Shown: positions 1-64,000 of the stretch, piece after piece
How the letters are laid out: the number at the start of each line of letters is the position of its first letter
Position numbering within the stretch: position 1 is the stretch's first letter
Source: Litchfieldia sinesaloumensis
GTDB taxonomy: Bacteria > Bacillota > Bacilli > Bacillales > Bacillaceae_L
Direction of reading: 5' to 3'
NCBI RefSeq assembly: GCF_900156865.1
Contig: NZ_LT732529.1
Span: 2,854,460-2,918,459 of the forward strand
DNA length: 64,000 bases
Position numbers and translations under genes: made by a program
The notes under the pieces: model-generated
What the model saw: only the letters and a program-made list of their open reading frames with translations
Told to the model about the DNA's origin: nothing
Databases searched by the model: none

Positions 1-695
1 ACTATTTTTGTCCAAGCATAAGCTGCATACCCTTTTTTTAATCCATAGATTGTGGCGAGTTGGTTATCGTGCTCCTCTATTTGTGCAATTTTAGGAAGCC
101 ATTTGTAGCCTGTTTGTGCTTCCTCACAAGATACAGAGGGAATGAGAGTAAGGTTTTCCTCCGTAGGTTCAGTGTATATCCATCCCTCTTCTCCGTCCCG
201 GTCATAAGATGGGGCTAAAAAATGATAGGGAAAATTTTTGTGTCTTGATGTACCAAATATAGCGCCACATCCTTGTGCACCCTTTTCAATTTCGATTACA
301 ATATGATTCCATCCCTCTTCTAAATCCAATTTAAGTTTTATATCATTTGCTTCTTCTTCAAGACTAGAGCCAAACTTCTTAATCCCATTATGAAACAATC
401 GAACAGGACCTAAGCAGTTGAGAAGAAAAACAAAGGAATGTTTTTCTTCAGCCCACAGTTTTGCCCAAGCATAGACTCTTTGACCATCTTTAATATCAGG
501 AAACATCTTCAAGACTGGAAACTTATATCGATGATATTGGTCTTTCTTAATTAAACTATCTCTTGTTATCCGATACACTGGAGGTTTAGTTGGATTAGCA
601 CCAATATAGCGTTGCGCTACTGTCAGAAGTGCATCTTTTATACCTTGATAATCAGCGATGCCGTCTTCTTTTGAAAAATAGATAGACTCTTTCAT
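1..695 (-). CDS. Partial unassigned protein, probably carbohydrate-active
   Basis: The reading frame is open from an ATG at 695 to the window edge, so the C-terminus is missing; about 231 residues are visible. The start follows GGAAGGTG at a good distance and lies one base after the stop of the upstream dehydrogenase gene, so the two are almost certainly co-transcribed. The visible part has no signal peptide and no motif I can name; it is rich in Trp, Tyr and Gly, as in beta-sandwich domains of carbohydrate enzymes. A role in handling the sugar imported by the neighbouring ABC transporter is inference from context only. Confidence 0.7.
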   Translation of the reverse strand, partial: MKESIYFSKEDGIADYQGIKDALLTVAQRYIGANPTKPPVYRITRDSLIKKDQYHRYKFPVLKMFPDIKDGQRVYAWAKLWAEEKHSFVFLLNCLGPVRLFHNGIKKFGSSLEEEANDIKLKLDLEEGWNHIVIEIEKGAQGCGAIFGTSRHKNFPYHFLAPSYDRDGEEGWIYTEPTEENLTLIPSVSCEEAQTGYKWLPKIAQIEEHDNQLATIYGLKKGYAAYAWTKI

Positions 696-696
696 T

Positions 697-2013
697 CTAG
701 TTCACCTTCCCGCTAGATACGTACTCATTCTGTTTAAGTACCTCATCAATTGAAATGGGCCGGTGTTCTTTTACAGATTTCCAAACAGCCTCACCAGTCG
801 CAACAGAATACGCTCCATCAGTAGCTCCAGACAAGATTTTATATGGTCTTGTATGATCCTCCCCTAAGAATAAGTCATCTAGTAGAATTGGATCTCCTCC
901 CCCATGACCTCCTTCTCGATGGACAACATGGATTGTTTCTTTTGACCCGAATAAAGGAAAATAATCAATGGTTTGCACTGGAGTAGGGAATGGAATGCGT
1001 CCTTTCGCATGATACTCGATGGTTTCAAGTCTTCCTTTTGTTCCATTAATGGCTAAACGATAGCCTTCATATGGCAGAGAAAAGTTAACAGAGTAGCTAA
1101 GCAGTGCTCCTCCACTGTATTTAACCGTTGCTGAATAGGTATCCTCTATATTAATTTCCGAATCAAAAATACATTGGTCTGGACGGTATTCCGTATACGG
1201 GTATTTATTCCCTTCGCCTCTTAAAGAGCCGAGATGGTCATCAGGAACTTGAAGCTGCTCTCTTCTTGAATTCCATCTAGAATAATAGGTACAATCCTGG
1301 GTATAGCTACATGTTTCACAATGTCTTCCATCTTCTTTCTTCGGATTCAACTCACCTTCAGGTCCATAATAATTCAGTGCTCCATACGCAAAGACCTCGA
1401 CTGGTTTTTGATCAATCCACCAATTAACCAAGTCAAAGTGGTGAGTACTTTTATGAATCGATAGACCTCCGGAAAATTCCCTCACTCTGTTCCAGCGCTT
1501 AAAATAGCTAGAGCCGTGATGCGTATCTAAATACCAATTCAAATCAATAGAAGTTACTCTACCAATCTTACCCTCACGAATGATTTCTTTAATCTTTGTA
1601 TGTATAGGTGAATATCTGTAGTTAAAGGTAACTGTGACTTTTCCTTTACTGGCTTGTTCAGCATCTAATACTCTTCTACAATCCTCACCTGTTGTGACCA
1701 TCGGCTTTTCAGTTATTACATCTAAATCATGATTTAATGCTGCAATAATATATTTGGCGTGACTATCATCACGACCTGCAACGATAATGACATCAGGCTT
1801 CGTTTCAGCAACCATTTGTTCAAAATCATGTTCTCCGTACATTTTTACGCCAGTTTCATTAGGGAACCTTGTTTGAAATAATTCGAAACGCTTACTATCA
1901 CGATCTAATAAACTGACAATCTCACAGGTTTGAGAAAATGTTGTCGTAATTGGAGCAGCAAACATACCAAGCGCTCTTCCGCTTACGCCACAAATCGCAT
2001 ATCTTTTTTTCAT
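697..2013 (-). CDS. Gfo/Idh/MocA family oxidoreductase
   Basis: Predicted NAD(P)-dependent sugar or sugar-acid dehydrogenase of about 438 residues. The N-terminus is a Rossmann fold beginning MKKRYAICGVSGRA, and the family's EKP motif is at residues 102-104 (DVITEKPM). The C-terminal half is the usual alpha/beta domain with an unusual Cys cluster (CETC then C six residues on) that could bind metal. I chose the ATG at 2013 because AAAGGA sits nine bases upstream; the longer frame to 2100 has no good ribosome site. It is co-directional with the upstream transporter genes and probably oxidises the imported sugar or its derivative. Substrate cannot be read from sequence. Confidence 0.88.
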   Translation of the reverse strand: MKKRYAICGVSGRALGMFAAPITTTFSQTCEIVSLLDRDSKRFELFQTRFPNETGVKMYGEHDFEQMVAETKPDVIIVAGRDDSHAKYIIAALNHDLDVITEKPMVTTGEDCRRVLDAEQASKGKVTVTFNYRYSPIHTKIKEIIREGKIGRVTSIDLNWYLDTHHGSSYFKRWNRVREFSGGLSIHKSTHHFDLVNWWIDQKPVEVFAYGALNYYGPEGELNPKKEDGRHCETCSYTQDCTYYSRWNSRREQLQVPDDHLGSLRGEGNKYPYTEYRPDQCIFDSEINIEDTYSATVKYSGGALLSYSVNFSLPYEGYRLAINGTKGRLETIEYHAKGRIPFPTPVQTIDYFPLFGSKETIHVVHREGGHGGGDPILLDDLFLGEDHTRPYKILSGATDGAYSVATGEAVWKSVKEHRPISIDEVLKQNEYVSSGKVN

Positions 2014-2117
2014 AACTGTCATTCCTTTCAAGTTTCTGGTAGGTGAATTGTATAAAAACAAGTGTTGCTCAAAAATTAGATTTTTGAGCAACAAAATCAA
2101 TATCCTAGATACCTAAA

Positions 2118-3659
2118 TTAATTATTTACTCTCTCATACCAGTCTTGAACATTTTTAGTTACTTGTTCTCCACCAGCTTGGTACCATTTATCTACAAATT
2201 CATCAAACTTTTCAATCGGCCATTCACCGATAACAATTTTGGTTAGATATTCCTGGAACAGCTTATGTGATTGAATGTCTGGAAATCCTTTATAAACAGT
2301 TGAAGGTAGCCCATCTCCAGCAATTCTACGTGCATCTGCTGTACTCACTTCAAAGATGTCTCTTACCATTTGTTTTTGGTATTCCTCCATTGTTTCTTCA
2401 ATACGGACATCCATGTCCTCTTTCGTCGTTAGGTTTTTCATACCTAAGGCGATAGGTGTTTCATCTGTTGGAGCGAGTAATACCTTCTTACCATCTACTA
2501 CTTCATGCTGTGCACCCTCAATACCATATCTAATAAATTCCTCATTTGCTGGATCATAGAAGAAGTCTAATAACTTTAAGGCAGCAGCAGCCTTCTCTTC
2601 AGATGCAGCCGGGATCATCCATTCTGGTTCTCCCATACTCTTTTGAGTAATATACCCGTCAAATCCATCAGCTTTAGGCAGAGGCATACCAGCCACATAT
2701 GCATCTGGTGCACCTTCAAGCATTGCATTATGACGATCTTTTAAGTTAGCAGGTAGGTGATACCAGCTTCCTACTAGATTTGTGTTAATTTTTGCTGTCC
2801 AAACATCACCTTTATTTAAGAAAGTTTCATTGTCTAATAGTTTTTCCTCATATAATTCACGGATGAATGTAATGGCTGCCTTCATATTTTCAGTGACTCC
2901 AGCATATTGGATCTCCCCATCGTAGATATCCCATTCTGGAACACCTTCCCACATGGCTACACCATACATAGCAAATAGATGGTCCATCCATTTTCCAAAT
3001 TCTCTTCCTGATGTGGGTAGTTCATCTTGCTTTCCATTTCCATTTGGATCTTGATCACGAAATGCAATTAATAACTCTTTATACTCTTCGACTGTTTCTG
3101 GCATTTCCATACCGACTGCTTCAAGCCAATCCTGACGAATTAAAGCCGCTCTTTCTGGTACTAGATAAACTTTTGGCACATAGTAAATTTTACCGTCTGG
3201 AGTTGCCGAACGTACCACATCCCATGCTTCTTTCGGTATGCTTTCCCACACATTTGGAGCATACTTCGGAAGTAAATCATCAAGAGCTAACGCAGCACCT
3301 TGGTTAATCAACGTTTGGTCAAACCCGCCAATTGGTCGGAAAATGTCAGGATAGTCTTCAGACGCAAACATTAAATTAAGGTATTCAACTGGATCTGCTC
3401 CCGCAGGAGTAGACATTAGTTCGTATTGTACACCTGTTGCTTCCAATACCGTTTGAACATGTGGATCCTCAGGTCCAGGAAGAACTCCCTTTGATAGATG
3501 ACTTTTAAATACCTTTACGTTAGCTATTTCATCTGATGAAGAATCGTCAGGAGACGAACTATCAACTTCCTTTTTACTTGTACACGCAGCAAGCGTACCC
3601 AGCACTAGTATCAGAACAAACAGTAGACTTATTACTGATTTTCTCTTATTGCTTAACAT
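2118..3659 (-). CDS. Extracellular sugar-binding lipoprotein, LplA/YtcQ type
   Basis: Substrate-binding protein of a carbohydrate ABC importer, 513 residues. Residues 1-25 form a lipoprotein signal peptide with lipobox LAAC and Cys26 as the lipid anchor, followed by a Ser/Asp-rich linker. The rest has the layout of family-1 solute-binding proteins of the LplA/YtcQ group (LNLMFASEDYPDI, NGNGKQDELPT). The gene follows two permease genes on the same strand, which fits the LplB-LplC-LplA order. As in that group, no dedicated ATPase gene is present; a shared MsmX-like ATPase elsewhere is likely. Substrate is probably an oligosaccharide from plant or polymer material, which is inference. Confidence 0.9.
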   Translation of the reverse strand: MLSNKRKSVISLLFVLILVLGTLAACTSKKEVDSSSPDDSSSDEIANVKVFKSHLSKGVLPGPEDPHVQTVLEATGVQYELMSTPAGADPVEYLNLMFASEDYPDIFRPIGGFDQTLINQGAALALDDLLPKYAPNVWESIPKEAWDVVRSATPDGKIYYVPKVYLVPERAALIRQDWLEAVGMEMPETVEEYKELLIAFRDQDPNGNGKQDELPTSGREFGKWMDHLFAMYGVAMWEGVPEWDIYDGEIQYAGVTENMKAAITFIRELYEEKLLDNETFLNKGDVWTAKINTNLVGSWYHLPANLKDRHNAMLEGAPDAYVAGMPLPKADGFDGYITQKSMGEPEWMIPAASEEKAAAALKLLDFFYDPANEEFIRYGIEGAQHEVVDGKKVLLAPTDETPIALGMKNLTTKEDMDVRIEETMEEYQKQMVRDIFEVSTADARRIAGDGLPSTVYKGFPDIQSHKLFQEYLTKIVIGEWPIEKFDEFVDKWYQAGGEQVTKNVQDWYERVNN

Positions 3660-3715
3660 TCAAAATCCCCCTTTATTTTAAGTAGTAATAGACAAACCTT
3701 TTACAGTAATACCTC

Positions 3716-4585
3716 TTATTCCTTAAGCGATCCTAAGACAGCACCCTTAACAAAGTACTTCTGTAAGTAAGGGTAAACTAATACGATTGGTACCGTAGCA
3801 AATATAATTGTAGCCGCTTTCAAAGTAATCGTATTAAAATCATAATCTCCTGTAATTAAATTCACTTCAGCCAGGGCTTCTGGCGAAATAAAGTAACCAC
3901 GTAATCTCATTTGTAATGGCCATAATGTTTGATCACGTAAGAATAGTACAGCAGCTGTAAACGTATTCCAGTAACCAACTGCATAGAATAATCCAATTGT
4001 GGCGAGTACCGGTTTCGACAGTGGTAAATAGATCTGAAACAATAAGCGAAAGTCATTACAACCATCTATTTTTGCTGCATCATCTAGATCACTCGGTATT
4101 CCCATAAAAAATGTCCTTACGATAATCATATTAAAAGTACTAATTAATCCAGGGATAATCAGCGCCCAGATAGAATCCATCAACCCTAACTCTCTAACGG
4201 TTAGAAAATATGGAATCATCGGTGCATTAAAAATCATCGTAATGACAATAGCAAGCATAATCGGCCTTTTCATCATAAATTCTTTTCTTGATAACGGAAA
4301 GGCAGTTAAAACAGTGAACAACATACTTAAAAATGTACCAACAACTGCAACAAAAACGGTGATTCCAAAGGATCTCCACAGCACTTCATTCTGAAGAATG
4401 TGTTCCCAAGTCCCTAAGGTAAATTCGACAGGAAACAGAAACACTTCCTTTGACTCAGCAGCAATAGGTGAACTAAACGAAACAGCCAGTAGCTGAAGCA
4501 ACGGGAGGATCATTGTGGCTGCAACAACAGTAAGAAATATATAGTTAAAAACTTGAAAACACTTTTCTCCCCATGATCTTTTCAT
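3716..4585 (-). CDS. Carbohydrate ABC transporter permease, LplC/YtcP type
   Basis: Integral membrane subunit of the sugar importer, about 289 residues with six predicted membrane segments. The EAA loop that contacts the ATPase is visible as DDAAKIDGCNDFRLLFQIYLP. I set the start at MKRSW (ATG 4585), where the ATG shares an A with the TAA of the preceding permease (TAATG) and AGGGG lies eight bases upstream; an ATG six bases earlier is too close to that site. The overlap implies translational coupling, as expected for two permeases needed in equal amounts. Confidence 0.9.
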   Translation of the reverse strand: MKRSWGEKCFQVFNYIFLTVVAATMILPLLQLLAVSFSSPIAAESKEVFLFPVEFTLGTWEHILQNEVLWRSFGITVFVAVVGTFLSMLFTVLTAFPLSRKEFMMKRPIMLAIVITMIFNAPMIPYFLTVRELGLMDSIWALIIPGLISTFNMIIVRTFFMGIPSDLDDAAKIDGCNDFRLLFQIYLPLSKPVLATIGLFYAVGYWNTFTAAVLFLRDQTLWPLQMRLRGYFISPEALAEVNLITGDYDFNTITLKAATIIFATVPIVLVYPYLQKYFVKGAVLGSLKE

Positions 4586-5571
4586 TACCATAACCCCTGT
4601 TCAGATTTTCTAGCTAACCTATTAAAGATCCAAAGTAACATGAAACCTACAATTGATTGGAATAACCCAATAGCAGTTGTTACACTAAATTGGCCTTGAA
4701 GTACCCCTGCACGGTAAACATAGGTCTCAATGATGTCCCCTACGGAATAGGTCATTGGAGTTAGTAGGTTAAAGATTTGATCAAACCCTAACTCTAAAAA
4801 GTTACCTATATTTAATAAAAACAACACTAAGATGGTTGGGTATAACATCGGTAATGTTATATACCTAATTTGTTTCCATCGGTTAGCACCATCAATAACA
4901 GCAGCCTCATATAAGCTAGGATTAATTGCTGTTATCGCAGCTAGATAAATGATTGTCCCCCAACCTACACCTTTCCATATTCCTGAAACTACAACAATCG
5001 TTCGGAAATAGCCTTCTTCTTGCATAAACAATATCGGATCTGCTCCAAATAAACCACGTATCGCATTGACTATTCCTTGTGATGCCAATAATTCAAATAC
5101 GATACCCCCAACAACAACCCAGGATAAAAAATGGGGAAGGTAAAATAAGCTTTGTATCGTCCTTTTAAAAAACATAAGTCGGATCTCATTAAACAACAAA
5201 GCTAGTATGATAGGTGCAGGGAAACCAAAAATAAGCTGATAAAAAGCAATGAGAACTGTATTTCTTAGAACTTGATAAAAGTCTTGATAGGAAAAGATAT
5301 ATTTAAAGTTCTCTAATCCTACCCACGGACTGGCAAGTATTCCTTTAAATATTTGATAATCCTGAAACGCGATTACACTTCCAAACAATGGTACGTACTT
5401 AAAAATGATGTAATATAAAATCCCTGGAATAATCATTACATAAAGCATCCAGTTCTTTTTAATATTATGTAAGTATAAATTCAGTAAACTTTTCTTCTTA
5501 ATAAGTACACCCGTGTTTGTATTCAACTGCAAGTTTGAATCGCCTTTCTGTTTTGCAGTAGATTGATCCAT
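4585..5571 (-). CDS. Carbohydrate ABC transporter permease, LplB/YteP type
   Basis: First gene of the sugar-uptake operon, a six-segment membrane permease of about 328 residues with a polar N-terminal extension of roughly 35 residues. The EAA loop reads YEAAVIDGANRWKQIRYITLP. The start is placed at MDQSTAKQK (ATG 5571), which has a strong GGGGGAG ribosome site; the open frame continues upstream to 5673 without one. The upstream region carries a cre-like site at 5751-5765, suggesting carbon catabolite control of the whole operon. Confidence 0.9.
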   Translation of the reverse strand: MDQSTAKQKGDSNLQLNTNTGVLIKKKSLLNLYLHNIKKNWMLYVMIIPGILYYIIFKYVPLFGSVIAFQDYQIFKGILASPWVGLENFKYIFSYQDFYQVLRNTVLIAFYQLIFGFPAPIILALLFNEIRLMFFKRTIQSLFYLPHFLSWVVVGGIVFELLASQGIVNAIRGLFGADPILFMQEEGYFRTIVVVSGIWKGVGWGTIIYLAAITAINPSLYEAAVIDGANRWKQIRYITLPMLYPTILVLFLLNIGNFLELGFDQIFNLLTPMTYSVGDIIETYVYRAGVLQGQFSVTTAIGLFQSIVGFMLLWIFNRLARKSEQGLW

Positions 5572-5750
5572 CTCACTCCCCCTTCCTCTTCCTGTTTTTT
5601 TAATTTTCACAATTTGATTATATCCATCATTTTTTCTTTCCAACAACCATCTATTCTTGCACTCCATAAACAATTTCGGGACAAATAATGAAGTTTAGTA
5701 GGATTACCATCGTTCATACAGCTTTCTTTTTTAGAAATAACCAGAAATAT

Positions 5751-5765
5751 TTGTAAGCGTTTACT
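5751..5765. promoter_or_regulatory. Candidate cre site (CcpA) upstream of the sugar operon
   Basis: TTGTAAGCGTTTACT fits the Bacillus cre consensus WTGNAANCGNWNNCW at every defined position. It lies about 180 bases before the start of the first permease gene. By known behaviour of CcpA this would place the sugar operon under catabolite repression. A LacI-family local repressor could bind the same kind of sequence. Confidence 0.55.
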
Positions 5766-5966
5766 TAGTTGTTGTTATAGGTTTTGCAGGATATGTTTGT
5801 TCCTTGTAGGATTGGTTTGTTCATTATAGAGGCGGATTAAGGAACTCAATTTCAATATGGTTATTAATTGATTGCTCGAACTTATGATTACTTCCAATAA
5901 TTTGGAAACAATAAGGAGAACATAATACAAACTACGAGGTTACATTGACAAGGAGGTAGTATTATA

Positions 5967-6977
5967 TTGAAAGCAACAAATCCCATTAGTGTTTCTGAGG
6001 TCGGATCCCTGTGGCAGACGTACCAAGAAAAGACCCTTATTATGAGGTTCTTGGAATACTTTATAGAAAAGGCAGATGATCCTCAAGCCAGGAATATATT
6101 GGGCGGGTTATGGCAGGAATTAGATTTTTACGTAACCGAAATGGAACAAATTTTTTCCGAACAAGGAATGGTAAAACCAGTCGGCTTTACTTCTGAAGAT
6201 GTAAATGTAAATGCGCCTAAATTATACGATAATAACTTCGATTTGCTATTTATTCGTACCTTAAAGCAAGTTAGTATGGGCTTGTACACGTTAAGTATGA
6301 ATATGGCCTACAATAAACGAATTATGAGTGTCTATGAGGGACTCACAACAGTAACTCAAAAGATTTATAAATTAACTACCTGCTACTTAATTAATAAAGG
6401 GGTACTTTCACCTCCCCCCAAAGTAACAATGCCAACGAAGACGGAATTTATCCAAAGTAAAAAATACATGGAAGGTTTTAAGATAACCGGCGATAAAAGA
6501 GCCCTAAATGACCTTGAAGTGGGGATTATTCATCATAATCTTGAATCAAATAATATAGGCATGCAGCTTATTACTGGTTTTGCTCAATGTGCACAAAATA
6601 AAGAAGCAAAAAAGTACTTTGTAAAAGGGAAGGAACTTGCAAAAAAACAAGTTAAAGTAATGGAAGATATTCTCCGAAAGGCAGATGTCCATCTATCCGC
6701 CACCTCTGGAGGGACTGTGACAACTTCCACTGTGCCGCCATTTTCAGATAAGCTAATGATGCATTGCATATACATCCTTAATGGATTTAGCATTGTAGGT
6801 GCCGGCTCAGGTGCATTCTTTAGTTTGCGAAATGATTTAGCTGCAAAAACTATTATGCTAGCCAAAGATGTATATTTCTATGCCCAAGAGGGAATCGAAA
6901 TTAAAATAAAAAACGGATGGTTCGAGGAGCCGCCACAAATGGAAGACCGAGCTCAAATTATCAAAAATGGAAATTAA
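5967..6977 (+). CDS. DUF3231 family protein, copy 1
   Basis: Protein of 336 residues of the DUF3231 group found in Bacillaceae, function unknown. It contains two related halves: one opening with VSEVGSLWQTYQEKT and a second starting near EVGIIHHNLESNN, each mostly helical and resembling the ferritin-like/coat-protein-F fold. A conserved STVPPFSDKLM stretch is shared with the second copy at 58.4-59.4 kb. The start is a TTG at 5967 preceded by AAGGAGGTAG. It stands alone, divergent from the sugar operon and convergent with yvoF. Family membership is from memory of the sequence pattern. Confidence 0.8.
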   Translation: MKATNPISVSEVGSLWQTYQEKTLIMRFLEYFIEKADDPQARNILGGLWQELDFYVTEMEQIFSEQGMVKPVGFTSEDVNVNAPKLYDNNFDLLFIRTLKQVSMGLYTLSMNMAYNKRIMSVYEGLTTVTQKIYKLTTCYLINKGVLSPPPKVTMPTKTEFIQSKKYMEGFKITGDKRALNDLEVGIIHHNLESNNIGMQLITGFAQCAQNKEAKKYFVKGKELAKKQVKVMEDILRKADVHLSATSGGTVTTSTVPPFSDKLMMHCIYILNGFSIVGAGSGAFFSLRNDLAAKTIMLAKDVYFYAQEGIEIKIKNGWFEEPPQMEDRAQIIKNGN

Positions 6978-6998
6978 ATATGGCTTATTCTACATAAA

Positions 6999-7036
6999 AA
7001 GGATTCTAGCCTTATGTTCGACTAGAATCCTTACTT
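6999..7036 (-). terminator. Terminator after yvoF
   Basis: Stem AAGGATTCTAG / CTAGAATCCTT with a 12-base loop, followed by a T-run on the minus strand. It overlaps the end of yvoF and closes the hprK-yvoF operon; it may also stop transcripts from the convergent DUF3231 gene. Confidence 0.75.
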
Positions 7037-7554
7037 TGTTTCTCTCGCTGTTCTCTTTGTTCTTTCGTATAAATCAACTGCATCGGGTTACCACCAACAA
7101 AGCTTCCTGCTGGAACGTCTCGATGTACCAATGTGCCAGCCGAGACAATCGCACCGTCACCGATTTCAACACCAGGTAGAATTGTTGAGTTGGCGCCAAT
7201 CATAACCTCACTGCCAATTTTAACGTCCCCAAGTCGGTATTCCTTGATTAAGTATTCATGAGCAAGAATGGTCGTATTAAAACCGATTACGGTGTTGCTC
7301 CCAACACTTATTTTTTCTGGAAACATAATATCAGGCACTACCATAAGTGCGAACGCAGTTTTATCTCCGACCTTCATTTTAAGGAACGTTCGGTACAGCC
7401 AATTTTTCACCGGAAAAAAGGGTGTATAACGTGCTAGTTGAATGACAATGAAATTTTTTACGACCTTCCAAAAGGATACGGTTTTATAAAGTTGCCAAAG
7501 CGAATTGGGACCTGAAACAAAATATCTTGTCGTTCGTCGTTTCACTTTTTTCAT
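7012..7554 (-). CDS. yvoF: Hexapeptide-repeat acyltransferase YvoF
   Basis: Left-handed beta-helix acyltransferase of 180 residues. The hexapeptide repeats run from about residue 75 ([19 protein letters not shown]) to 160 ([20 protein letters not shown]) and end in the usual GNP turn. The substrate is unknown; relatives acetylate sugars or other small acceptors. The ATG overlaps the ppaX stop codon as ATGA. Position as last gene after hprK-lgt-yvoD-ppaX matches B. subtilis, which is the basis for the name. Confidence 0.85.
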
Positions 7555-8198
7555 CCCTTAACTGAAACTAGATCTAATAGGTCACTCATATTCTCAAGCA
7601 TAAAATCAGGTTTGTATTCCAATAAGAAGTCTTTACCTTTATGGGACCAAGCAACTCCTGCAGTCTTTGTCCCTGCATTCTGACCCGCTACAATGTCCTG
7701 ATAATTATCGCCAACCATAATGGCTTCTTCAGGTGATGAGTTCAGCAGTCTCAATGCTAGCATAACCGGTTCAGCATCTGGCTTTGGCTTTTTTACATCA
7801 TCCAATGTCACCACGACATCAAAAAACTGATCAAGCTTAGTTAATTTCAATCCCATGTTGACCGTGTTTCTGAGCTTAGTTGTGACGACACCAATTTTAT
7901 AGCCTTTTTCTTTAAGTGTCTTAATCGTTTCAAATACTCCCGGAAACTCGGTGACTAATTCGTCGTGCTTTTCATGGTTGAACTTCCGATATACAGCCAC
8001 CATCTCCTCTGCACGATCAGGATCAACCGAAGAAAATGATTCAAGCAACGTTGGACCATTGAACGGTAGAATTTCCTCTCTTGTGAAGTGACGTTCTGGT
8101 AAAAATTCTTTAAACGTGTGCATAAAAGATTGCAGGATAAGTTCGTTCGTATCAATTAAAGTTCCATCTAAATCAAATAGTAGTGTGTTAATTGCCAT
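7551..8198 (-). CDS. ppaX: Pyrophosphatase PpaX
   Basis: HAD-superfamily hydrolase of 215 residues. Motif I is [13 protein letters not shown] near residue 6 with both catalytic Asp residues; motif III/IV is seen as KPKPDAEP and [16 protein letters not shown]. In B. subtilis PpaX hydrolyses the pyrophosphate made when HPr kinase/phosphorylase dephosphorylates Ser-P-HPr, and its position four genes after hprK in the same operon fits that role. The start is ATG 8198 with AAAGGAA upstream; it overlaps the end of yvoD. Confidence 0.93.
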
Positions 8199-9132
8199 AG
8201 ATAGGTTCCTTTCTATTGTTATGCTCGACGCGCTTCCAAATAAATGCGATAACCATTGTTAAGACAGTTGCTGTTATAACACGGATTAACAAGAGCGGTA
8301 AAACTGGTATCCCTAATGGGATGAAGATAAGTGTATCCTCAACAACTGCGTGACAGGCTACGAGAAAGATAAACGCTAAGGTCAAATCCTTCTTACTTAC
8401 ATTATCCTCTTTAACAGCCTGAATCATTACACCTGCTCCAAAAGCCAAGCCAAATAAAAGACCTGATGCCAAAGTTGTTGACGTATTTTCCTTCATACCT
8501 AACGCTTTTGTGATAGGTGTCATCCATCTTGAAAAGACATCTAACCATTTTAGCTCTTTTAATACTTGAATGACAACCATCAGTGGAATCACAATGATTG
8601 CCAATTGGAAAATCCCTAATGATGCTTTTTCAATCCCATTTAAAAGAATACTACCCCAGCCAGTAATACTTTCCTCATTCGTCGATACAAAACCATATTT
8701 TGCTAGTTCACTACCGCCGTTCCATACTAGATTAATAACAAAGGCAGAGAAAAACGCAAGTCCTAGCCTCACAAGGACAATGATCCAAATCTTTAATCCG
8801 ACCTTCGCTGCCACAGTCGATTCTATTATCAGGTTATGTGAGAATGATAGCATAACAGCTAAAATAAATACTTCTTTCACGGTGAGATCAAGTGTTAAAA
8901 TCGCACCGATTCCTGCATAGAGGTTCAAAAAGTTTCCTAATACAAGCGGAATCGCCGCATCACCTGATAAGCCAAACCAGCCCATGATAGGTGCAATCCA
9001 ACTAATCACCCAATCTAGTACAGGTGTATGCTGAAGCAAAGTAACAAGGAGCGTAACAGGGAAAATTACTTTCCCTAATGTCCAAGTAGTTTTTAACCCT
9101 ACTATTAAGCCTCTTTTGATTGTTTCTAGCAA
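8188..9132 (-). CDS. yvoD: Nucleoside-recognition (Gate) domain membrane protein YvoD
   Basis: Integral membrane protein of about 314 residues with two nucleoside-recognition (Gate) domains, typically found in transporters and spore-maturation proteins. Function unknown in this family. The longest frame starts with GTG at 9156, but that start would lie inside the ribosome site; GGAGAGGGG points to the TTG at 9132 ([12 protein letters not shown]). Its last codons overlap ppaX. Gene order between lgt and ppaX matches B. subtilis yvoD. Confidence 0.87.
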
Positions 9133-9172
9133 GTTTCCCCTCTCCTTTTTAAACACCTAACCTATTTGTGTT

Positions 9173-9988
9173 TTATTTTTCTAGATACCGCTCGTTTGAA
9201 AGTCCTTTTTTTCTTCGGTAGACAAGTACGATTAAAGCTCCTACAATCGATACAACGGATATCAACTGAGCTACTCGAATATCACCAAGCATTAAGCTAT
9301 CTGTACGTAACCCTTCGACGAAAAGACGTCCAATTGAATACCAGATGACATAGGATAGAAACATTTCTCCTCGTCTTAGGTTGACTTTTCGAAGGAGTAA
9401 CAATAAAACAAAACCAACAAAACTCCATACTGATTCATATAAAAATGTTGGATGATAGTAGACACCTTTTATAAACATTTGGTCCATAATAAAGTCTGGT
9501 AAAAGATTATAGTAGGTTTGAATATGAGCCTCTGCAATGGGTCCTCCATGCGCTTCCTGATTCATAAAATTTCCCCAGCGCCCAATCGCCTGGCCAAGAA
9601 TAATACTTGGCGCTGCAATATCGGCAATTTTCCAGAAAGACAAGCCCTTTGCTCGAGCAAATACAATCGCTGTTATAACCGAACCAATTAGTGCACCATG
9701 TATCGCAATGCCCCCCTCCCAAATCGCAATGATTTTAGAAGGATTTTGTGAGTAATAATCCCATTTAAAAATGACGTAATAAATTCTTGCAGAGATAATC
9801 GCAATGGGTACCGCAAACAACATAAGGTCCATAAAAGTATCTTTATGCATACCCCTACGCTCTGATTCCTTAATAGCCAGATAAAGAGCAAGCATTGTTC
9901 CTAATCCGATAATAAGTCCATACCATTGAATTCGTAAGGCGCCGATTTCTAAAAATGTTGGGTCTAACGGTTGTATGTTACGATCCAC
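9173..9988 (-). CDS. lgt: Prolipoprotein diacylglyceryl transferase
   Basis: Membrane enzyme of 271 residues that transfers diacylglycerol from phosphatidylglycerol to the lipobox Cys of prelipoproteins. The family signature is clear: IAIHGALIG with the essential His region, and [15 protein letters not shown]. Seven membrane segments are expected. GTG start at 9988 behind AAGGGAG. It is the second gene of the hprK operon. Many lipoproteins in this window (2.1, 20.2 and 35.5 kb) are its substrates. Confidence 0.96.
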
Positions 9989-10097
9989 GTTCTCAACTCC
10001 CTTGCATTTAGTTATAGTAGGTCTTCTTTATTGTCATTAGAAGGCTGAATCTCAAATCGTTGGAGGCATCTCCGAGAAAAACAGCTTCTGAGACATG

Positions 10098-11033
10098 TTA
10101 TATTTCGTCGTGTTCTCTGTATTCGATCGCGTTTGAGAGACGATTAGAGAAATCTTCTGCTGCGTTTAACCCCATTCGCTTTAAACGATAATTCATTGCT
10201 GCAACCTCAATGATAACAGCGAGATTTCGCCCTGGACGTACAGGAATCGTATACTTCGTAAGTTCTGTATCAATGATTTTCATTTTTTCTTCTTCAAGAC
10301 CAAGTCTGTCATATTGCTTTGTTTGATCCCATAGTTCAAGATTTACGACAAGTGTAATTCGTTTAAAATTACGAATAGCTCCCGCACCAAATAAGGTCAT
10401 CACATTGATGATACCAAGTCCACGAATCTCAAGAAGATGCTCAATAAGCTCTGGTGAACTACCGATCAGGGTATCATCATCCTCTTGGCGAATTTCAACA
10501 CAATCATCTGCTACAAGACGATGTCCACGTTTTACAAGCTCCAGTGCTGTTTCACTCTTACCAACACCACTTTTACCAATAATAAGTACTCCTACACCAT
10601 AAATGTCAACAAGAACTCCATGCACTGCTGTTGTCGGTGCAAGTTTACTTTCTAAAAAGTTTGTAACCCGACTTGATAATCTTGTCGTTTTCATCTTTGA
10701 TTTAAGGACTGGAACGGATTCACGTTCTGAAGCCTCAATCAATTCTGGTGGTACTTCCATATCACGAGAAATAATAATTGCAGGGGTAATATCCGTACAA
10801 AGTTTCTCCATACGGTATACTTTTTCGTCCTGTGTTAGTCTTCCAAAGAAAGTAATTTCTGTCTTTCCTAATAACTGGATACGCTCAGCTGGATAGTAGT
10901 TAAAGAATCCTGCAAGCTCAATACCAGGTCTCGATATATCGCTCGTTGTAATCGGGCGATTGATTCCCTCTTCCCCACTAATTAACTCTAATTTAAACTT
11001 CTCAATTAAATCCTTCGTGCTAACTTTTGGCAC
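10098..11033 (-). CDS. hprK: HPr kinase/phosphorylase
   Basis: Bifunctional enzyme of 311 residues that phosphorylates and dephosphorylates HPr on Ser46, the central switch of carbon catabolite control with CcpA. The Walker A motif is GKSGVGKSE near residues 153-161 and the family signature is [21 protein letters not shown]-like further on. ATG 11033 is preceded by GGAGGAACAG. It heads the hprK-lgt-yvoD-ppaX-yvoF operon, and its product would create the CcpA corepressor acting at sites such as the cre box at 5.75 kb. Confidence 0.97.
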
Positions 11034-11295
11034 ATCTGTTCCTCCTTGATCGTCTATCGTGTAGATTTATATTTACTGTGATTATAAAAAGCCCGGTTTA
11101 TTGTCTAAAAGAAACAGTAATGTAACAGGGGTGGACCCTACTATCTAAAGTTTAAACTCATTCTCCTATTTTAGCACTTTTCTATATAACACCAAAACTT
11201 TTCTGACCATCTGGCTTCAAAGTCTAGATATTTGCCATAAATTTAATTGGATGTGAATATGTATACATCTTAACAAACATGTTTCAACTCGTAAA

Positions 11296-11323
11296 AAATG
11301 CCTACCAAATTTGATAGGCATTT
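11296..11323 (-). terminator. Terminator after yvlD
   Basis: AAATGCCTA / TAGGCATTT stem with a 10-base loop, followed by T4 on the minus strand, just past the yvlD stop. It separates the yvl genes from hprK. Confidence 0.75.
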
Positions 11324-11328
11324 CAAGT

Positions 11329-11691
11329 TTATTTCTTTTTCTCTTGTAATGGTTCAACGATTACTTTTTGAATCAATAGATTCAGAACTGAAATAATAAC
11401 CGAAGCTAGTAGGGCAGTGCCAAAACCTTCGATGATGAAAGAGTCGCCCATTAATGACTGGGTCAACATTAGAGTGATTGCATTAATCACGAACAAAAAG
11501 AGACCTAATGATAGAACCGTAACAGGCAATGTTAAGAGAATGAGAATGGGTTTTACAATAACGTTTAAAATGGAAAGTATCACACTTGCTGTAATGGCCG
11601 CGGCAACACCTTCTAGATGAAAGGTATCAACATAGCCTGCAACAACCATTAGCACGATGCTATTAACGATTACACTAGCAATCCATCTCAT
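11329..11691 (-). CDS. yvlD: YvlD-like membrane protein (phage-holin-like family)
   Basis: Small integral membrane protein of 120 residues with four hydrophobic segments and a charged C-terminus (VEPLQEKKK). It belongs to the family annotated as phage holin family protein/YvlD; despite the label there is no phage context. Its ATG overlaps the yvlC stop. In B. subtilis the yvlABCD genes are envelope-stress responsive, so a role in membrane homeostasis is inferred. Confidence 0.85.
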   Translation of the reverse strand: MRWIASVIVNSIVLMVVAGYVDTFHLEGVAAAITASVILSILNVIVKPILILLTLPVTVLSLGLFLFVINAITLMLTQSLMGDSFIIEGFGTALLASVIISVLNLLIQKVIVEPLQEKKK

Positions 11692-11891
11692 TTTCTATGC
11701 ATATCTCCTTCATTTGGGACGATAAATATCCAGGCCAGATAGATGAACCCAAGGGAACCCACCCCTAAGAAGAAGCCCACCACCGCAAGTATACGCAAAA
11801 GTGATGCATCAATCCCAGTATAATCCGCTAAGCCTCCAAGCACTCCTCCGAGCATACGATTACTGCTGGAGCGATATAATTTCTTTTTCAT
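11688..11891 (-). CDS. yvlC: PspC-domain protein YvlC
   Basis: Protein of 67 residues that is essentially a single PspC domain: a short basic N-terminus (MKKKLYRSSSNRMLGGVLGG) and one or two hydrophobic segments. PspC domains act in envelope stress responses. I start it at ATG 11891 with GAGGTG upstream rather than the GTG nine bases earlier. It overlaps yvlD by four bases and follows yvlB on the same strand. Confidence 0.87.
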   Translation of the reverse strand: MKKKLYRSSSNRMLGGVLGGLADYTGIDASLLRILAVVGFFLGVGSLGFIYLAWIFIVPNEGDMHRK

Positions 11892-12023
11892 AATCAACAC
11901 CTCAAAGTGGTTTTATCCCTCATTAACTGGCAGTATGATCCTCACTACAAGTTAATAGGGCATTGAATAGTATATATAGTTCGACTCAAACTGCCAGTAA
12001 AAGCCCAATTGGTTCAACTAACA

Positions 12024-12056
12024 TTCAGTGCGGGATGAAGCCCCCCACTGAATGAA
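12024..12056 (-). terminator. Stem-loop between yvlB and yvlC
   Basis: Inverted repeat ATTCAGTG / CACTGAAT with an inner CGGG/CCCC pairing lies immediately after the yvlB stop. There is no strong T-run, so it may be an attenuator or processing signal rather than a full terminator. The rest of the 168-base gap to yvlC also holds a 9-base inverted repeat (ACTGGCAGT at about 11927, ACTGCCAGT at about 11992) of unknown role. Confidence 0.45.
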
Positions 12057-12059
12057 GTT

Positions 12060-13160
12060 TCACTTTATCGTAATAGAACCCGTTTTCGTTTCGGCAAATA
12101 GATGTAGTTTTTGTGGTTTCTCTTCATTCGCTTTAAAACGAAGTGATTTTTGAACAACTTCATTTTTCTCTTCAATAATTGACATCATTGGCAGCTCAGA
12201 CTTAAAGTTACCGAGATTCGATTTTAATTCACCGTCAACTTGATAGTCGTTCGAAATGAACATATCAACGCTACCTGTCGTTGTTTTTACATAGGCAGTA
12301 TGACAGTTGTCTCCCTGAAGGTCACACGTGATATTCCCATTAAAGCTTTGAAGATCTACTTTTTCAAAACGGCCAGTTGTTGAAACTGTACCGTTGATAG
12401 TTTCAGCTTCAAAATCCTTACTAGTGATGTCATTTGCTTTAATGTGACCATTTGCAGTTTCGATTTCAACTGATTCTGTATCAAAGTTTGAAATGGTAAT
12501 AGCTCCATTCGCTGTTTTTGCACGGAATTCCTTTACACGTAAATTTTCCCCAGTTATCGGTCCGTTAAACATACGAGCTTTAATCGACTCATAGTTTTCC
12601 TGAGGGACATAAATCTTAGCATGGACCTTCATTTGTTTCTTCTGAATAGAAAGTCGCAGTGCACCATTTTCAATTGAGAACAGGACATCCTCTAAAAATG
12701 CCTTGCGTGCGCGTTCTTGGTTTTCAATATTATACACTTTTGCTTCACATTCAACTCGGACATCCTGCTCTTGCCAAGGAATAATATTGATACTACCATT
12801 TGAAACGTCAAGATCAAGCTTAGTAATATAAACATCCTTGTGTTGGAAGATATGCTTCACATCGACTGCCTGACCAAAGTTAAAATCAAGATCAAGGTCC
12901 TTAATCTTTTTCAACGCTGTATCGATAAAATCCATAAATTTGTGCTTGGCTGAGCCCTTGCTTTCATATGAATGTTGATACTGCTGTTGGGATTCCTCAT
13001 ATTGAACTTGGGTAGAAAGCTCAGTCTTGATTTCCTGTGCCGGATCTTGGGACTTGCTCTCCTCTCCTGCATGAAGCTTTTCAATAAGAACAATTGCTTC
13101 CTCAGCCGTTAGTTTACCTTCTTCAACTAACTTTAAAATTCGTTTTTGTTCATCTTGCAT
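12060..13160 (-). CDS. yvlB: YvlB/LiaX-like DUF4097 protein
   Basis: About 366 residues. The N-terminus carries a short helical SHOCT-like segment (ILKLVEEGKLTAEEAIVLIEKL region) followed by a linker and a long DUF4097 beta-helix region with repeated motifs such as TANGAITI, TANGHIKA and TINGTVST. Relatives include LiaX, a daptomycin and antimicrobial-peptide stress sensor in enterococci. ATG 13160 has GGGGGAAA upstream; the frame opens further up but without a ribosome site. Gene order with yvlC and yvlD matches B. subtilis. Confidence 0.87.
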   Translation of the reverse strand: MQDEQKRILKLVEEGKLTAEEAIVLIEKLHAGEESKSQDPAQEIKTELSTQVQYEESQQQYQHSYESKGSAKHKFMDFIDTALKKIKDLDLDFNFGQAVDVKHIFQHKDVYITKLDLDVSNGSINIIPWQEQDVRVECEAKVYNIENQERARKAFLEDVLFSIENGALRLSIQKKQMKVHAKIYVPQENYESIKARMFNGPITGENLRVKEFRAKTANGAITISNFDTESVEIETANGHIKANDITSKDFEAETINGTVSTTGRFEKVDLQSFNGNITCDLQGDNCHTAYVKTTTGSVDMFISNDYQVDGELKSNLGNFKSELPMMSIIEEKNEVVQKSLRFKANEEKPQKLHLFAETKTGSITIK

Positions 13161-13307
13161 AACGATTTCCCCCTTAACAAATGTTTGCGTTTGATTCTTT
13201 TCCACACGTGGTGGCTACAAAAGACATTGGAAGTGGCACTGTAAGTCTCGTTGATTCAACTAATCAAAAAGCTACATCTAAAGTTCGTTTATCATGGCTG
13301 TATAACG

Positions 13308-13622
13308 TTAGATGTCTTCCTGTGCTAATACTTGAATCCCTTTTACGATGTTCCAAATTACGATTCCGATGTTAATGATCCCTAGCAAGATGAACACTAG
13401 CAGCATAACAACTGCAAATGCTTCTACCGACCATATAAACAAAAACGGAATTAACACAAAAACGATGGTTGCAAATGGAATAATATGTGAGATTAACGCA
13501 TGCAAAGCATGCTTTTTTACTGCTGGATTTTGTACAAGAATATAAACAATAATTGGTAAAATAAACCCTGCAAAGAAAATGCTAAAGTAACACAACGCTG
13601 CAATCAATTTATCCGTATTCAC
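13308..13622 (-). CDS. yvlA: DUF4870 membrane protein YvlA
   Basis: Protein of 104 residues with three to four hydrophobic segments and the conserved NPAVKKHALHAL region typical of DUF4870 proteins. Function unknown. It is followed by yvlB, yvlC and yvlD on the same strand, reproducing the yvlABCD cluster. The 147 bases between yvlA and yvlB hold no clear signal. Confidence 0.8.
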   Translation of the reverse strand: MNTDKLIAALCYFSIFFAGFILPIIVYILVQNPAVKKHALHALISHIIPFATIVFVLIPFLFIWSVEAFAVVMLLVFILLGIINIGIVIWNIVKGIQVLAQEDI

Positions 13623-13708
13623 TCTACATCTCCCCTTTATAACTCTATATACGAATCATATAGTTAAATGGTTTCAGGGAATTTTTCAAAAAGTATACAA
13701 AAAGATGT

Positions 13709-14089
13709 TTATCTGGGCTTACTTTCTAATAATCCCTTAAAGTTTTCACGGTAGTGCCAAGCTAAAATCGCTTCAAATAGGGTGACTATAAGAGCCAATA
13801 TCAATAAATCTGAATCTACAAATATATGAAACGCTAAAATATTCACGATTAAGCTCGCTAATACAACTAATGTTAGTGGTACATATCTACGAATGAGTAA
13901 TAAAATGCCTGCCATTATTTCAACGCCTTTTTCGATTGCTAATAGATAGCCTTCTCCTAAAAACTCCATTGCAGCTGGACTAGTTGGAGCAAATGGTTCG
14001 AAACCGAATAACACCGCATAACCATTTAATCCTGCACCTAAAAAGATTAGACCCAACAAAACCTCAATCACTCGGATTACCATTTTCAT
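13709..14089 (-). CDS. DoxX-like small membrane protein
   Basis: Four-segment membrane protein of 126 residues with the look of the DoxX family (GLIFLGAGLNGYAVLFGF at the N-terminus, EKGVEIMAGILLLI in the second segment). Function is unknown; family members are proposed to act in redox or thiosulfate metabolism. ATG 14089 follows GGAG seven bases upstream. Single gene between yvlA and an unassigned membrane gene. Confidence 0.7.
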   Translation of the reverse strand: MKMVIRVIEVLLGLIFLGAGLNGYAVLFGFEPFAPTSPAAMEFLGEGYLLAIEKGVEIMAGILLLIRRYVPLTLVVLASLIVNILAFHIFVDSDLLILALIVTLFEAILAWHYRENFKGLLESKPR

Positions 14090-14190
14090 TTTTGAACTCC
14101 TTTTTTAAAAGATTCTTTTACTATGGAATTACCGATCTCTAATATAGTTTATTCTCGAGCAACACGTTTTAGAGGTAAATATGTATTAAA

Positions 14191-14218
14191 ATAGACCAGA
14201 TGAATCGTTCAACTGGTC
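14191..14218 (-). terminator. Terminator after 14.2-kb membrane gene
   Basis: GACCAG-TGAA / TTCA-CTGGTC stem followed by TATTTT on the minus strand, overlapping the stop of the gene that ends at 14217. Confidence 0.6.
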
Positions 14219-14717
14219 ACTTTCTCTTTAGCTCCCTCGCTAATATTGAACGACGAAAGCCTTTTTGTTTGAGAAATTCCTTTATTTCCTCTCCACTCAT
14301 ATAAGAAAGGCGAATGTGATAATAATTGATATGTTCGATTATGGCAAATCCAAATAAGAATAGATACCAATAAAGCCCCTTCGAGAAGGTAGTTTGGTAG
14401 ACTAGGACAGGTATACCAATCACAAGTAAAACTAGATTACCTATCTTGAAGAAACGGAATATCCCTAGTTGTTTAGTAGTAAAAGCAGAGGTCTTCCCTG
14501 CCTTTACACGTCTCCATTTCAAGTACCAATAAAGACTCCCCTGCAACAAGATATATTCTAAGAGGCAGAATGCATATAGATGTGGAAAAGTGGTTAGATA
14601 CTGATTAGACCATTCAAATGTTGGTATGTAAAAAATCCATAGGATTGGGAACAAAATCGCTGCCGACAATTCTCCTGTCCAAAGGCTAAAGAGTTTTTTC
14701 TGAGCTTTTTCTTTCAT
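14217..14717 (-). CDS. Unassigned four-segment membrane protein
   Basis: About 166 residues with four hydrophobic stretches and a basic C-terminus (KGFRRSILARELKRK). I do not recognise the family. The start is ATG 14717 (MKEKAQKKLF), with GGGTGA upstream; a GTG nine bases earlier overlaps the ribosome site. It stands alone between uvrA and the DoxX-like gene, with its own terminator. Confidence 0.7.
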   Translation of the reverse strand: MKEKAQKKLFSLWTGELSAAILFPILWIFYIPTFEWSNQYLTTFPHLYAFCLLEYILLQGSLYWYLKWRRVKAGKTSAFTTKQLGIFRFFKIGNLVLLVIGIPVLVYQTTFSKGLYWYLFLFGFAIIEHINYYHIRLSYMSGEEIKEFLKQKGFRRSILARELKRK

Positions 14718-14790
14718 GGTTATCACCCATTTTTATAGAAGTACTCACACTAGAATACCATAATTTCCCTTATTCGAATATATTCGAAAA

Positions 14791-14830
14791 GTAAAGATCC
14801 CGATTTGTCTTTTAACAAAATCGGGATTCT
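14791..14830 (-). terminator. Terminator after uvrA
   Basis: ATCCCGATTT / AAATCGGGAT stem with an 11-base loop immediately past the uvrA stop. Just downstream is a perfect 16-base palindrome TTCGAATATATTCGAA (about 14773) of unknown role. Confidence 0.7.
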
Positions 14831-14834
14831 ACGT

Positions 14835-17708
14835 TTATTTTGATACGGTTTCTTTTTCTTTTATTAATTCTTTCATTCGCTGACGATCACGCTCTAGAAC
14901 TGGTTTTAAGTAACGGCCTGTGTGGGATGCTTCGATTTTGGTTATCTCTTCAGGTGTACCTGTTCCTAAAAGGGTACCACCTTTGTCTCCGCCCTCTGGT
15001 CCTAAGTCAACGATGTAATCGACTGATTTAATAACATCAAGATTATGCTCAATGACAAGAACTGTATCGCCATTTTCCACTAGTCGTTGTAGAACTTTTA
15101 GCAACCTTGAAATGTCATCTGCATGTAAACCTGTAGTCGGTTCATCTAGAATATAGAACGTTTTTCCATTGGAGCGACGGTGTAACTCTGAGGCAAGTTT
15201 TACACGTTGCGCTTCCCCACCTGATAGCGTTGTTGCTGGTTGACCTAACGTAACATAGCCTAAGCCAACATCAAATAAGGTTTGTAGCTTACGTTTTACT
15301 TTTGGAAGGTTTTCAAAAAAGGAAACCCCTTCCTCTACTGTCATTTCTAAGATATCCGAGATGTTTTTATCTTTGTATTTCACTTCTAATGTTTCTCGGT
15401 TATATCGTTTGCCGTGGCATACCTCACATGGTACATAGACATCAGGAAGGAAGTGCATTTCAATTTTAATGATTCCATCTCCCTTACAGGCTTCACAACG
15501 GCCACCTTTTACGTTGAAACTAAAACGACCTTTCTTATACCCTCTTACTTTTGCTTCGTTCGTATTAGCAAAGAGATCCCGTATATCATCAAACACCCCT
15601 GTGTAGGTAGCTGGATTTGATCGTGGGGTTCTTCCAATTGGAGATTGGTCGATATTGATGACCTTTTCTAGATGCTCTAATCCCTTAATTGCTTTGTGTT
15701 CACCAGGTTTGCTTTTAGCGCGATTTAATTTTTGTGCTAGTGATTTTTGTAAAATCTCATTAACTAACGTACTTTTTCCCGAACCGGAAACTCCTGTAAC
15801 AGCAATGAACATGCCCAGTGGGAATTTAACAGATACGTTCTTTAAGTTATTTTCATTTGCTCCGATAATTTCTATAAATCGTCCATCTGGCTGCTTTCGT
15901 TCAAATGGAAGTGGTATAAACTTTTTACCTGATAGATATTGTCCAGTTAATGAATTAGGGTCTTCCATTACTTCTTTTGGCGCTCCCGCTGAGACAATTT
16001 GTCCACCATGACTACCAGCACCTGGCCCAATATCAATTAAGTAATCTGCAGCAAGCATGGTATCTTCGTCATGCTCAACGACAATTAGTGTATTTCCAAC
16101 ATCTCTCATTGTTTTAAGTGTGTCAATGAGTCGGTCATTGTCACGTTGGTGTAGACCGATGGATGGCTCGTCCAAAATGTAGAGGACACCAGTTAAACGT
16201 GATCCAATTTGAGTAGCAAGTCGAATTCGTTGAGCTTCGCCACCTGATAGTGTTCCTGCTGCACGGCTTAGTGATAGATAATCAAGCCCAACATTCACCA
16301 GGAATCCTAGTCTCTCTTTAATTTCTTGGAAGATAAGGTAACCTATCTGCATATCTTTGTCAGATAAATGAATGTTAGTAATGAAATCCAAAGCCTCATT
16401 TATTGATAATTCTGTAACATTAGATATATGTTTACCAGATATTAAAACTGCTAATGTTTCTTTTTTCAGACGATGACCTTTACAGCTTGGACAAGCCTTC
16501 TCAGCCATGTACTTTTCCATCTGTTCACGGATATAGTCAGAGCTCGTCTCTTTGTATCGTCTTTCTACATTTCGTAGGACACCTTCGAAAGCAATATAAT
16601 TTTCTCGTTTCTGACCGAAATCATTTTCATAGTAGAAATAAATTTCCTCACCGTCACTTCCATAAAGAACTTTATCCATTAAATGCTTTGGAATGTCCTT
16701 TACAGGGATGTCCATATCAATTCCATAATGAATACAAACAGATTCTAATAATTGTGGGTAATATTGAGAACTTGTTGGCTCCCATGGCGCAATTGCATGC
16801 TTTCGAAGAGATAAATCCCAATCTGGAATCACAAGTTCTGGATCAACCTCAAGCTTACTTCCTAAGCCATCACAGTCCGGGCAAGCCCCGAATGGACTAT
16901 TAAAAGAAAACATGCGTGGCTCAAGTTCACCGATGGAAAAGCCACATAGTGGACAGGAATGGAGTTCACTAAACAAGAGCTCCTCTTCTCCAATCACATC
17001 AATAATGACCTTACCTTCACCGAGACGTAGTGCTGCTTCAAGGGAGTCTGAAAGTCTAGCTGAAACCCCATCTTTTACTACGATTCTGTCAATGACCACT
17101 TCTATTGAGTGCTTTTTATTTTTCTCAAGCTCTATATCATCCGATAGTTCACGCATTTCTCCGTCGACGCGAATTCTTACATAGCCTTGTTTTTTAATAT
17201 CCTCTAAGACCTTCACATGGGCTCCTTTTCGCCCTGAAACAATAGGAGCCAAAACCTGCAACTTTGTCCTATCTGGATATTCTAAAATCCGATCCACCAT
17301 TTGTTCAACGGTTTGTGAAGTGATTTCGATCCCATGGTTAGGACAAACCGGTTTACCAACACGCGCGTATAATAATCGTAAATAATCATAAACCTCGGTA
17401 ACTGTTCCAACCGTTGATCTTGGATTACGACTAGTCGTTTTCTGGTCGATTGAAATTGCTGGAGAAAGTCCTTCAATTGAGTCAACATCCGGTTTATCCA
17501 TTTGTCCTAAAAATTGTCGGGCATATGCAGAGAGGGACTCGACATAGCGTCGTTGCCCTTCAGCATAAATAGTATCAAATGCAAGTGAGGACTTTCCTGA
17601 TCCAGAAAGACCAGTAACAACCACTAATTTATCTCTCGGAATCGTAACATCAATATTTTTTAAATTATGTGCCCTCGCGCCTTTGACGACGATTTTATCC
17701 AATGCCAT
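14835..17708 (-). CDS. uvrA: Excinuclease ABC subunit A
   Basis: DNA damage recognition ATPase of nucleotide excision repair, 957 residues, full length. Two ABC modules are visible: Walker [10 protein letters not shown] near residue 31 and GVSGSGKST in the second half, with signatures [14 protein letters not shown] and [14 protein letters not shown]. Zinc-binding Cys pairs are present (CPLCGF...CPDCDG and CEACKG...CEVCHG). It begins seven bases after uvrB, so the two form one operon. UvrA2 loads UvrB at lesions. Confidence 0.98.
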
Positions 17709-17715
17709 GTTTAAG

Positions 17716-19695
17716 TCATCCTTCCGCTTTTAACTCCAAAATTAAATCACGTAGCTCAGCTGCTCGTTCGAAATTAAGTGCCTTTGCTGCTTCTTTCATT
17801 TCTGCTTCCATTTCTGCAATCACCTTATCGCGTTCTTTCTTCGATAATCCGGTAAATTTAGGTGCTGCTTCGTAGCTTTCCGTATCTTCAGCAGCTTGTG
17901 TCGCACGGATTACATCACGAATATCCTTTTGGATGGTCTGAGGGGTAATTCCATGTTTCTTGTTATATTCCTCTTGAATCTCACGACGTCGTTTTGTTTC
18001 ATTTATGGCAATTTCCATTGAATTTGTTATCTTATCTGCATAAAGGATAACCTTACCATTTGCATTTCTTGCTGCTCGACCAATTGTTTGGATAAGTGAG
18101 CGTTCTGAGCGTAAGAAACCTTCCTTATCAGCGTCAAGAATCGCAACAAGAGAAACCTCTGGGATATCCAACCCTTCACGAAGGAGGTTGATACCAACTA
18201 ACACGTCGTGTTTGCCCAATCGAAGATCACGAATGATTTCAATCCGCTCAAGGGTTTTAATTTCTGAGTGTAAATAAGTCACTTTTATACCAATGTCCTT
18301 TAGGTAATCTGTTAAATCCTCAGACATTTTTTTCGTTAACGTTGTAATTAGAACACGTTCATTTTTATTGATACGGTCTTGAATTTCACCTAATAGATCA
18401 TCAATTTGCCCCTGAATTGGTCGAACTTCAATGATTGGATCAAGTAACCCGGTTGGTCGAATGATTTGCTCGACCATTTTATCTGTATGCTCAATTTCAT
18501 AAGGTCCAGGTGTAGCCGAAACATTGATGATTTGATTAATGTGTTTTTCAAACTCTTCAAATCGCAGTGGACGGTTATCTAATGCTGAAGGCAGTCGGAA
18601 ACCGTGATCAACTAATACTTGCTTTCTTGCTTGGTCACCATTAAACATTCCCCTAATTTGCGGCAACGTGACATGTGACTCATCCACGACAATTAACAGA
18701 TCTTCAGGAAAATAATCCAGTAAAGTATATGGTGTCGAACCTGAAGGGCGTAGGGTTAGATGGCGTGAATAATTTTCTATCCCTGAACAAAAGCCCATTT
18801 CCCTCATCATTTCAAGGTCATAATTGGTACGTTGTTCTAGACGTTGGGCCTGGAGTAATTGCCCATTCTCACGTAACTCGGCTAAACGTTCTTCTAGTTC
18901 TGCCTCAATATTTTTAATCGCAATTTGCATTTTCTCTTCACGAGTTACGAAGTGGGATGCCGGGAAAATCGCTACATGTTCACGTTCCCCAAGGATTTCA
19001 CCTGTTAAGGCATCTACTTCCCGGATCCGATCAATTTCATCACCAAAAAACTCCACGCGAAGACAGTGCTCATCACGTGAGGCAGGGAAGATTTCCACAA
19101 CATCCCCACGTACGCGGAATGTTCCACGACGGAAGTCGATATCATTTCGTTCATATTGAACATCAACAAGTTTACGAAGTAGTTCATTTCGCTCAATTTC
19201 CATGCCAGTACGAAGGGAAACAACAAGTTCCCTATATTCTTCAGGAGAACCTAAGCCATAGATGCATGATACGCTGGCAATAATGATGACATCACGTCGT
19301 TCAAAAAGCGAAGAGGTTGCGGAGTGACGCAATTTATCAATTTCATCATTTACACTTGAATCTTTTTCGATATATGTATCTGAAGAAGGGACATATGCCT
19401 CGGGCTGGAAATAGTCGTAATAGCTGACAAAATACTCAACTGCATTATTCGGAAAGAATTCCTTAAACTCACTATATAGCTGACCAGCTAATGTTTTGTT
19501 ATGTGCAATAATTAAAGTTGGTCGATTAACTTCCTTTATTACATTTGAAATGGTGAATGTTTTTCCGGTTCCAGTTGCACCTAGTAATGTTTGATACTTT
19601 TTCCCCGACTTGATACCAGCAACCAGTTCCTTGATTGCTCTCGGTTGATCACCTTGAGGTGAATACTTAGAGACTAGTTCGAATTGATCCTTCAT
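17716..19695 (-). CDS. uvrB: Excinuclease ABC subunit B
   Basis: Damage-verifying helicase of nucleotide excision repair, about 659 residues. Walker A is GATGTGKT near residue 40, the DEAD-like box is DESHV, and a UVR motif for UvrC contact is at the C-terminus ([15 protein letters not shown]). I place the start at ATG 19695 ([15 protein letters not shown]) behind GGGAGGAAGAC rather than at the upstream ATG, giving the length usual for the family. Cotranscribed with uvrA and probably SOS-induced through the LexA-like box about 110 bases upstream. Confidence 0.98.
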
Positions 19696-19766
19696 ATGTC
19701 TTCCTCCCATCTATCACTTTGCGTTATGTAAATGGTACTTTTCACTGTCTTTTTCTCGATAGAAAC

Positions 19767-19816
19767 ATTGTACCACAAACTGACTAAAAACAAACAAAAA
19801 TACGAACTGATATTCG
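19767..19816 (-). promoter_or_regulatory. uvrB promoter region with LexA-like box
   Basis: CGAACTGATATTCG at 19803-19816 differs by one base from the Bacillus LexA (DinR) consensus CGAACNNNNGTTCG. On the minus strand it lies just upstream of an extended -10 element (TGGTACAAT, hexamer at 19767-19772). SOS control of uvrBA is established in B. subtilis, which supports the reading. Confidence 0.55.
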
Positions 19817-19880
19817 ATTATTTTTTAAAAATCACTTTATACTTTTCCTCGAATAGGCCTGGATAATTCTCTATTCAATA

Positions 19881-19911
19881 AAAAAGCCTGTAACTCAGTG
19901 GTTACAGGCTA
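19881..19911 (-). terminator. Terminator after csbA
   Basis: AGCCTGTAAC / GTTACAGGCT, a 10-bp stem with a six-base loop followed by T6 on the minus strand, starting at the csbA stop codon. It separates csbA from uvrB-uvrA. Confidence 0.85.
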
Positions 19912-20136
19912 TTCTTTCGCTTTTTTTCCCATGTTTCGTGCATATAGAAATCCCGCTCCGAGCGAAATGACATCTGCTATGATAATTAATGGTGATTCCG
20001 CATACCCCTTATATATAGATGTAATGATAAGGGCTAATGCTAATAATAATCCAACATAATAATTATACGTAACCCTTGTAAAGAAAACGACGAGTACTCC
20101 GGGAAGCACAAGTGCAAGTAATATTTTTAACAGCAT
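19909..20136 (-). CDS. csbA: CsbA-like small membrane protein
   Basis: Membrane protein of 75 residues with two or three hydrophobic segments and a basic end (RNMGKKAKE), close to the length of B. subtilis CsbA. In that species csbA is a sigma-B general-stress gene immediately before uvrB; the same neighbourhood is seen here. The region upstream shows an extended -10 (TGCTATACT on the minus strand) rather than an obvious sigma-B promoter, and a strong terminator separates it from uvrB. Function unknown. Confidence 0.85.
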   Translation of the reverse strand: MLLKILLALVLPGVLVVFFTRVTYNYYVGLLLALALIITSIYKGYAESPLIIIADVISLGAGFLYARNMGKKAKE

Positions 20137-20209
20137 CAGTTTCGATTCCTTTCAATATACATAACTGAAGTATAGCAAATAGAATAAAGGAATTCACCTG
20201 ATTCACATG

Positions 20210-21160
20210 CTATTGAAACAATTCTGGATAAAATCCCTTAGCCAAGGTTTCCACTGTATATGCCATGCGATTCCCAGGTAATACACTCTCTAATGAGATA
20301 ACGACGAAATTTTCATTTTTGACACTTTCAAGTTGTGAAAGGGCTGAATCGTTTTTAATATCCTTTATTTTTTGTTCAATCGACGGCGCGTCATAATCAT
20401 GAATTAGGATGACTTCCGGTTTCCTTGCGAGCACTTCTTCATAGCTAACAGTCGTCCATTGTTTATCGGTAATATCTTCAAAACTATTTCGCCCACCAGC
20501 CAACTCGATTAATAACGTTTCAAAATTGGTACCACCCGCTGTGAAGACACCGTTACCTCCACTATCATAGACTAAAACGTCAACAGGTTCCTGACCATCT
20601 AACTTCTCTTGTACTTTTGCAATTCGTTCCTTCTGTTCCTCGACAAACGCCTTTGCTCGATCTTCTATATCAAAAATTCTCCCGATATCTACTATTTCTT
20701 GATAGATCTCTTCCATTGAAGTTGCTTGATTCATATATACCTTGATTCCATAGTTTTCAAGCTCATTAATGTCTAATCCTTCACTACCAAATTCCCAATC
20801 GAGACCATAGATAAAATCCGCTCCACTTGTTAACACAGCCTCTCTTGTAGCAGAACCATAAGTGAGTTCAGGAATCTTCTCATAGTCCTCCTTATACTCA
20901 GGCAAAGCACCACGACTATGGTTATCCAAGCTGTTTCCAATAACATATTCCGTTAGTCCTAAAGCGATAAATAATTCCGTTGCATTCGGCCCCAGTGTTA
21001 ACACCTTTGATGGTTTTTCAGAAAACTCTACTTCTCTACCATAGTTGTCTACAACCAGAGTAACTTCTGATTGTTTAGCAGTTCCATCCTCAGTATCCGT
21101 ACCACACCCCGCTACTACTAGTAAGAGAATACCTGCCAACAATAAATTAAGTTTCTTCAT
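20210..21160 (-). CDS. ABC substrate-binding lipoprotein, siderophore/cobalamin type
   Basis: Substrate-binding protein of 316 residues of the BtuF/FhuD-like (family 8) group. Signal peptide with lipobox VAGC and lipid-anchored Cys19; the mature part begins with a polar linker and then VTLVVDNYGREVEF, the common opening of this family. It is the third gene after the matching permease and ATPase genes. No cobalamin riboswitch is present in the leader, so an iron-siderophore or heme substrate is more likely than B12, but this is inference. Confidence 0.88.
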   Translation of the reverse strand: MKKLNLLLAGILLLVVAGCGTDTEDGTAKQSEVTLVVDNYGREVEFSEKPSKVLTLGPNATELFIALGLTEYVIGNSLDNHSRGALPEYKEDYEKIPELTYGSATREAVLTSGADFIYGLDWEFGSEGLDINELENYGIKVYMNQATSMEEIYQEIVDIGRIFDIEDRAKAFVEEQKERIAKVQEKLDGQEPVDVLVYDSGGNGVFTAGGTNFETLLIELAGGRNSFEDITDKQWTTVSYEEVLARKPEVILIHDYDAPSIEQKIKDIKNDSALSQLESVKNENFVVISLESVLPGNRMAYTVETLAKGFYPELFQ

Positions 21161-21264
21161 TTAAAAATCTCCTTCTAATCAATTACAAATTAGCGGATTC
21201 GCCCCAGTTGCTCAAACGAAAAGGTACCTTTGAAGTGACTGAGACATCCACCGGATGCATTGTC

Positions 21265-22056
21265 TTATTCAGCACCTTCTGAATACAACATACTAGAGGG
21301 TAAAAATGTAATTGTCACTTTATTTGTAGCCGGGTGAATCGTCACGTCAGACCGGACCCCATAAATCTCATAGATTGATTCAGGGGTTAGCACCTCTTCA
21401 GGGGTTCCTGCCATTAGAACTGTTCCATCTTTTACAACATAAAGACGTGAACAGTATAGGGCAGCAAGATTCAAATCATGAATGGCTGACAGAACCGTTA
21501 CTCCGAGTCCCTTAATTAAATCAAATAGTTGCAGTTGGTGCTGAATATCCAAATGATTGGTCGGCTCATCTAGTAGAAGTAAATCGGTTTGTTGTGCCAA
21601 CACCCGCCCAAGTAGCACACGCTGCTTTTCGCCACCAGAAAGATTAATATAGTTCCGCTTTTCCATCTCACCCATACCAATTTGCTCAATCGCATTTGCA
21701 ACAATCTCTCTGTCTTTTACACTGTCTCCATCGAAAAAACCTTTATATGGGCTCCTCCCCATCGCAATGATTTCTTCCACCTTGAAGTCAAACGGAATGT
21801 TATTTTCCTGACCAACCACTCCGATTTGCTTAGCAGCTGCCTTCGGCTTCATTTTACAAATATCTACGCCATCTATTAAGACAGCACCTGAGTCAGGTTT
21901 AAGTGCGCGATAAATATTTTTTAATAGTGTAGACTTTCCGCTCCCATTCGGCCCTATAATCCCGATAAATTCTCCCTCAGAGACATGTAGGTTCATATCT
22001 TCAATAATTCGCTTCCCATTCAGTGAAAAGTTCAAATTCTCAACCTGTAGTTTCAA
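21265..22056 (-). CDS. ABC transporter ATP-binding protein, FecE/BtuD type
   Basis: ATPase subunit of 263 residues. Walker A is IIGPNGSGKST, the Q-loop is GVVGQENNIPF, the ABC signature is LSGGEKQRVLLGR and Walker B is DLLLLDEPTNHLD, followed by the H-loop His in SAIHDLNLA. It lies nine bases after the permease gene and 104 bases before the binding-protein gene, all on one strand, completing a siderophore-type importer. Confidence 0.93.
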   Translation of the reverse strand: MKLQVENLNFSLNGKRIIEDMNLHVSEGEFIGIIGPNGSGKSTLLKNIYRALKPDSGAVLIDGVDICKMKPKAAAKQIGVVGQENNIPFDFKVEEIIAMGRSPYKGFFDGDSVKDREIVANAIEQIGMGEMEKRNYINLSGGEKQRVLLGRVLAQQTDLLLLDEPTNHLDIQHQLQLFDLIKGLGVTVLSAIHDLNLAALYCSRLYVVKDGTVLMAGTPEEVLTPESIYEIYGVRSDVTIHPATNKVTITFLPSSMLYSEGAE

Positions 22057-22065
22057 TTTTCCACC

Positions 22066-23130
22066 TCATTGCTTTTGCTTCTTTGTTTTTAATAACCAAA
22101 TAAAAAAGGGGCCTCCTACTAATGCAGTTAAGATACCGATTGGCAATTCTTCTGGGGCAATGACCATCCTCGCGGCAACGTCTGCCCATATCACAAATAT
22201 TCCACCGAGCAAGGCACTTAGCGGCAAGACACGTTTATGGTCGGATCCAACTAGAAGTCTTGTAAAATGCGGTACCATTAAACCGATAAACCCGATTGTC
22301 CCACTTACAGCAATTGTGACACCTGCTAACAGCGAGGAAACAAGAATGAGAAGTTTATGTAACCTACCTACATTAAAGCCTAATGTACCTGCCGTTTCAT
22401 CCCCAAACAATAGTGCATTTAAGGCACGGTATTGGCTCATCAAAACAACCATACAAAGAACTGCCACAAGTAAAGGAAGCGTTAAATAGCCCCACTTCGC
22501 TCCAGCTAAACTACCTGACATCCAAAAAGTAGCGTTATGTAATCCCAATGCATTCGGTGCACTTAGCGTGATAAACCTGGTTAGTGCATCCATCATCAGG
22601 GCTATCGCAACTCCGGATAGCAAGAGATGAGTGATATTTATTCTTCCATTTATTCGTGAGAGGGTATAGACGAGTATGATGGTCACAGCAGCACCTATAA
22701 ATGCGCTGATTGAAAGTGAATAGGTTCCAAAAATCGAAAAGGCACCAAAGAGCATGCCTAAAGTTGCGGTTGCTGAGGCACCTGAAGAAACTCCGAGTAT
22801 GAACGGATCGGCTAAATGATTTCGAACCAATGCTTGCATAGCAACACCTGTAATAGCTAACGCAGCACCGACTATCATTCCTAGTAAAACCCTTGGTAGA
22901 CGTAAACCCCAGACGATATTATACTCAACCTGTGTCCAGTTACTTTCAATAGTTAAGAATGGTAGTTTCGATGATAGGATTTGAATAACCGTTAATGGAT
23001 GAACAGAAACGGGTCCAATACCAACAGCAAGTAGAATAGAAGAAATGCTTAACACAAGCAGTAGTACGGTAATAATCTTCATATTCGGTTCATTTGAATT
23101 AAAGACTTTTTGAATCGTATTTCTGTCCAT
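22066..23130 (-). CDS. FecCD-family ABC permease
   Basis: Membrane permease of 354 residues with about ten membrane segments and the FecCD landmarks GLRLPRVLLGMIVGAALAITG and GFIGLMVPHFTRLLVG. It is first in the three-gene importer operon. Only one permease gene is present, so the transporter would be a homodimer. Expression is probably controlled at the palindrome-overlapped promoter at 23194-23217. Confidence 0.93.
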   Translation of the reverse strand: MDRNTIQKVFNSNEPNMKIITVLLLVLSISSILLAVGIGPVSVHPLTVIQILSSKLPFLTIESNWTQVEYNIVWGLRLPRVLLGMIVGAALAITGVAMQALVRNHLADPFILGVSSGASATATLGMLFGAFSIFGTYSLSISAFIGAAVTIILVYTLSRINGRINITHLLLSGVAIALMMDALTRFITLSAPNALGLHNATFWMSGSLAGAKWGYLTLPLLVAVLCMVVLMSQYRALNALLFGDETAGTLGFNVGRLHKLLILVSSLLAGVTIAVSGTIGFIGLMVPHFTRLLVGSDHKRVLPLSALLGGIFVIWADVAARMVIAPEELPIGILTALVGGPFFIWLLKTKKQKQ

Positions 23131-23149
23131 ACTTTATCCTTTCTAGAAT

Positions 23150-23190
23150 AAACATGAACGCCCAGAGAAATGTCTGAGCGTTTAACATGT
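23150..23190 (-). promoter_or_regulatory. Structured leader or terminator hairpin before the FecCD gene
   Basis: On the minus strand AACATGTTAAACGCTCAGA pairs with TCTGGGCG-TT-CATGTT across a short loop. If the promoter at 23194-23217 is used, this hairpin begins almost at the transcript start and would be a 5-prime leader structure. It could alternatively be the prfC terminator, although the following T-run is poor. Confidence 0.45.
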
Positions 23191-23193
23191 TTT

Positions 23194-23217
23194 ATTATAT
23201 CAAATCAACTTGATATA
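23194..23217 (-). promoter_or_regulatory. Promoter overlapped by an operator-like palindrome
   Basis: TATATCAA-N6-TTGATATA is a perfect 8-bp inverted repeat (23196-23217). On the minus strand it overlaps an extended -10 element TGATATAAT (hexamer 23194-23199). A repressor bound here would block the promoter of the FecCD-type importer operon. It does not match the Fur box pattern I know. Confidence 0.5.
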
Positions 23218-23233
23218 TCGGTGTTTAAGCTAC

Positions 23234-24817
23234 TTATACACCTTTATAATCATTACTTTCAAATAGATCTATGAGTTCGATGTCTTTATTTTTATCTTGG
23301 AAATAACGATACGTAAAGTCATTCTCAAATAAGACAACATAACGATCATTACGGTCACGAACAAGTAAACTTCTCGAATCAAACAAACGGGTATCTACAT
23401 CTTTATTACCAATCCATCTAGGAATTCGACTTCCAAGTGAAGTAAACTCAACTGAAACATTGTATTCCGCTTCTAACCGATATTCAAACACATCATATTG
23501 AAGCTGACCAACTGCACCAAGAATGAATTCATCACTTGATTCTTGTCTAAATAATTGTATCGCACCTTCTTGAACAAGCTGTTCAATACCTTTTCTAAAT
23601 TGCTTTGCCTTCATAACGTTTTTCACACGTACTTTGCGGTACATCTCTGGTGGGAAAACAGGTAATTCCTGATAATGCATATCCTCTTTACCAGATGTTA
23701 AAGTATCACCAATTTGGTAGACATTCGGATCATAAATCCCAATAATATCTCCAGGATACGCCTCATCAACAGTTTCGCGGCTTGCTGCCATAAATTGCTG
23801 TGTCTGATTTAATTTTATCGCTTTGCCGGTACGAGTGATAGTAACGCTCATCCCGCGTTCAAATTTCCCAGAGCACACACGTAAGAATGCGATACGATCA
23901 CGATGCTTCGTATTCATATTCGCTTGGATCTTAAAAATATAACCGGAGAATGTTTCATCCTCTGGCGGGACTAAACCAAGATTTGTTTTACGAGGCTTCG
24001 GAGCTGAAGCAAACTGTAAAAAGGTACTAAAAAATGTTTCAATTCCAAAATTCGCAAGTGCACTTCCAAAAAAGACTGGTGTTAACTCTCCCTTGGTCAC
24101 TCGCTCAACATCAAAATCGTTCCCCGCCTCGTCTAGCAGTAGTAATTCATCTTGAGTACTCTGATAAACCGGGTTATCTGTTAGCGTTGAATGACTGCCG
24201 TCCTCAAGCTCTTTGAGAGGAATGATTTTTTCATCCTCATTCCCTGTAAAATGAACAAATTGGTTGTTATAACGATCGACAATTCCTAGGAATCGTTTTC
24301 CCATTCCAACCGGCCAGTTCATTGGAAAAGATTCAATTCCTAGTACCTCTTCGATTTCAGCTAAAAGATCTAATGGATCCTTACCTTCACGGTCAAGCTT
24401 ATTAATGAAGGTAAAAATCGGAATACCTCTCATACGACATACTTTAAATAGCTTAATCGTTTGTGGTTCAACACCTTTTGTTGAATCAATAATCATCACA
24501 ACACTGTCCACTGCTGTTAACGTTCGGTATGTGTCCTCACTGAAGTCTTCATGCCCTGGTGTATCAAGGATATTCACATAAAAGTTTTCATAAGGGAAAC
24601 TCATTACACTTGATGTAACGGAGATTCCACGTTGTTTCTCAATTTCCATCCAGTCAGATGCAGCAAATTTTCCTGATTTTTTTCCTTTAACCGTTCCTGT
24701 TTCACGAATTACATTACCAAAGAAAAGTAGTTTTTCGGTCATCGTGGTTTTCCCGGCGTCCGGGTGAGAGATGATCGCGAATGTTCTTCTTTTTTGAACT
24801 TCATCTATATATTTCAT
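23234..24817 (-). CDS. prfC: Peptide chain release factor 3
   Basis: GTPase of 527 residues that recycles RF1/RF2 from the ribosome after termination. G1 is [15 protein letters not shown] near residue 17, G3 is [14 protein letters not shown] and G4 is NKLD, with elongation-factor-like domains 2 and 3 following. Length agrees with bacterial RF3. Single gene with its own leader; not part of the transporter operon downstream. RF3 is not universal among Bacillaceae. Confidence 0.97.
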
Positions 24818-24937
24818 GTAAATTTTCCTTCCGTTATCACGAATTGTATCTAAAAAAATATATCACAATTAAAAAGGAACTACAACGAGAATTGATTCCA
24901 ATTCGTACTGATGAAAAATCTGAAGAATAGGTTAATG

Positions 24938-24980
24938 TGTGATACAAATCACAGATTTGCATGTAAGTTCTCACTATACT
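24938..24980 (+). promoter_or_regulatory. Fnr-type box and -10 before the 37-residue gene
   Basis: TGTGATACAAATCACA (24938-24953) is a perfect match to the B. subtilis Fnr consensus TGTGA-N6-TCACA. A -10 element TATACT is at 24975-24980, implying a start near 24987; the box centre is then about 41.5 bases upstream, the position of class II Fnr activation. No good -35 is present, as expected for an activator-dependent promoter. Confidence 0.65.
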
Positions 24981-25020
24981 AAAAGTAGCAATAGAAAATA
25001 TATGAATGAGGTGATCTTAC

Positions 25021-25134
25021 ATGTTTGTAGCATATTTCCTAACTGTAAGTATTATTCTGATCTGTGTCGGTTTTACATTCCAAATTATGAACGGTGTTAA
25101 AGAATTGGATAAAAAAGACTCACTTAATCAATAA
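25021..25134 (+). CDS. 37-residue membrane protein behind an Fnr-type box
   Basis: Short gene starting at ATG 25021 with GAGGTG at ideal distance and ending at TAA 25132-25134. The product has one membrane segment (FLTVSIILICVGFTF, residues 6-20) and a charged tail (VKELDKKDSLNQ). The gene is closed by a strong terminator at 25145-25190 and has a well-placed activator site upstream, so it is a complete transcription unit. I do not recognise the family. A role under oxygen limitation is inferred from the box alone. Confidence 0.75.
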   Translation: MFVAYFLTVSIILICVGFTFQIMNGVKELDKKDSLNQ

Positions 25135-25144
25135 TCTAAGTGAA

Positions 25145-25190
25145 AAATGGGAGAGGCCAGTTTTTCAACTAGCCTCTCCCATTTTTTCGT
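25145..25190. terminator. Bidirectional terminator shared by small gene and riboswitch RNA
   Basis: Stem AATGGGAGAGGC / GCCTCTCCCATT with a loop near TTTTTCAAC, flanked by T6 on the plus strand and T5 on the minus strand. It ends the 37-residue gene from the left and the riboswitch transcript from the right. Confidence 0.9.
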
Positions 25191-25211
25191 CATCAAATAA
25201 AGGAACCCTTC

Positions 25212-25300
25212 CATTCTATAGCAACCCGGCCGCCATAGAGAATTCTCCTTAGGCCCGTGGCTTTGCGTCATCGTTTTTCAACAATTTTGCCTTTTGTATA
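25212..25300 (-). promoter_or_regulatory. Cyclic-di-GMP-I (GEMM-I) riboswitch aptamer
   Basis: Read on the minus strand the element has the full GEMM-I layout: GGCAAAATTGTT-GAAA-AACGAT (stem with GAAA tetraloop), then GACGCAAAGCCACGGGCC, then CCTAAG...TATGG, the 11-nt receptor for the GAAA loop, then GGCCGGGTTGC. The conserved core and the tetraloop-receptor pair together make the assignment strong. It is followed after about 25 bases by a terminator stem. No minus-strand gene follows directly: the next is prfC, over 300 bases on. The preceding minus-strand gene ends only about 55 bases upstream. Confidence 0.88.
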
Positions 25301-25355
25301 GTTTGGTCTTTTATCTATGAAGTATATAATCTATCTTGTTTGTTTTAGTTGTTTT

Positions 25356-25925
25356 TTATCTAATTGCTTTACTCATACGCTGATACTTGCGTTGGATACT
25401 AATTGGGCTCCGGTTTAGTCTTTTTCCAATATCGGAAAATGGAGTGCCTGTGGCGACTAACTCAATCATCGAGTGAATTTCAACGGTTGTCCACGCTCTG
25501 TATGTAACCCTTTTGCGCTTAGAACGTTCGCTTTCCACCCAATGAGGCTCTGGAACAATTGCATTTTTTTCAACTTTCGAGAAGTCAATTCGGTCTTTAT
25601 TGTTCAGTGCCCAATCCCAAAAATCTTCAGGTTTAATAAAGTAGAACTTTCGTGTGTTTCGTGTTGCCTTTTTTGTGTACTTCAACCCATGGTTATCAAT
25701 CCATAGCTTTACAGACTTTGGATCAATTTTTAATAGAGTCGCCAATTCATGCATGGTTAACTGGCCCGTGAAGGATTTCGTATTTGAAATTCCTAGCCTC
25801 TTGATTTTCAACTCAACCGCCGTTTCTGTTCGATTTAGGTGGTTGGCAATCGTAGAAATTTTCATTCGCCCAACATTATCCTTCAAAAACTCTATTTCCT
25901 CATACGTCCAAGTTCTTTTCTTCAA
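25356..25925 (-). CDS. DNA-binding-like protein with three HTH segments
   Basis: Protein of 189 residues, basic. Residues 4-45 (WTYEEIEFLKDNVGRMKIS onward) look like a SANT/Myb-type helix-turn-helix; residues 57-85 (MHELATLLKIDPKSVKLWID) look like a MerR/excisionase-type helix; residues 143-185 (YRAWTTVEIHSMIELVATG onward) repeat the SANT-like pattern. TTG start at 25925 with AAGGAG nine bases upstream. I do not know a named function; a phage- or plasmid-like regulator or a chromosome-organising protein is possible. The riboswitch lies directly in its 3-prime flank. Confidence 0.75.
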   Translation of the reverse strand: MKKRTWTYEEIEFLKDNVGRMKISTIANHLNRTETAVELKIKRLGISNTKSFTGQLTMHELATLLKIDPKSVKLWIDNHGLKYTKKATRNTRKFYFIKPEDFWDWALNNKDRIDFSKVEKNAIVPEPHWVESERSKRKRVTYRAWTTVEIHSMIELVATGTPFSDIGKRLNRSPISIQRKYQRMSKAIR

Positions 25926-26058
25926 CTCAAAAAACTCCTTTTCATTCTTAATTGTACTAAGAATGAAAGGCCTTTTGATGACATACCACTATCATATCAT
26001 ACTATTGAACTAAAAAAATACAAGATTCTTCAATTCCAGAGTAATTGTCAAGTGCTAT

Positions 26059-26514
26059 TTAACCTTTTCTGGATTGCAAATAAGTTTGCAACAATCTAGG
26101 TATAAGAGGATTAATATTTTCAGGAAGATTATATAGACCAAAGAATTTTGCATCCAATCCCTCTTCTCTGTTCACCTCAAGTTCACCACCGATAATATCT
26201 CTAGTGACATAAGCAATTGTAATTGGGTAAAACTGATCGCCGTTCGGAAGTTCAACAAAATATTCTTTACCGGAGATCACTCCAACTAGCTCTAGTTTTC
26301 CAATCTGTACTCCTGTTTCTTCTAGTACTTCCCGCCTACCAGCATCTTCAGTAGACTCCCCCAATTCTAGAAATCCACCTGGAACACCCCAAACTCCATT
26401 CAGTCGCTGTTGGAGTAAAACCTCACCTTTTTCATTGATCACGCCTACTGCCACACCTACTAGATTTAACGGACGATTTCCAACTATCTTTCTTAGATTT
26501 TCAATATATCCCAT
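26059..26514 (-). CDS. Nudix hydrolase
   Basis: Protein of 151 residues with a complete Nudix box, GGFLELGESTEDAGRREVLEE followed by TGV, near residues 47-70. Such enzymes hydrolyse nucleoside diphosphates linked to another group; the substrate is not predictable. ATG 26514 has the strong site AAGGAGGAG. Single gene with no visible partners. Confidence 0.92.
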   Translation of the reverse strand: MGYIENLRKIVGNRPLNLVGVAVGVINEKGEVLLQQRLNGVWGVPGGFLELGESTEDAGRREVLEETGVQIGKLELVGVISGKEYFVELPNGDQFYPITIAYVTRDIIGGELEVNREEGLDAKFFGLYNLPENINPLIPRLLQTYLQSRKG

Positions 26515-26649
26515 ATACTCTCCTCCTTGACAGAAAATTTTAACTTAATAAAATAATAACACATACATATATGTATATTTACAATAATTACCTTATTATG
26601 ACGACAATTTTTATATCCAAATCTAAACAATTAGCCTTAGATTTTAAAA

Positions 26650-26729
26650 TTTGCTGTCACTTGATTTAACATGCTGTCGTTTCCCGGGAAATGTTGTCGG
26701 GAATAGAAAATAATGTCGTTATTCCCCCT
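26650..26729. repeat. Diverged 20-bp periodic repeat array (locus D)
   Basis: Four units with TGTC at 26655, 26675, 26695 and 26714, spacing 20, 20 and 19. Unit heads are GCTGTCACT, GCTGTCGTT, GTTGTCGGG and AATGTCGTT. It resembles the TACTGYCACTA arrays at 44.6, 56.1 and 62.0 kb but is more degenerate. The remaining sequence of this 260-base gap is AT-rich without other signals except the terminator. Confidence 0.55.
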
Positions 26730-26733
26730 AATA

Positions 26734-26774
26734 AAACAGGCCCAAACCGTTGTCCTGGTTTAAGCCTGTTTTTA
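26734..26774 (-). terminator. Terminator after htrA
   Basis: AAACAGGC-CAAACC / GGTTT-GCCTGTTT hairpin ending at the protease stop codon; T-runs occur on both sides. Confidence 0.75.
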
Positions 26775-28184
26775 TTATTCTATTCCTGTATTATTGCTTG
26801 TTAGAATTAGTTTTGCAGTTTCCAACTTATTTCCACGATAGAAGCTTAACTCAACCTCATCACCTATTTTTACTTTTGTATATAGATATTTACGTAGGTC
26901 CATTGAGCTTTTAACTTCTGTATCATTTATCTTAACGATAACATCCGTCATTTTTAATCCTGCTTTTTCAGCTGCAGAGTTTTGAGCAACACTAGTTACG
27001 ATGACTCCCTCTTTGATATCTTCAGGAAGATCTGCATAATACATTCTTGGAATTTCACCAAGATCCGCTAAACCAATACCGATAAATGGCCGCTCAATTT
27101 TACCACTTTCAATTAAACTGTTAATAATCGGTACCACATCATTACTTGGAATCGCAAACCCTAATCCTTCCACTCCACTATTTGCAATCTTTAAACTGTT
27201 GATTCCAATGATTTGTCCTTGTGTGTTTAAAAGGGCACCACCACTGTTACCTGGGTTAATCGCTGCATCCGTTTGAATAACATTCAATTCCCAGCTACCT
27301 GCAGAAGTATCAACAGAAATACTACGGTCCTTTGCACTCACAATTCCTGATGTTACTGTTCTTGATAAGTCTAGTCCAAGTGGATTCCCAATTGCATAGA
27401 CTTGATCACCAGGTCGAAGTGTTTCAGAATCACCAAATTGGAGGACGGCCTCCACGTTTTTTGAATCTATTTGTAAAACGGCAAGGTCGGTTAACGGGTC
27501 GGTTCCAATTAACTTAGCCATTGTTTTTTCACCATTATATAATGAAATTTCTACTTCATTTGCATTTTCAATTACGTGGTTATTTGTAACAACATAGGCT
27601 TTATCGCCATCCTTCTGAAAAATAACCCCTGATCCTGTACCACTTGGAATACTCTGTGAATTATTTCTGTTAAAAGGATTTTGTTGTTGTGCTTGCATGC
27701 TAGTGATTCCGACAATTCCTTTAGATGCTTCCTCCACCATATCTGCAACTGAAGCAGCTGAGTCTTGAACGGCAGTTGGTTGGATTTGAACTGGTCCGGT
27801 TGCCTCGATTACCTCTGTGTTCTGCTCTGATGTTGCAGAATCAGAGTTGAAGTATCCTTGAAGACCGTCAATATGAGGCGCAACTCCTAGGGTTAATGCA
27901 GAACCTAGAACCCCGGCAGTGACCATAGACAAAAAGCTTTTCATCTTTGAATTTGATTTTTCCTTTTTGAGCATTGAGGTACGGAGTTTTGTTTCCTCAG
28001 TGACCGCTGCTTGATGAAGAGTCTCCATTTGAGGCTGTTGTGGATGTATTGTTTCCTCTTCACGGTATTCTGCCTCAAGAATCGGCTCTTCTTTGTTGAC
28101 TACTGTATCATTATCATAACTATCTAAGTTGTTGGGTTGATCATCATTATGATTAAATTCATCAAAACGTTTATCGTTTTCCAT
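26775..28184 (-). CDS. htrA: HtrA/DegP-family membrane-anchored serine protease
   Basis: Quality-control protease of about 469 residues. An acidic cytoplasmic N-terminus of some 95 residues precedes one membrane anchor (FLSMVTAGVLGSALTLGV), then a trypsin-like domain with His in VTNNHVIEN, Asp in DPLTDLAVLQ and Ser in NPGNSGGALLN, and a C-terminal PDZ domain (GVIVTSVAQNSAAEKAGL). ATG 28184 is preceded by AAGGAGG. It lies after a two-component system on the same strand, separated by a terminator. B. subtilis has three paralogues, so the exact orthologue is uncertain. Confidence 0.93.
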   Translation of the reverse strand: MENDKRFDEFNHNDDQPNNLDSYDNDTVVNKEEPILEAEYREEETIHPQQPQMETLHQAAVTEETKLRTSMLKKEKSNSKMKSFLSMVTAGVLGSALTLGVAPHIDGLQGYFNSDSATSEQNTEVIEATGPVQIQPTAVQDSAASVADMVEEASKGIVGITSMQAQQQNPFNRNNSQSIPSGTGSGVIFQKDGDKAYVVTNNHVIENANEVEISLYNGEKTMAKLIGTDPLTDLAVLQIDSKNVEAVLQFGDSETLRPGDQVYAIGNPLGLDLSRTVTSGIVSAKDRSISVDTSAGSWELNVIQTDAAINPGNSGGALLNTQGQIIGINSLKIANSGVEGLGFAIPSNDVVPIINSLIESGKIERPFIGIGLADLGEIPRMYYADLPEDIKEGVIVTSVAQNSAAEKAGLKMTDVIVKINDTEVKSSMDLRKYLYTKVKIGDEVELSFYRGNKLETAKLILTSNNTGIE

Positions 28185-28283
28185 TATGAATTCCTCCTTA
28201 AACTTGCTCCATACATATATGATAGTCAAAAATTATGAACAAAATATTAACAAACCTTGAAAAGAACTGGAAAAATCGAATAA

Positions 28284-28309
28284 AAATCCACCAGAAACGG
28301 TGGATTTAC
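28284..28309 (-). terminator. Terminator after the histidine kinase
   Basis: AAATCCACC / GGTGGATTT with a six-base loop overlapping the kinase stop, followed by T5 on the minus strand. It implies htrA has its own promoter or depends on read-through. Confidence 0.75.
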
Positions 28310-29709
28310 TCAATTGGGAACCGAATTTCGAACTTGGTTCCCTTTCCTTTTTCACTAACCACCTCAATTTTCCCATTATGAAGATGGACAAGCTGTTTCA
28401 CTATTGAAAGTCCTAGACCAAATTGCCCGAATGGCGTGCCTGTACGAGAAACATCCGCCTTGTAAAAACGATGCCAAATTTTCTCGATTTCTTCAGCGTC
28501 AATTCCCATACCTGTGTCCTCAATTTCAATAATCGTTTCATTCTCTCCAGCTTTTCCCCTTATCCAAATCGTGCCGTCTTCTGTGAATTGGATGCTGTTT
28601 TTAGTAATATTGATTAAAATCTGAATAAGTCGATCATAGTCTGCATTTATTAATAACGATTCTGGTACATCAATAATGATCTGATCATTTTTCTCTTCTG
28701 CCTGTGGCTCTAGAGTCTCTTGAACAACCTCAAGTACTTCACTCAATTCAATCGTTTCCTTTTGAAGGGTAACTTGATTTGAACGAATTTTTTCATAATC
28801 AAGGTTTTCGTTAACGAGGCGAATTAATCGCTTCGTTTCCTGACTCACTAACTGTATGCCTTTTTCCTTTTCCTCTTCAGGAATCAAATCATTTCTCAAT
28901 CCTTCGATTACACCACTAATGGTTGTTAATGGTGTTCTCATCTCATGAGAAACATCAGCCATGAATTTCCTTCTCCTACCCTCAAGGCTCTCAATTTCCT
29001 CCATTGATTTTTGAAGACGTTTCGCCATTTCATTAAAGTCTTTGGATAGCTCGCCAATTTCATCAAAATCAGATGAAGGCAATTTCACTGAATAATCTCC
29101 AGTAGAAATCATGGAGGTTGCCTGCCTCAATCGTTTAATGCGCTTCACATGGATGGTTGATAAAATCCAACTCATTAAAAGAGCAACGACGAGAGCGAGA
29201 AACATGGTGTAAAATAAGTATTGATTGATTTCCTGAATCATCTCCTGTGTCCCACTTATTGGTGAAGCAAGAAGAACTCCTCCAATAAATGTCTGTCCCA
29301 GCATGTATGGAATGACAATAAATGTTACCTCTTGTTCAAAGCGCTTATAATCTTGTTTGACCGATACAATATGTCCGTTACGGACCTTGTCCCATTCTTT
29401 CTTTCTTAGTTCTACTTGCGGGACAAATCCACCAACCGTACTCAAGCTAACGCCTTGTTCATCAAATACCGTAAAGAAAATATTCCGTTCTCCGAGCATA
29501 CTCGAATATTGCCGTATTAATGAATCGACATTCGAGGTTCGTTGGATATCATTAATAATATTTTCACCATAAACGGTCAGTTCTTCCACCTTTTCCTCGA
29601 AAACAAGATTTTCAACATAATGGGCAAAAACCATGCTTAAGATTAAAAAAGCGACTACGATAACACTTATATGGCTAGTTAGCTGTTGAAACATATAGCG
29701 AAATTTCAT
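28306..29709 (-). CDS. Sensor histidine kinase
   Basis: Membrane kinase of 467 residues. Membrane segments lie near residues 12-32 and 165-190, enclosing an extracytoplasmic sensor of about 130 residues; then HAMP (residues 190-245), H-box VSHEMRTPLT with the phospho-accepting His, N-box NITKNSIQF and G-boxes DTGMGIDAEE and FGLGLSIVKQL. Its ATG overlaps the response regulator stop. The neighbour htrA suggests an envelope-stress signal, but the sensor region does not resemble CssS as I know it; it looks closer to YkoH-type kinases. Confidence 0.9.
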   Translation of the reverse strand: MKFRYMFQQLTSHISVIVVAFLILSMVFAHYVENLVFEEKVEELTVYGENIINDIQRTSNVDSLIRQYSSMLGERNIFFTVFDEQGVSLSTVGGFVPQVELRKKEWDKVRNGHIVSVKQDYKRFEQEVTFIVIPYMLGQTFIGGVLLASPISGTQEMIQEINQYLFYTMFLALVVALLMSWILSTIHVKRIKRLRQATSMISTGDYSVKLPSSDFDEIGELSKDFNEMAKRLQKSMEEIESLEGRRRKFMADVSHEMRTPLTTISGVIEGLRNDLIPEEEKEKGIQLVSQETKRLIRLVNENLDYEKIRSNQVTLQKETIELSEVLEVVQETLEPQAEEKNDQIIIDVPESLLINADYDRLIQILINITKNSIQFTEDGTIWIRGKAGENETIIEIEDTGMGIDAEEIEKIWHRFYKADVSRTGTPFGQFGLGLSIVKQLVHLHNGKIEVVSEKGKGTKFEIRFPIE

Positions 29710-30407
29710 TTTACTTCCTCAACGGATTCGTCAAATTTATAACCTACTCCCCACACTGTATGGAAAAAAGGTTGATCAGCAGTACCTACCTTTTTTCGAA
29801 GTCTTTTGATATGGACATCAACCGTGCGCTCATCACCATAAAACTGGTATCCCCAAACACGATCTAGTAATTGTTCCCTTGAAAATACTTGTTTTGGATG
29901 CTGAGCAAAATAATACAGTAAGTCAAATTCCTTTGGGGTTAAATTTGTAATTGGCTTCCCGTTCAGAATAACTTCTCTTGTATTCTTGTTGATTTTAAAA
30001 TGATCCGTTTTTAGTATTCCGGTTTCGACCTCTTCTGAAGGTTTGCTGTTGTAGCGTCTTGTAACCGCCTTTATTCGTGCCATCAAAGCGAGTGGACTGA
30101 ATGGCTTAGTGACATAGTCATCAGCGCCCATCTCTAAGCCCAATACTTGGTCGGATTCGCTATCCTTCGCCGTTAACATAATAATGGGAACAGAGTTTTG
30201 TTCCTCGCGAATCTTTCGACAGATCGTTACCCCATCCATACCTGGCAGCATCCAGTCAACAATTAGCAAGTCCCAACTATCTTCTTTGAAACGGTTGTAG
30301 CCCGCTAAACCATCATGGACAAACTCACCTTGTATACCTTCCTTTGAAAAAAACATCTCAATCATTGAACAAACACTTTCATTATCTTCTATAACGAGAA
30401 CTCTCAT
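29706..30407 (-). CDS. OmpR-family response regulator
   Basis: Response regulator of about 233 residues: receiver domain with acidic pocket EDN, phospho-acceptor Asp in LLIVDWMLPG and Lys in VTKPFSP, followed by an OmpR/PhoB winged helix (LTPKEFDLLYYFAQHP to DVHIKRLRKK). ATG 30407 with GGAGTGGGAGAC upstream is preferred to the GTG nine bases earlier. Forms an operon with the kinase, overlapping by four bases. Confidence 0.93.
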   Translation of the reverse strand: MRVLVIEDNESVCSMIEMFFSKEGIQGEFVHDGLAGYNRFKEDSWDLLIVDWMLPGMDGVTICRKIREEQNSVPIIMLTAKDSESDQVLGLEMGADDYVTKPFSPLALMARIKAVTRRYNSKPSEEVETGILKTDHFKINKNTREVILNGKPITNLTPKEFDLLYYFAQHPKQVFSREQLLDRVWGYQFYGDERTVDVHIKRLRKKVGTADQPFFHTVWGVGYKFDESVEEVK

Positions 30408-30467
30408 GTCTCCCACTCCTACTATTAAGTACTTTTATTTTACAATATAATAGTCATTTATTGAAAG

Positions 30468-30495
30468 AAGGGACCATCCAAAGGATGCTCCCAAA
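30468..30495 (-). terminator. Hairpin after czcD-like gene
   Basis: GGGA-CATCC / GGATG-TCCC with an AAA loop just past the efflux gene, followed by a short T-rich stretch on the minus strand. Confidence 0.6.
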
Positions 30496-30510
30496 GTGAA
30501 TCTAGAAAAC

Positions 30511-31455
30511 TTATACCCGCATTTCTCCATGCTCAATCTCTGATTTTTCAATTTGAATCGTGGTATGTTCGATTTTAAATATGTCTCGTATTTTATTGAT
30601 TGCTTGTTGTAAAATTTCCTGACTATCATGGTCGTCCTCAATTAAAATATGGCATGTCAGCGAATCCATACCTGAGGTAATCGTCCAAATATGGAGATCA
30701 TGAACATCAATAACCCCATCGATTTCTTCAAGTACAGCTTTGACTTCTATTTGATCAATCGTAATCGGAGTGCCTTCCATTAAGATATGGATAGAATGTG
30801 TTAACACTCCCCATGCACTTTTTAGAATAAGGATTGCTACCACAACCGAGATAATAGGGTCTGCAATATACCATTCAAACAATAGCATTAGCAGTCCTGC
30901 TATGATTGCCCCAACTGAACCCAGTGCATCACCAAGTACATGAAGATAGGCACTGCGAAGGTTGACGTTATTTTTCACATCACCTTTGCTAATTAAAGCC
31001 CAAGCACTTACTAGGTTTGCTAAGAGACCAACTCCGGCAATAATCATCATTGTTCCACTAGCAACTTCCGGTGGTTCTACGAATCGTTCAAACGCTTCAA
31101 ACACAATAAATCCAGCGATAATGAACAAGGTCACTGCATTAAATAGAGCCGCTAGAATTTCAAATCGGTAAAATCCGTATGTCTTCTTCGGAGATGCTGG
31201 TCTTGTTGCAAACCAGAAAGCGATTAAACTTAATAACAGTGAACTTGAATCACTTAACATATGTCCCGCATCGGAAAGTAGAGCTAAGCTATTCGTAATA
31301 ATTCCGCCCACAAATTCAAGTAGCATAATACCCGTCGTAATAAGCAACGCAATCAATAAGCCCTTTTTATTTCCTTCTCTCACATCATCAAAATGATGGT
31401 GATGATGATGACCATGGTGATCATGGCCGTGATGATGGTGGTGATGTCCCATCAT
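30511..31455 (-). CDS. czcD: Cation diffusion facilitator, CzcD-like zinc/cadmium exporter
   Basis: Efflux protein of 314 residues with six membrane segments. The N-terminus is very His-rich (14 His in the first 21 residues), typical of zinc transporters. Transport-site motifs are visible as SDAGHMLSD in segment 2 and HVLGDALGS in segment 5, and a cytoplasmic metal-binding domain follows. Third gene of an operon after a CzcO-like flavoprotein and a CzrA-like repressor. Confidence 0.94.
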   Translation of the reverse strand: MMGHHHHHHGHDHHGHHHHHHFDDVREGNKKGLLIALLITTGIMLLEFVGGIITNSLALLSDAGHMLSDSSSLLLSLIAFWFATRPASPKKTYGFYRFEILAALFNAVTLFIIAGFIVFEAFERFVEPPEVASGTMMIIAGVGLLANLVSAWALISKGDVKNNVNLRSAYLHVLGDALGSVGAIIAGLLMLLFEWYIADPIISVVVAILILKSAWGVLTHSIHILMEGTPITIDQIEVKAVLEEIDGVIDVHDLHIWTITSGMDSLTCHILIEDDHDSQEILQQAINKIRDIFKIEHTTIQIEKSEIEHGEMRV

Positions 31456-31464
31456 ACTTCCCTC

Positions 31465-31773
31465 CTATTCATGTTCAATATGATGGATGACTTGGTGTAG
31501 TAATGTGATAACATGTTCATCATCATATGTATAAAGGAATGTGTTTCCTTCGCGTTTATATGTGACTAGACGTAGATTTCGAAGAGTGCTGAGTTGGTGT
31601 GACACAGCGGATTGTGACATTTCAAGAACTTCTGCGATATGATTAACCGAGCATTCCTCTTGTGATAGTAAATAGAGGATTTTGATTCGCGTCGGATCAG
31701 CAAGCGCCTTAAAGATACGTGATGCTTCGTCAATTGTCGACGCTGATAAAAAAGAATGATCGTTTTGTTCCAC
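31465..31773 (-). CDS. czrA: ArsR/SmtB metal sensor, CzrA-like
   Basis: Repressor of 102 residues. The winged helix has recognition helix EVLEMSQSAVSHQLSTLR. The C-terminal helix carries DDEHVITLLHQVIHHIEHE, which matches the alpha-5 zinc site of CzrA (Asp, His, then His and His from the other subunit), and there is no Cys pair of the alpha-3 type. It should release the operator at 32861-32882 when zinc, cobalt or cadmium binds, switching on the exporter gene ten bases downstream. Confidence 0.9.
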   Translation of the reverse strand: MEQNDHSFLSASTIDEASRIFKALADPTRIKILYLLSQEECSVNHIAEVLEMSQSAVSHQLSTLRNLRLVTYKREGNTFLYTYDDEHVITLLHQVIHHIEHE

Positions 31774-31790
31774 TTCGTAAACCTTCTTTC

Positions 31791-32837
31791 TTATTTGAGA
31801 GTAGTAGCTTGAATATGCTGGAATATGTATTTTGCGTCATCTGCGACCCCTTGTAATAAAGCCGAGCCTCTACGGCTTTGCCATGGTAATCCTAAGAAGT
31901 ACAGACCTTCGATGTTCGTTACTCCCTTTATATGTTGTGGGTGGCCATTTTGATTGAATACGCTAGGAACCTGTAACCATTCATAATTAGGTTTGTAGCC
32001 TGTAGCCCAAACGACATTCAAAGCCTGTGTTTCACTATTATCTTCAAAAACGAACGAATCTTCCTTTATATTTACTGTTCTAGGTTTTATCGTTATTTTT
32101 CCAGATTTCACGGCTTTCTTTAATTCATATCCAAATATCGGATCCGGACGATTTTTTAGTAAAGTACCTATCTTTGTTGCTGCATTTACTTTAAGGATAC
32201 CTATTTTATCAAACCACCAAAAAATGCTTCTGCCACCTAAGTCCTGCGGAAGATAGGTGAGTTTTTGACTCACCGAAAGGTACACCTCCCACCGCTCAGA
32301 AAGTTCAACAGCGATTTGTGCCCCGGAGTTCCCTGCCCCCACGATTAAAACCGGTCCGTTCTGAAGTTGAATTGGATTTTTGTATTGTGAGGAATGGATC
32401 TGAAAAACATGTTCTGGTAGGTTTTCTGCAAATCTTGGGATTGAAGGTTCCTGAAATGGACCAGTAGCAATTACCACATTTTTAGCTATGAGTGATTCAT
32501 TGTTTGCTTCAATTTTAAATCCTCTATCTGTATTGATCATACGAGTTACCTTTGTATTCAATTGAACCGGGAGGTCATGATATGATACGTAGTTTTTTAA
32601 ATAATCGACAATATCGTTCTTTGTAGGGTAGCCTTGCCTTGGACCTCTCATCTGAAAACCAGGGAGTTCGCTATAAGCTCTTGGTGTGAAAAGGGTTAAA
32701 GAATCATACCGACTTTCCCAAGTCTCACCAATTTTCTTAGCCCCATCCAAAAGAAGAAAGGAATGATTGGTCTTCTTCAAAAAATATCCCATCGCTAAGC
32801 CTGCTTGGCCGGCCCCAATTATCACAACATCATACAT
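31791..32837 (-). CDS. czcO: CzcO-like FAD/NAD(P)-binding oxidoreductase
   Basis: Flavoprotein of 348 residues related to flavin monooxygenases. The FAD-binding motif is VIIGAGQAGLAMGYFL at the N-terminus and the NADPH motif is ILIVGAGNSGAQIAVEL-like near residue 165, with WATGYKPNY near residue 285. In B. subtilis czcO is cotranscribed with czcD; here it is first in the operon. Its biochemical contribution to metal resistance is unclear. Confidence 0.87.
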   Translation of the reverse strand: MYDVVIIGAGQAGLAMGYFLKKTNHSFLLLDGAKKIGETWESRYDSLTLFTPRAYSELPGFQMRGPRQGYPTKNDIVDYLKNYVSYHDLPVQLNTKVTRMINTDRGFKIEANNESLIAKNVVIATGPFQEPSIPRFAENLPEHVFQIHSSQYKNPIQLQNGPVLIVGAGNSGAQIAVELSERWEVYLSVSQKLTYLPQDLGGRSIFWWFDKIGILKVNAATKIGTLLKNRPDPIFGYELKKAVKSGKITIKPRTVNIKEDSFVFEDNSETQALNVVWATGYKPNYEWLQVPSVFNQNGHPQHIKGVTNIEGLYFLGLPWQSRRGSALLQGVADDAKYIFQHIQATTLK

Positions 32838-32860
32838 AGTATCCCCGCTTTACTAATAAC

Positions 32861-32913
32861 TATATGAACATATGCTCATATATAATATTATGATAATTTA
32901 AAAAATGTGTCAA
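32861..32913 (-). promoter_or_regulatory. czc operon promoter with CzrA-type operator
   Basis: On the minus strand TTGACA (32908-32913), a 17-base spacer and TAATAT (32885-32890) form a promoter. Immediately downstream, at the expected transcript start, lies the inverted repeat TATATGA-N8-TCATATA (32861-32882), with TGAAC/GCTCA arms like ArsR/SmtB operators. Binding of the CzrA-like product would be autoregulatory. Confidence 0.75.
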
Positions 32914-33047
32914 TTCATATTCAAAAATTGTTCAATTTGATTTGACACTTACTATGTATTACTAGAAAGAAGGAATAAAGGTGGATTAACAATTATTGTA
33001 AATCATTTTATACTTTTAGATAACCCTTTCAAATTGGAGGTATTTTA

Positions 33048-33410
33048 ATGAAAATAATAATGTGTGATGATTCTGTAGGGAAATTAATTACATCTAAAGA
33101 AACTAACTTTGTTGCAACAAGATTGATTAGAGACGGTGTTGGAATTCGAGTAGGGTATATGTTTTTTAAAAAAGGGGATAGAGTTGAGTTTCATGAAGCC
33201 TCAGTTGACCAACTATTCTTAGTGATAAATGGAGAAGGCTGGGTGGCTGGTACAGATCGCGATTCTGTAGAAATACACAAAGGCGAAGCCGCTTTCTGGA
33301 AACAAGGAGAGATGCACGAGGCTGGTACAGAAAAAGGAATGGAAGTCATTTGTATTGAAGGTAAGAACCTAGACGAATACAATACACCAGTCCTACAATT
33401 TGATAAATAA
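33048..33410 (+). CDS. Cupin-domain protein
   Basis: Single-domain cupin of 120 residues. Motif 1 is seen in GDRVEFHEASVDQLFLVINGEG and motif 2 near AAFWKQGEMHEAGTE. The metal ligands look incomplete (His and Glu only), so it may bind a small molecule rather than act as an oxygenase. ATG 33048 follows TTGGAGG. Single gene divergent from the czc operon. Confidence 0.8.
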   Translation: MKIIMCDDSVGKLITSKETNFVATRLIRDGVGIRVGYMFFKKGDRVEFHEASVDQLFLVINGEGWVAGTDRDSVEIHKGEAAFWKQGEMHEAGTEKGMEVICIEGKNLDEYNTPVLQFDK

Positions 33411-33501
33411 TTCATAAAAATAATGGGGGATTCTATGATTAAGTAAAATGATATAAAATCCCCCATACAACTAGTAATAACATATCTAAAAGGTCGGCAT
33501 A

Positions 33502-34065
33502 CTATTTCTCTTTCTCCCACTCTTCTCTAAGCAATCCCATGCGAATCGAATCATAATAGACACCGTTATAGTATCGACATTTTCTCATCCGGGCTTCTAG
33601 TGTCATCCCAAGTTTTTGACCGACTTTAACCATCCGATGGTTACCTGACCATGTTGTATATCCAACTCTTTCGATGTATGGGATTGACTCAAATAAGTAA
33701 TCAATCCAAAGCTTTAACGCATCAGTTCCGTAGCCATCTCCCCAATATTCGGGACGATAGATCACAATCCCCATTTCAAGCCATCTTGTTGCTTCACTTT
33801 CCCAATAGAAAATAACCATGCCGATGATTTGGCCATCCGCTTCGATAATCATTTGATCTAAAGGATAGTGCTGCCTTGATAGTTCATACTCAGCCTTATT
33901 TATATACATTTCCTTATCAATGAACTTATGCGTAAAATACGGAGCATCCCACTTTTTCCATTCTGGGTCTGGGTCACCGTAGCGTAACTCCCATAGTGTT
34001 GGTAAATCTGCTTTTTCAACTTGACGTAGTATTACCTTTTCTCCCTTTATTTTGACTAGATTCAT
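33502..34065 (-). CDS. GNAT acetyltransferase, RimJ/RimL type
   Basis: About 187 residues. Acetyl-CoA-binding motif A is visible as MGIVIYRPEYWGDGYGTDALKL. The N-terminus VILRQVEKADLPTLWELR and C-terminus LGMTLEARMRKCRYYNGVYYDS are typical of the RimJ-like branch. The start is ATG 34065 behind AGGGGGA; the longer frame has no ribosome site. Substrate unknown. Confidence 0.88.
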   Translation of the reverse strand: MNLVKIKGEKVILRQVEKADLPTLWELRYGDPDPEWKKWDAPYFTHKFIDKEMYINKAEYELSRQHYPLDQMIIEADGQIIGMVIFYWESEATRWLEMGIVIYRPEYWGDGYGTDALKLWIDYLFESIPYIERVGYTTWSGNHRMVKVGQKLGMTLEARMRKCRYYNGVYYDSIRMGLLREEWEKEK

Positions 34066-34199
34066 CTTAATCCCCCTGATAATCATTAAACATGGATTTC
34101 CAATATATTACCTATTCATATAGTTTTTATTCGGTACTATTAAGTAAAATCCCTTCTTTAATTAATGAAAGTGTAATTTCCCTCTTATTAAAGAACAAA

Positions 34200-34232
34200 A
34201 AAAAGCATGCAGTTGAGTCCTCCTGCATGCTT
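34200..34232 (-). terminator. Terminator after FAD monooxygenase gene
   Basis: AAGCATGCAG / CTGCATGCTT stem, 10-base loop and T8 on the minus strand, at the gene stop. Confidence 0.88.
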
Positions 34233-35328
34233 ACCTTCCGACTACTTCTAAGAAATTATCTTTGAATGATTCTTCTTTTTGGAATTGCATTTCTTGTTGC
34301 TGCTCGATTTCAGTTCGTCTTCCAATCTCAAATTCTTTTAGTCTTGATTTACTAATGTCTCCATCAAGTAACGCTTGTTCGAGAATCGGCGCCAATACAT
34401 GAGCATCTTTAATCGCGCAGTTAATTCCAATAGCAGCTGTTGGTGTCATTGTATGTGCCGCATCGCCAATGATCACTAGACCATTCTCCGCCCAAGTATC
34501 CGCATTTGAACTGAACACGTTTAAGCAGACGAAGTTCTTCCAAGACTGAATATGTTGTCTTACGATTGTTTCCAATTCTGGAAAGCTTGTTAAAAGTGGT
34601 TGTAAAAATACTTCAAGAGACTGCTTACGTAAGGTATTGAATGTTCCTTTTTCAATGTTCCAGCCGATTTGAATCATGCCGCCAGTTTGTGTAAACAATG
34701 CAAGCTGATGACCATTAGCAAGAACCATTTTTGTTGAAGGCTCCCAATCAGCTGGCGCCGGAATCTTTGCCCAGAGGACATCATAACCATGAGTTTCCTC
34801 CGTTGCTGAAATACCTGCAAGTTTTCTCACTGTTGAAAAACGCCCATCTGTTCCCACAACGATTGAACTTGAGATATTAATCTCTTGTCCATGTTGCTTC
34901 GCTCTTACTCCTGAAAAGTTTCCATTTTCATCCTGTACCAACCCCGTAACACTAGTGTTTAGAAGCAGTCGGTAATTCGGAAACCTCGCTGCTTCGTTGG
35001 ATACAGCAGTTAAAAAGTGCGGCTGCGGTATATGAATTCCAACATGATCATCTTGAGTTGGTGTGATTGTTTTAACGATATGACTTCCATATATATATTC
35101 GACTTTCTTCATTTTTAATAATCCAAGTGCTTCTATTTTATCGAAAAGATGATGTTCCTTTAAAATGGCTTCCGTTTCTGCGTTGATGTGCTCGCCTCTA
35201 AATTCACGTTCTGTTCCGGACGTGCGTTCAACAACGATGGTCTCTATTCCTTTTTCCGCTAATAAATAGCCGAGCAATGCACCCGCTGGACCTCCGCCAA
35301 CGATACATACATCTGTTTGTAGATTCAT
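34231..35328 (-). CDS. FAD-dependent aromatic-type monooxygenase (UbiH/PHBH family)
   Basis: Flavoprotein of 365 residues. The FAD-binding motif VCIVGGGPAGALLGYLLAEKG is at the N-terminus and the second FAD motif GLVIIGDAAHTMTPTAAIG is near residue 280, with an Arg-rich GTDGRFSTVR motif between. This is the layout of p-hydroxybenzoate-hydroxylase-like enzymes. The substrate is unknown. Single gene with its own terminator. Confidence 0.88.
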   Translation of the reverse strand: MNLQTDVCIVGGGPAGALLGYLLAEKGIETIVVERTSGTEREFRGEHINAETEAILKEHHLFDKIEALGLLKMKKVEYIYGSHIVKTITPTQDDHVGIHIPQPHFLTAVSNEAARFPNYRLLLNTSVTGLVQDENGNFSGVRAKQHGQEINISSSIVVGTDGRFSTVRKLAGISATEETHGYDVLWAKIPAPADWEPSTKMVLANGHQLALFTQTGGMIQIGWNIEKGTFNTLRKQSLEVFLQPLLTSFPELETIVRQHIQSWKNFVCLNVFSSNADTWAENGLVIIGDAAHTMTPTAAIGINCAIKDAHVLAPILEQALLDGDISKSRLKEFEIGRRTEIEQQQEMQFQKEESFKDNFLEVVGR

Positions 35329-35536
35329 GTATTCACCTTCTTATTATCATAAGATGCAAAAAAAGTTTTGTCATAAGAAACAAAGTTCACTAGTTAATGA
35401 TTAAATGATAACAACCAGTTTATAATTGGTCAACTTATATTCATTTCCAATTAGGTTTCAAAAATAATGGATAAAACAGTAATTAAGTAATAATATAGAA
35501 TTTAACATACTTGAGTAGTTCAAGGGAGAGAAAAGA

Positions 35537-36370
35537 ATGAAGAAAATTCTACTTTTAACTATTTTCACCTTACTTATAGCAGGTTGTAACAACCAACAAA
35601 CAACTCCTTCCCCAGAAAAGAATGTAGATGAAAACACAGCCTCCCAACAAGCAGAGTCGGAGGAAGACAAAGAACAATCATCTTCGCAACAAGAAAAAGA
35701 AGATAAAAATGAAAATACATCTTCACAATCTCAAGAAGAGGATACGAAAGAAGTACCTTTTGAAAGCGATACAGCGACTTTTGAGGATGGGCAACTTACG
35801 ATTCACTATCCTCAACTAACAGATATGCAAGATAAAAAGCTCGAGCAACAAATGAATAATCTCATTAAAGAGGAAGCAACGTTATTTCTAACGCAATATC
35901 AAGATAGCGACGCACCACTAACTTTGGAATACGAAGTTTTACTACCAGAGTCTGATACAATCAGCATTCTGTATAAAGGGAATTATAATGGAGGGATGTA
36001 TCCCACAAACCTATTCTTCACGACTACTATCGACTGGAAAAAGGGAGAAAAAATCAGGTTTTCCGAAGTTTTTGTCGTAGACGAAGCATTTATTGGGACC
36101 TTAAAAAAGGCTAGCTATCTTGACTGGGAGCAACCAACACAGCCAAATAAGGAAAAACAGGATGCCTTATTTGAATACTTAGACACATATACAACTCAGG
36201 ATCTCATCGAGTTTATTTCAAAAGCCGACCAACCAACTCCCGAAGCAAATCCATATGGTGTTTATTCATACTACACTAACAATACAGTTGTCCTCAGTAT
36301 ACAAGTACCACATGCACTAGGTGACCACGCTGAATTTGAGATTAACCTTGAAGATTTGGTAAAGAAATAG
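35537..36370 (+). CDS. Lipoprotein with DUF3298-like C-terminal domain
   Basis: Exported lipoprotein of 277 residues: lipobox IAGC with Cys17, then a low-complexity Gln/Glu/Ser linker to about residue 75, then a globular domain (TIHYPQLTDMQDKKLEQQ, RFSEVFVVDEAFIG) that resembles the DUF3298/DUF4163 cell-surface domains. Function unknown. ATG 35537 with GGGAGAG upstream. Followed by a strong terminator. Confidence 0.78.
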   Translation: MKKILLLTIFTLLIAGCNNQQTTPSPEKNVDENTASQQAESEEDKEQSSSQQEKEDKNENTSSQSQEEDTKEVPFESDTATFEDGQLTIHYPQLTDMQDKKLEQQMNNLIKEEATLFLTQYQDSDAPLTLEYEVLLPESDTISILYKGNYNGGMYPTNLFFTTTIDWKKGEKIRFSEVFVVDEAFIGTLKKASYLDWEQPTQPNKEKQDALFEYLDTYTTQDLIEFISKADQPTPEANPYGVYSYYTNNTVVLSIQVPHALGDHAEFEINLEDLVKK

Positions 36371-36373
36371 GCA

Positions 36374-36408
36374 TTAAAAACACTAGTTGATGTAACTAGT
36401 GTTTTTTT
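36374..36408 (+). terminator. Terminator after lipoprotein gene
   Basis: AAAACACTAGTT / AACTAGTGTTTT with a short GATGT loop and T7. Confidence 0.88.
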
Positions 36409-36463
36409 AACTCTTTTCCAGGGGTTTGTTGCATCCCGCAGGGAGCGTTAGAACTCAAAAATT

Positions 36464-36501
36464 AAAAACAGCGTTACCAAGACTGGTTTAACGCTGTTTT
36501 C
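36464..36501 (-). terminator. Terminator after the 36.5-kb membrane gene
   Basis: AAAACAGCGTTA / TAACGCTGTTTT, 12-bp stem with a 12-base loop; oriented to end the minus-strand gene whose stop is at 36512. Confidence 0.75.
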
Positions 36502-36511
36502 ACCTTCAAAA

Positions 36512-36799
36512 TTATTGATCCAATACACTAAATCCAATCCAACCAATAAGTATAAATACGGGAACTACCAATAAAACCGCTAACCATATTTTACTTTTGG
36601 AAAGTGACAAGGCTGCTCCTAAATAAAAGAATGGGAAAATGAGTCCCCAAAATTCAAATCGCGGTGTAGCTGCGAGATACAGTGACATAGGTACTATTAA
36701 TATTGAAGATAGTACGAGCAAAAGGGGCTTTCTTCGCGATATTGATAATATGGAAAGAAGTAATGATGCAATCATGAACGGCCAAAATAGAAGTGCCAT
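36512..36799 (-). CDS. Small unassigned membrane protein
   Basis: About 95 residues and four hydrophobic segments (MALLFWPFMIASLL at the start, VFILIGWIGFSVLDQ at the end). I start it at ATG 36799, preceded by GAGGAGG; the longer frame to 36838 has no such site. Family not recognised. A 59-residue gene lies upstream on the same strand, separated by a hairpin. Confidence 0.72.
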   Translation of the reverse strand: MALLFWPFMIASLLLSILSISRRKPLLLVLSSILIVPMSLYLAATPRFEFWGLIFPFFYLGAALSLSKSKIWLAVLLVVPVFILIGWIGFSVLDQ

Positions 36800-36843
36800 A
36801 TAAACCTCCTCTATATTTTTCATGTTACTTAGATTCAACGAAA

Positions 36844-36875
36844 AGAAGTGTTAATCCTGCATGATTAACACTTCT
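36844..36875 (-). terminator. Hairpin after the 59-residue gene
   Basis: AGAAGTGTTAATC / GATTAACACTTCT, a 13-bp stem with a six-base loop followed by TTTT on the minus strand. Confidence 0.65.
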
Positions 36876-36884
36876 AAAGACTGT

Positions 36885-37064
36885 TTATGTTTTTAAAAAA
36901 AGCAAGACGATGAGAAAAATAATGAGCCCAATCATAAAAATCGTTCCTAGACTCGCACTGTAAACGATATACACATTCACATGAAGAATCACATGCACAA
37001 TTAGGACAACCAGTATCAAAACCAGCAATAAGATTGCCATAGGAATATTTCGGTTTCGCTTCAA
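36885..37064 (-). CDS. 59-residue two-segment membrane protein
   Basis: Short gene with a TTG start at 37064 behind AAGGTG at seven bases and a TAA at 36885. The product begins MKRNRNIPM and has two hydrophobic segments (AILLLVLILVVLIVHVIL and SLGTIFMIGLIIFLIVLLF) joined by a short loop. A hairpin follows the stop. I do not recognise the family. Confidence 0.6.
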   Translation of the reverse strand: MKRNRNIPMAILLLVLILVVLIVHVILHVNVYIVYSASLGTIFMIGLIIFLIVLLFLKT

Positions 37065-37163
37065 ATAATCAGCACCTTAATGAGATTTAAAAAGGGGTGT
37101 AATATACGTTTATTCCTTATTTGAGAACATTATTCCTATGACGGCTCTATCCCATTTAGCTTT

Positions 37164-38036
37164 TCAGTTAACGGCATTTAATTTTTGAATAAGAGTAACA
37201 GCCTGATCAATATGGTTCACATCGAATATTTCTATGTTTAGGTTCCTAGATTGTTTTACCTGATTAGCTTCTTTGGCATTATCGCTGGGTACGATGATGT
37301 AAGGAAATCGTTTTTTCTCTGCAATCCTGACCTTTTCTTCTACCATGCCGATTGGTAGTACATCACCATTTGGTTTTAATGCACCCGTAATCCCAATTGT
37401 TTTATTGTTCAGTAGCTCCCCTTCAGCAATTAAAGCGGATAATGCTAACCCCAAACCCGCACTGTCTCCTGAAAGATCCTTTCGTTTTAAGAACTCATCT
37501 ATGCTTGTTGTGTTACCGGCGAGATAACTATTGATGTTATCTACCATTTTAGAAAATTCGTCTTCTCTTTTCAAAATCCAACTCACTAACTCACCATTTT
37601 TGCTTTTATAGCGAAATGTATTATCGATTTTTTGTAAATTAAGGACATCTTTATTTTCATTTTTAAAGCTATCCAAGATGAGGTTTTTATCTTCTATATA
37701 TTCGATGTCCGTTGAATTTACAACCATTAGATGTATGCCTGATTCTTCAACCACCTCTACGGGAGATGCAAATATACTTACATGGTATGTAATGGATTCA
37801 TAATGTAATAGTTTTAAGTCAAAAATTAAAAAAATAATTAATAGAATAGTGGAGATTCTGATTATCCTTACATTTGCGTTGCGATAAATGATTAAAACAA
37901 TTACTAAAAATAATAATAATACTAGGAGTACCCCAATTAAGATAAATGCATTGGCAGCATCAAAAAGATACAAGAGCCACATGGATACATACAGGAGGAT
38001 TGCCGCTATTCCAATGTAGTTTAAATACTTGCTCAT
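37164..38036 (-). CDS. Membrane-anchored Lon-type (S16) protease domain protein, no ATPase
   Basis: Protein of 290 residues with three hydrophobic segments in the first 75 residues and a Lon proteolytic domain at the end. The catalytic Ser is S192 in SGDSAGLGLALS and the catalytic Lys is K235 in GMVEEKVRIA; their spacing of 43 residues equals that of E. coli Lon (Ser679, Lys722). There is no AAA module and no clear PDZ domain, unlike YlbL. Its ATG overlaps the stop of a 53-residue gene as ATGA, which in turn overlaps a 47-residue gene. Substrate unknown. Confidence 0.82.
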   Translation of the reverse strand: MSKYLNYIGIAAILLYVSMWLLYLFDAANAFILIGVLLVLLLFLVIVLIIYRNANVRIIRISTILLIIFLIFDLKLLHYESITYHVSIFASPVEVVEESGIHLMVVNSTDIEYIEDKNLILDSFKNENKDVLNLQKIDNTFRYKSKNGELVSWILKREDEFSKMVDNINSYLAGNTTSIDEFLKRKDLSGDSAGLGLALSALIAEGELLNNKTIGITGALKPNGDVLPIGMVEEKVRIAEKKRFPYIIVPSDNAKEANQVKQSRNLNIEIFDVNHIDQAVTLIQKLNAVN

Positions 38037-38194
38037 TTCTTATCTTCTTTCACTGCAAGTATTTGAGTTTCTTCCCCTAGTTCCTTTCGGATGTTTTTTC
38101 TCGCTTCTGCAGGTGTTCTTGCATTTACAGATTTCACTTCTGTTTTTCCATTAACCTCAATGTGAACAATAAAACATTTTGCTCCACATCTCAT
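38033..38194 (-). CDS. 53-residue small protein coupled to the Lon-like gene
   Basis: Starts at ATG 38194 behind GAAGGAGGAG and ends in TGA overlapping the next ATG (ATGA). The product opens MRCGAKCFIVHIEVNGKTEV with two Cys and has a basic, helical C-terminal half. It looks like a compact beta-beta-alpha protein. Family not recognised. Coupled translation on both sides suggests stoichiometric production with the protease-domain protein. Confidence 0.7.
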   Translation of the reverse strand: MRCGAKCFIVHIEVNGKTEVKSVNARTPAEARKNIRKELGEETQILAVKEDKK

Positions 38195-38334
38195 GAGAAC
38201 TCCTCCTTCTCAAATCCAATTTCATCCATTTTTAACATACCATCTTCATGACTGTTAGTAAATTTTATTTCAAAATTGTAAAGAGAATACTTAGAACCCT
38301 CTAGTACTTTTGAATGGTTAATATTTCCTAGCAT
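38191..38334 (-). CDS. 47-residue small protein, first gene of the Lon-like operon
   Basis: ATG 38334 with GGGGTGG at seven bases; the frame ends in TGA (38191-38193) that overlaps the ATG of the 53-residue gene. The product is acidic in its C-terminal half (MDEIGFEKEEFS). No family recognised. The chain of two ATGA overlaps is the main evidence that it is real. Confidence 0.55.
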   Translation of the reverse strand: MLGNINHSKVLEGSKYSLYNFEIKFTNSHEDGMLKMDEIGFEKEEFS

Positions 38335-38552
38335 AAAATGCCACCCCATGCCCTACATCAAAAATACCTATTTTCATATACCTGTAATTAATAGTTTTGG
38401 TTAAAATGTATCTATTTTACCTTTATAAAGAATGCCTCCACTTGCTACATTTTTCCTATTTTACCCATTTAATCTTTTATTTACTTCCTAGTAAAACGAT
38501 ATCAACACTCAAAATTTATACTACTCCTATAAACATTTTAGGAGGAGATCAC
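38335..38552. other. Divergent intergenic region before alkaline phosphatase
   Basis: AT-rich spacer between the Lon-like operon and the phosphatase gene. I looked for PhoP boxes (TTHAYA direct repeats with 11-base spacing) and see only partial TTTTAC repeats, not enough to call one. Confidence 0.4.
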
Positions 38553-39878
38553 ATGAAAAAGAAATCTATTAAAAAGAAACTAATTCCGTTTGCTGTTGTA
38601 TCATCACTCGCACTTGGTGCACTAGCCGGGGGCTTTGTTGCTCCTACTGCGGATGCGAAGTCTAATCCGCAAAATCACAATAATGGTAAAGTAAAAAATG
38701 TCATTTTGATGGTACCTGATGGATATTCTGCATCTTATGCGACAAATTACAGATGGTATAAGGGTGAGGAGACGGTGTTAGATTCGATGCTTGTCGGAAT
38801 GCATCGTACCTATTCCTCTAACTCAGAGGTTACAGACTCAGCTGCGGCAGGTACTGCAATGGCAACGGGAGTCAAAACAAATAATGGGATGATTAGCACA
38901 TCACCAGATGGCAAAGAATTAAAAACCATTCTTCAAGCTGCTGAGGAAAAAGGAAAGTCATCCGGCTTAGTTGCGACTTCGACGATTACACATGCAACAC
39001 CGGCTGTTTTTGCATCACATGTTGCTTCTCGTTCAAGTGAAGCAGATATTGCCCCTCAATTACTTGAAAATGATGTGGATGTTATTCTCGGTGGAGGAAA
39101 AAAGTACTTCCCTGACTCCTTATTGAATGAGGCAAAAGAAGATGGTTATCAATTTGTTACAAATCAAGATGAGCTGAAAAACAGCAAAAAAGCTGAAAAG
39201 CTTATTGGACTATTTGCTGAGGATAGTATGGCACCAGAACTAGACCGCGATGAAACGAATGAACCTAGCCTAGCAGAAATGACAGAATCTGCAATCGATG
39301 TTCTACAAAAGGATAAAGACGGATTCTTCTTAATGGTTGAAGGTAGCCAGATTGATTGGGCTGGTCACGATAATGATGCTGCATGGGCAATGAAGGATTC
39401 TGAAGCTTTTGAGCTTGCATTAGAAAAAGCAGTCGAATTTGCAAAGAAAGATGGAAAAACATTAGTAGTAGTTGCAGGTGACCACGACACTGGTGGAATG
39501 TCGGTGGGTGGTTATGGAAAAGGTGATGCAAATCTTGAAATCTTGCGTAATGTTACAGCAACTGGTGATTTCATGGAAAGTAAATTGAATGCTGATCGTA
39601 GTAATGTAAAGGAAGTTGTTAAGGAGTATACAAACCTTAATCTAACAGACTCTGAAACTGAAAGAATCAAAACTGCTGATTCACCGTCAATGGCTATCAA
39701 CCAAGTTATTTCTGAACGTGCTATCGTTGGCTGGTCCAGCACAGGTCACACAGGTACAGACGTTCCTTTATATGCATTCGGCCCAGGGTCTCACCTATTT
39801 AGTGGACTACATGAAAATACAGACTTACCTGTATTAATGGCTAAAGCAATGAAAATTAAGTTTACCCCCGGAAAATAA
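38553..39878 (+). CDS. Secreted alkaline phosphatase
   Basis: Phosphomonoesterase of about 441 residues. Sec signal peptide at residues 1-36 ending ADAK; metal ligand Asp in VPDGYS, nucleophile Ser96 in VTDSAAAGTAMATG, metal ligands in GDHDTGG and the late GHTGTDVP His. I use ATG 38553 behind GGAGGAG; the frame opens further upstream without a site. Bacillus homologues release phosphate under phosphate starvation. Single gene followed by a terminator. Confidence 0.95.
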   Translation: MKKKSIKKKLIPFAVVSSLALGALAGGFVAPTADAKSNPQNHNNGKVKNVILMVPDGYSASYATNYRWYKGEETVLDSMLVGMHRTYSSNSEVTDSAAAGTAMATGVKTNNGMISTSPDGKELKTILQAAEEKGKSSGLVATSTITHATPAVFASHVASRSSEADIAPQLLENDVDVILGGGKKYFPDSLLNEAKEDGYQFVTNQDELKNSKKAEKLIGLFAEDSMAPELDRDETNEPSLAEMTESAIDVLQKDKDGFFLMVEGSQIDWAGHDNDAAWAMKDSEAFELALEKAVEFAKKDGKTLVVVAGDHDTGGMSVGGYGKGDANLEILRNVTATGDFMESKLNADRSNVKEVVKEYTNLNLTDSETERIKTADSPSMAINQVISERAIVGWSSTGHTGTDVPLYAFGPGSHLFSGLHENTDLPVLMAKAMKIKFTPGK

Positions 39879-39892
39879 GGTCACTCTGAAAA

Positions 39893-39922
39893 GGAGCTGT
39901 TTAATTACAGCTCTTTTTTTGT
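39893..39922 (+). terminator. Terminator after alkaline phosphatase
   Basis: GAGCTGT / ACAGCTC stem with a six-base loop and T7. Confidence 0.85.
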
Positions 39923-39989
39923 TGAGAAAAATCCAAATACCATAAATCATGTTATACTTTATAAAAAAGGAAAATTAAGGGTGTTATTT

Positions 39990-40949
39990 ATGAAAGAGCT
40001 CTGGGACAAATATTGGCCGAAGTTACTGGCGTTTGCGGCATTTATTGTTATCATCTACACGATTTATGATAACGTGCAGGAGCATCAGGAATTCCTAGTA
40101 AAAGCAGAGCAAAATCAAGTAGAGGAGAGGGTTTGGCGCAAGTATGTCGTCAATCGGCTCTTGGAAGGCCCCATTTATTCTGTCCAAATTGGTGCTTTGC
40201 CAAAAAGCAGTATTCCAACAAAACATAATGATTCAATGGTTTCAATTAGTCAGGAATTATTTGAGAGGATAGACATTGGAGATACCATTCCCGGTTATGA
40301 AGTTGACGGGAAATTTTACACCGAAACACTGTTAAAAGAGGAAGTACGCTGGTTTTATATTTTGTTAACGGTCTTTAGCCTTTATCCCATCGGTTATCTT
40401 TTGTATTGGCTATTTAAAATCAAGGTGGTATGGAATGTGTTAACGACTATTTCAAGCCGATTATATCTTGATAAAATTGCTGGTTTTCTAATTTCCTTCT
40501 TACTATTTGGAGGTTTAAGTTTTCTACTCCTTTTCTTTTTGTCCACTGAAACGAAGTCAGCACTCGAAAATGGATATGAAAAATATTTCGGAGACAATCA
40601 TGAGGAAGTAACTGCAACTGTAACAGATCGTGGGTTTGATAGACGAACCTCAAAGTACAACAGGAGCGAGTATTATCTATCTTTAATGTATATACCGAAA
40701 GACCATGAGCCCATTTATCTAGTAAAAGGTGTTACCTATCATACATACAACAAATACAAAACAGAAATGCCGATCACCTATAATGTTGATAACCCCTATC
40801 AAGTATTTGCTCAAGAGATGGATTTTTATGATTACACACTTGTTCTGTTAACAGATACAGTACTTTTAACGGTTGTAGGCATTTTTCTAATTACGTTATT
40901 AAGCTGGCTTCCATACCTTCTATGGAAACGGAAAAAAGGAAAACTTTAA
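39990..40949 (+). CDS. Unassigned three- to four-segment membrane protein
   Basis: About 319 residues: one N-terminal segment (LLAFAAFIVIIYTIY), an extracytoplasmic stretch of some 80 residues, two central segments (WFYILLTVFSLYPIGYLLYWLF, IAGFLISFLLFGGLSFLLLFFL), a soluble part and a last segment. The part reading EVTATVTDRGFDRRTSKYNRSEYYLSL resembles DUF3592-type beta domains. ATG 39990 lies six bases after AAGGGTG; a GTG at 39981 overlaps that site. Family otherwise unknown. Confidence 0.75.
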   Translation: MKELWDKYWPKLLAFAAFIVIIYTIYDNVQEHQEFLVKAEQNQVEERVWRKYVVNRLLEGPIYSVQIGALPKSSIPTKHNDSMVSISQELFERIDIGDTIPGYEVDGKFYTETLLKEEVRWFYILLTVFSLYPIGYLLYWLFKIKVVWNVLTTISSRLYLDKIAGFLISFLLFGGLSFLLLFFLSTETKSALENGYEKYFGDNHEEVTATVTDRGFDRRTSKYNRSEYYLSLMYIPKDHEPIYLVKGVTYHTYNKYKTEMPITYNVDNPYQVFAQEMDFYDYTLVLLTDTVLLTVVGIFLITLLSWLPYLLWKRKKGKL

Positions 40950-40985
40950 AAGGACCATCCACTTTAATTTGGATGGTCCTTTTGT
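40949..40985. terminator. Bidirectional terminator
   Basis: AAAAGGACCATCCA / TGGATGGTCCTTTT, a 14-bp stem serving the convergent genes on both sides. Confidence 0.88.
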
Positions 40986-40990
40986 AACTC

Positions 40991-41455
40991 TTAATCTCTT
41001 TCTCTTGCTTTTTGTGTATCGCGAATGTTCTTCTGCACGGTAATTGCTGCAAAGATACTTAGAACATACGCCATTCCATAAAATCCTTTTTCACTTAAAA
41101 CGATACTTCCTGCGTTATATAAACCAATGCCCATCAAGGAAATAGACACAATCAGTGCAACCCAGCTAATCCCGTAATAGATGCTTGTTACAGGGATTCC
41201 CTCTTCCTTATCTCTTACCGCCTTTTGCAAGGATACTGCTGAATAGAGACCGAATATTAATATTGCAAAATAGTATCCCTTTTCATTTAGTTCCATTGCT
41301 GCATTAAATAGACCAATTAGATATGCAGAAACACCAACTAGAAGCGCTGCCCAAGAGGCTCCTTTAAAGGCTGCAGTGGGTTCTCCATCTTTCCTCTCTA
41401 TCTTCACTTTTGGCTTTTCCTGTTTTTCCTTATCAACTAAAACCTCATTCTCCAT
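40991..41455 (-). CDS. YiaA/YiaB-family inner membrane protein
   Basis: Protein of 154 residues with a charged N-terminus (about 30 residues) and two copies of a two-helix membrane unit: [19 protein letters not shown]...[24 protein letters not shown] and [19 protein letters not shown]...[24 protein letters not shown]. This duplication is the YiaAB signature. Function unknown. Confidence 0.85.
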
Positions 41456-41587
41456 TGAATATGTCCCTCCGTTTATTCATCTAAAGTGGACTTACCATAC
41501 CATTGAGGCAATCTACATAGATTCATTATACAAAAACCGATTACAAATAATGATAATTTTTTTATTAATTTCCAATTTATTTTCATT

Positions 41588-41896
41588 TTACGACTCTGAG
41601 TACATTTTAAGTAGTTTTAAGCCACCTATTAGCACATAAGCTATGAATCCGATAACGAGGACAATTCGTATGATAAAACATGACACGAAATAAAATAAAA
41701 GAATCATGGTTATAAGGTATATGCCCACAATTGACGTAAATTTTGTGTATCGAATTGCTAGATTGGAAAACTCTGGCTCATCTCTGAACATCCACCTTTG
41801 TCCGAACAACATACTTTCCTCAGGTTCAAAATAGGTCCAAATCAGTATGCCGAGTACTGGAATCATGAAAATGAAATACAAAATCCCTTCAGCCAA
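41588..41896 (-). CDS. Small membrane protein, DUF6199-like
   Basis: About 102 residues. I choose the TTG at 41896, preceded by AAAGGGGGAC; the frame opens further to 41965 without a site. N-terminal hydrophobic segment (GILYFIFMIPVLGILIWTYF), a central GQRWMFRDEPEFSNLAIRYTK motif that recalls DUF6199 proteins, then hydrophobic segments. Function unknown. Confidence 0.65.
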   Translation of the reverse strand: MAEGILYFIFMIPVLGILIWTYFEPEESMLFGQRWMFRDEPEFSNLAIRYTKFTSIVGIYLITMILLFYFVSCFIIRIVLVIGFIAYVLIGGLKLLKMYSES

Positions 41897-42018
41897 GAGG
41901 CAGTCCCCCTTTTTATTATAATGGCCTTTGTAAAATATACGTACTGACCCTCTAAAAGGTTTCAAATAATTCTGTCTTTTAGCATCGCGACTTTTTGTTA
42001 TCCTTCAACAAACCTACC

Positions 42019-42330
42019 TTAATTAAAAAACTCTAACCACCACGGATAATCAAATTGTCCTTCTGAGATTTGGAAAAATTGACCCAAAAAGCCCAAATGA
42101 ACAACCCCATAATGCTCCGTCTTTTTTTCCTTTGGTGCATACGTCGAAAAGAAAAAGAAATTAATCCTCTCTATCTCAAATATTAAATTATTATCTAGGC
42201 TTCTACTATGGTCCTCTTTGTAGTCTGCATGTTTTATATAGTCTTGCTCCGTGGGATTCGTCAACACCACTACTAGCATAAAAATGAAAACAAGTCCTCC
42301 TAAAAGCAATCTTCTTTTACCACTTTTCAT
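42019..42330 (-). CDS. Small exported/anchored protein, DUF4359-like
   Basis: Protein of 103 residues with one N-terminal hydrophobic segment (LLLGGLVFIFMLVVVLTNPTEQDYIKHA); the NPTEQDY part after the anchor resembles DUF4359. The C-terminal half is aromatic (FFFFSTYAP, YPWWLEFFN). Function unknown. Single gene. Confidence 0.65.
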   Translation of the reverse strand: MKSGKRRLLLGGLVFIFMLVVVLTNPTEQDYIKHADYKEDHSRSLDNNLIFEIERINFFFFSTYAPKEKKTEHYGVVHLGFLGQFFQISEGQFDYPWWLEFFN

Positions 42331-42464
42331 TTGTAATCCTCCATATCACATATCGATTCTTAAACATGCGGGACTATTACCCATTTTCATTGAGAAACGT
42401 GGCAATTTAAGTCTAGGTGAGTATACTGTAGTGAATTTAACTATTAGAGAAAGGAAGTAAGAAT

Positions 42465-42680
42465 ATGGAGCTAAATGTCTCAAACGTTAATGCAGCGTCT
42501 TTTCAAACTCCTTACGTTGCACCACAACCACAACCGACCTATACTGCACCTAGCTATGCCGCGCCTAGTTATGGCTACGGATACGCTTGTCATGAACAAA
42601 GCTACGATCCCTTTGTATTGATTGTTGTATTGTTTATTCTATTAATTATTGTAGGTGCTTGTTTCTATCCTAAATGTTAG
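42465..42680 (+). CDS. YjcZ-family small sporulation protein
   Basis: Protein of 71 residues with a Pro/Tyr/Ala-rich N-terminus (PQPQPTYTAPSYAAPSYGYGY) and a C-terminal membrane segment FVLIVVLFILLIIVGACF, which is the hallmark of the YjcZ sporulation family. The start follows GAAAGGAAG. Closed by a strong terminator. Confidence 0.82.
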   Translation: MELNVSNVNAASFQTPYVAPQPQPTYTAPSYAAPSYGYGYACHEQSYDPFVLIVVLFILLIIVGACFYPKC

Positions 42681-42707
42681 TAATTGATATGTATTTAAAA
42701 ACACACC

Positions 42708-42745
42708 ACAAAAACGAGAACATTCGATTAGTGTTCTCGTTTTTT
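42708..42745. terminator. Bidirectional terminator
   Basis: AAAACGAGAACA / TGTTCTCGTTTT with T6 on the plus strand; lies between the YjcZ-like gene and a convergent small gene. Confidence 0.85.
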
Positions 42746-42932
42746 AATGAGAAGATTTAATGAACGAAAAGTAGGTTAGCAGTTCATTTTCACTAACCGA
42801 GATACTATTTGTTAAATCTTTCGTTCGTAGTACAAACTCCTTCACACCGATAAACTCGGACTGAGCAACAAGGTAAAATTGAGTACCTTTTTTATATTCT
42901 TTGAACTGTTTTTTTAGCCTATATATATCCAT
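42744..42932 (-). CDS. Unassigned 62-residue protein
   Basis: Small soluble protein beginning MDIYRLKKQFKEYKKGTQFY. ATG 42932 has AGGAAGGA at six bases, and a terminator follows. Composition suggests a beta-rich SH3-like fold (KGTQFYLVAQ, VKEFVLRTKDL). Family not recognised. Confidence 0.6.
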   Translation of the reverse strand: MDIYRLKKQFKEYKKGTQFYLVAQSEFIGVKEFVLRTKDLTNSISVSENELLTYFSFIKSSH

Positions 42933-43066
42933 GCTGATCCTTCCTAAATTACAATACCGCGTATAAAACCTATTATAATTCGATTCTGTTTAATAAAAAA
43001 GGAAAAACAATTCTGCCCCTACCCCGCTATTGCGTGGTATAATTTACCAGTAGAGGAGGAGTTTCT

Positions 43067-43282
43067 ATGAGAGAAATTGGAGATATTGTTTTTTTATTAC
43101 TCGCAAATATAATTTTTATTGCATTTATTGCTTCTATCTTTTGGGCAGTACGCTCATTTTTTGTTAGCCGAACTAAAGAATCGACAGTTGATAGTAGTTA
43201 CCTAGAACGAAGAATTGACTTGCTTGAACAAAAATTAGATAAAATCATAGACCTACTTGAACAAGGGAAGAAGAAATCATAA
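43067..43282 (+). CDS. DUF4083-like small membrane protein
   Basis: Protein of 71 residues with one membrane segment (IVFLLLANIIFIAFIASIFWAV) and an amphipathic C-terminus ERRIDLLEQKLDKIIDLLEQGKK that matches the end of DUF4083 proteins. ATG 43067 follows GAGGAGGAG. Function unknown; the C-terminal helix probably forms a coiled coil. Confidence 0.72.
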   Translation: MREIGDIVFLLLANIIFIAFIASIFWAVRSFFVSRTKESTVDSSYLERRIDLLEQKLDKIIDLLEQGKKKS

Positions 43283-43828
43283 CAACGCTACCCCTTCAAC
43301 CTCACATCTTATTTTGTAGAAGGTCAAAATGAATGGATGCGTATCTTGTGTTATCTCTATTTTTTTTAGTCTTCTTTTTCCTAACCGTCTATCAAGCATT
43401 GAATATGCTCGAATAATGACATTTTCTGATTCCATTGCTTCATCAATAGACAAAGAACCATATTCTAAAAAAGCAGAATAAAGATGGTAACTTTCGAAAA
43501 TGCTCTGGTCTATTAGGATTTCTTCTACATCGTCTGAGGCCCTTACTAACTCTTGTCGTTCTTTAGAATTAAACATGACATCCCAATCTGAGTTATAGGG
43601 AATTGCCTTCAAGCTTCTTTCATCTTGCATTTGTTGATACAGTTTTTGATGCTTAACTGCATAAGTTGTATCAGATGCACTGATTATCTCTTTCTTATCG
43701 AGTGTGAACCAAACTCTACTTGGTCCATCATGAAACTTCCGATAAACTGTGGCATGTAGTTGAATTCGCCCTCTTAACTTTTCACATAAGAAACCTTCAA
43801 GTGTTGCTTTTGTTTTACTCCATTTCAT
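43277..43828 (-). CDS. SF0329-type protein
   Basis: Soluble protein of about 183 residues. The opening MKWSKTKATLEGFLCEKLRGRIQLHATVYRK and GPSRVWFTLDKKEI are features of proteins annotated as the SF0329 family, function unknown. ATG 43828 has GGGGTGGGG upstream. Its end overlaps by six bases the convergent DUF4083-like gene. Confidence 0.72.
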   Translation of the reverse strand: MKWSKTKATLEGFLCEKLRGRIQLHATVYRKFHDGPSRVWFTLDKKEIISASDTTYAVKHQKLYQQMQDERSLKAIPYNSDWDVMFNSKERQELVRASDDVEEILIDQSIFESYHLYSAFLEYGSLSIDEAMESENVIIRAYSMLDRRLGKRRLKKIEITQDTHPFILTFYKIRCEVEGVALL

Positions 43829-43966
43829 CAAACCCCACCCCATTTATATATTCTTCAGAAGCTTTTTATTTTCCTTTTTATATTCAACTCACCTTATTCC
43901 TCTGTGCATATAATCGTGAAATTCCACATATATTTGGATGGGACAACTAATATGTGGAGGGATTAA

Positions 43967-44167
43967 TTGAGTATGCCTGAGGAAGTTTCAACGACAAAGA
44001 CTGATAACAGAAACTATATAAGAGTCAACAACCACTTTAATTTCACGAATAACTTTGGTGACTCTTTGAGCTTGATAGCCCTAGTTGCAGGAGTCTTTTT
44101 CATTATAAAGATTTCTAGTAAATCACCAAAAAAGAATAGAAAAAAGAATGCGTTGATCCTCCCATAG
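43967..44167 (+). CDS. Unassigned 66-residue single-segment protein
   Basis: TTG start at 43967 after GGAGG at six bases. A polar Asn-rich N-terminus is followed by one membrane segment (SLIALVAGVFFIIKI) and a basic tail (KSPKKNRKKNALILP). Family not recognised. Confidence 0.55.
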   Translation: MSMPEEVSTTKTDNRNYIRVNNHFNFTNNFGDSLSLIALVAGVFFIIKISSKSPKKNRKKNALILP

Positions 44168-44182
44168 ATTGACGTCTTGCCG

Positions 44183-44518
44183 TTATTGACGCGGTGCAAA
44201 CAGCATAACTGAGACACCAATTATACAAATTCCGGCACCAAGCCAGTCGTATAAGTCTGGTGTTTTTTTATCGATTCCCCAGCCCCATAGGACCGAAAGG
44301 ATGATAAAAACCCCACCGTAGGCGGCATAGACTCTACCAAATGAAGGAAACGTCTGAAAGGTCGCGATTACTCCATAAAGGGCCAAGGCAATTCCACCAC
44401 CAATGCCCCAATATAATGGCTTCCCTTCTCGTAACCAGAGCCAAATCAAATAACCTCCACCAATTTCGGCGATCCCTGCTAAAATAAAAAAGAAAATTGC
44501 ATGTAAAATAGTAACCAC
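44183..44518 (-). CDS. YnfA-family membrane protein (UPF0060)
   Basis: Four-segment protein of 111 residues matching the UPF0060/YnfA family throughout: [42 protein letters not shown] and [15 protein letters not shown]. Related in fold to small multidrug-resistance transporters; function not settled. Confidence 0.93.
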
Positions 44519-44593
44519 GTCCTAGATATGTATAGTAAATACCTTACTATTATAACAACCGTTCGCATCTTTTGATAAAAGGACAATTTCTTT

Positions 44594-44697
44594 TATACTG
44601 CTGCTGATTTATTATTTTACTGTCGCTATTCTGATTTTACTGGCACTATCCTGGATTTACTGCCACTAACCAGATTTACTGCCTCTATCAAACTATA
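44594..44697. repeat. 20-bp periodic repeat array (locus A)
   Basis: Five units with ACTG at 44597, 44619, 44639, 44659 and 44678 (spacing 22, 20, 20, 19). Unit heads: TATACTGCTGCT, TTTACTGTCGCT, TTTACTGGCACT, TTTACTGCCACT, TTTACTGCCTCT. It lies in the divergent gap between the YnfA and YhbS-like genes (44519-44889). The rest of that gap holds only a 17-codon ORF with a good ribosome site (44808-44861). Confidence 0.7.
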
Positions 44698-44889
44698 TAC
44701 GTGACTCTTCATCTGTATCTTCCTCCCACCAGTTGAAAATACTGTAAAAATAGATTGACCCATACATCTCCACTTTTTAAAATGAAGGTATTACAGGTAG
44801 GAGGTTTTTGTTTGCAAAACTTATGTTTAGAGCTGGGATTGCACCATTTATAGCATTATAAAATTCAAAATACGAAGAGGAGACTATAA

Positions 44890-45423
44890 ATGGAAATTAT
44901 CATCAGACAAGAAATGCCAGAGGATTATCAGAAGACAGAGGACATTGTTAAAAAGGCGTTTTCAAATGTGGAAATTAGTGATAAGACGGAGCATTTTCTA
45001 GTAAATCGAATTCGAACATCTAATGCTTTCATACCGGAGCTTTCACTAGTAGCGGTAAATCAAGATAAAGAAATAGTTGGTCATGTCCTTCTCTCAAAAA
45101 TTGAGATTGTAGACGGCGACCAGTCAGTCGAATCGTTGGCACTTGCACCCGTTTCAGTCACACCCGAATATCAACAACAGGGAATTGGTAGTCAATTAAT
45201 TAGAGCTGCACTCGATAAAGCAAAAGAACATGGATATCAATCAGTGATTGTGCTTGGACATCCCGATTATTATCCACGTTTCGGCTTCAAACAGGCGATG
45301 TTATGGAGGATAAGAGCTCCGTTTGATGTGCCGAATGAAGTTTTCATGGCTCTGGAAATAGTTGAAGGGTCGCTAAAAAAAGTTCAAGGTGTAGTGAAGT
45401 ACTCGGACGCTTTTGAAGAATAG
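44890..45423 (+). CDS. GNAT acetyltransferase, YhbS-like
   Basis: Protein of 177 residues. Acetyl-CoA motif is VSVTPEYQQQGIGSQLIRAAL; then VIVLGHPDYYPRFGFKQA, a hallmark of the YhbS/Eis-like branch. ATG 44890 with GAGGAG upstream. Substrate unknown. Confidence 0.9.
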   Translation: MEIIIRQEMPEDYQKTEDIVKKAFSNVEISDKTEHFLVNRIRTSNAFIPELSLVAVNQDKEIVGHVLLSKIEIVDGDQSVESLALAPVSVTPEYQQQGIGSQLIRAALDKAKEHGYQSVIVLGHPDYYPRFGFKQAMLWRIRAPFDVPNEVFMALEIVEGSLKKVQGVVKYSDAFEE

Positions 45424-45474
45424 GATTTGGGGTGATCAGGACCTATCAGGCGGCTCCTCATCACCCCTTTTATC

Positions 45475-45942
45475 TTATGAAAGTTTCAAACAATAGATTG
45501 GCTCAGGATGATGCCCCTCTTCTATCTCTCCGGTTGGTTTAAAGCCTGCTTTTTCATACGTCCGAATTGCACGTTCATTGTCAAAAATGACAGATAAATA
45601 AATCTCATCACATTGATAGGTATTGACCATGTCCTCAATAATCGCGTTTAAAATAGGCGTTCCATACCCTTTTCCTTGAAACCGATGACCGAGCATCATG
45701 CTTATTAATTCATAGCGTTTGGTTTGTTTTTGATATCCATGTGAGGCAAACCCGATAAGAGTTTCATTATCATAAATTGCTTTTGGAGTAAAACCAAATG
45801 TTTGACATACGGCTAGGAAATACGCGTTCGATCCAACCCATCGTTCATAGATTTGGAAATACTTCTCTTGGATTTCGTCCGATTTTAAATGAATCACATC
45901 ATAAAAGTTTTCCTCTGTTACATCAACCAATTTAATCTTCAT
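45475..45942 (-). CDS. GNAT acetyltransferase, spermidine-type
   Basis: About 155 residues. Acetyl-CoA motif SMMLGHRFQGKGYGTPILNA and ending NERAIRTYEKAGFKPTGEIEEG, like BltD/PaiA-type polyamine acetyltransferases; the opening KLVDVTEENFYDVIHLK also fits. ATG 45942 follows AAAGGAG. A Spo0A-like box lies about 100 bases upstream. Confidence 0.87.
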   Translation of the reverse strand: MKIKLVDVTEENFYDVIHLKSDEIQEKYFQIYERWVGSNAYFLAVCQTFGFTPKAIYDNETLIGFASHGYQKQTKRYELISMMLGHRFQGKGYGTPILNAIIEDMVNTYQCDEIYLSVIFDNERAIRTYEKAGFKPTGEIEEGHHPEPIYCLKLS

Positions 45943-46039
45943 GGGAGCTCTCCTTTTACTTGTAAAATGAATACCCAATCTTATAAATTCAACGGAATAC
46001 GAGCACATCCTTCTTTAGAATCACGCATACTTGTAAGTT

Positions 46040-46053
46040 TTTTTTCGACAAAA
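46040..46053 (-). promoter_or_regulatory. Candidate Spo0A box upstream of the acetyltransferase
   Basis: Reads TTTTGTCGAAAAAA on the minus strand, containing the 0A core TGTCGAA with the usual flanking A/T. About 100 bases upstream of the gene start at 45942. Confidence 0.45.
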
Positions 46054-46062
46054 CTGCATCAA

Positions 46063-46099
46063 AAAACCTCCAAATCCCTTAGTGGAAATTGGAGGTTTT
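46063..46099 (-). terminator. Terminator after mqo
   Basis: AAACCTCCAA / TTGGAGGTTT stem with T6 on the minus strand, just past the mqo stop. Confidence 0.85.
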
Positions 46100-46108
46100 C
46101 TTATCTTA

Positions 46109-47635
46109 TTACATATTTAATACGAGGTCCCTTTGCTTTTTTGGTTCTTTTTTTTCGACAAGACCAAGTAATTCTCCTGTTGAGGCATTGATTTTCTCGA
46201 GGAGTTCTGGATGCTCCATGAGCGATAGCCCAAAGGAAGGAATCATATCTTTGATTTTTGGCTCCCATTCTAGCATATGCTCTGGGAAACACTTTTTGAT
46301 GATTTGAAGCATGACATGAACTGCAGTTGAAGCACCAGGTGATGCACCTAGTAATGCGGCAATTGAGCCATCCTCTGCTGTAATAACTTCAGTACCAAAT
46401 TGAAGCGTTCCTTTTCCACCCGCTTCAGTATCCTTAATAACTTGAACACGTTGACCCGCAACGATTAAATCCCAATCCTCGCTCTTTGCGTCTGGGATAA
46501 ATTCACGTAATTCTTCCATTCGTTGTTCTTTTGTTAACATTACTTGCTGAACCAAGTATTTAGTTAAGGACATTTCCTTTACGCCCGCAGCCAACATGGT
46601 TAACAAATTATCCGGTTTTACTGACGTAATGAGATCAAGATTTGACCCATTTTTCAAAAATTTAGGGGAAAATCCTGCGAATGGTCCAAATAATAACGAC
46701 TTTTTATTGTCGATGTATCTTGTGTCTAGATGTGGAACCGACATCGGTGGCGCGCCAACTTTTGCCTTTCCATACACTTTAGCATTGTGTTTTTCAATGA
46801 CATCTGGATTTTTACAGACCATAAATATTCCACTTACTGGGAAACCACCGATATTTTTTCCTTCAGGAATGCCAGACTTCTGAAGGAGGTGAAGACTTCC
46901 TCCGCCACTCCCGATGAAAACAAATTTAGCTTTATGGTATTCCACCGCACCAGTAGTAAGATTCTTTACTTTCACTTCCCATTTGCCATCCTTGGTACGT
47001 TTAACATCTTTAACACTATGATTGTAATTCATGTTAACATTTTTACTTTTTAAATGGTCAAACAGCATACGTGTTAAGTTTCCGAAGTTGACATCTGTTC
47101 CGTCATCCACTTTAGTAGCAGCAATTGGCTCATTTGAATTGCGATTGTTCATAATGAGTGGAATCCATTCCTGTAATGTCTTAGGATCCTCAGAATATTC
47201 CATTCCTCTGAATAATGGATTTTTTGACAGCGCTTCAAAACGTTTCTTCAAAAAGGCTACATCCTTTTCACCTTGAACCATACTCATATGTGGAAGTGGC
47301 ATAATGAAGTTTTGTGGATTTTGGATAAGATTGCTCTTCACCAAATAAGCCCAAAATTGCTTAGAAACTTGGAATTGTTCGTTAACATTAATGGCTTTTG
47401 CAATGTCTAAAGTACCGTCCGGTTTTTCAACAGTGTAATTCAACTCGCACAATGCCGCATGCCCTGTCCCAGCATTGTTTAATTCATGAGAGCTTTCTTC
47501 TCCTGGCTTGTCGAGCTTTTCAAATACAGTAATGTTCCATTCCGGCGCTAATTCCTTCAAGAGTGTCCCCAATGTCGCACTCATGACGCCAGCACCGATT
47601 AAAATAACATCTGTCTTGGTTTCTATGTTGCTCAT
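46109..47635 (-). CDS. mqo: Malate:quinone oxidoreductase
   Basis: FAD-dependent membrane-associated malate dehydrogenase of about 508 residues that passes electrons from malate to quinone. N-terminal FAD motif [22 protein letters not shown]; family features [34 protein letters not shown] and [14 protein letters not shown] are all visible. ATG 47635 is used; the frame opens three codons earlier. Single gene. Confidence 0.96.
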
Positions 47636-47644
47636 TTTTATCAA

Positions 47645-48048
47645 CCTTTTCTAATCGAATTTTAAAAAATAAGATGAATGCGGTCACAAAATGGGACTCG
47701 CTATTTTCGTATCAAACCTTGCTATATAATTATGAAAATTATTTAGATTCATATATCTACTATTATATGATAATTATAAAATATTGAAAAGCCTGATATC
47801 AGTGAGAAGTCAATTCTAATGAATGAAAATGGAAAATTATACTTTTGAACTATCCAAAGGTTATTCCGTTTGTAGGAGTAGATGAGGATGGAGAGAATCG
47901 CTTGTTTTCGAGGGATATCCTGGATGTAAAGAATAAAAAGTTCTTATACAAAGTTATTAGGTATGATTTACCTTTAACCAACTTTATCCTTTTCTATCGA
48001 ACAAATTTGTGCCTTATCACCATTTTTTCTTTTTTATCGCCTTCATTA
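47645..48048. other. Intergenic region upstream of mqo
   Basis: About 400 AT-rich bases between mqo and a glutaredoxin-like gene. It holds the mqo promoter region and, on the plus strand from 47845, a frame reading NYPKVIPFVGVDEDGENRLF for some 35 residues and then turning into low-quality sequence. That frame has no ribosome site and may be a gene remnant. Confidence 0.4.
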
Positions 48049-48085
48049 AAAAAACCCCGCATATCGTAGTGACATGCTGGGTTAA
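48049..48085 (-). terminator. Terminator after the glutaredoxin-like gene
   Basis: Imperfect AACCC-GCAT / ATGC-GGGTT stem followed by T7 on the minus strand. Confidence 0.7.
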
Positions 48086-48094
48086 AATAACGAA

Positions 48095-48337
48095 TCAATC
48101 TCTTTTGAGCGTCTCTAATAATTCAATAAGTTCAGGGGTAAATCCCTTAACAGCGCGATTTCCTACAACTGTAACAGGGACACCTAAGAAACCGAAACGC
48201 TCCACTTCTTTCCTATGGTCTTCATTTTCAGCAATATTACGTAAGTCAAAAGGAATCTTGTTTTCAGTCAGTACCTTCTTCACAAATGTACATTCGACGC
48301 AATCATTTGTCGTATAGACAATTACTTCATTTTCCAT
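48095..48337 (-). CDS. Glutaredoxin/NrdH-like protein
   Basis: Thioredoxin-fold protein of 80 residues. Active site CVEC near residues 13-16 (YTTNDCVECTFVKKVL) and cis-Pro in GVPVTVVGNRAVKGF. Likely a thiol-disulfide reductant. ATG 48337. It follows the pirin gene by 15 bases and is probably cotranscribed with it. Confidence 0.9.
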   Translation of the reverse strand: MENEVIVYTTNDCVECTFVKKVLTENKIPFDLRNIAENEDHRKEVERFGFLGVPVTVVGNRAVKGFTPELIELLETLKRD

Positions 48338-48352
48338 TGATGTTACTCTCCT

Positions 48353-49207
48353 TTATTCAGCCGGAGGGCCAAATTTTCCAGCATGAAAATCGCGATAAGC
48401 TTCCTGTACTTCTTCTTTCGAATTCATAACAAACGGACCGTATGCTACAATCTGTTCACGTAATGGAACCCCAGAATAGACAAGAATCTTTGCACGGCTG
48501 TTTGCTTTGATATCAAACTCGCTTTCATTTTCGCCATGTTCATCAAAGGTTAGCGTGGCTACCCCTGTTTTTTTCAAGAGCGTCTTACCTTCACCAAGCT
48601 CTAATTCACCAGATAGTACGCATACAAATGCGTTATGATTAGCAGGCAGAATATGCTTATATGACGCACCTTTCATGAGGGAAATCTCAGTCATCGTGAT
48701 TGGTACTAAACTGTCCAATGGGCCTTTGCTACCCGCGATTTCTCCTGCATATACTTTTAACTCTCCTCCATCAATTTGAACGCGAGGTACGTCCTCCACA
48801 TACACGTTTTGATAGGTAGTTTTGGTGTTTTTCAATGATTGAGGAAGGTTCAACCATAGCTGAAGTGTATGTGCGATATCATTGTCAACCGCTTCCTCAG
48901 CATGTCTAGCCCCGCTGCCAGCATTCATGTATTGAATGTCCCCAGCTTCTAAAATGGAATGACCACCATGGTTATCGATGTGCTCTAATCGGCCATCAAT
49001 AACATAGGTAATCGTCTGAAAACCACGATGTGGATGGTCAGAGAATGCACCACGCTTAAACCAATCCTCCGCCATCAATAAGAACGGATCAAAGTCCTCA
49101 AACCGATTCGGAGGTAGCACGAATCCTTGCTGCACATGAGGATACCCATTATTGTTGTACGATATATACCAATGATCTTTTAGATCTCTTTTAAAAAGGG
49201 AACTCAT
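48353..49207 (-). CDS. Pirin family protein
   Basis: Bicupin of about 284 residues. The metal ligands are in SDHPHRGFQTITYVIDG with a further His in HIDNHGGHS and Glu later in the N-terminal cupin. Bacterial pirins include quercetinases and regulators of pyruvate metabolism; the role here is unknown. ATG 49207 is preceded by AAGGAG at eight bases. Probably in an operon with the glutaredoxin-like gene. Confidence 0.92.
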   Translation of the reverse strand: MSSLFKRDLKDHWYISYNNNGYPHVQQGFVLPPNRFEDFDPFLLMAEDWFKRGAFSDHPHRGFQTITYVIDGRLEHIDNHGGHSILEAGDIQYMNAGSGARHAEEAVDNDIAHTLQLWLNLPQSLKNTKTTYQNVYVEDVPRVQIDGGELKVYAGEIAGSKGPLDSLVPITMTEISLMKGASYKHILPANHNAFVCVLSGELELGEGKTLLKKTGVATLTFDEHGENESEFDIKANSRAKILVYSGVPLREQIVAYGPFVMNSKEEVQEAYRDFHAGKFGPPAE

Positions 49208-49373
49208 TGCGTTCACTCCTTGTATGTTCTTTCTAGTATTTTGACCTATTTCACTTTATTTTGACATGCTAGAAGAAATTTGTACAAAATTTAATACTAT
49301 CGGTTTTATAGAATATTTTACCATTTAATCATATAATGAGCTAAAGAGCCTGTTTTTCTGGGGGGGAAATCGA

Positions 49374-50111
49374 ATGGGGTTCATATTATTGTTATTATTT
49401 TACCTTCTTGTGTTTGTTGACAGATTTGTAGGAAAAAGAATAGAACCCGGCTATGACATTACAGACTCAGATGGAAGCGTGAAATACCGGGTAGGTATGG
49501 GGGTTTATTTAGTCCTGCTATTAATTGGTTTTTTTACTATTCAAGAAAACAATATGGTTTCCCTTAAAAACAGTATGGATACTCTTAAATGGTATCTAAT
49601 CTTTATGCTGATTTTATTTTGGGGATTCCAATCATATATGGAATGGAAATATGTAGAAGGAAAAAAATATAGAGTATCTCTATTGGTAATGATTATTGGT
49701 GTCGTGGCTACTATTGGAGTCTTTTTTGTGGATGAAAAAATAACCCATACCACATTCGGTGAAGAACTTGAGGAATTACTAGACAACAAGGAAATCTCTA
49801 AAATTGAAATTTTGAGGACCAATTTTGGAGAAGACGGAGAATCTACACATAAACAGGTAACAATCAACGATCAGCATATGATAAATAAATTTTCAATTCA
49901 ACCTTCAGAAATGGAACTAAAAAAATCCAAATCAGCATTCCCTGGTATAGATTACATGATGACGATCTATACAAACGATGGAGTGCATTACCTAAACTTT
50001 TCGGAGATGGATATTCAGATACAGGCTGAGAAGTATTTTATACTAGATGAAAATGAACTGTTAAAGCTAATTGAAAGCGAAGACCTAGAATGGGAGTCGG
50101 AATCCTTTTGA
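49374..50111 (+). CDS. Unassigned membrane protein
   Basis: Protein of 245 residues: four hydrophobic segments in the first 125 residues (FILLLLFYLLVFVDRFVG; YLVLLLIGFFTI; WYLIFMLILFWGF; SLLVMIIGVVATIGVFFV), then a soluble acidic domain of about 110 residues. ATG 49374 after GGGGGGAAA. The organisation resembles Bacillus DUF4181-type membrane proteins with an added domain. Function unknown. Confidence 0.72.
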   Translation: MGFILLLLFYLLVFVDRFVGKRIEPGYDITDSDGSVKYRVGMGVYLVLLLIGFFTIQENNMVSLKNSMDTLKWYLIFMLILFWGFQSYMEWKYVEGKKYRVSLLVMIIGVVATIGVFFVDEKITHTTFGEELEELLDNKEISKIEILRTNFGEDGESTHKQVTINDQHMINKFSIQPSEMELKKSKSAFPGIDYMMTIYTNDGVHYLNFSEMDIQIQAEKYFILDENELLKLIESEDLEWESESF

Positions 50112-50146
50112 AAACAAACTCCTATCAATAAATATGTGCAAACATA

Positions 50147-50274
50147 GTTGATTGAAGCGGAAGGCGGCGACTCCAGCGGGAATAGCATGAGGTGAAGACC
50201 CCGCAGACAAGCTTGCTTGTTGAGGAGGCTGAGGCCATGCCCGCGGAAAGCGTCCGCCTGAAGCGTAAATCAAC
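50147..50274. repeat. Dispersed Bacillaceae GC-rich palindromic element
   Basis: A 128-bp GC-rich island in AT-rich surroundings with inverted ends: GTTGATT-GAAGCGGAAGGCGG on the left and CCGCCTGAAGCGTAA-ATCAAC on the right, enclosing CGACTCCAGCGGGAATAGC and CCCGCGGAAAGCGTCCGCC. From memory, near-identical elements are scattered between genes in many Bacillus-like genomes. No coding capacity is expected; frames across it are artefacts. Confidence 0.75.
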
Positions 50275-50311
50275 GGTATTAGAAACAACAAAATTTAGGT
50301 GAATAGCCCCC

Positions 50312-50349
50312 CAAAAAAACCTCAAAGCCCGAGAGCTAAGAGGTTTTTA
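50312..50349 (-). terminator. Terminator overlapping the 45-residue gene end
   Basis: AAACCTC / GAGGTTT outer stem with an inner AGC-TCTCGG-GCT hairpin, then T7 on the minus strand. Confidence 0.75.
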
Positions 50350-50473
50350 GTAATTTATCTATTTCTTCTTCAGTCACATGTTTCCATTTTATATCTTTCC
50401 ACACATCTTTATCCATAGCTTCTATAAGTAGGTCGATTTCATCATAACTAAACTTTATTGTACGTTCATTCAT
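50336..50473 (-). CDS. 45-residue acidic small protein
   Basis: ATG 50473 with GGTGG at seven bases, TAG at 50336-50338 and an intrinsic terminator at the stop. The product begins MNERTIKFSYDEIDLLIEAMD and is helical and soluble. Family not recognised; the complete gene signals make it likely to be real. Confidence 0.6.
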   Translation of the reverse strand: MNERTIKFSYDEIDLLIEAMDKDVWKDIKWKHVTEEEIDKLLKTS

Positions 50474-50572
50474 GTAAGCCCACCAAACCTTTCACTACAT
50501 ATTTCGAGAGGGCTTAACTTGGTTTGAGGGTCAAGTCTAAGAATTAATTATTTTTTATCCGTTTTCTAATAC

Positions 50573-50773
50573 CTAGACATCGAAGTAATAGAGTAGTAGT
50601 CCGATAAATGGCCATATAAGCGTGATTACTAATGCTTGCACAAACGTTAATTTGATATCTTTCTTCCATGGATTGCTCTTTGGGTAGCGATTACCGATCC
50701 GTTGAAAAACAAGAAACGTAATCCACAGGATGAGAAACACATATATAAACGTACTAACACTCTCGTAATACAT
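50573..50773 (-). CDS. Unassigned 66-residue two-segment membrane protein
   Basis: Two hydrophobic segments (TFIYVFLILWITFLVF and ALVITLIWPFIGLLLYYF) around a short basic loop. ATG 50773 follows GGGGGGAG. Family not recognised. Confidence 0.65.
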   Translation of the reverse strand: MYYESVSTFIYVFLILWITFLVFQRIGNRYPKSNPWKKDIKLTFVQALVITLIWPFIGLLLYYFDV

Positions 50774-50908
50774 ATTTAGCTCCCCCCATTTAGGTATAAA
50801 AGTTCGGACTTATACAAAGAGATTTTTTGACGTAGAATGAATCCTTCTTTAGACTAATAGAGAAATGTTATATTTTTTTAAAATACTGAAAAGGAAAGAG
50901 GTGCACGA

Positions 50909-51670
50909 ATGTTCCAACTTCTGAACGAAAAAGATAAGCAGGCTCTAGTAGCTTTACTAGATAAGGACCGGATACATAATCTCCAGTTCTATGAGTATCT
51001 CCCTTACCTCTCCAATGAAGACAAACGCTTTGGCTACTACGGGAAATATGCTGAAGGAGAGCTTATTGGCGCTATCTATTTTAGTCCGTTCAATATGGGC
51101 TTTACAATAGAAAACCAACTTGATGTGGATGAGGTCCATGAACGATTATGCACGCTGCCTTCCAAATTCCTATTTGGACGTAAAGATGTATTAGAAAAGT
51201 TGAAACCAATACCTAACCGAAATGTCTATCCTTATAACTATGGCTCTATACCTATTAACAATTGTACATATAAGGAATTACCTACTGTTCAACAGGCGAC
51301 AAAGGATGATATACAAAGTCTTTGTTCTTTTTATGAAGGGAAAAATATTCAAATTGAAATCCCAGAACTCATTGAATCCTTTATCGAAAAAGGAGACGTA
51401 TTCATTGTAAAAGAAAATCAAGCGATTCTTTCCGCAGCACTTGCTCACTCTATTAGTGGTTCTCATGCAATTATTGGTGGGGTATATACAGAGGATGGTC
51501 ACCAAGGAAAGGGGTATGCCCATGAATGTGTAGCTGCTCTAACCCAGCATCTTCATAGTAGACAGATTACTCCATTTTTATTTTATGATGCACAACTTAA
51601 CCATTTGAAGCGATTTTACGACAAACTTGGCTTTCATTTTGAATGTGAGTATTTATTCATTCATGAATAA
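50909..51670 (+). CDS. GNAT family acetyltransferase
   Basis: Protein of 253 residues. The N-terminal half is a divergent acetyltransferase-like domain; the C-terminal half has the acetyl-CoA motif GGVYTEDGHQGKGYAHECVAAL and RFYDKLGFHFECEY. ATG 50909 behind AAAGAGGTG. Substrate unknown. Confidence 0.85.
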   Translation: MFQLLNEKDKQALVALLDKDRIHNLQFYEYLPYLSNEDKRFGYYGKYAEGELIGAIYFSPFNMGFTIENQLDVDEVHERLCTLPSKFLFGRKDVLEKLKPIPNRNVYPYNYGSIPINNCTYKELPTVQQATKDDIQSLCSFYEGKNIQIEIPELIESFIEKGDVFIVKENQAILSAALAHSISGSHAIIGGVYTEDGHQGKGYAHECVAALTQHLHSRQITPFLFYDAQLNHLKRFYDKLGFHFECEYLFIHE

Positions 51671-51671
51671 A

Positions 51672-51703
51672 TATGGTGGTTAATTCAGTAGGATTAACCA
51701 CCA
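51672..51703. terminator. Bidirectional terminator
   Basis: ATGGTGGTTAAT / ATTAACCACCAT, a 12-bp stem with an eight-base loop, between convergent genes. Confidence 0.75.
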
Positions 51704-51710
51704 TGTTCCC

Positions 51711-52055
51711 TTATCGCCTCTCGATAAGACCAAACCCCACTCCTGTTGGGTCGACCATATAAGCCAAATAAAACGAATCAAACTCCATTTTTTCACGTAC
51801 AATCAGAGCACCATTCTCTACTGCCGTTGCGATTGTTTCGTCAATTGAAGCAACCTCAATTTGGATTCTCGTTCCATGTGGATAATCATGTGGACCTTTG
51901 CTTATCCCTCCTTGTATTTCTACCTGCCCCATGCTTTTGACAGGCCAAAATCCCCAATTCGGGTCCTCCATTTTCCATCCAAACACCTTATTATAAAACT
52001 GAACTGCTTTTTCAGGATCTTGGCTACTAATCTCAAATCCTACTACTCTTGCCAT
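51711..52055 (-). CDS. VOC family (glyoxalase-like) protein
   Basis: Single-domain vicinal-oxygen-chelate protein of 114 residues: FEISSQDPEKAVQFYNKVFGWK at the start and VDPTGVGFGLIER at the end. Substrate unknown. It lies 13 bases after a methyltransferase gene on the same strand. Confidence 0.88.
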   Translation of the reverse strand: MARVVGFEISSQDPEKAVQFYNKVFGWKMEDPNWGFWPVKSMGQVEIQGGISKGPHDYPHGTRIQIEVASIDETIATAVENGALIVREKMEFDSFYLAYMVDPTGVGFGLIERR

Positions 52056-52067
52056 TTTACCTCTCCT

Positions 52068-52838
52068 TTAACTTATTTTTTTACACACATAGACCATTTG
52101 ATAACTGTCTTGTGTGAGTGGTGTTTCATTCCAATCCTTGTATACCGCTAGAACCTCAAATCCCCTTTCCTTTAATAACCGATTCATTTCTTGTGGAAAG
52201 ACATAGCGCAATTGAATATTGGTCTTCTTCTCAGAGATGGTCTTGCCGCTATCATCCTTTAGCTTCCGAATGGTCGTATAGTGTTGAATCTGCACAATGG
52301 AATCGTAGCTACTGATTGTAAAAACGTCTATCTCTCTACCCGTTTCGTCTTTGTAACTGCGCCAATACTCTTCAGTCGTTGGCTGGAGCAACTCATCTAG
52401 ACTTGGGAATCTTGTACCAAAGATGAAAATTCCTTCATCCTCTAGATGCTGATGTACGGTTGTTAAGAACTGATCTTGTTCTTCATTCGTCAGAAAATGT
52501 TGGAACGAATTTCCCACACTATAAATGAGGGGACTCTTGACTTTCAATTGAATCTTCGTACAATCACCTTGTATCCACTCTATGCGAAGATTCATTTTTT
52601 CTGCTTTCTTTTTCGCTTGTGTTATCATTCCATGATGAAAGTCCACACCCATGAGAGTGTGTCCAGCCTGAGCCAAAGGGATCGTTGCTCTACCAGTTCC
52701 ACATGCGAAATCAATGATTGGTCCATTCACTTTCTTCGCCCATTTTTTTAAAAATGCCACATCATCTTGAAATGGATCGTTTTCTATGTCATATAGGATT
52801 GGGTCTTCGTATTCTTCAAAGTTAGTATTTTGATTCAT
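52068..52838 (-). CDS. Class I SAM-dependent methyltransferase
   Basis: Protein of 256 residues. SAM motif I is IIDFACGTGRATIPLAQAG, with the acidic ribose ligand in LMGVDFH and motif II near IYSVGNSFQHF. The acceptor is unknown. Probably cotranscribed with the VOC gene downstream. Confidence 0.9.
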   Translation of the reverse strand: MNQNTNFEEYEDPILYDIENDPFQDDVAFLKKWAKKVNGPIIDFACGTGRATIPLAQAGHTLMGVDFHHGMITQAKKKAEKMNLRIEWIQGDCTKIQLKVKSPLIYSVGNSFQHFLTNEEQDQFLTTVHQHLEDEGIFIFGTRFPSLDELLQPTTEEYWRSYKDETGREIDVFTISSYDSIVQIQHYTTIRKLKDDSGKTISEKKTNIQLRYVFPQEMNRLLKERGFEVLAVYKDWNETPLTQDSYQMVYVCKKIS

Positions 52839-52977
52839 TTTGTACTCCTTTATTGGCTATTAGTAAGTAGTTTCCACAAAAAGGTAGTGATTTCCTTCAT
52901 TCATTATAGGAACTCCTCAATTTTATGGTAATATTAAAAAGGAAATTCTAATCTTGAAAGTGAAAGGCTTGGTTTTC

Positions 52978-53844
52978 ATGGCAAACACAAAGAAGAAAAA
53001 GGTTTTAACAGAGGTTAAACAACTTATTATGATCACCATTGGGGCACTTGTTGCGGGATTTGGACTCGAACTATTTCTCGTCCCTAATGATATATTGGAT
53101 GGTGGGGTAATTGGTCTTTCCATCATTGCTTCTAAGATTTTCGGAGTTCCGATGAGTATATTCCTGATTATATTAAATATCCCTTTCCTCATACTTGGCT
53201 ATCGAAAAATGGGGACAAAGTTCACATTACATACACTATATGGAGTACTTGTTTTATCAGCATTCACTACGTATCTCCACCATTTCGACCCCATTACCGA
53301 TGATTTATTTTTAGCAACCATTATTGGTGCTGTCATTTTAGGTACTGGTGTTGGATTGGTTATTCGTACAGGTGGAGCATTAGATGGGACGGAGATTTTG
53401 GCGATTCTTGTGAGTAAGAAACGACCTGTTTCTGTCGGTCAGCTCGTTATGATTATGAACGTGTTTATTTTTATCCTTGCTGCCTTACTCGTTTTCAGTT
53501 GGGAAACAGCAATGTACTCGATTATTACGTATTACATCGCTTTTAAAATGATTGATATTGTCGTTGAAGGTATGGAAGAATTGAAATCTGTCACGATCAT
53601 TTCAGATGTTCCTGATGAACTTGCGGATGAATTGAATAGAGTTCTAGGACGTGGAATTACCTTCATTCATGGTGAAGGTGCCTACACAAAAGAACCAAAG
53701 AAGATTATCTATACAATTGTTAGCCGAATTGAACTTTCAACTCTGAGGGAAATTACGCTCGACCTTGATCCAGGTGCATTAATTGCAATTGAAAATATTG
53801 CAGATGTCACAGGTGGTAATTTCGAAACGAGTACTGGACATTAA
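52978..53844 (+). CDS. YitT family membrane protein
   Basis: Protein of about 288 residues: five or six membrane segments (LIMITIGALVAGFGLELFLVPNDILDGG onward) and a C-terminal DUF2179 domain (IYTIVSRIELSTLREITLDLDPGAL). Function unknown; B. subtilis has several paralogues. I use ATG 52978; a TTG at 52954 with AAGGA ten bases upstream is an alternative. Confidence 0.9.
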   Translation: MANTKKKKVLTEVKQLIMITIGALVAGFGLELFLVPNDILDGGVIGLSIIASKIFGVPMSIFLIILNIPFLILGYRKMGTKFTLHTLYGVLVLSAFTTYLHHFDPITDDLFLATIIGAVILGTGVGLVIRTGGALDGTEILAILVSKKRPVSVGQLVMIMNVFIFILAALLVFSWETAMYSIITYYIAFKMIDIVVEGMEELKSVTIISDVPDELADELNRVLGRGITFIHGEGAYTKEPKKIIYTIVSRIELSTLREITLDLDPGALIAIENIADVTGGNFETSTGH

Positions 53845-53849
53845 ATAGC

Positions 53850-53884
53850 GGTGCAGAGGTTTTGTGACCTCTGCACTTTTTGCT
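53850..53884 (+). terminator. Terminator after yitT-like gene
   Basis: GTGCAGAGGT / ACCTCTGCAC with a six-base loop and T5. Confidence 0.88.
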
Positions 53885-53942
53885 TTTATATCGGGGAATT
53901 TGATAAAATTCTTGTTGATTCTATAGAAAATAGGTGAAGAAA

Positions 53943-54320
53943 ATGATTAATAAAATTGGTAAAGTAACTGTATATGTTGAGAATCAAGAACAAGCAAAGG
54001 ATTTCTGGATTAACAAACTTGGTTTTGTTCTAAAGCTTGAACAGCCAATGGGACCTAACTTTGTGTGGCTAGAGGTCGCTCCTAGTGATGACGAATTTAC
54101 TACCCTTGTTCTATATTCAAAGGCTGCTATGGAGCAGCAAAATCCATCGATGGTTTCTCATCCATCCGTTCTTTTCAGTACAACGGATATTGACTCAGCT
54201 TATGAGAACATGAAGAAGAACGACGTAAAAGTTGGGGAATTGCAAAAGATGCCGTATGGCTCTATGTTCACATTCTATGATCAAGATGGTAATGAGTATT
54301 TACTCCGTGAAGATAAGTAA
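53943..54320 (+). CDS. VOC family (glyoxalase-like) protein
   Basis: About 125 residues: VYVENQEQAKDFWINKLGFVL at the start and TFYDQDGNEYLLRE at the end, with a central VLYSKAAMEQQ. Typical small glyoxalase/bleomycin-resistance fold. ATG 53943 with AGGTGA; the GTG at 53934 overlaps that site. Confidence 0.9.
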   Translation: MINKIGKVTVYVENQEQAKDFWINKLGFVLKLEQPMGPNFVWLEVAPSDDEFTTLVLYSKAAMEQQNPSMVSHPSVLFSTTDIDSAYENMKKNDVKVGELQKMPYGSMFTFYDQDGNEYLLREDK

Positions 54321-54330
54321 GGCAGACAAG

Positions 54331-54358
54331 CATGGTTCGCCCGCCATGCTTTTTTACT
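54331..54358 (+). terminator. Terminator after VOC gene
   Basis: AGCATGG / CCATGCT with an eight-base loop and T6. Confidence 0.85.
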
Positions 54359-54425
54359 CGAATCATATGCATACAAGGATGGGGATATTCATATATATGT
54401 CCAAAAGGACAAAAGGACGGATATC

Positions 54426-55577
54426 ATGAAAAGTTCTGGGTATGAGCAAATGTTCATTTCAAGAATTGCCTTCTTATTTATCTTCACCGTGCTACTCTCA
54501 TTTACTATTGCGTCAAGCATATCCACTATAAATAAAGAATGGATTAACTTTCGTGAATTCGATAGTAACATTCAAACCCTTCCCTCTCAATTTTTTGTGA
54601 AATTACTTGAATTTGAAAACGGCTATTTCGGACAAACCTCTTCAGAGAAACAAGAGTCTTTCACAAAATTAGTCATTGAATCTACCCTACAATTTAAATA
54701 TGGGGATTTACGAAGCTTTTTCGGTCATGAGCTTCCTGGTTTATCTTTGTATCATTCAGACATTTTGATATCTGGAGAAGGCACTGACTACACAAATCTC
54801 CCACACGAATCAGCACCTCCTTTAGATGTGTTGCTACAAGAAAGAGAAATGGCTCAAAAGGAGTTGGAAGAATTTAATAAGGAGAACCCGAAAACACCAC
54901 CAGTCAATCCCGCAACCGATAAAAAAGTGTTCATCTATCACTCCCATAGTTTTGAATCGTACTTACCTCTGCTTGGACTTACGGGTGACCCTGATATGGA
55001 TAAAGCGGTTGATTCAAAAACAAACATTACACTAGTTGGCGAACTTCTCGGAAAAGAATTAGAACAATACGGTATAAGTGCGATTGTGGATAAAACGAAT
55101 ATGGGCCAAGAATTGAAGAAAAAAGGCTGGGGAACCAACCAATCTTATGCTCTGTCACGTGGGATTGTTCAATCTGCTATGGCAACTGACTCTGGTATTG
55201 ATTTTATAATTGACCTTCACCGTGACGGTGTTCGAAAAGAAATAACAACCGCAACGATTCACAATAAGCCATATGCAAGGGTGTTTTTTATTGTCGGTAA
55301 AGCGAGTGCAAATTTCGAACAAAGCTTTGCATTGGCACAAGCCCTTAATGAATCGATTGAATCACAGTATCCTGGAATCAGTCGAGGTGTTCTGGCGAAG
55401 GGGTTAGATCAAGGAAATGGGGTTTATAATCAGGATTTATCCGAAAACTCACTCCTTATCGAGGTCGGTGGGGTTGATAATGATATGAAAGAGTTAAAAA
55501 ATACAGTTGAGGCTCTAGCAAAAGTGCTTAGCGACCATATCATTAATGCGGAGAAAGTGAATGCTTCGGATGAATAA
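54426..55577 (+). CDS. Stage II sporulation protein P-like
   Basis: Protein of 383 residues. One N-terminal membrane anchor (IAFLFIFTVLLSFTIASSI), an extracytoplasmic linker, and a SpoIIP amidase/endopeptidase domain from about residue 160: VFIYHSHSFESYLP with zinc-binding His, and FIIDLHRDG later, ending SLLIEVGGVDN. In sporulation SpoIIP degrades peptidoglycan during engulfment with SpoIID and SpoIIM. It is not next to gpr, the usual neighbour of spoIIP, so it may be a paralogue. Overlaps a 59-residue gene. Confidence 0.88.
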   Translation: MKSSGYEQMFISRIAFLFIFTVLLSFTIASSISTINKEWINFREFDSNIQTLPSQFFVKLLEFENGYFGQTSSEKQESFTKLVIESTLQFKYGDLRSFFGHELPGLSLYHSDILISGEGTDYTNLPHESAPPLDVLLQEREMAQKELEEFNKENPKTPPVNPATDKKVFIYHSHSFESYLPLLGLTGDPDMDKAVDSKTNITLVGELLGKELEQYGISAIVDKTNMGQELKKKGWGTNQSYALSRGIVQSAMATDSGIDFIIDLHRDGVRKEITTATIHNKPYARVFFIVGKASANFEQSFALAQALNESIESQYPGISRGVLAKGLDQGNGVYNQDLSENSLLIEVGGVDNDMKELKNTVEALAKVLSDHIINAEKVNASDE

Positions 55578-55740
55578 GGAGTTGCTTCTTTGGCTATTTT
55601 GGCTGTTTGTCTCCACACTTTTTTGCTTTTTTTACCTACCATTTGGATACACAATCGCAGCATTCCTTACAGGAATCATCATGTGCTGCAAAGCTCTAAT
55701 CAAACAGTCGATTAAGGAAAATAAAAAACAACAAGGATAA
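55561..55740 (+). CDS. 59-residue membrane protein overlapping the SpoIIP-like gene
   Basis: ATG 55561 lies within the last codons of the SpoIIP-like gene, with GGAG seven bases upstream; TAA at 55738-55740. The product has two hydrophobic segments (LLWLFWLFVSTLFCFFYLPF and IAAFLTGIIMCC) and a basic tail (KQSIKENKKQQG). Overlap suggests coupled translation and a functional link. Family not recognised. ATG 55570 is an alternative start. Confidence 0.6.
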   Translation: MLRMNKELLLWLFWLFVSTLFCFFYLPFGYTIAAFLTGIIMCCKALIKQSIKENKKQQG

Positions 55741-55805
55741 AGATTGTCATTTATTATGATTATGCATTACAATCAAGGAAACTGTAAAATAATGGAGGAT
55801 TTCTG

Positions 55806-56135
55806 ATGGCAACAATTGAGGATTTTTTAAAATTGGATATTCGAATTGGCACTGTTGTTAAAGCTGAACCATTTCCTGAAGCAAGAGTACCTGCAATTAA
55901 ATTAGAAATTGATTTTGGAGAGATTGGTATCAAACAGTCTTCCGCCCAAATCACGAAAAGATATAAACCAGAGCAACTTATTGGAAATCAAGTCGTTGCA
56001 GTCGTTAACTTTCCTCCACGTCGTATTGCTGGTTTTAAATCCGAAGTATTGGTCATCGGAGGTGTCCCCGAAGAAGGTGACGTTATCCTTTTAAAGCCAG
56101 ATCAACCTGTTAAAAATGGAACACCAGTAGCATAA
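55806..56135 (+). CDS. csaA: Chaperone CsaA (tRNA-binding domain protein)
   Basis: Single OB-fold tRNA-binding domain of 109 residues: [32 protein letters not shown] and [25 protein letters not shown]. subtilis CsaA has chaperone activity and binds SecA and preproteins. ATG 55806 behind ATGGAGG. The stop codon runs directly into a repeat array. Confidence 0.95.
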
Positions 56136-56193
56136 TACTGTCACTATCGAGAAAATACTGTCACTATCCGAAAAATACTGTCACTAACAGAAA
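56134..56193. repeat. 20-bp tandem repeat array (locus B)
   Basis: Three exact-period units with the invariant 13-mer AATACTGTCACTA at 56134, 56154 and 56174, each followed by a seven-base tail (TCGAGAA, TCCGAAA, ACAGAAA). It begins on the csaA stop codon and lies between convergent genes. Confidence 0.85.
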
Positions 56194-56248
56194 TAGGCGC
56201 AAAATCAGACGTTCAAAGCCCCAAGATTATGTCCTTGGGGCCTCAGAA

Positions 56249-57103
56249 TTACTTCACTGGAATCCAAATCTCTGAATAATAAGCAGGGTCAGATGGGTTA
56301 CCAGCAGGGTAGAGTTCAAATTCTGCCGTTCCCGCATATTCATACCCACTTGATGGAAACCATTCTGAATAGATCTTTTTCCACGTGTCCTGGATGGCCT
56401 GAGGCATTGCTCCGTGGACTTCGAATACAGCCCATTTTGAAGCAGGTATGTCTAAAATATCAAACGTACCCGAAGTTCCGTCTACATTTTCTACCGCTAC
56501 CCAGTAATCAATCGTATTTTCTTTTGGTTCACTTACACAAACACCTAAGATGCCTCCAATGTCTCCTTTCATCATTGGAATCAATGAATCACACGTCCCG
56601 TCTGTATTCACTTCCACCCATAACTTTGTAATCCCATCTTGATGTTCATCATTCACACATGAAAAAGTACGTTTGACTCCAACTGCTTTAAATCCTTCCT
56701 TCTCAACAATTCGATACTTCACTGGATTTGCTCCTTTCAGACTCACCTGGATCACCAGGCGGCTATAAGATTGCAGCTTTCCAATCCCCTTTCGGATGTC
56801 GCTCGGCGTTACACCATGCTGTTTTCGAAAGGCTTTTGTGAAAGCCTCGGGAGTGTCGTAGCCGTATTTGTAAGCGAGATCAATAATCTTCTTATTCGTT
56901 CTCAAGAGTTCTTCGGCAGCAAGTGTTAACCTTCGCCGACGGAGGTAATCACCTACTGTAATATCCGTCAAAATCGAAAACGTGCGTTGAAAATGAAAGG
57001 GAGAAGCGTTTGCTCGTTTTGCAATGTCTTCGATTGATACGTCTTCAAGCATATGATCCTCCATATAATCAATTGCATGCTGTAATGACTCTAGCCAACT
57101 CAT
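56249..57103 (-). CDS. AraC-family regulator with GyrI-like effector domain
   Basis: About 284 residues. Residues 1-105 are an AraC DNA-binding domain with two HTH motifs (VSIEDIAKRANASPFHFQRTF and KIIDLAYKYGYDTPEAFTKAFRK). The remainder is a GyrI-like small-molecule-binding domain (YRIVEKEGFKAVGVKRTF to EFELYPAGNPSDP). ATG 57103 follows AAGGAG at eight bases. Target genes are not evident from context. Confidence 0.92.
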   Translation of the reverse strand: MSWLESLQHAIDYMEDHMLEDVSIEDIAKRANASPFHFQRTFSILTDITVGDYLRRRRLTLAAEELLRTNKKIIDLAYKYGYDTPEAFTKAFRKQHGVTPSDIRKGIGKLQSYSRLVIQVSLKGANPVKYRIVEKEGFKAVGVKRTFSCVNDEHQDGITKLWVEVNTDGTCDSLIPMMKGDIGGILGVCVSEPKENTIDYWVAVENVDGTSGTFDILDIPASKWAVFEVHGAMPQAIQDTWKKIYSEWFPSSGYEYAGTAEFELYPAGNPSDPAYYSEIWIPVK

Positions 57104-57153
57104 TCTCCTCACTCCTTGCCTTCATTTTAACTTGTGTATGATTTATCATCCGG

Positions 57154-57612
57154 TCATTTTGTGCTGAGTTGTGACAGGTGTCTTGAAAAGAAGCTTCGGG
57201 TTTCATCATGTGTGAGCCTACTCATAACCTCTTCTTCAGTAAAATATTGAAGTTCAGTAATCTCCTCATCTGCTGGCAGTAAATCCTTTGTGGAACCAGT
57301 ATGCTCGACCAAAAACATCGTCGTCTGCTGGCTTTCAAATCCAATTTTCTCTTTAATCTTTTCAGGAAAATCAAAACAAATCTTTTCATCAAACTGCTTC
57401 TTGATCAAAAAGTGACTTGTGCCTGTTTCTTCTTTTAATTCGCGAAGAATGGCGTGTTGAGGCGATTCATCAATTGCTTCAATTCCTCCCTTGATGAAAT
57501 CCCATTCTCCCGTAATTTTTTCCGGCCCAGATTTAGTGATGATTTGTTTTTTATGTACGAGCAAAAATTGACTATCCTTATAAACAATCGCGCCAACCGC
57601 CTGTCTACTCAT
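57154..57612 (-). CDS. Nudix hydrolase
   Basis: About 152 residues with Nudix box GGIEAIDESPQHAILRELKEE then TGT. ATG 57612 overlaps the end of the preceding peptidase-like gene by eight bases; no good ribosome site is visible, so the exact start is uncertain and coupling is likely. Substrate unknown. Confidence 0.87.
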   Translation of the reverse strand: MSRQAVGAIVYKDSQFLLVHKKQIITKSGPEKITGEWDFIKGGIEAIDESPQHAILRELKEETGTSHFLIKKQFDEKICFDFPEKIKEKIGFESQQTTMFLVEHTGSTKDLLPADEEITELQYFTEEEVMSRLTHDETRSFFSRHLSQLSTK

Positions 57613-58237
57613 AAATGTGTAATTCACTTCCTTCACTTTCAATCAACTGTCCACTTCTCACATACAATCCGGAATTTTCGTCAATTCCATACCCGGTGAC
57701 TTGTAGCTTTGAAATAGCTTCAATAAGGTTTTTCTCTTCTTCATATTCAGTAAAGTGAACTGATATAACACAGTCACTTATTAGCCCTAAGCCATTTAAG
57801 TAAAGCTGCTGTTGAGCTGTGTTTTCTGGTGAGATGACGCAGTGCTCACACGAAACAAGTGCACCAGCTGAAAATCCCGCTACGGGTACTCCTTCATAAA
57901 ATCGGTTTCGGATGATATCCCCAACTGGTGTTTCAACAATATAATTCTGATAAAGCTCAGTATCTCCTCCGCAAATAATGATTCCCGTGCAATTTTCAAG
58001 TTGGTAAAGCTGGTCGTCCGTAGGATTTTTTGATAGTGTAAAATAAACATAATTGCTGATTCCATGCTTGTTTAGCACCTTCGTATACGCCGGCATATAC
58101 TCTTGCCAACCTGTCCGTTCAAGAAACAAAATTGCAATCCTGGCTGAGCTATTACCTGCTAATCCTGAAAAGATCTCCCCTAATTTCTTATTAAAAGGAG
58201 GACTTCCTCCAAATAAAAACAAATGTGTTTCTGACAT
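57605..58237 (-). CDS. Peptidase E-like (S51) family protein
   Basis: Protein of 210 residues with a class-I glutamine-amidotransferase-like fold. The nucleophile elbow is VAGFSAGALVSCEH with Ser as nucleophile; GIIICGGDTELY and ISVHFTEYEEEKNL supply the other family features. Peptidase E and cyanophycinase belong here. Overlaps the Nudix gene and is probably cotranscribed with it. Confidence 0.85.
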   Translation of the reverse strand: MSETHLFLFGGSPPFNKKLGEIFSGLAGNSSARIAILFLERTGWQEYMPAYTKVLNKHGISNYVYFTLSKNPTDDQLYQLENCTGIIICGGDTELYQNYIVETPVGDIIRNRFYEGVPVAGFSAGALVSCEHCVISPENTAQQQLYLNGLGLISDCVISVHFTEYEEEKNLIEAISKLQVTGYGIDENSGLYVRSGQLIESEGSELHIYE

Positions 58238-58320
58238 ATTAATTTTCCGCCTTATTTATAAGATGTATATGTATTTCGATGATAAGTAACAAATTCCTCT
58301 TTATTAATAAAAGACTTCAT

Positions 58321-58351
58321 AAAAAAAGCCAGGCTCGAATCGCCTGACTTA
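58321..58351 (-). terminator. Terminator after DUF3231 copy 2
   Basis: AAG-TCAGGC / GCCTGG-CTT stem with a seven-base loop and T7 on the minus strand. Confidence 0.8.
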
Positions 58352-58352
58352 C

Positions 58353-59357
58353 CTACTTACCATCTACTAGTGAATTTCTATCAGCTGCATGTGGGGGTTT
58401 CTCAAACCAACCTTCATCGATCATAATGTTTGCACCGTCCTCAACGTATCTTCCAATATCTAAGATGAACTTACCAAACATAACTCCAATATCCCTTCTG
58501 CCGTTTAGCGACATAGCATTGGCATATGATCTGATTTTCATTGAGAACATATCAATTTTATGAAAAGTCATTAGTTTGTCCGAAAAAGGCGGAATAGTGG
58601 AAGTCTGAACCAAATCATCTACTAATGGATGGCCAGGTAAGCTGTCTTGATGTAACTTCTCTGTACATTCTTTAATATGGTTCATTGTAATTTCCTTACC
58701 ACGTATCATGAATTCCTTTACTTTTTTATGTTCTGCTACTTGACTAAATCCGATAAGTAAACCCTTACTAGCTACATTATTTTCTAGGTTATCATGAAGA
58801 TGAGCGACTTCTAGAGCATGAAGAGGTCTCACATCCCCCACAAAACCCGCTAGATAACTCTGTTTCTCAACAAAACTTACTTCTTTTGGAATTGGAATGA
58901 CAGGTGGCTTTGTCAAGAATCCCTTTTTTTCTAATAGTTCATTTAAACTAACTAATAGTTTAACGGTATCCACATTAAATTGGATAATCATGTCTCGTAC
59001 ATCTGGCCGAATCATAATAGGGATTGCCGTTGAGTAAAGACTTAACCCTGCTTTTGCAGCATATTTCAAATAATGGAGATAAAACTCATCTGCAAATAAT
59101 CGAGGGGCTTCTAGATTCACGTCCTTCTTTACATCAAATCCAATTGGAATTGGAAATTCATCTTTATTGTAAATTTTCGTGATTTCCGAAATAAACTTCG
59201 TACTGGTACTTTTGGCTTTATTAAGAATATCCATAATTTCTGGATCGTCACAATGCTGTTGAAAATAGCTTAACACACAAATGGACATTGAATTTCCCAT
59301 ATATACTGCCCATAGTTTTCCCATTTCCGCTGATGTAAGTTGCTGATTGTTAACCAT
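58353..59357 (-). CDS. DUF3231 family protein, copy 2
   Basis: Protein of 334 residues collinear with the copy at 6 kb: MGKLWAVYMGNSMS at the start, VAHLHDNLENNVASKGLLIGF at the mid-point and STIPPFSDKLMTFHKIDMFS near residue 265. Two ferritin-like/coat-protein-F-type halves. Function unknown; many Bacillaceae carry several copies. ATG 59357 behind GAGGAG. A Spo0A-like box lies about 85 bases upstream, hinting at a sporulation link. Confidence 0.82.
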   Translation of the reverse strand: MVNNQQLTSAEMGKLWAVYMGNSMSICVLSYFQQHCDDPEIMDILNKAKSTSTKFISEITKIYNKDEFPIPIGFDVKKDVNLEAPRLFADEFYLHYLKYAAKAGLSLYSTAIPIMIRPDVRDMIIQFNVDTVKLLVSLNELLEKKGFLTKPPVIPIPKEVSFVEKQSYLAGFVGDVRPLHALEVAHLHDNLENNVASKGLLIGFSQVAEHKKVKEFMIRGKEITMNHIKECTEKLHQDSLPGHPLVDDLVQTSTIPPFSDKLMTFHKIDMFSMKIRSYANAMSLNGRRDIGVMFGKFILDIGRYVEDGANIMIDEGWFEKPPHAADRNSLVDGK

Positions 59358-59436
59358 ATCTATAACTCCTCACCACTTTTTATATAGTATTTTCAAGTTA
59401 AAGAGTTGTATTCATTAATCCAGATTTGGAAATTTT

Positions 59437-59448
59437 TTTCGACAAGAA
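59437..59448 (-). promoter_or_regulatory. Candidate Spo0A box upstream of DUF3231 copy 2
   Basis: Minus strand reads CTTGTCGAAAAAAA with the 0A core TTGTCGAA, about 85 bases upstream of the gene. Confidence 0.45.
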
Positions 59449-59556
59449 TCTCTTCAATTTCCTAGATTTTTTATACTTTCAACACGATTGGATGACGTTT
59501 ATCCTTCTAAAAAGGGACTTGGTGACATTTTTCAACAAAATGGATTTTATTTACAT

Positions 59557-59831
59557 TTGATTTCATCGTTCTAATCATGTAGTATACAAATACAAGCTAC
59601 ATTGTACGTAATCATAATAAAGTTTAACCTTTGAACTGAAATAGGGAGTTTAACATTGAAACTGGAATGGCAGGCCTTCGTCCATGGCGACTTGAAGGAC
59701 ATACAGGAACGTTTCTGCAAACACCCACTTTGAGGAGTGGTGGTTTTAAACTTTCTTAGGGTATTACGGCAATTGTGGCTTTTCCTAATTTGACGCCAAT
59801 CCATTTTCCTACAGGAGAGTGGATTTTTTAT
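59557..59831 (+). ncRNA. Candidate structured noncoding RNA
   Basis: A plausible promoter (TTGATT at 59557, 17-base spacer, TAGTAT at 59580) is followed by about 240 nt ending in a 12-bp terminator stem (AATCCATTTTCC / GGAGAGTGGATT, with wobbles) and T6. Within it AAAGTTTAA-CC (59619-59629) pairs with GG-TTTTAAACTTT (59742-59754) to close a domain of some 135 nt that contains further hairpins. No long frame exists; the only ORF with a ribosome site codes for 25 residues (TTG 59656). A 6S-like RNA is one possibility I could not confirm. Confidence 0.4.
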
Positions 59832-59900
59832 TTGGTATTCGGATTTCTTGACGATTTCTAGGAATTCCTTTTATAATTATTTTCTAAAGGTTTTTTTCAT

Positions 59901-59974
59901 GTCCCAGTAGCTCAGTAGGATAGAGCGACAGCCTCCTAAGCTGTAGGTCGTAGGTTCGATTCCTATCTGGGACG
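59901..59974 (+). tRNA. tRNA-Arg (anticodon CCT)
   Basis: Cloverleaf is complete: acceptor GTCCCAG / CTGGGAC, D-arm with AGCTCAGTAGGATAGAGC, anticodon stem ACAGC / GCTGT enclosing CTCCTAA (anticodon CCT, reads AGG), and T-arm with GGTTCGATTCC. CCA is not encoded. It is a single gene followed by a terminator. Confidence 0.95.
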
Positions 59975-59983
59975 CTATATTTA

Positions 59984-60014
59984 AAAAAGGATGTCCTCGA
60001 CTGGACATCCTTTT
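59984..60014. terminator. Bidirectional terminator after the tRNA
   Basis: AAAAAGGATGTCC / GGACATCCTTTTT with a short TCGACT loop; serves the tRNA and the convergent VOC gene. Confidence 0.9.
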
Positions 60015-60015
60015 T

Positions 60016-60510
60016 CTATTCCTCATATGCCTTTGTTAATTGATTGATATTTAATTTCGCCTTCATCTGAAGGAGAGCATTCATTACTCTTTCTGCTTTG
60101 TCAGGATTGGCATCGTTAATCATGTCATTTAACGTCGAAGGTACAATTTGCCACGAAACACCATACGTATCCTTTAACCATCCACAAACTTGTGCCTTCG
60201 GGTCTCCACCCTCGGAAAGCCTTTCCCAATAAAAGTCCAGCTCCTCTTGCGTATCGCAATTAACAATAAACGAAATAGCTTCCGAAAATTTGTATCTTGG
60301 CCCTCCATTTAAAGCGACAAAATGTTGGCCATCCAATTCGAATTCAACGGTCATTACTTTGCCTTCTGACATACTCTTGTTCCGATTTTTTCCATAGCGA
60401 GTGATTCGGTTAATTGACGAGTTATTAAAGATGGATACATAAAATTTCGCTGCCTCTTCAGCTTCGTCATTAAACCATAGATTCGTTGTGATTTTTTGTA
60501 TACTACCCAC
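60016..60510 (-). CDS. PhnB-like VOC protein
   Basis: Protein of 164 residues: ITTNLWFNDEAEEAAKFYVSIF at the start, VEFELDGQHFVALNGGPRYKFSEAISF in the middle and CGWLKDTYGVSWQIVP further on, the pattern of PhnB/DUF899-adjacent glyoxalase-like proteins. Function unknown. Separate small gene upstream on the same strand. Confidence 0.88.
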   Translation of the reverse strand: MGSIQKITTNLWFNDEAEEAAKFYVSIFNNSSINRITRYGKNRNKSMSEGKVMTVEFELDGQHFVALNGGPRYKFSEAISFIVNCDTQEELDFYWERLSEGGDPKAQVCGWLKDTYGVSWQIVPSTLNDMINDANPDKAERVMNALLQMKAKLNINQLTKAYEE

Positions 60511-60528
60511 TTCGTCCTCCTTATTAAA

Positions 60529-60550
60529 AAAAGAGGCATTATGCCTCTAT
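60529..60550 (-). terminator. Terminator at the end of the 47-residue gene
   Basis: AGAGGCA / TGCCTCT with a three-base loop and T7 on the minus strand, overlapping the stop codon. Confidence 0.75.
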
Positions 60551-60690
60551 ACGTCCTTTTTCTTCGTTTCTTTATCAACGTAAGCTGAAAGTCCTTCGGT
60601 AATTGTGCGATCGATATCGAGATAGGGCTTGCCGCGTGTTGCTTCATTTGAAAAAATTTCGATGCTCTCTTCTTTTGTATCCTTTGTCAA
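60547..60690 (-). CDS. 47-residue small soluble protein
   Basis: TTG start at 60690 behind GGAGGTGG; TAG at 60547-60549 inside a terminator hairpin. The product begins MTKDTKEESIEIFSNEATRG and is highly charged. Family not recognised. Ribosome site plus terminator support it. Confidence 0.6.
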   Translation of the reverse strand: MTKDTKEESIEIFSNEATRGKPYLDIDRTITEGLSAYVDKETKKKDV

Positions 60691-60759
60691 ACTGACCACC
60701 TCCACAATGGCTTTGGAAAATTTCTACATTAGCCATATTGTGGGCAATCTAAACAAGAT

Positions 60760-61044
60760 TCATGCATTCCGGGATCTAACGATTTGCTGAGGTTTCGAGC
60801 CCGGGATTCGACTGATGACTCCACGGGCTTCTAAATCCAATTTCACAGCTGTACAATACCAGGATGGAGAGCCCTCGAACGTTGGTTTTAACCGTAGTGT
60901 CACTTCTTCCATCAATTCTTTAAATACAATTTTCCCTCTTTCATCGATGATATCTAGAATTGTTTGTTTTACCACTTCATATTTTTCTTCATCAATTGTG
61001 GCACCTTTTTTAGCTTGGTCTGGATTGAGTAACTGGATTTTCAA
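60760..61044 (-). CDS. DUF6958-like protein
   Basis: About 94 residues: IQLLNPDQAKKGATIDEEKYEVVKQTILDII then SPSWYCTAVKLDLEARGVISRIPG, which matches my memory of DUF6958 proteins; a small winged-helix-like fold is likely. I use the TTG at 61044 behind GAGGTG; the ATG at 61065 would place the ribosome site inside the gene. Follows a VOC gene on the same strand. Confidence 0.72.
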   Translation of the reverse strand: MKIQLLNPDQAKKGATIDEEKYEVVKQTILDIIDERGKIVFKELMEEVTLRLKPTFEGSPSWYCTAVKLDLEARGVISRIPGSKPQQIVRSRNA

Positions 61045-61055
61045 CGGGTACACCT

Positions 61056-61424
61056 CTATTTCCATTCTAAAAATTCCAAGCGATTGCCGAAAGGATCATG
61101 TGCATAAAAGCGGTTCGCCCTTGGGAGGTTATTGTCTTCAATTATTGGTACGTTATTGATTTGAAGATGCTCTTTTAAGAGATTAAGGTTCTCGATTTCA
61201 AAGGCAGGATGTGCTTTTTTTGCGGGTACAAAGGGATGCTCAATACCGATGTGGATTTGCACAGTACCATATGCAAACCAAACTCCACCATTTTTTTGAA
61301 GTGTCTCAGGTTTTTCGACTTCTTCGCACCCCAAAATTGTTGCGTAAAAATGACGGGCTTCCTCCTCACTTCCTTTTGGCGCAGCAAGTTGAATATGATC
61401 AATCGCTTTTATTTTATAGGTCAT
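61056..61424 (-). CDS. VOC family (glyoxalase-like) protein
   Basis: About 122 residues: IKAIDHIQLAAPKGSEEEARHFYATILG, GTVQIHIGIEHPF and RFYAHDPFGNRLEFLEW, with His/Glu metal ligands in the usual places. ATG 61424 with GGGGGAA upstream. Probably cotranscribed with the DUF6958-like gene. Confidence 0.9.
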   Translation of the reverse strand: MTYKIKAIDHIQLAAPKGSEEEARHFYATILGCEEVEKPETLQKNGGVWFAYGTVQIHIGIEHPFVPAKKAHPAFEIENLNLLKEHLQINNVPIIEDNNLPRANRFYAHDPFGNRLEFLEWK

Positions 61425-61517
61425 GTTAATTCCCCCAAATGGTTTGTTACTAGTATCGTACTCCATTTTTAGGAATAACAAAATGTGATTAATTTTATGG
61501 ATTTACATTAGTTTTAC

Positions 61518-61940
61518 TTAATTATCTGGATAAAGTTCTTGTAAAAAGGTTACAGACTGCTTGATTAGCTCTTTTAGCACCTCAACATCAATATCCGCCA
61601 ACTTGTTAATGTAGACACACGCCTTTCCAGTTGTGTGCTTACCAAACCTTTCGAGGAGCTCTTCTCGCTTCGGGTCACCCGGTGCAAAATACAAACTAAT
61701 CTTTGCCTTGCGCGGTGAAAAACCAACAAGCGGAGCATCTCCCTCATGGCCTGAGGCATATTTGTAATGATAAGAACCAAACCCAATAATACTCGTCCCC
61801 CACATTTTTGCCGGGTACCCGGTCGTTTCGGTGAAGATGTCTAGTATTTTATAGGCATCCTCTTTCTTCTTAGGATTGTTCACCATTTCAATAAATTCAA
61901 TAACACTCGCATCGTTTTCTTTTGTTTTCAATTCATACAT
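61518..61940 (-). CDS. DUF1801 domain protein
   Basis: Protein of 140 residues: VIEFIEMVNNPKKKEDAYKILDIF, WGTSIIGFGSYHYKYASGHEGDAPLVGFSPRK and YLYINKLADID-like end are typical of DUF1801 (YdhG/YdeI-like) proteins, function unknown. Single gene. Confidence 0.87.
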   Translation of the reverse strand: MYELKTKENDASVIEFIEMVNNPKKKEDAYKILDIFTETTGYPAKMWGTSIIGFGSYHYKYASGHEGDAPLVGFSPRKAKISLYFAPGDPKREELLERFGKHTTGKACVYINKLADIDVEVLKELIKQSVTFLQELYPDN

Positions 61941-62037
61941 TTCAATCGGCCTCCTTGCTAGTATGTAGGATTGACACTTTTACATACTTCAAGACGTGGG
62001 GTTCGGATTCCTGCTTTTGATTTGGGTGTATTTGCGC

Positions 62038-62130
62038 AGTGGCAGTATTTCAGAATTAGCGGCAGTATTTTTTAGATAGTGGCAGTAAATATGATATAGT
62101 GGCAGTATTTTACAATTAGTGGCAGTAAGT
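62038..62130. repeat. 20-bp tandem repeat array (locus C)
   Basis: Five units of exactly 20 bp with CAGT at 62043, 62063, 62083, 62103 and 62123. Unit heads are AGTGGCAGTA (four) and AGCGGCAGTA (one), each followed by a variable 10-base tail. The reverse complement TACTGCCACT matches the cores of loci A and B. It fills most of the gap between the DUF1801 and NERD genes. Confidence 0.85.
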
Positions 62131-62148
62131 TCTCCCGAATGTACATTT

Positions 62149-63147
62149 TTAGAGTAAGTTGACTTCTGATTTTAGGTCTTGGTCTTTTAAAATGTATGTT
62201 CTATCCTTGTATGAACCTTTATAATCTAAATTCAACGAAGATAAGATGTTAGTTGCAGTAGAAACCGACTCAATATCAAGAAAATCACGTAATCGTCGAT
62301 TCGTAATTGAATTTCCATAGAGTAAAATATATTCATGTAGGGATTTAATATATGCTTTTGATGAAGAATAATGACAATTTGGACAGCTCCACGATCTGTG
62401 TTTTCTAACCATTGGGAGAAAGTCACATTTAGGACAGCGCACACCTTTAATGAGTTCGTGCTCTTTTATACCGTAATGCGCCAGGATATCGTGATCAAAA
62501 GGCGTATGTTTCTTTAAGAGCATTTTTGAAAGTTTTTGAAGTTGCTTTTTGTCTAAGACCTTATTGCGATTCCTTTTTTCAAACAACTCGATTTTGGAAA
62601 TAAAACTAGGACTTTTAATTATTTTATGAGAGTATTTAAAGTCTTTACTCGCGTCAAGAATCGCATTGGGATTAGTGAAAACAACTAGAGTTTCAATTGG
62701 GGGAACAGTGGGCAATTTGAAGGTTTCAAGGAGTTTGCTTAGCTGAAATTGATGTCTATTGATCTGCGCAACTGGGCATTGAAATGATTTCCTCGTATCT
62801 TGGTAGGTTTGAATCAGTTGATTAAACGTATCATCAAAATATAATTCGCCGCGATAATTTTTCGCATCAATGATAACGATGAATGCTGGGTTAACCAGTA
62901 GGATGTCAATTTCAAAAAAGTGCTCACCGGAGATATCAGGTAGACGAAGATTGTGGAAGATTGTGTAGTTCTTTTCTTTCAAGAAGGTTAGGTGATACCT
63001 TAAAGATTGCTCGCCACGGTACCCTGACATCCTTCTGCCAAATTCATCGCTAATTTCTTGGTATTTCGGGTACGATTTTAGCAATCTTTTAAGCACGACC
63101 TCTATCTTATTAACGCGTATAGGGATTTCAAGTTCTTTTTGTCTCAT
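62149..63147 (-). CDS. NERD-domain protein with zinc ribbon
   Basis: Protein of 332 residues. Residues 40-160 form a nuclease-related domain: GYRGEQSLRYHLTFL, then EIDILLVNPAFIVIIDAKNYRGELY with the Asp...Asp-x-Lys nuclease pattern. A zinc ribbon follows near residue 240 (CPKCDF...CPNCHY) and a helical C-terminus. Family role is unproven; processing of DNA or RNA is inferred. ATG 63147. A Spo0A-like box overlaps the upstream region. Confidence 0.87.
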   Translation of the reverse strand: MRQKELEIPIRVNKIEVVLKRLLKSYPKYQEISDEFGRRMSGYRGEQSLRYHLTFLKEKNYTIFHNLRLPDISGEHFFEIDILLVNPAFIVIIDAKNYRGELYFDDTFNQLIQTYQDTRKSFQCPVAQINRHQFQLSKLLETFKLPTVPPIETLVVFTNPNAILDASKDFKYSHKIIKSPSFISKIELFEKRNRNKVLDKKQLQKLSKMLLKKHTPFDHDILAHYGIKEHELIKGVRCPKCDFLPMVRKHRSWSCPNCHYSSSKAYIKSLHEYILLYGNSITNRRLRDFLDIESVSTATNILSSLNLDYKGSYKDRTYILKDQDLKSEVNLL

Positions 63148-63177
63148 GTATCAAAACTCCTTTGTGATTGCTACTTC

Positions 63178-63191
63178 TTTTTTCGACAAAA
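63178..63191 (-). promoter_or_regulatory. Candidate Spo0A box upstream of the NERD gene
   Basis: Minus strand reads TTTTGTCGAAAAAA, the 0A core with A/T flanks, only about 35 bases before the start codon; at this position it would more likely repress than activate. Confidence 0.45.
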
Positions 63192-63266
63192 CTCCCTAAA
63201 ATCCTTTATTTATAATATGGTACATTTTTTGGCTGTTAACACAAAAATACGGCCATTAAATCTCGA

Positions 63267-63620
63267 TCACACAAATATCCACCAATACGCTATAGCCATG
63301 AAAACTAATATCGCCACGAATTCAAATAAAAATAGGATGTACTGCTTTTTTTCAGGCTCATATTTCCAGTGCATAAAGGCACGGAACAAATTGAGAATAG
63401 AGATAAAACCCAAAATATATAGAAATACATTATCCATAAAGAACCATAGGCTAATCATATAGACTACAAAAAGAAAGATTTCAATTCCAGTCTGTATCTT
63501 ATTAACAGATCGCGCCCATCCTTTCCTTTTCTCGATATTGAATTTGTTTCGTAAATAGGCAGTACCTATCCAATCAATTATAAATGCAGCAATCACCAAA
63601 ATAATGAACTTTAAAATCAT
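63267..63620 (-). CDS. DUF4181-like membrane protein
   Basis: Protein of 117 residues with four hydrophobic segments and the stretch NLFRAFMHWKYEPEKKQYIL, which resembles DUF4181 proteins of Bacillaceae. Function unknown. ATG 63620. The preceding membrane gene ends nine bases upstream, so the two probably form an operon. Confidence 0.72.
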   Translation of the reverse strand: MILKFIILVIAAFIIDWIGTAYLRNKFNIEKRKGWARSVNKIQTGIEIFLFVVYMISLWFFMDNVFLYILGFISILNLFRAFMHWKYEPEKKQYILFLFEFVAILVFMAIAYWWIFV

Positions 63621-63629
63621 GGATTCACC

Positions 63630-64000
63630 TTAACCTCTCCGCAGATTCACACCGATTAAATTAACTAAAGCCACATAAAATGGATACACAATACACAAAC
63701 CAATCAATACTAACCCAACGCCAGGATGGGGAATCTCCCCCGGATCTTTGATTGGGAAGAGTGAAGCAAATATATAAACAAAGATTACTAGATAAGGCAC
63801 CCATAGCAGTGCGGACCAGTAACTAGATTTTATCCCCTGCATCCACCGTTTTGTTAGAAAAATAAATACAAATGTTGCTCCGATAAATCCCACAAAAATA
63901 ACGATAGGCACTAAATTCGATACACTCCCAAGCTCCAAACCTGTGAGTCTACTAATCCGATACACATTTAACATAAGTTCAATCGCTACAAACAATGCAA
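63630..64000 (-). CDS. Partial membrane protein
   Basis: The frame runs from the window edge to a stop at 63630; about 123 residues are visible with four hydrophobic segments (NLVPIVIFVGFIGATFVFIFL, SALLWVPYLVIFVYIFASLF, VGLVLIGLCIVYPFYVALV). The true start is probably outside the window. No family recognised. Confidence 0.65.
   Translation of the reverse strand, partial: ALFVAIELMLNVYRISRLTGLELGSVSNLVPIVIFVGFIGATFVFIFLTKRWMQGIKSSYWSALLWVPYLVIFVYIFASLFPIKDPGEIPHPGVGLVLIGLCIVYPFYVALVNLIGVNLRRG

Follow-up and report, generated by a model that had tools for sequence, protein, structure and literature searches.

Intergenic arrays of 20-bp units at gene ends in Fredinandcohnia, possible five-site platforms for a DNA-binding protein

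Fredinandcohnia genomes carry intergenic arrays in which an 11-bp core recurs every 20 bp, and these arrays stand preferentially at gene 3' ends and between convergent genes, seldom between divergent ones. Three of them stand in the window, i.e. the whole 64,000-nucleotide stretch of DNA analysed here, and belong to the family that we call type I (core TACTGYCACTA); a second family, type II, comprises 20-bp arrays with a TTATGGCYAATAA-like core. The gaps outlast the cores, in that some of them hold another core in a related species. Comparing the sequences, we tentatively propose, with less than even confidence, that the arrays serve as five-site platforms for a sequence-specific DNA-binding protein at gene ends, where it may block read-through.

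Arrays of the window and of the genus

The first-pass annotation had described five units spaced at exactly 20 bp at locus C, and these are present (Table 1), their cores reading in order TACTGCCACTG, TACTGCCGCTA and then three times TACTGCCACTA. The arrays that it placed at 56.1 kb and 44.6 kb were borne out as well: the first unit of array B starts directly after the TAA stop codon of the gene upstream of it, and array A is the sole type I array seen in a divergent gap, and was seen only in the genome of the window (G000). A fourth array claimed at 26.65 kb is doubtful, as its in-phase units deviate from the core by 2 and 4 mismatches, in one case by more than the cut-off of 4 and in one by 3, and the stretch scores under the threshold of the lag scan. 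Within this degenerate stretch, positions 26680-26691 read TTTCCCGGGAAA, which resembles the Noc-binding sequence. The gaps of arrays B and C correspond to gap groups 3 and 4 of the classification below, each common to five genomes. Rfam at gathering thresholds gave no match at the arrays, and terminators near arrays were noticed only by eye.

Table 1. Positions of arrays and neighbouring features in the window and, in the last row, of two arrays in a stretch of a related genome
Feature	Position	Strand	Description
Array C	cores 62037-62127	minus	five units, period exactly 20 bp, core TACTGCCACTA
Array B	56136-56186	plus	three perfect TACTGTCACTA units
Array A	44596-44687	plus	five units, mismatches 3, 1, 1, 0, 1
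Degenerate array-like stretch, doubtful	26652-26721	plus	in-phase units with 2-4 or more mismatches
NERD-domain gene	62149-63147	minus	stop codon 21 bp from array C, which lies downstream in the sense direction
DUF1801 gene	61518-61940	minus	downstream of array C, start 96 bp away
Putative tRNA-binding-domain gene	55806-56135	plus	upstream of array B
AraC/GyrI-like regulator gene	56249-57112	minus	convergent partner of the array B gap
GC-rich hairpin	56217-56242		between array B and the convergent gene; seen by eye, absent from the terminator scan
6S RNA and tRNA	59591-59785 and 59901-59974	plus	Rfam; between arrays B and C
c-di-GMP-I riboswitch	25217-25301	minus	Rfam
Two 21-bp arrays of G001	L357:8222-8357 and 15804-16251	opposite directions	core TATCGGACA / TGTCCGATA

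A chance origin of the window arrays is ruled out, because the window has 13 matches to the core TACTGYCACTA with at most one mismatch where 1.11 would be expected (none of 100 shuffles reached 13), because a lag scan over lags 13-30 gave three hits at lag 20 and none at the 17 other lags, and because 200 first-order Markov simulations of the window gave no lag-20 hit.

The first-pass annotation had also posited that arrays sharing one core and a 20-bp period form a dispersed family, an idea to be given up if genome-wide counts did not exceed chance. Such a family is found genome-wide and genus-wide. In G000 (about 4.55-4.56 Mb) the paired core occurs 13 times and its reversed control not at all, while the single core occurs 33 times against 9 for the control, hits outside arrays being at about control level. 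G000 holds 11 type I arrays. The paired core is present in eight of nine Fredinandcohnia genomes and in none of eight genomes of three other genera of the family; allowing up to 3 mismatches returned the same eight genomes, with no control hit in all nine. The one Fredinandcohnia genome lacking the type I core is G004.

We assembled 57 loci, i.e. 54 stretches (mostly of about 8 kb) around pattern hits and the three window arrays, and 56 of them yielded an array of at least two units, with 275 units in total and a spacing of exactly 20 bp in 189 of 219 instances. By flank similarity the 56 arrays fall into 15 gap groups, 13 of which are common to at least two genomes. Translations of the flanking genes showed them to be ordinary and unrelated in function. 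The NifU 3' gap carries arrays in G001, G002 and G003; in G000 (L174, G000:C3:2547449) it holds one intact core with degenerate neighbours, apparently a decayed array.

Unit structure and renewal

Each unit consists of an 11-bp core and a biased tail of 9 bp. Orthologous arrays differ at 169 of 3568 core positions (4.7%, position 6 apart), at 645 of 2308 tail positions (28%) and at 1784 of 9766 non-coding flank positions (18%), the core rate being biased downwards in that the arrays were found by their core; the genome pairs, moreover, are not independent. Within this ascertainment bias the core is kept against drift, as would be expected of an array of protein-binding sites. When the anchoring unit pair was removed from each array, 134 of 163 units had 0-1 mismatches, counting only units with at most 3. 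One period beyond the array ends the sequence is near random (mean mismatches 6.2 and 6.7 vs 6.6), and 7 of 56 positions one period upstream have only 4 mismatches; these are perhaps decayed units. The tail had been described as freely varying; it is AT-rich with biased positions and mostly ends in AA or TT.

At position 6 of the core 97% of units have C or T, and 137 of 356 orthologous comparisons show a difference there; the other core changes comprise 74 transitions and 41 transversions. Units with T at position 6 precede those with C in 13 of 15 single-switch type I arrays, a weak tendency that by gap amounts to 7 T-first, 2 C-first and one gap in both orders. A near-dyad core of 11 bases with a central mismatch, TANNGNCNNTA, fits type I, type II and the TACGGNCRTTA family, and the other families not clearly.

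The number of units has a preferred value. Type I arrays have a mode of five (19 of 56 arrays) and range from 2 to 11 units, and type II arrays have exactly five in 17 of 22 distinct cases, counting arrays of at least three units and including orthologues. In type II the dinucleotide GC comes after the last unit of 18 of 22 arrays but after only 3 of 83 internal units; in type I the last unit is followed by AC or GC in 33 of 56 arrays, compared with 21 of 219 internal units, indicating that both families share one direction and a defined end. Outside the arrays no clearly conserved sequence was seen apart from this GC end rule; upstream of type II arrays there is a weaker G column in register with the unit.

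Some arrays seem to have been rebuilt in place, because between G002 and G001 all five units of groups 3 and 4 switch position 6 jointly and the tails change at 11 of 37 and 16 of 36 positions. Switches of this kind would also suit satellite-like or selfish repeats without host function that are renewed by duplication, so that their core is kept by renewal and not by use, and the same explanation would accommodate the many gaps that are empty in related genomes, the wide range of type I unit numbers, the degenerate remnant in the NifU gap of G000 and the general tolerance of inserts away from promoters, where the arrays lie. We nevertheless consider it unlikely, if a serious rival: tails differ within an array (128 of 189 nine-base tails are distinct), so that the units are not recent copies; a fixed number of five units and an end rule are unexpected from slippage; and the arrays have neither a shared flank nor an inverted end. 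Copying between loci, too, found no support, as non-orthologous tails are as similar within genomes as between them (P = 0.48).

Gap position, strand and exchange of cores

With genes taken as simple longest-frame calls, by which individual gap labels may be wrong, the majority labels of the 16 type I gaps of the genus are convergent in 7, sense and antisense in 4 each and divergent in 1 (that of array A); this count omits five gaps outside the genus, and labels differ between species in two gaps. Type II, under a stricter filter, occupies 14 gaps (9 sense, 4 convergent, 1 antisense and none divergent), and its 50 unmerged loci are 25 sense, 22 convergent, 3 antisense and none divergent. At baseline, 15 convergent and 29 divergent gaps were counted among 159 in G000, 15 and 32 among 127 in G004, and 3 and 8 among 42 in the window. 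Position relative to promoters, which the first-pass annotation had held not to be constant, is thus biased, with divergent gaps rare. The bias would also suit a simple tolerance of repeats at a distance from promoters.

The direction of the arrays bears on a possible element at the RNA level, transcribed in 3' UTRs and binding a protein or a small RNA as a sponge, termination site or decay site. The sense orientation of most type II arrays after a gene agrees with it, as do the folds of the three type I arrays modelled as TACTG-direction RNA, each of which has less structure than its shuffles (z 1.73, 1.02 and 2.60), and the variable core positions, which are mostly C/T or A/G. Type I, however, is antisense as often as sense, and neither the type II strands (z -1.47 and -0.41) nor the opposite type I strand (z -0.89) are unusually structured relative to shuffles. 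An RNA partner with a perfect complement to the core was rejected: isolated cores in G000 are at control level, so no other perfect 11-base partner stands out. Rfam, as noted, is also silent at the arrays. We regard an RNA element as rather improbable, although type II may have an RNA role.

Flanks alone were used to search G006 and G007, giving 28 matches of which 24 were examined, four weak paralogue-like matches of one piece being omitted. Type I arrays were present in 13 of the 24 gaps, including one from which its own query piece had been taken and another with a single intact core. Five of the 11 gaps devoid of type I hold type II arrays, read from the sequence (the lag scan at threshold recovers three of these), and no array could be seen by eye in the remaining six. 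The type II pair has 91 occurrences in seven of the nine genus genomes, and none in eight other genomes of the family or in any control. Scanning 522 kb of array-biased sequence (82 loci) gave 53 hits at lag 20 and 0-3 at each of the other lags between 12 and 33. Modules of type I and type II are adjacent within some gaps, among them L138, L148 and L132, and in L176 two type II-like units are in phase with type I units.

G004 is free of both the type I and the type II cores and has at least four other array families. Among 260 kb scanned, seven hits at lag 20 had the cores TACGGNCRTTA, TTCRGCGTTASC, GATATWTGCRCGYTC and GCGYGCATWTWTYC, and eight hits at other lags were partly echoes of lag-20 arrays or coding-like repeats. 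One G004 array follows the 3' end of leuS, a place that holds type I in G006; the gene on the far side seems different. Scanning 100 kb of G001 revealed one type II array and two 21-bp arrays with the core TATCGGACA (Table 1). A spaced 400-kb sample of G000 contained one lag-20 array, in a stretch picked for its type II match, as against 13 hits at lag 18 (threshold 18), the scan also detecting coding repeats at multiples of three. A long array of 20-bp period with the core GATGCAWAT, containing a masked run, was seen in L156 and L126, at a contig start of G006. The core named by the first-pass annotation is one of several that occur in such gaps.

Beyond the genus, no hit at lag 20 was obtained in 140 kb from three other genera of the family, and the TTCRGCGTTASC pair was found in one of 120 genomes of the order, G100. 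The first stretches of 14 genomes from other families, together with the stretch around the G100 hit, contained one array in G024 besides that of G100, and 20 more stretches, including seven picked in G024 and G100, added two more G024 arrays and a 21-bp array in G039. Arrays of 20 or 21 bp with other cores thus occur in 2 of the 14 sampled genomes and in G100, across three other families of the order, a frequency that is a rough estimate given the 17-40 kb sampled per genome (120 kb in G024). The paired type I core is also present in 55 contig stretches, 46 from Fredinandcohnia or Bacillus and nine from unrelated organisms; among the latter L112 is coding and several are triplet-like, while L096, L097, L108, L115 and L122 resemble non-coding tandem arrays whose core is similar. 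In these five (L097 and L122 are from Prevotella), TAGTGGCAGTA or TAGTGACAGTA is repeated in tandem at about 20-21 bp. We assume that the similar arrays of unrelated organisms arose by chance among very many tandem repeats. A single viral match to the core pattern was triplet-like.

A putative docking platform and its relation to known systems

In the five-site platform that we propose, each array would be a row of operator-like putative binding sites, with five sites in the canonical module of about 100 bp. Modules lie mostly at gene 3' ends, and the bound protein would act as a road-block or insulator, keeping the transcription of one gene out of its neighbour; exchange of the core at one gap would reflect a changed or replaced binding protein. 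We infer binding by a protein, with DNA rather than RNA as its target, and, because of the gap preference, a block of read-through as its effect. Such a platform would be expected to show what the arrays have: a near-dyad core conserved amid drifting surroundings, a fixed period, a preferred unit number, a defined end, neighbours that share no function and a location at gene ends. The first-pass annotation's reading of the arrays as protein-binding sites remains the best one on this view of the data, with the protein itself a prediction, and no candidate for it was identified in the analysis. Several observations count against the platform: the same gap is often empty in related species (6 of the 11 type I-less gaps of G006 and G007); in co-directional gaps type I favours neither direction (4 sense vs 4 antisense); G004 has five arrays with a gene called on either side, and while two are convergent and two co-directional, one is divergent; and a genome with several core families would require as many as several proteins.

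The first-pass annotation had further placed a core at every two helical turns on one face of the DNA. Two turns of straight B-DNA take 21 bp, and by arithmetic each site 20 bp on from the last would be rotated about 34 degrees relative to it, barring wrapped or overwound DNA. On wrapped DNA a period of 20.0 bp would hold the sites on one face, which would suit sites organising the chromosome, where a nucleoid protein anchors, bends or wraps it and gene ends are merely harmless places. Their dispersal with no common gene function, their occurrence in both orientations in co-directional gaps and the short distance to dnaA, at most 0.95 Mb for 9 of the 11 type I arrays in G000 (arithmetic on coordinates of this 4.55-Mb chromosome only), agree with such a role. 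It appears unlikely to us, if a serious rival, as type II prefers the sense direction after a gene (9 sense and 1 antisense among 14 gaps), a preference that a pure chromosome site does not need, and as G000 holds only 11 type I arrays. RacA, one candidate for such a protein, was rejected as the type I binder, being present in nine of nine genomes, including G004 with its lack of type I.

Terminators are generally held to do most of the work at the ends of bacterial genes. A countable and lineage-specific set of operator-like arrays there would suggest a further layer of transcription or chromosome control. A broader and somewhat doubtful generalisation is that Fredinandcohnia, and probably other Bacillales, use an undescribed class of five-site gene-end modules of about 100 bp, in which the gap and the format (a period of 20 or 21 bp, five sites and a fixed end) persist while the core is swapped between lineages. 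If true, core swapping would imply a fast-evolving family of binding proteins, e.g. a gene-end insulation system of bacterial chromosomes. The arrays are ready bait for the predicted protein, modules can be removed or inverted singly, and since close species have exchanged cores, co-variation could lead to the protein.

Several known identities were examined and rejected. A single-regulon operator array does not agree with unrelated flanking genes and sites mostly at 3' ends. Transposon ends or MITEs were dismissed for want of an inverted partner, a shared flank or an element body, isolated cores being at control level; the bcr and MITE-like repeats of Bacillus cereus resemble the arrays as intergenic repeats of bacilli, but the arrays have no terminal inverted repeats, shared flank or fixed element body. 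CRISPR repeats are about 23-50 bp long, with longer unique spacers and cas genes, whereas here an 11-bp core meets a 9-bp tail and no cas gene was among the Pfam hits of the window proteins.

Plasmid iterons, which are direct repeats of about 17-22 bp with conserved cores and a freer spacer, come close in form, but the arrays are chromosomal and dispersed over unrelated gaps. Chromosomal copies of initiator sites could act as decoys that titrate a plasmid initiator and so exclude plasmids, and lineage-specific cores would suit a changing set of plasmids. We give this very little credence: four arrays had no plasmid match (with the low-complexity filter on, and in a collection from which Fredinandcohnia plasmids may be missing), two had no phage match, no replication initiator was seen among 10 window proteins (Pfam) or the flanking-gene translations read, and the idea does not require a gene-end preference.

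The sites of Noc, ParB and RacA are dispersed near-dyad sites in a Bacillus relative and in this resemble the arrays, which differ in grouping their sites and in having exchangeable cores; the known motifs of these proteins do not match the array cores. Cyanobacterial STRR, which are heptamers, and mycobacterial MIRU are likewise intergenic tandem repeats conserved between strains, but in the arrays the core is kept, the tail drifts within an array and a unit number is preferred. An open-access literature search, mostly of work outside subscription journals, found no description of such arrays, and among the matches listed for papers containing the core strings none was, by its title, on such arrays. 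The arrays also resemble REP and BIME elements, which are likewise short, dispersed, lineage-specific intergenic repeats enriched at gene 3' ends and in convergent gaps. Unlike these, the arrays lack a hairpin palindrome (no fold beyond shuffles in six array strands), were seen with no tag sequence, and consist of units repeated head to tail at a fixed period of 20 bp, in modules of five that share a common end. Because each fails a tested feature, the arrays are not REP, MITE, CRISPR or iteron elements; they belong with the dispersed intergenic repeats, and there is a fair chance that they form a class of their own.
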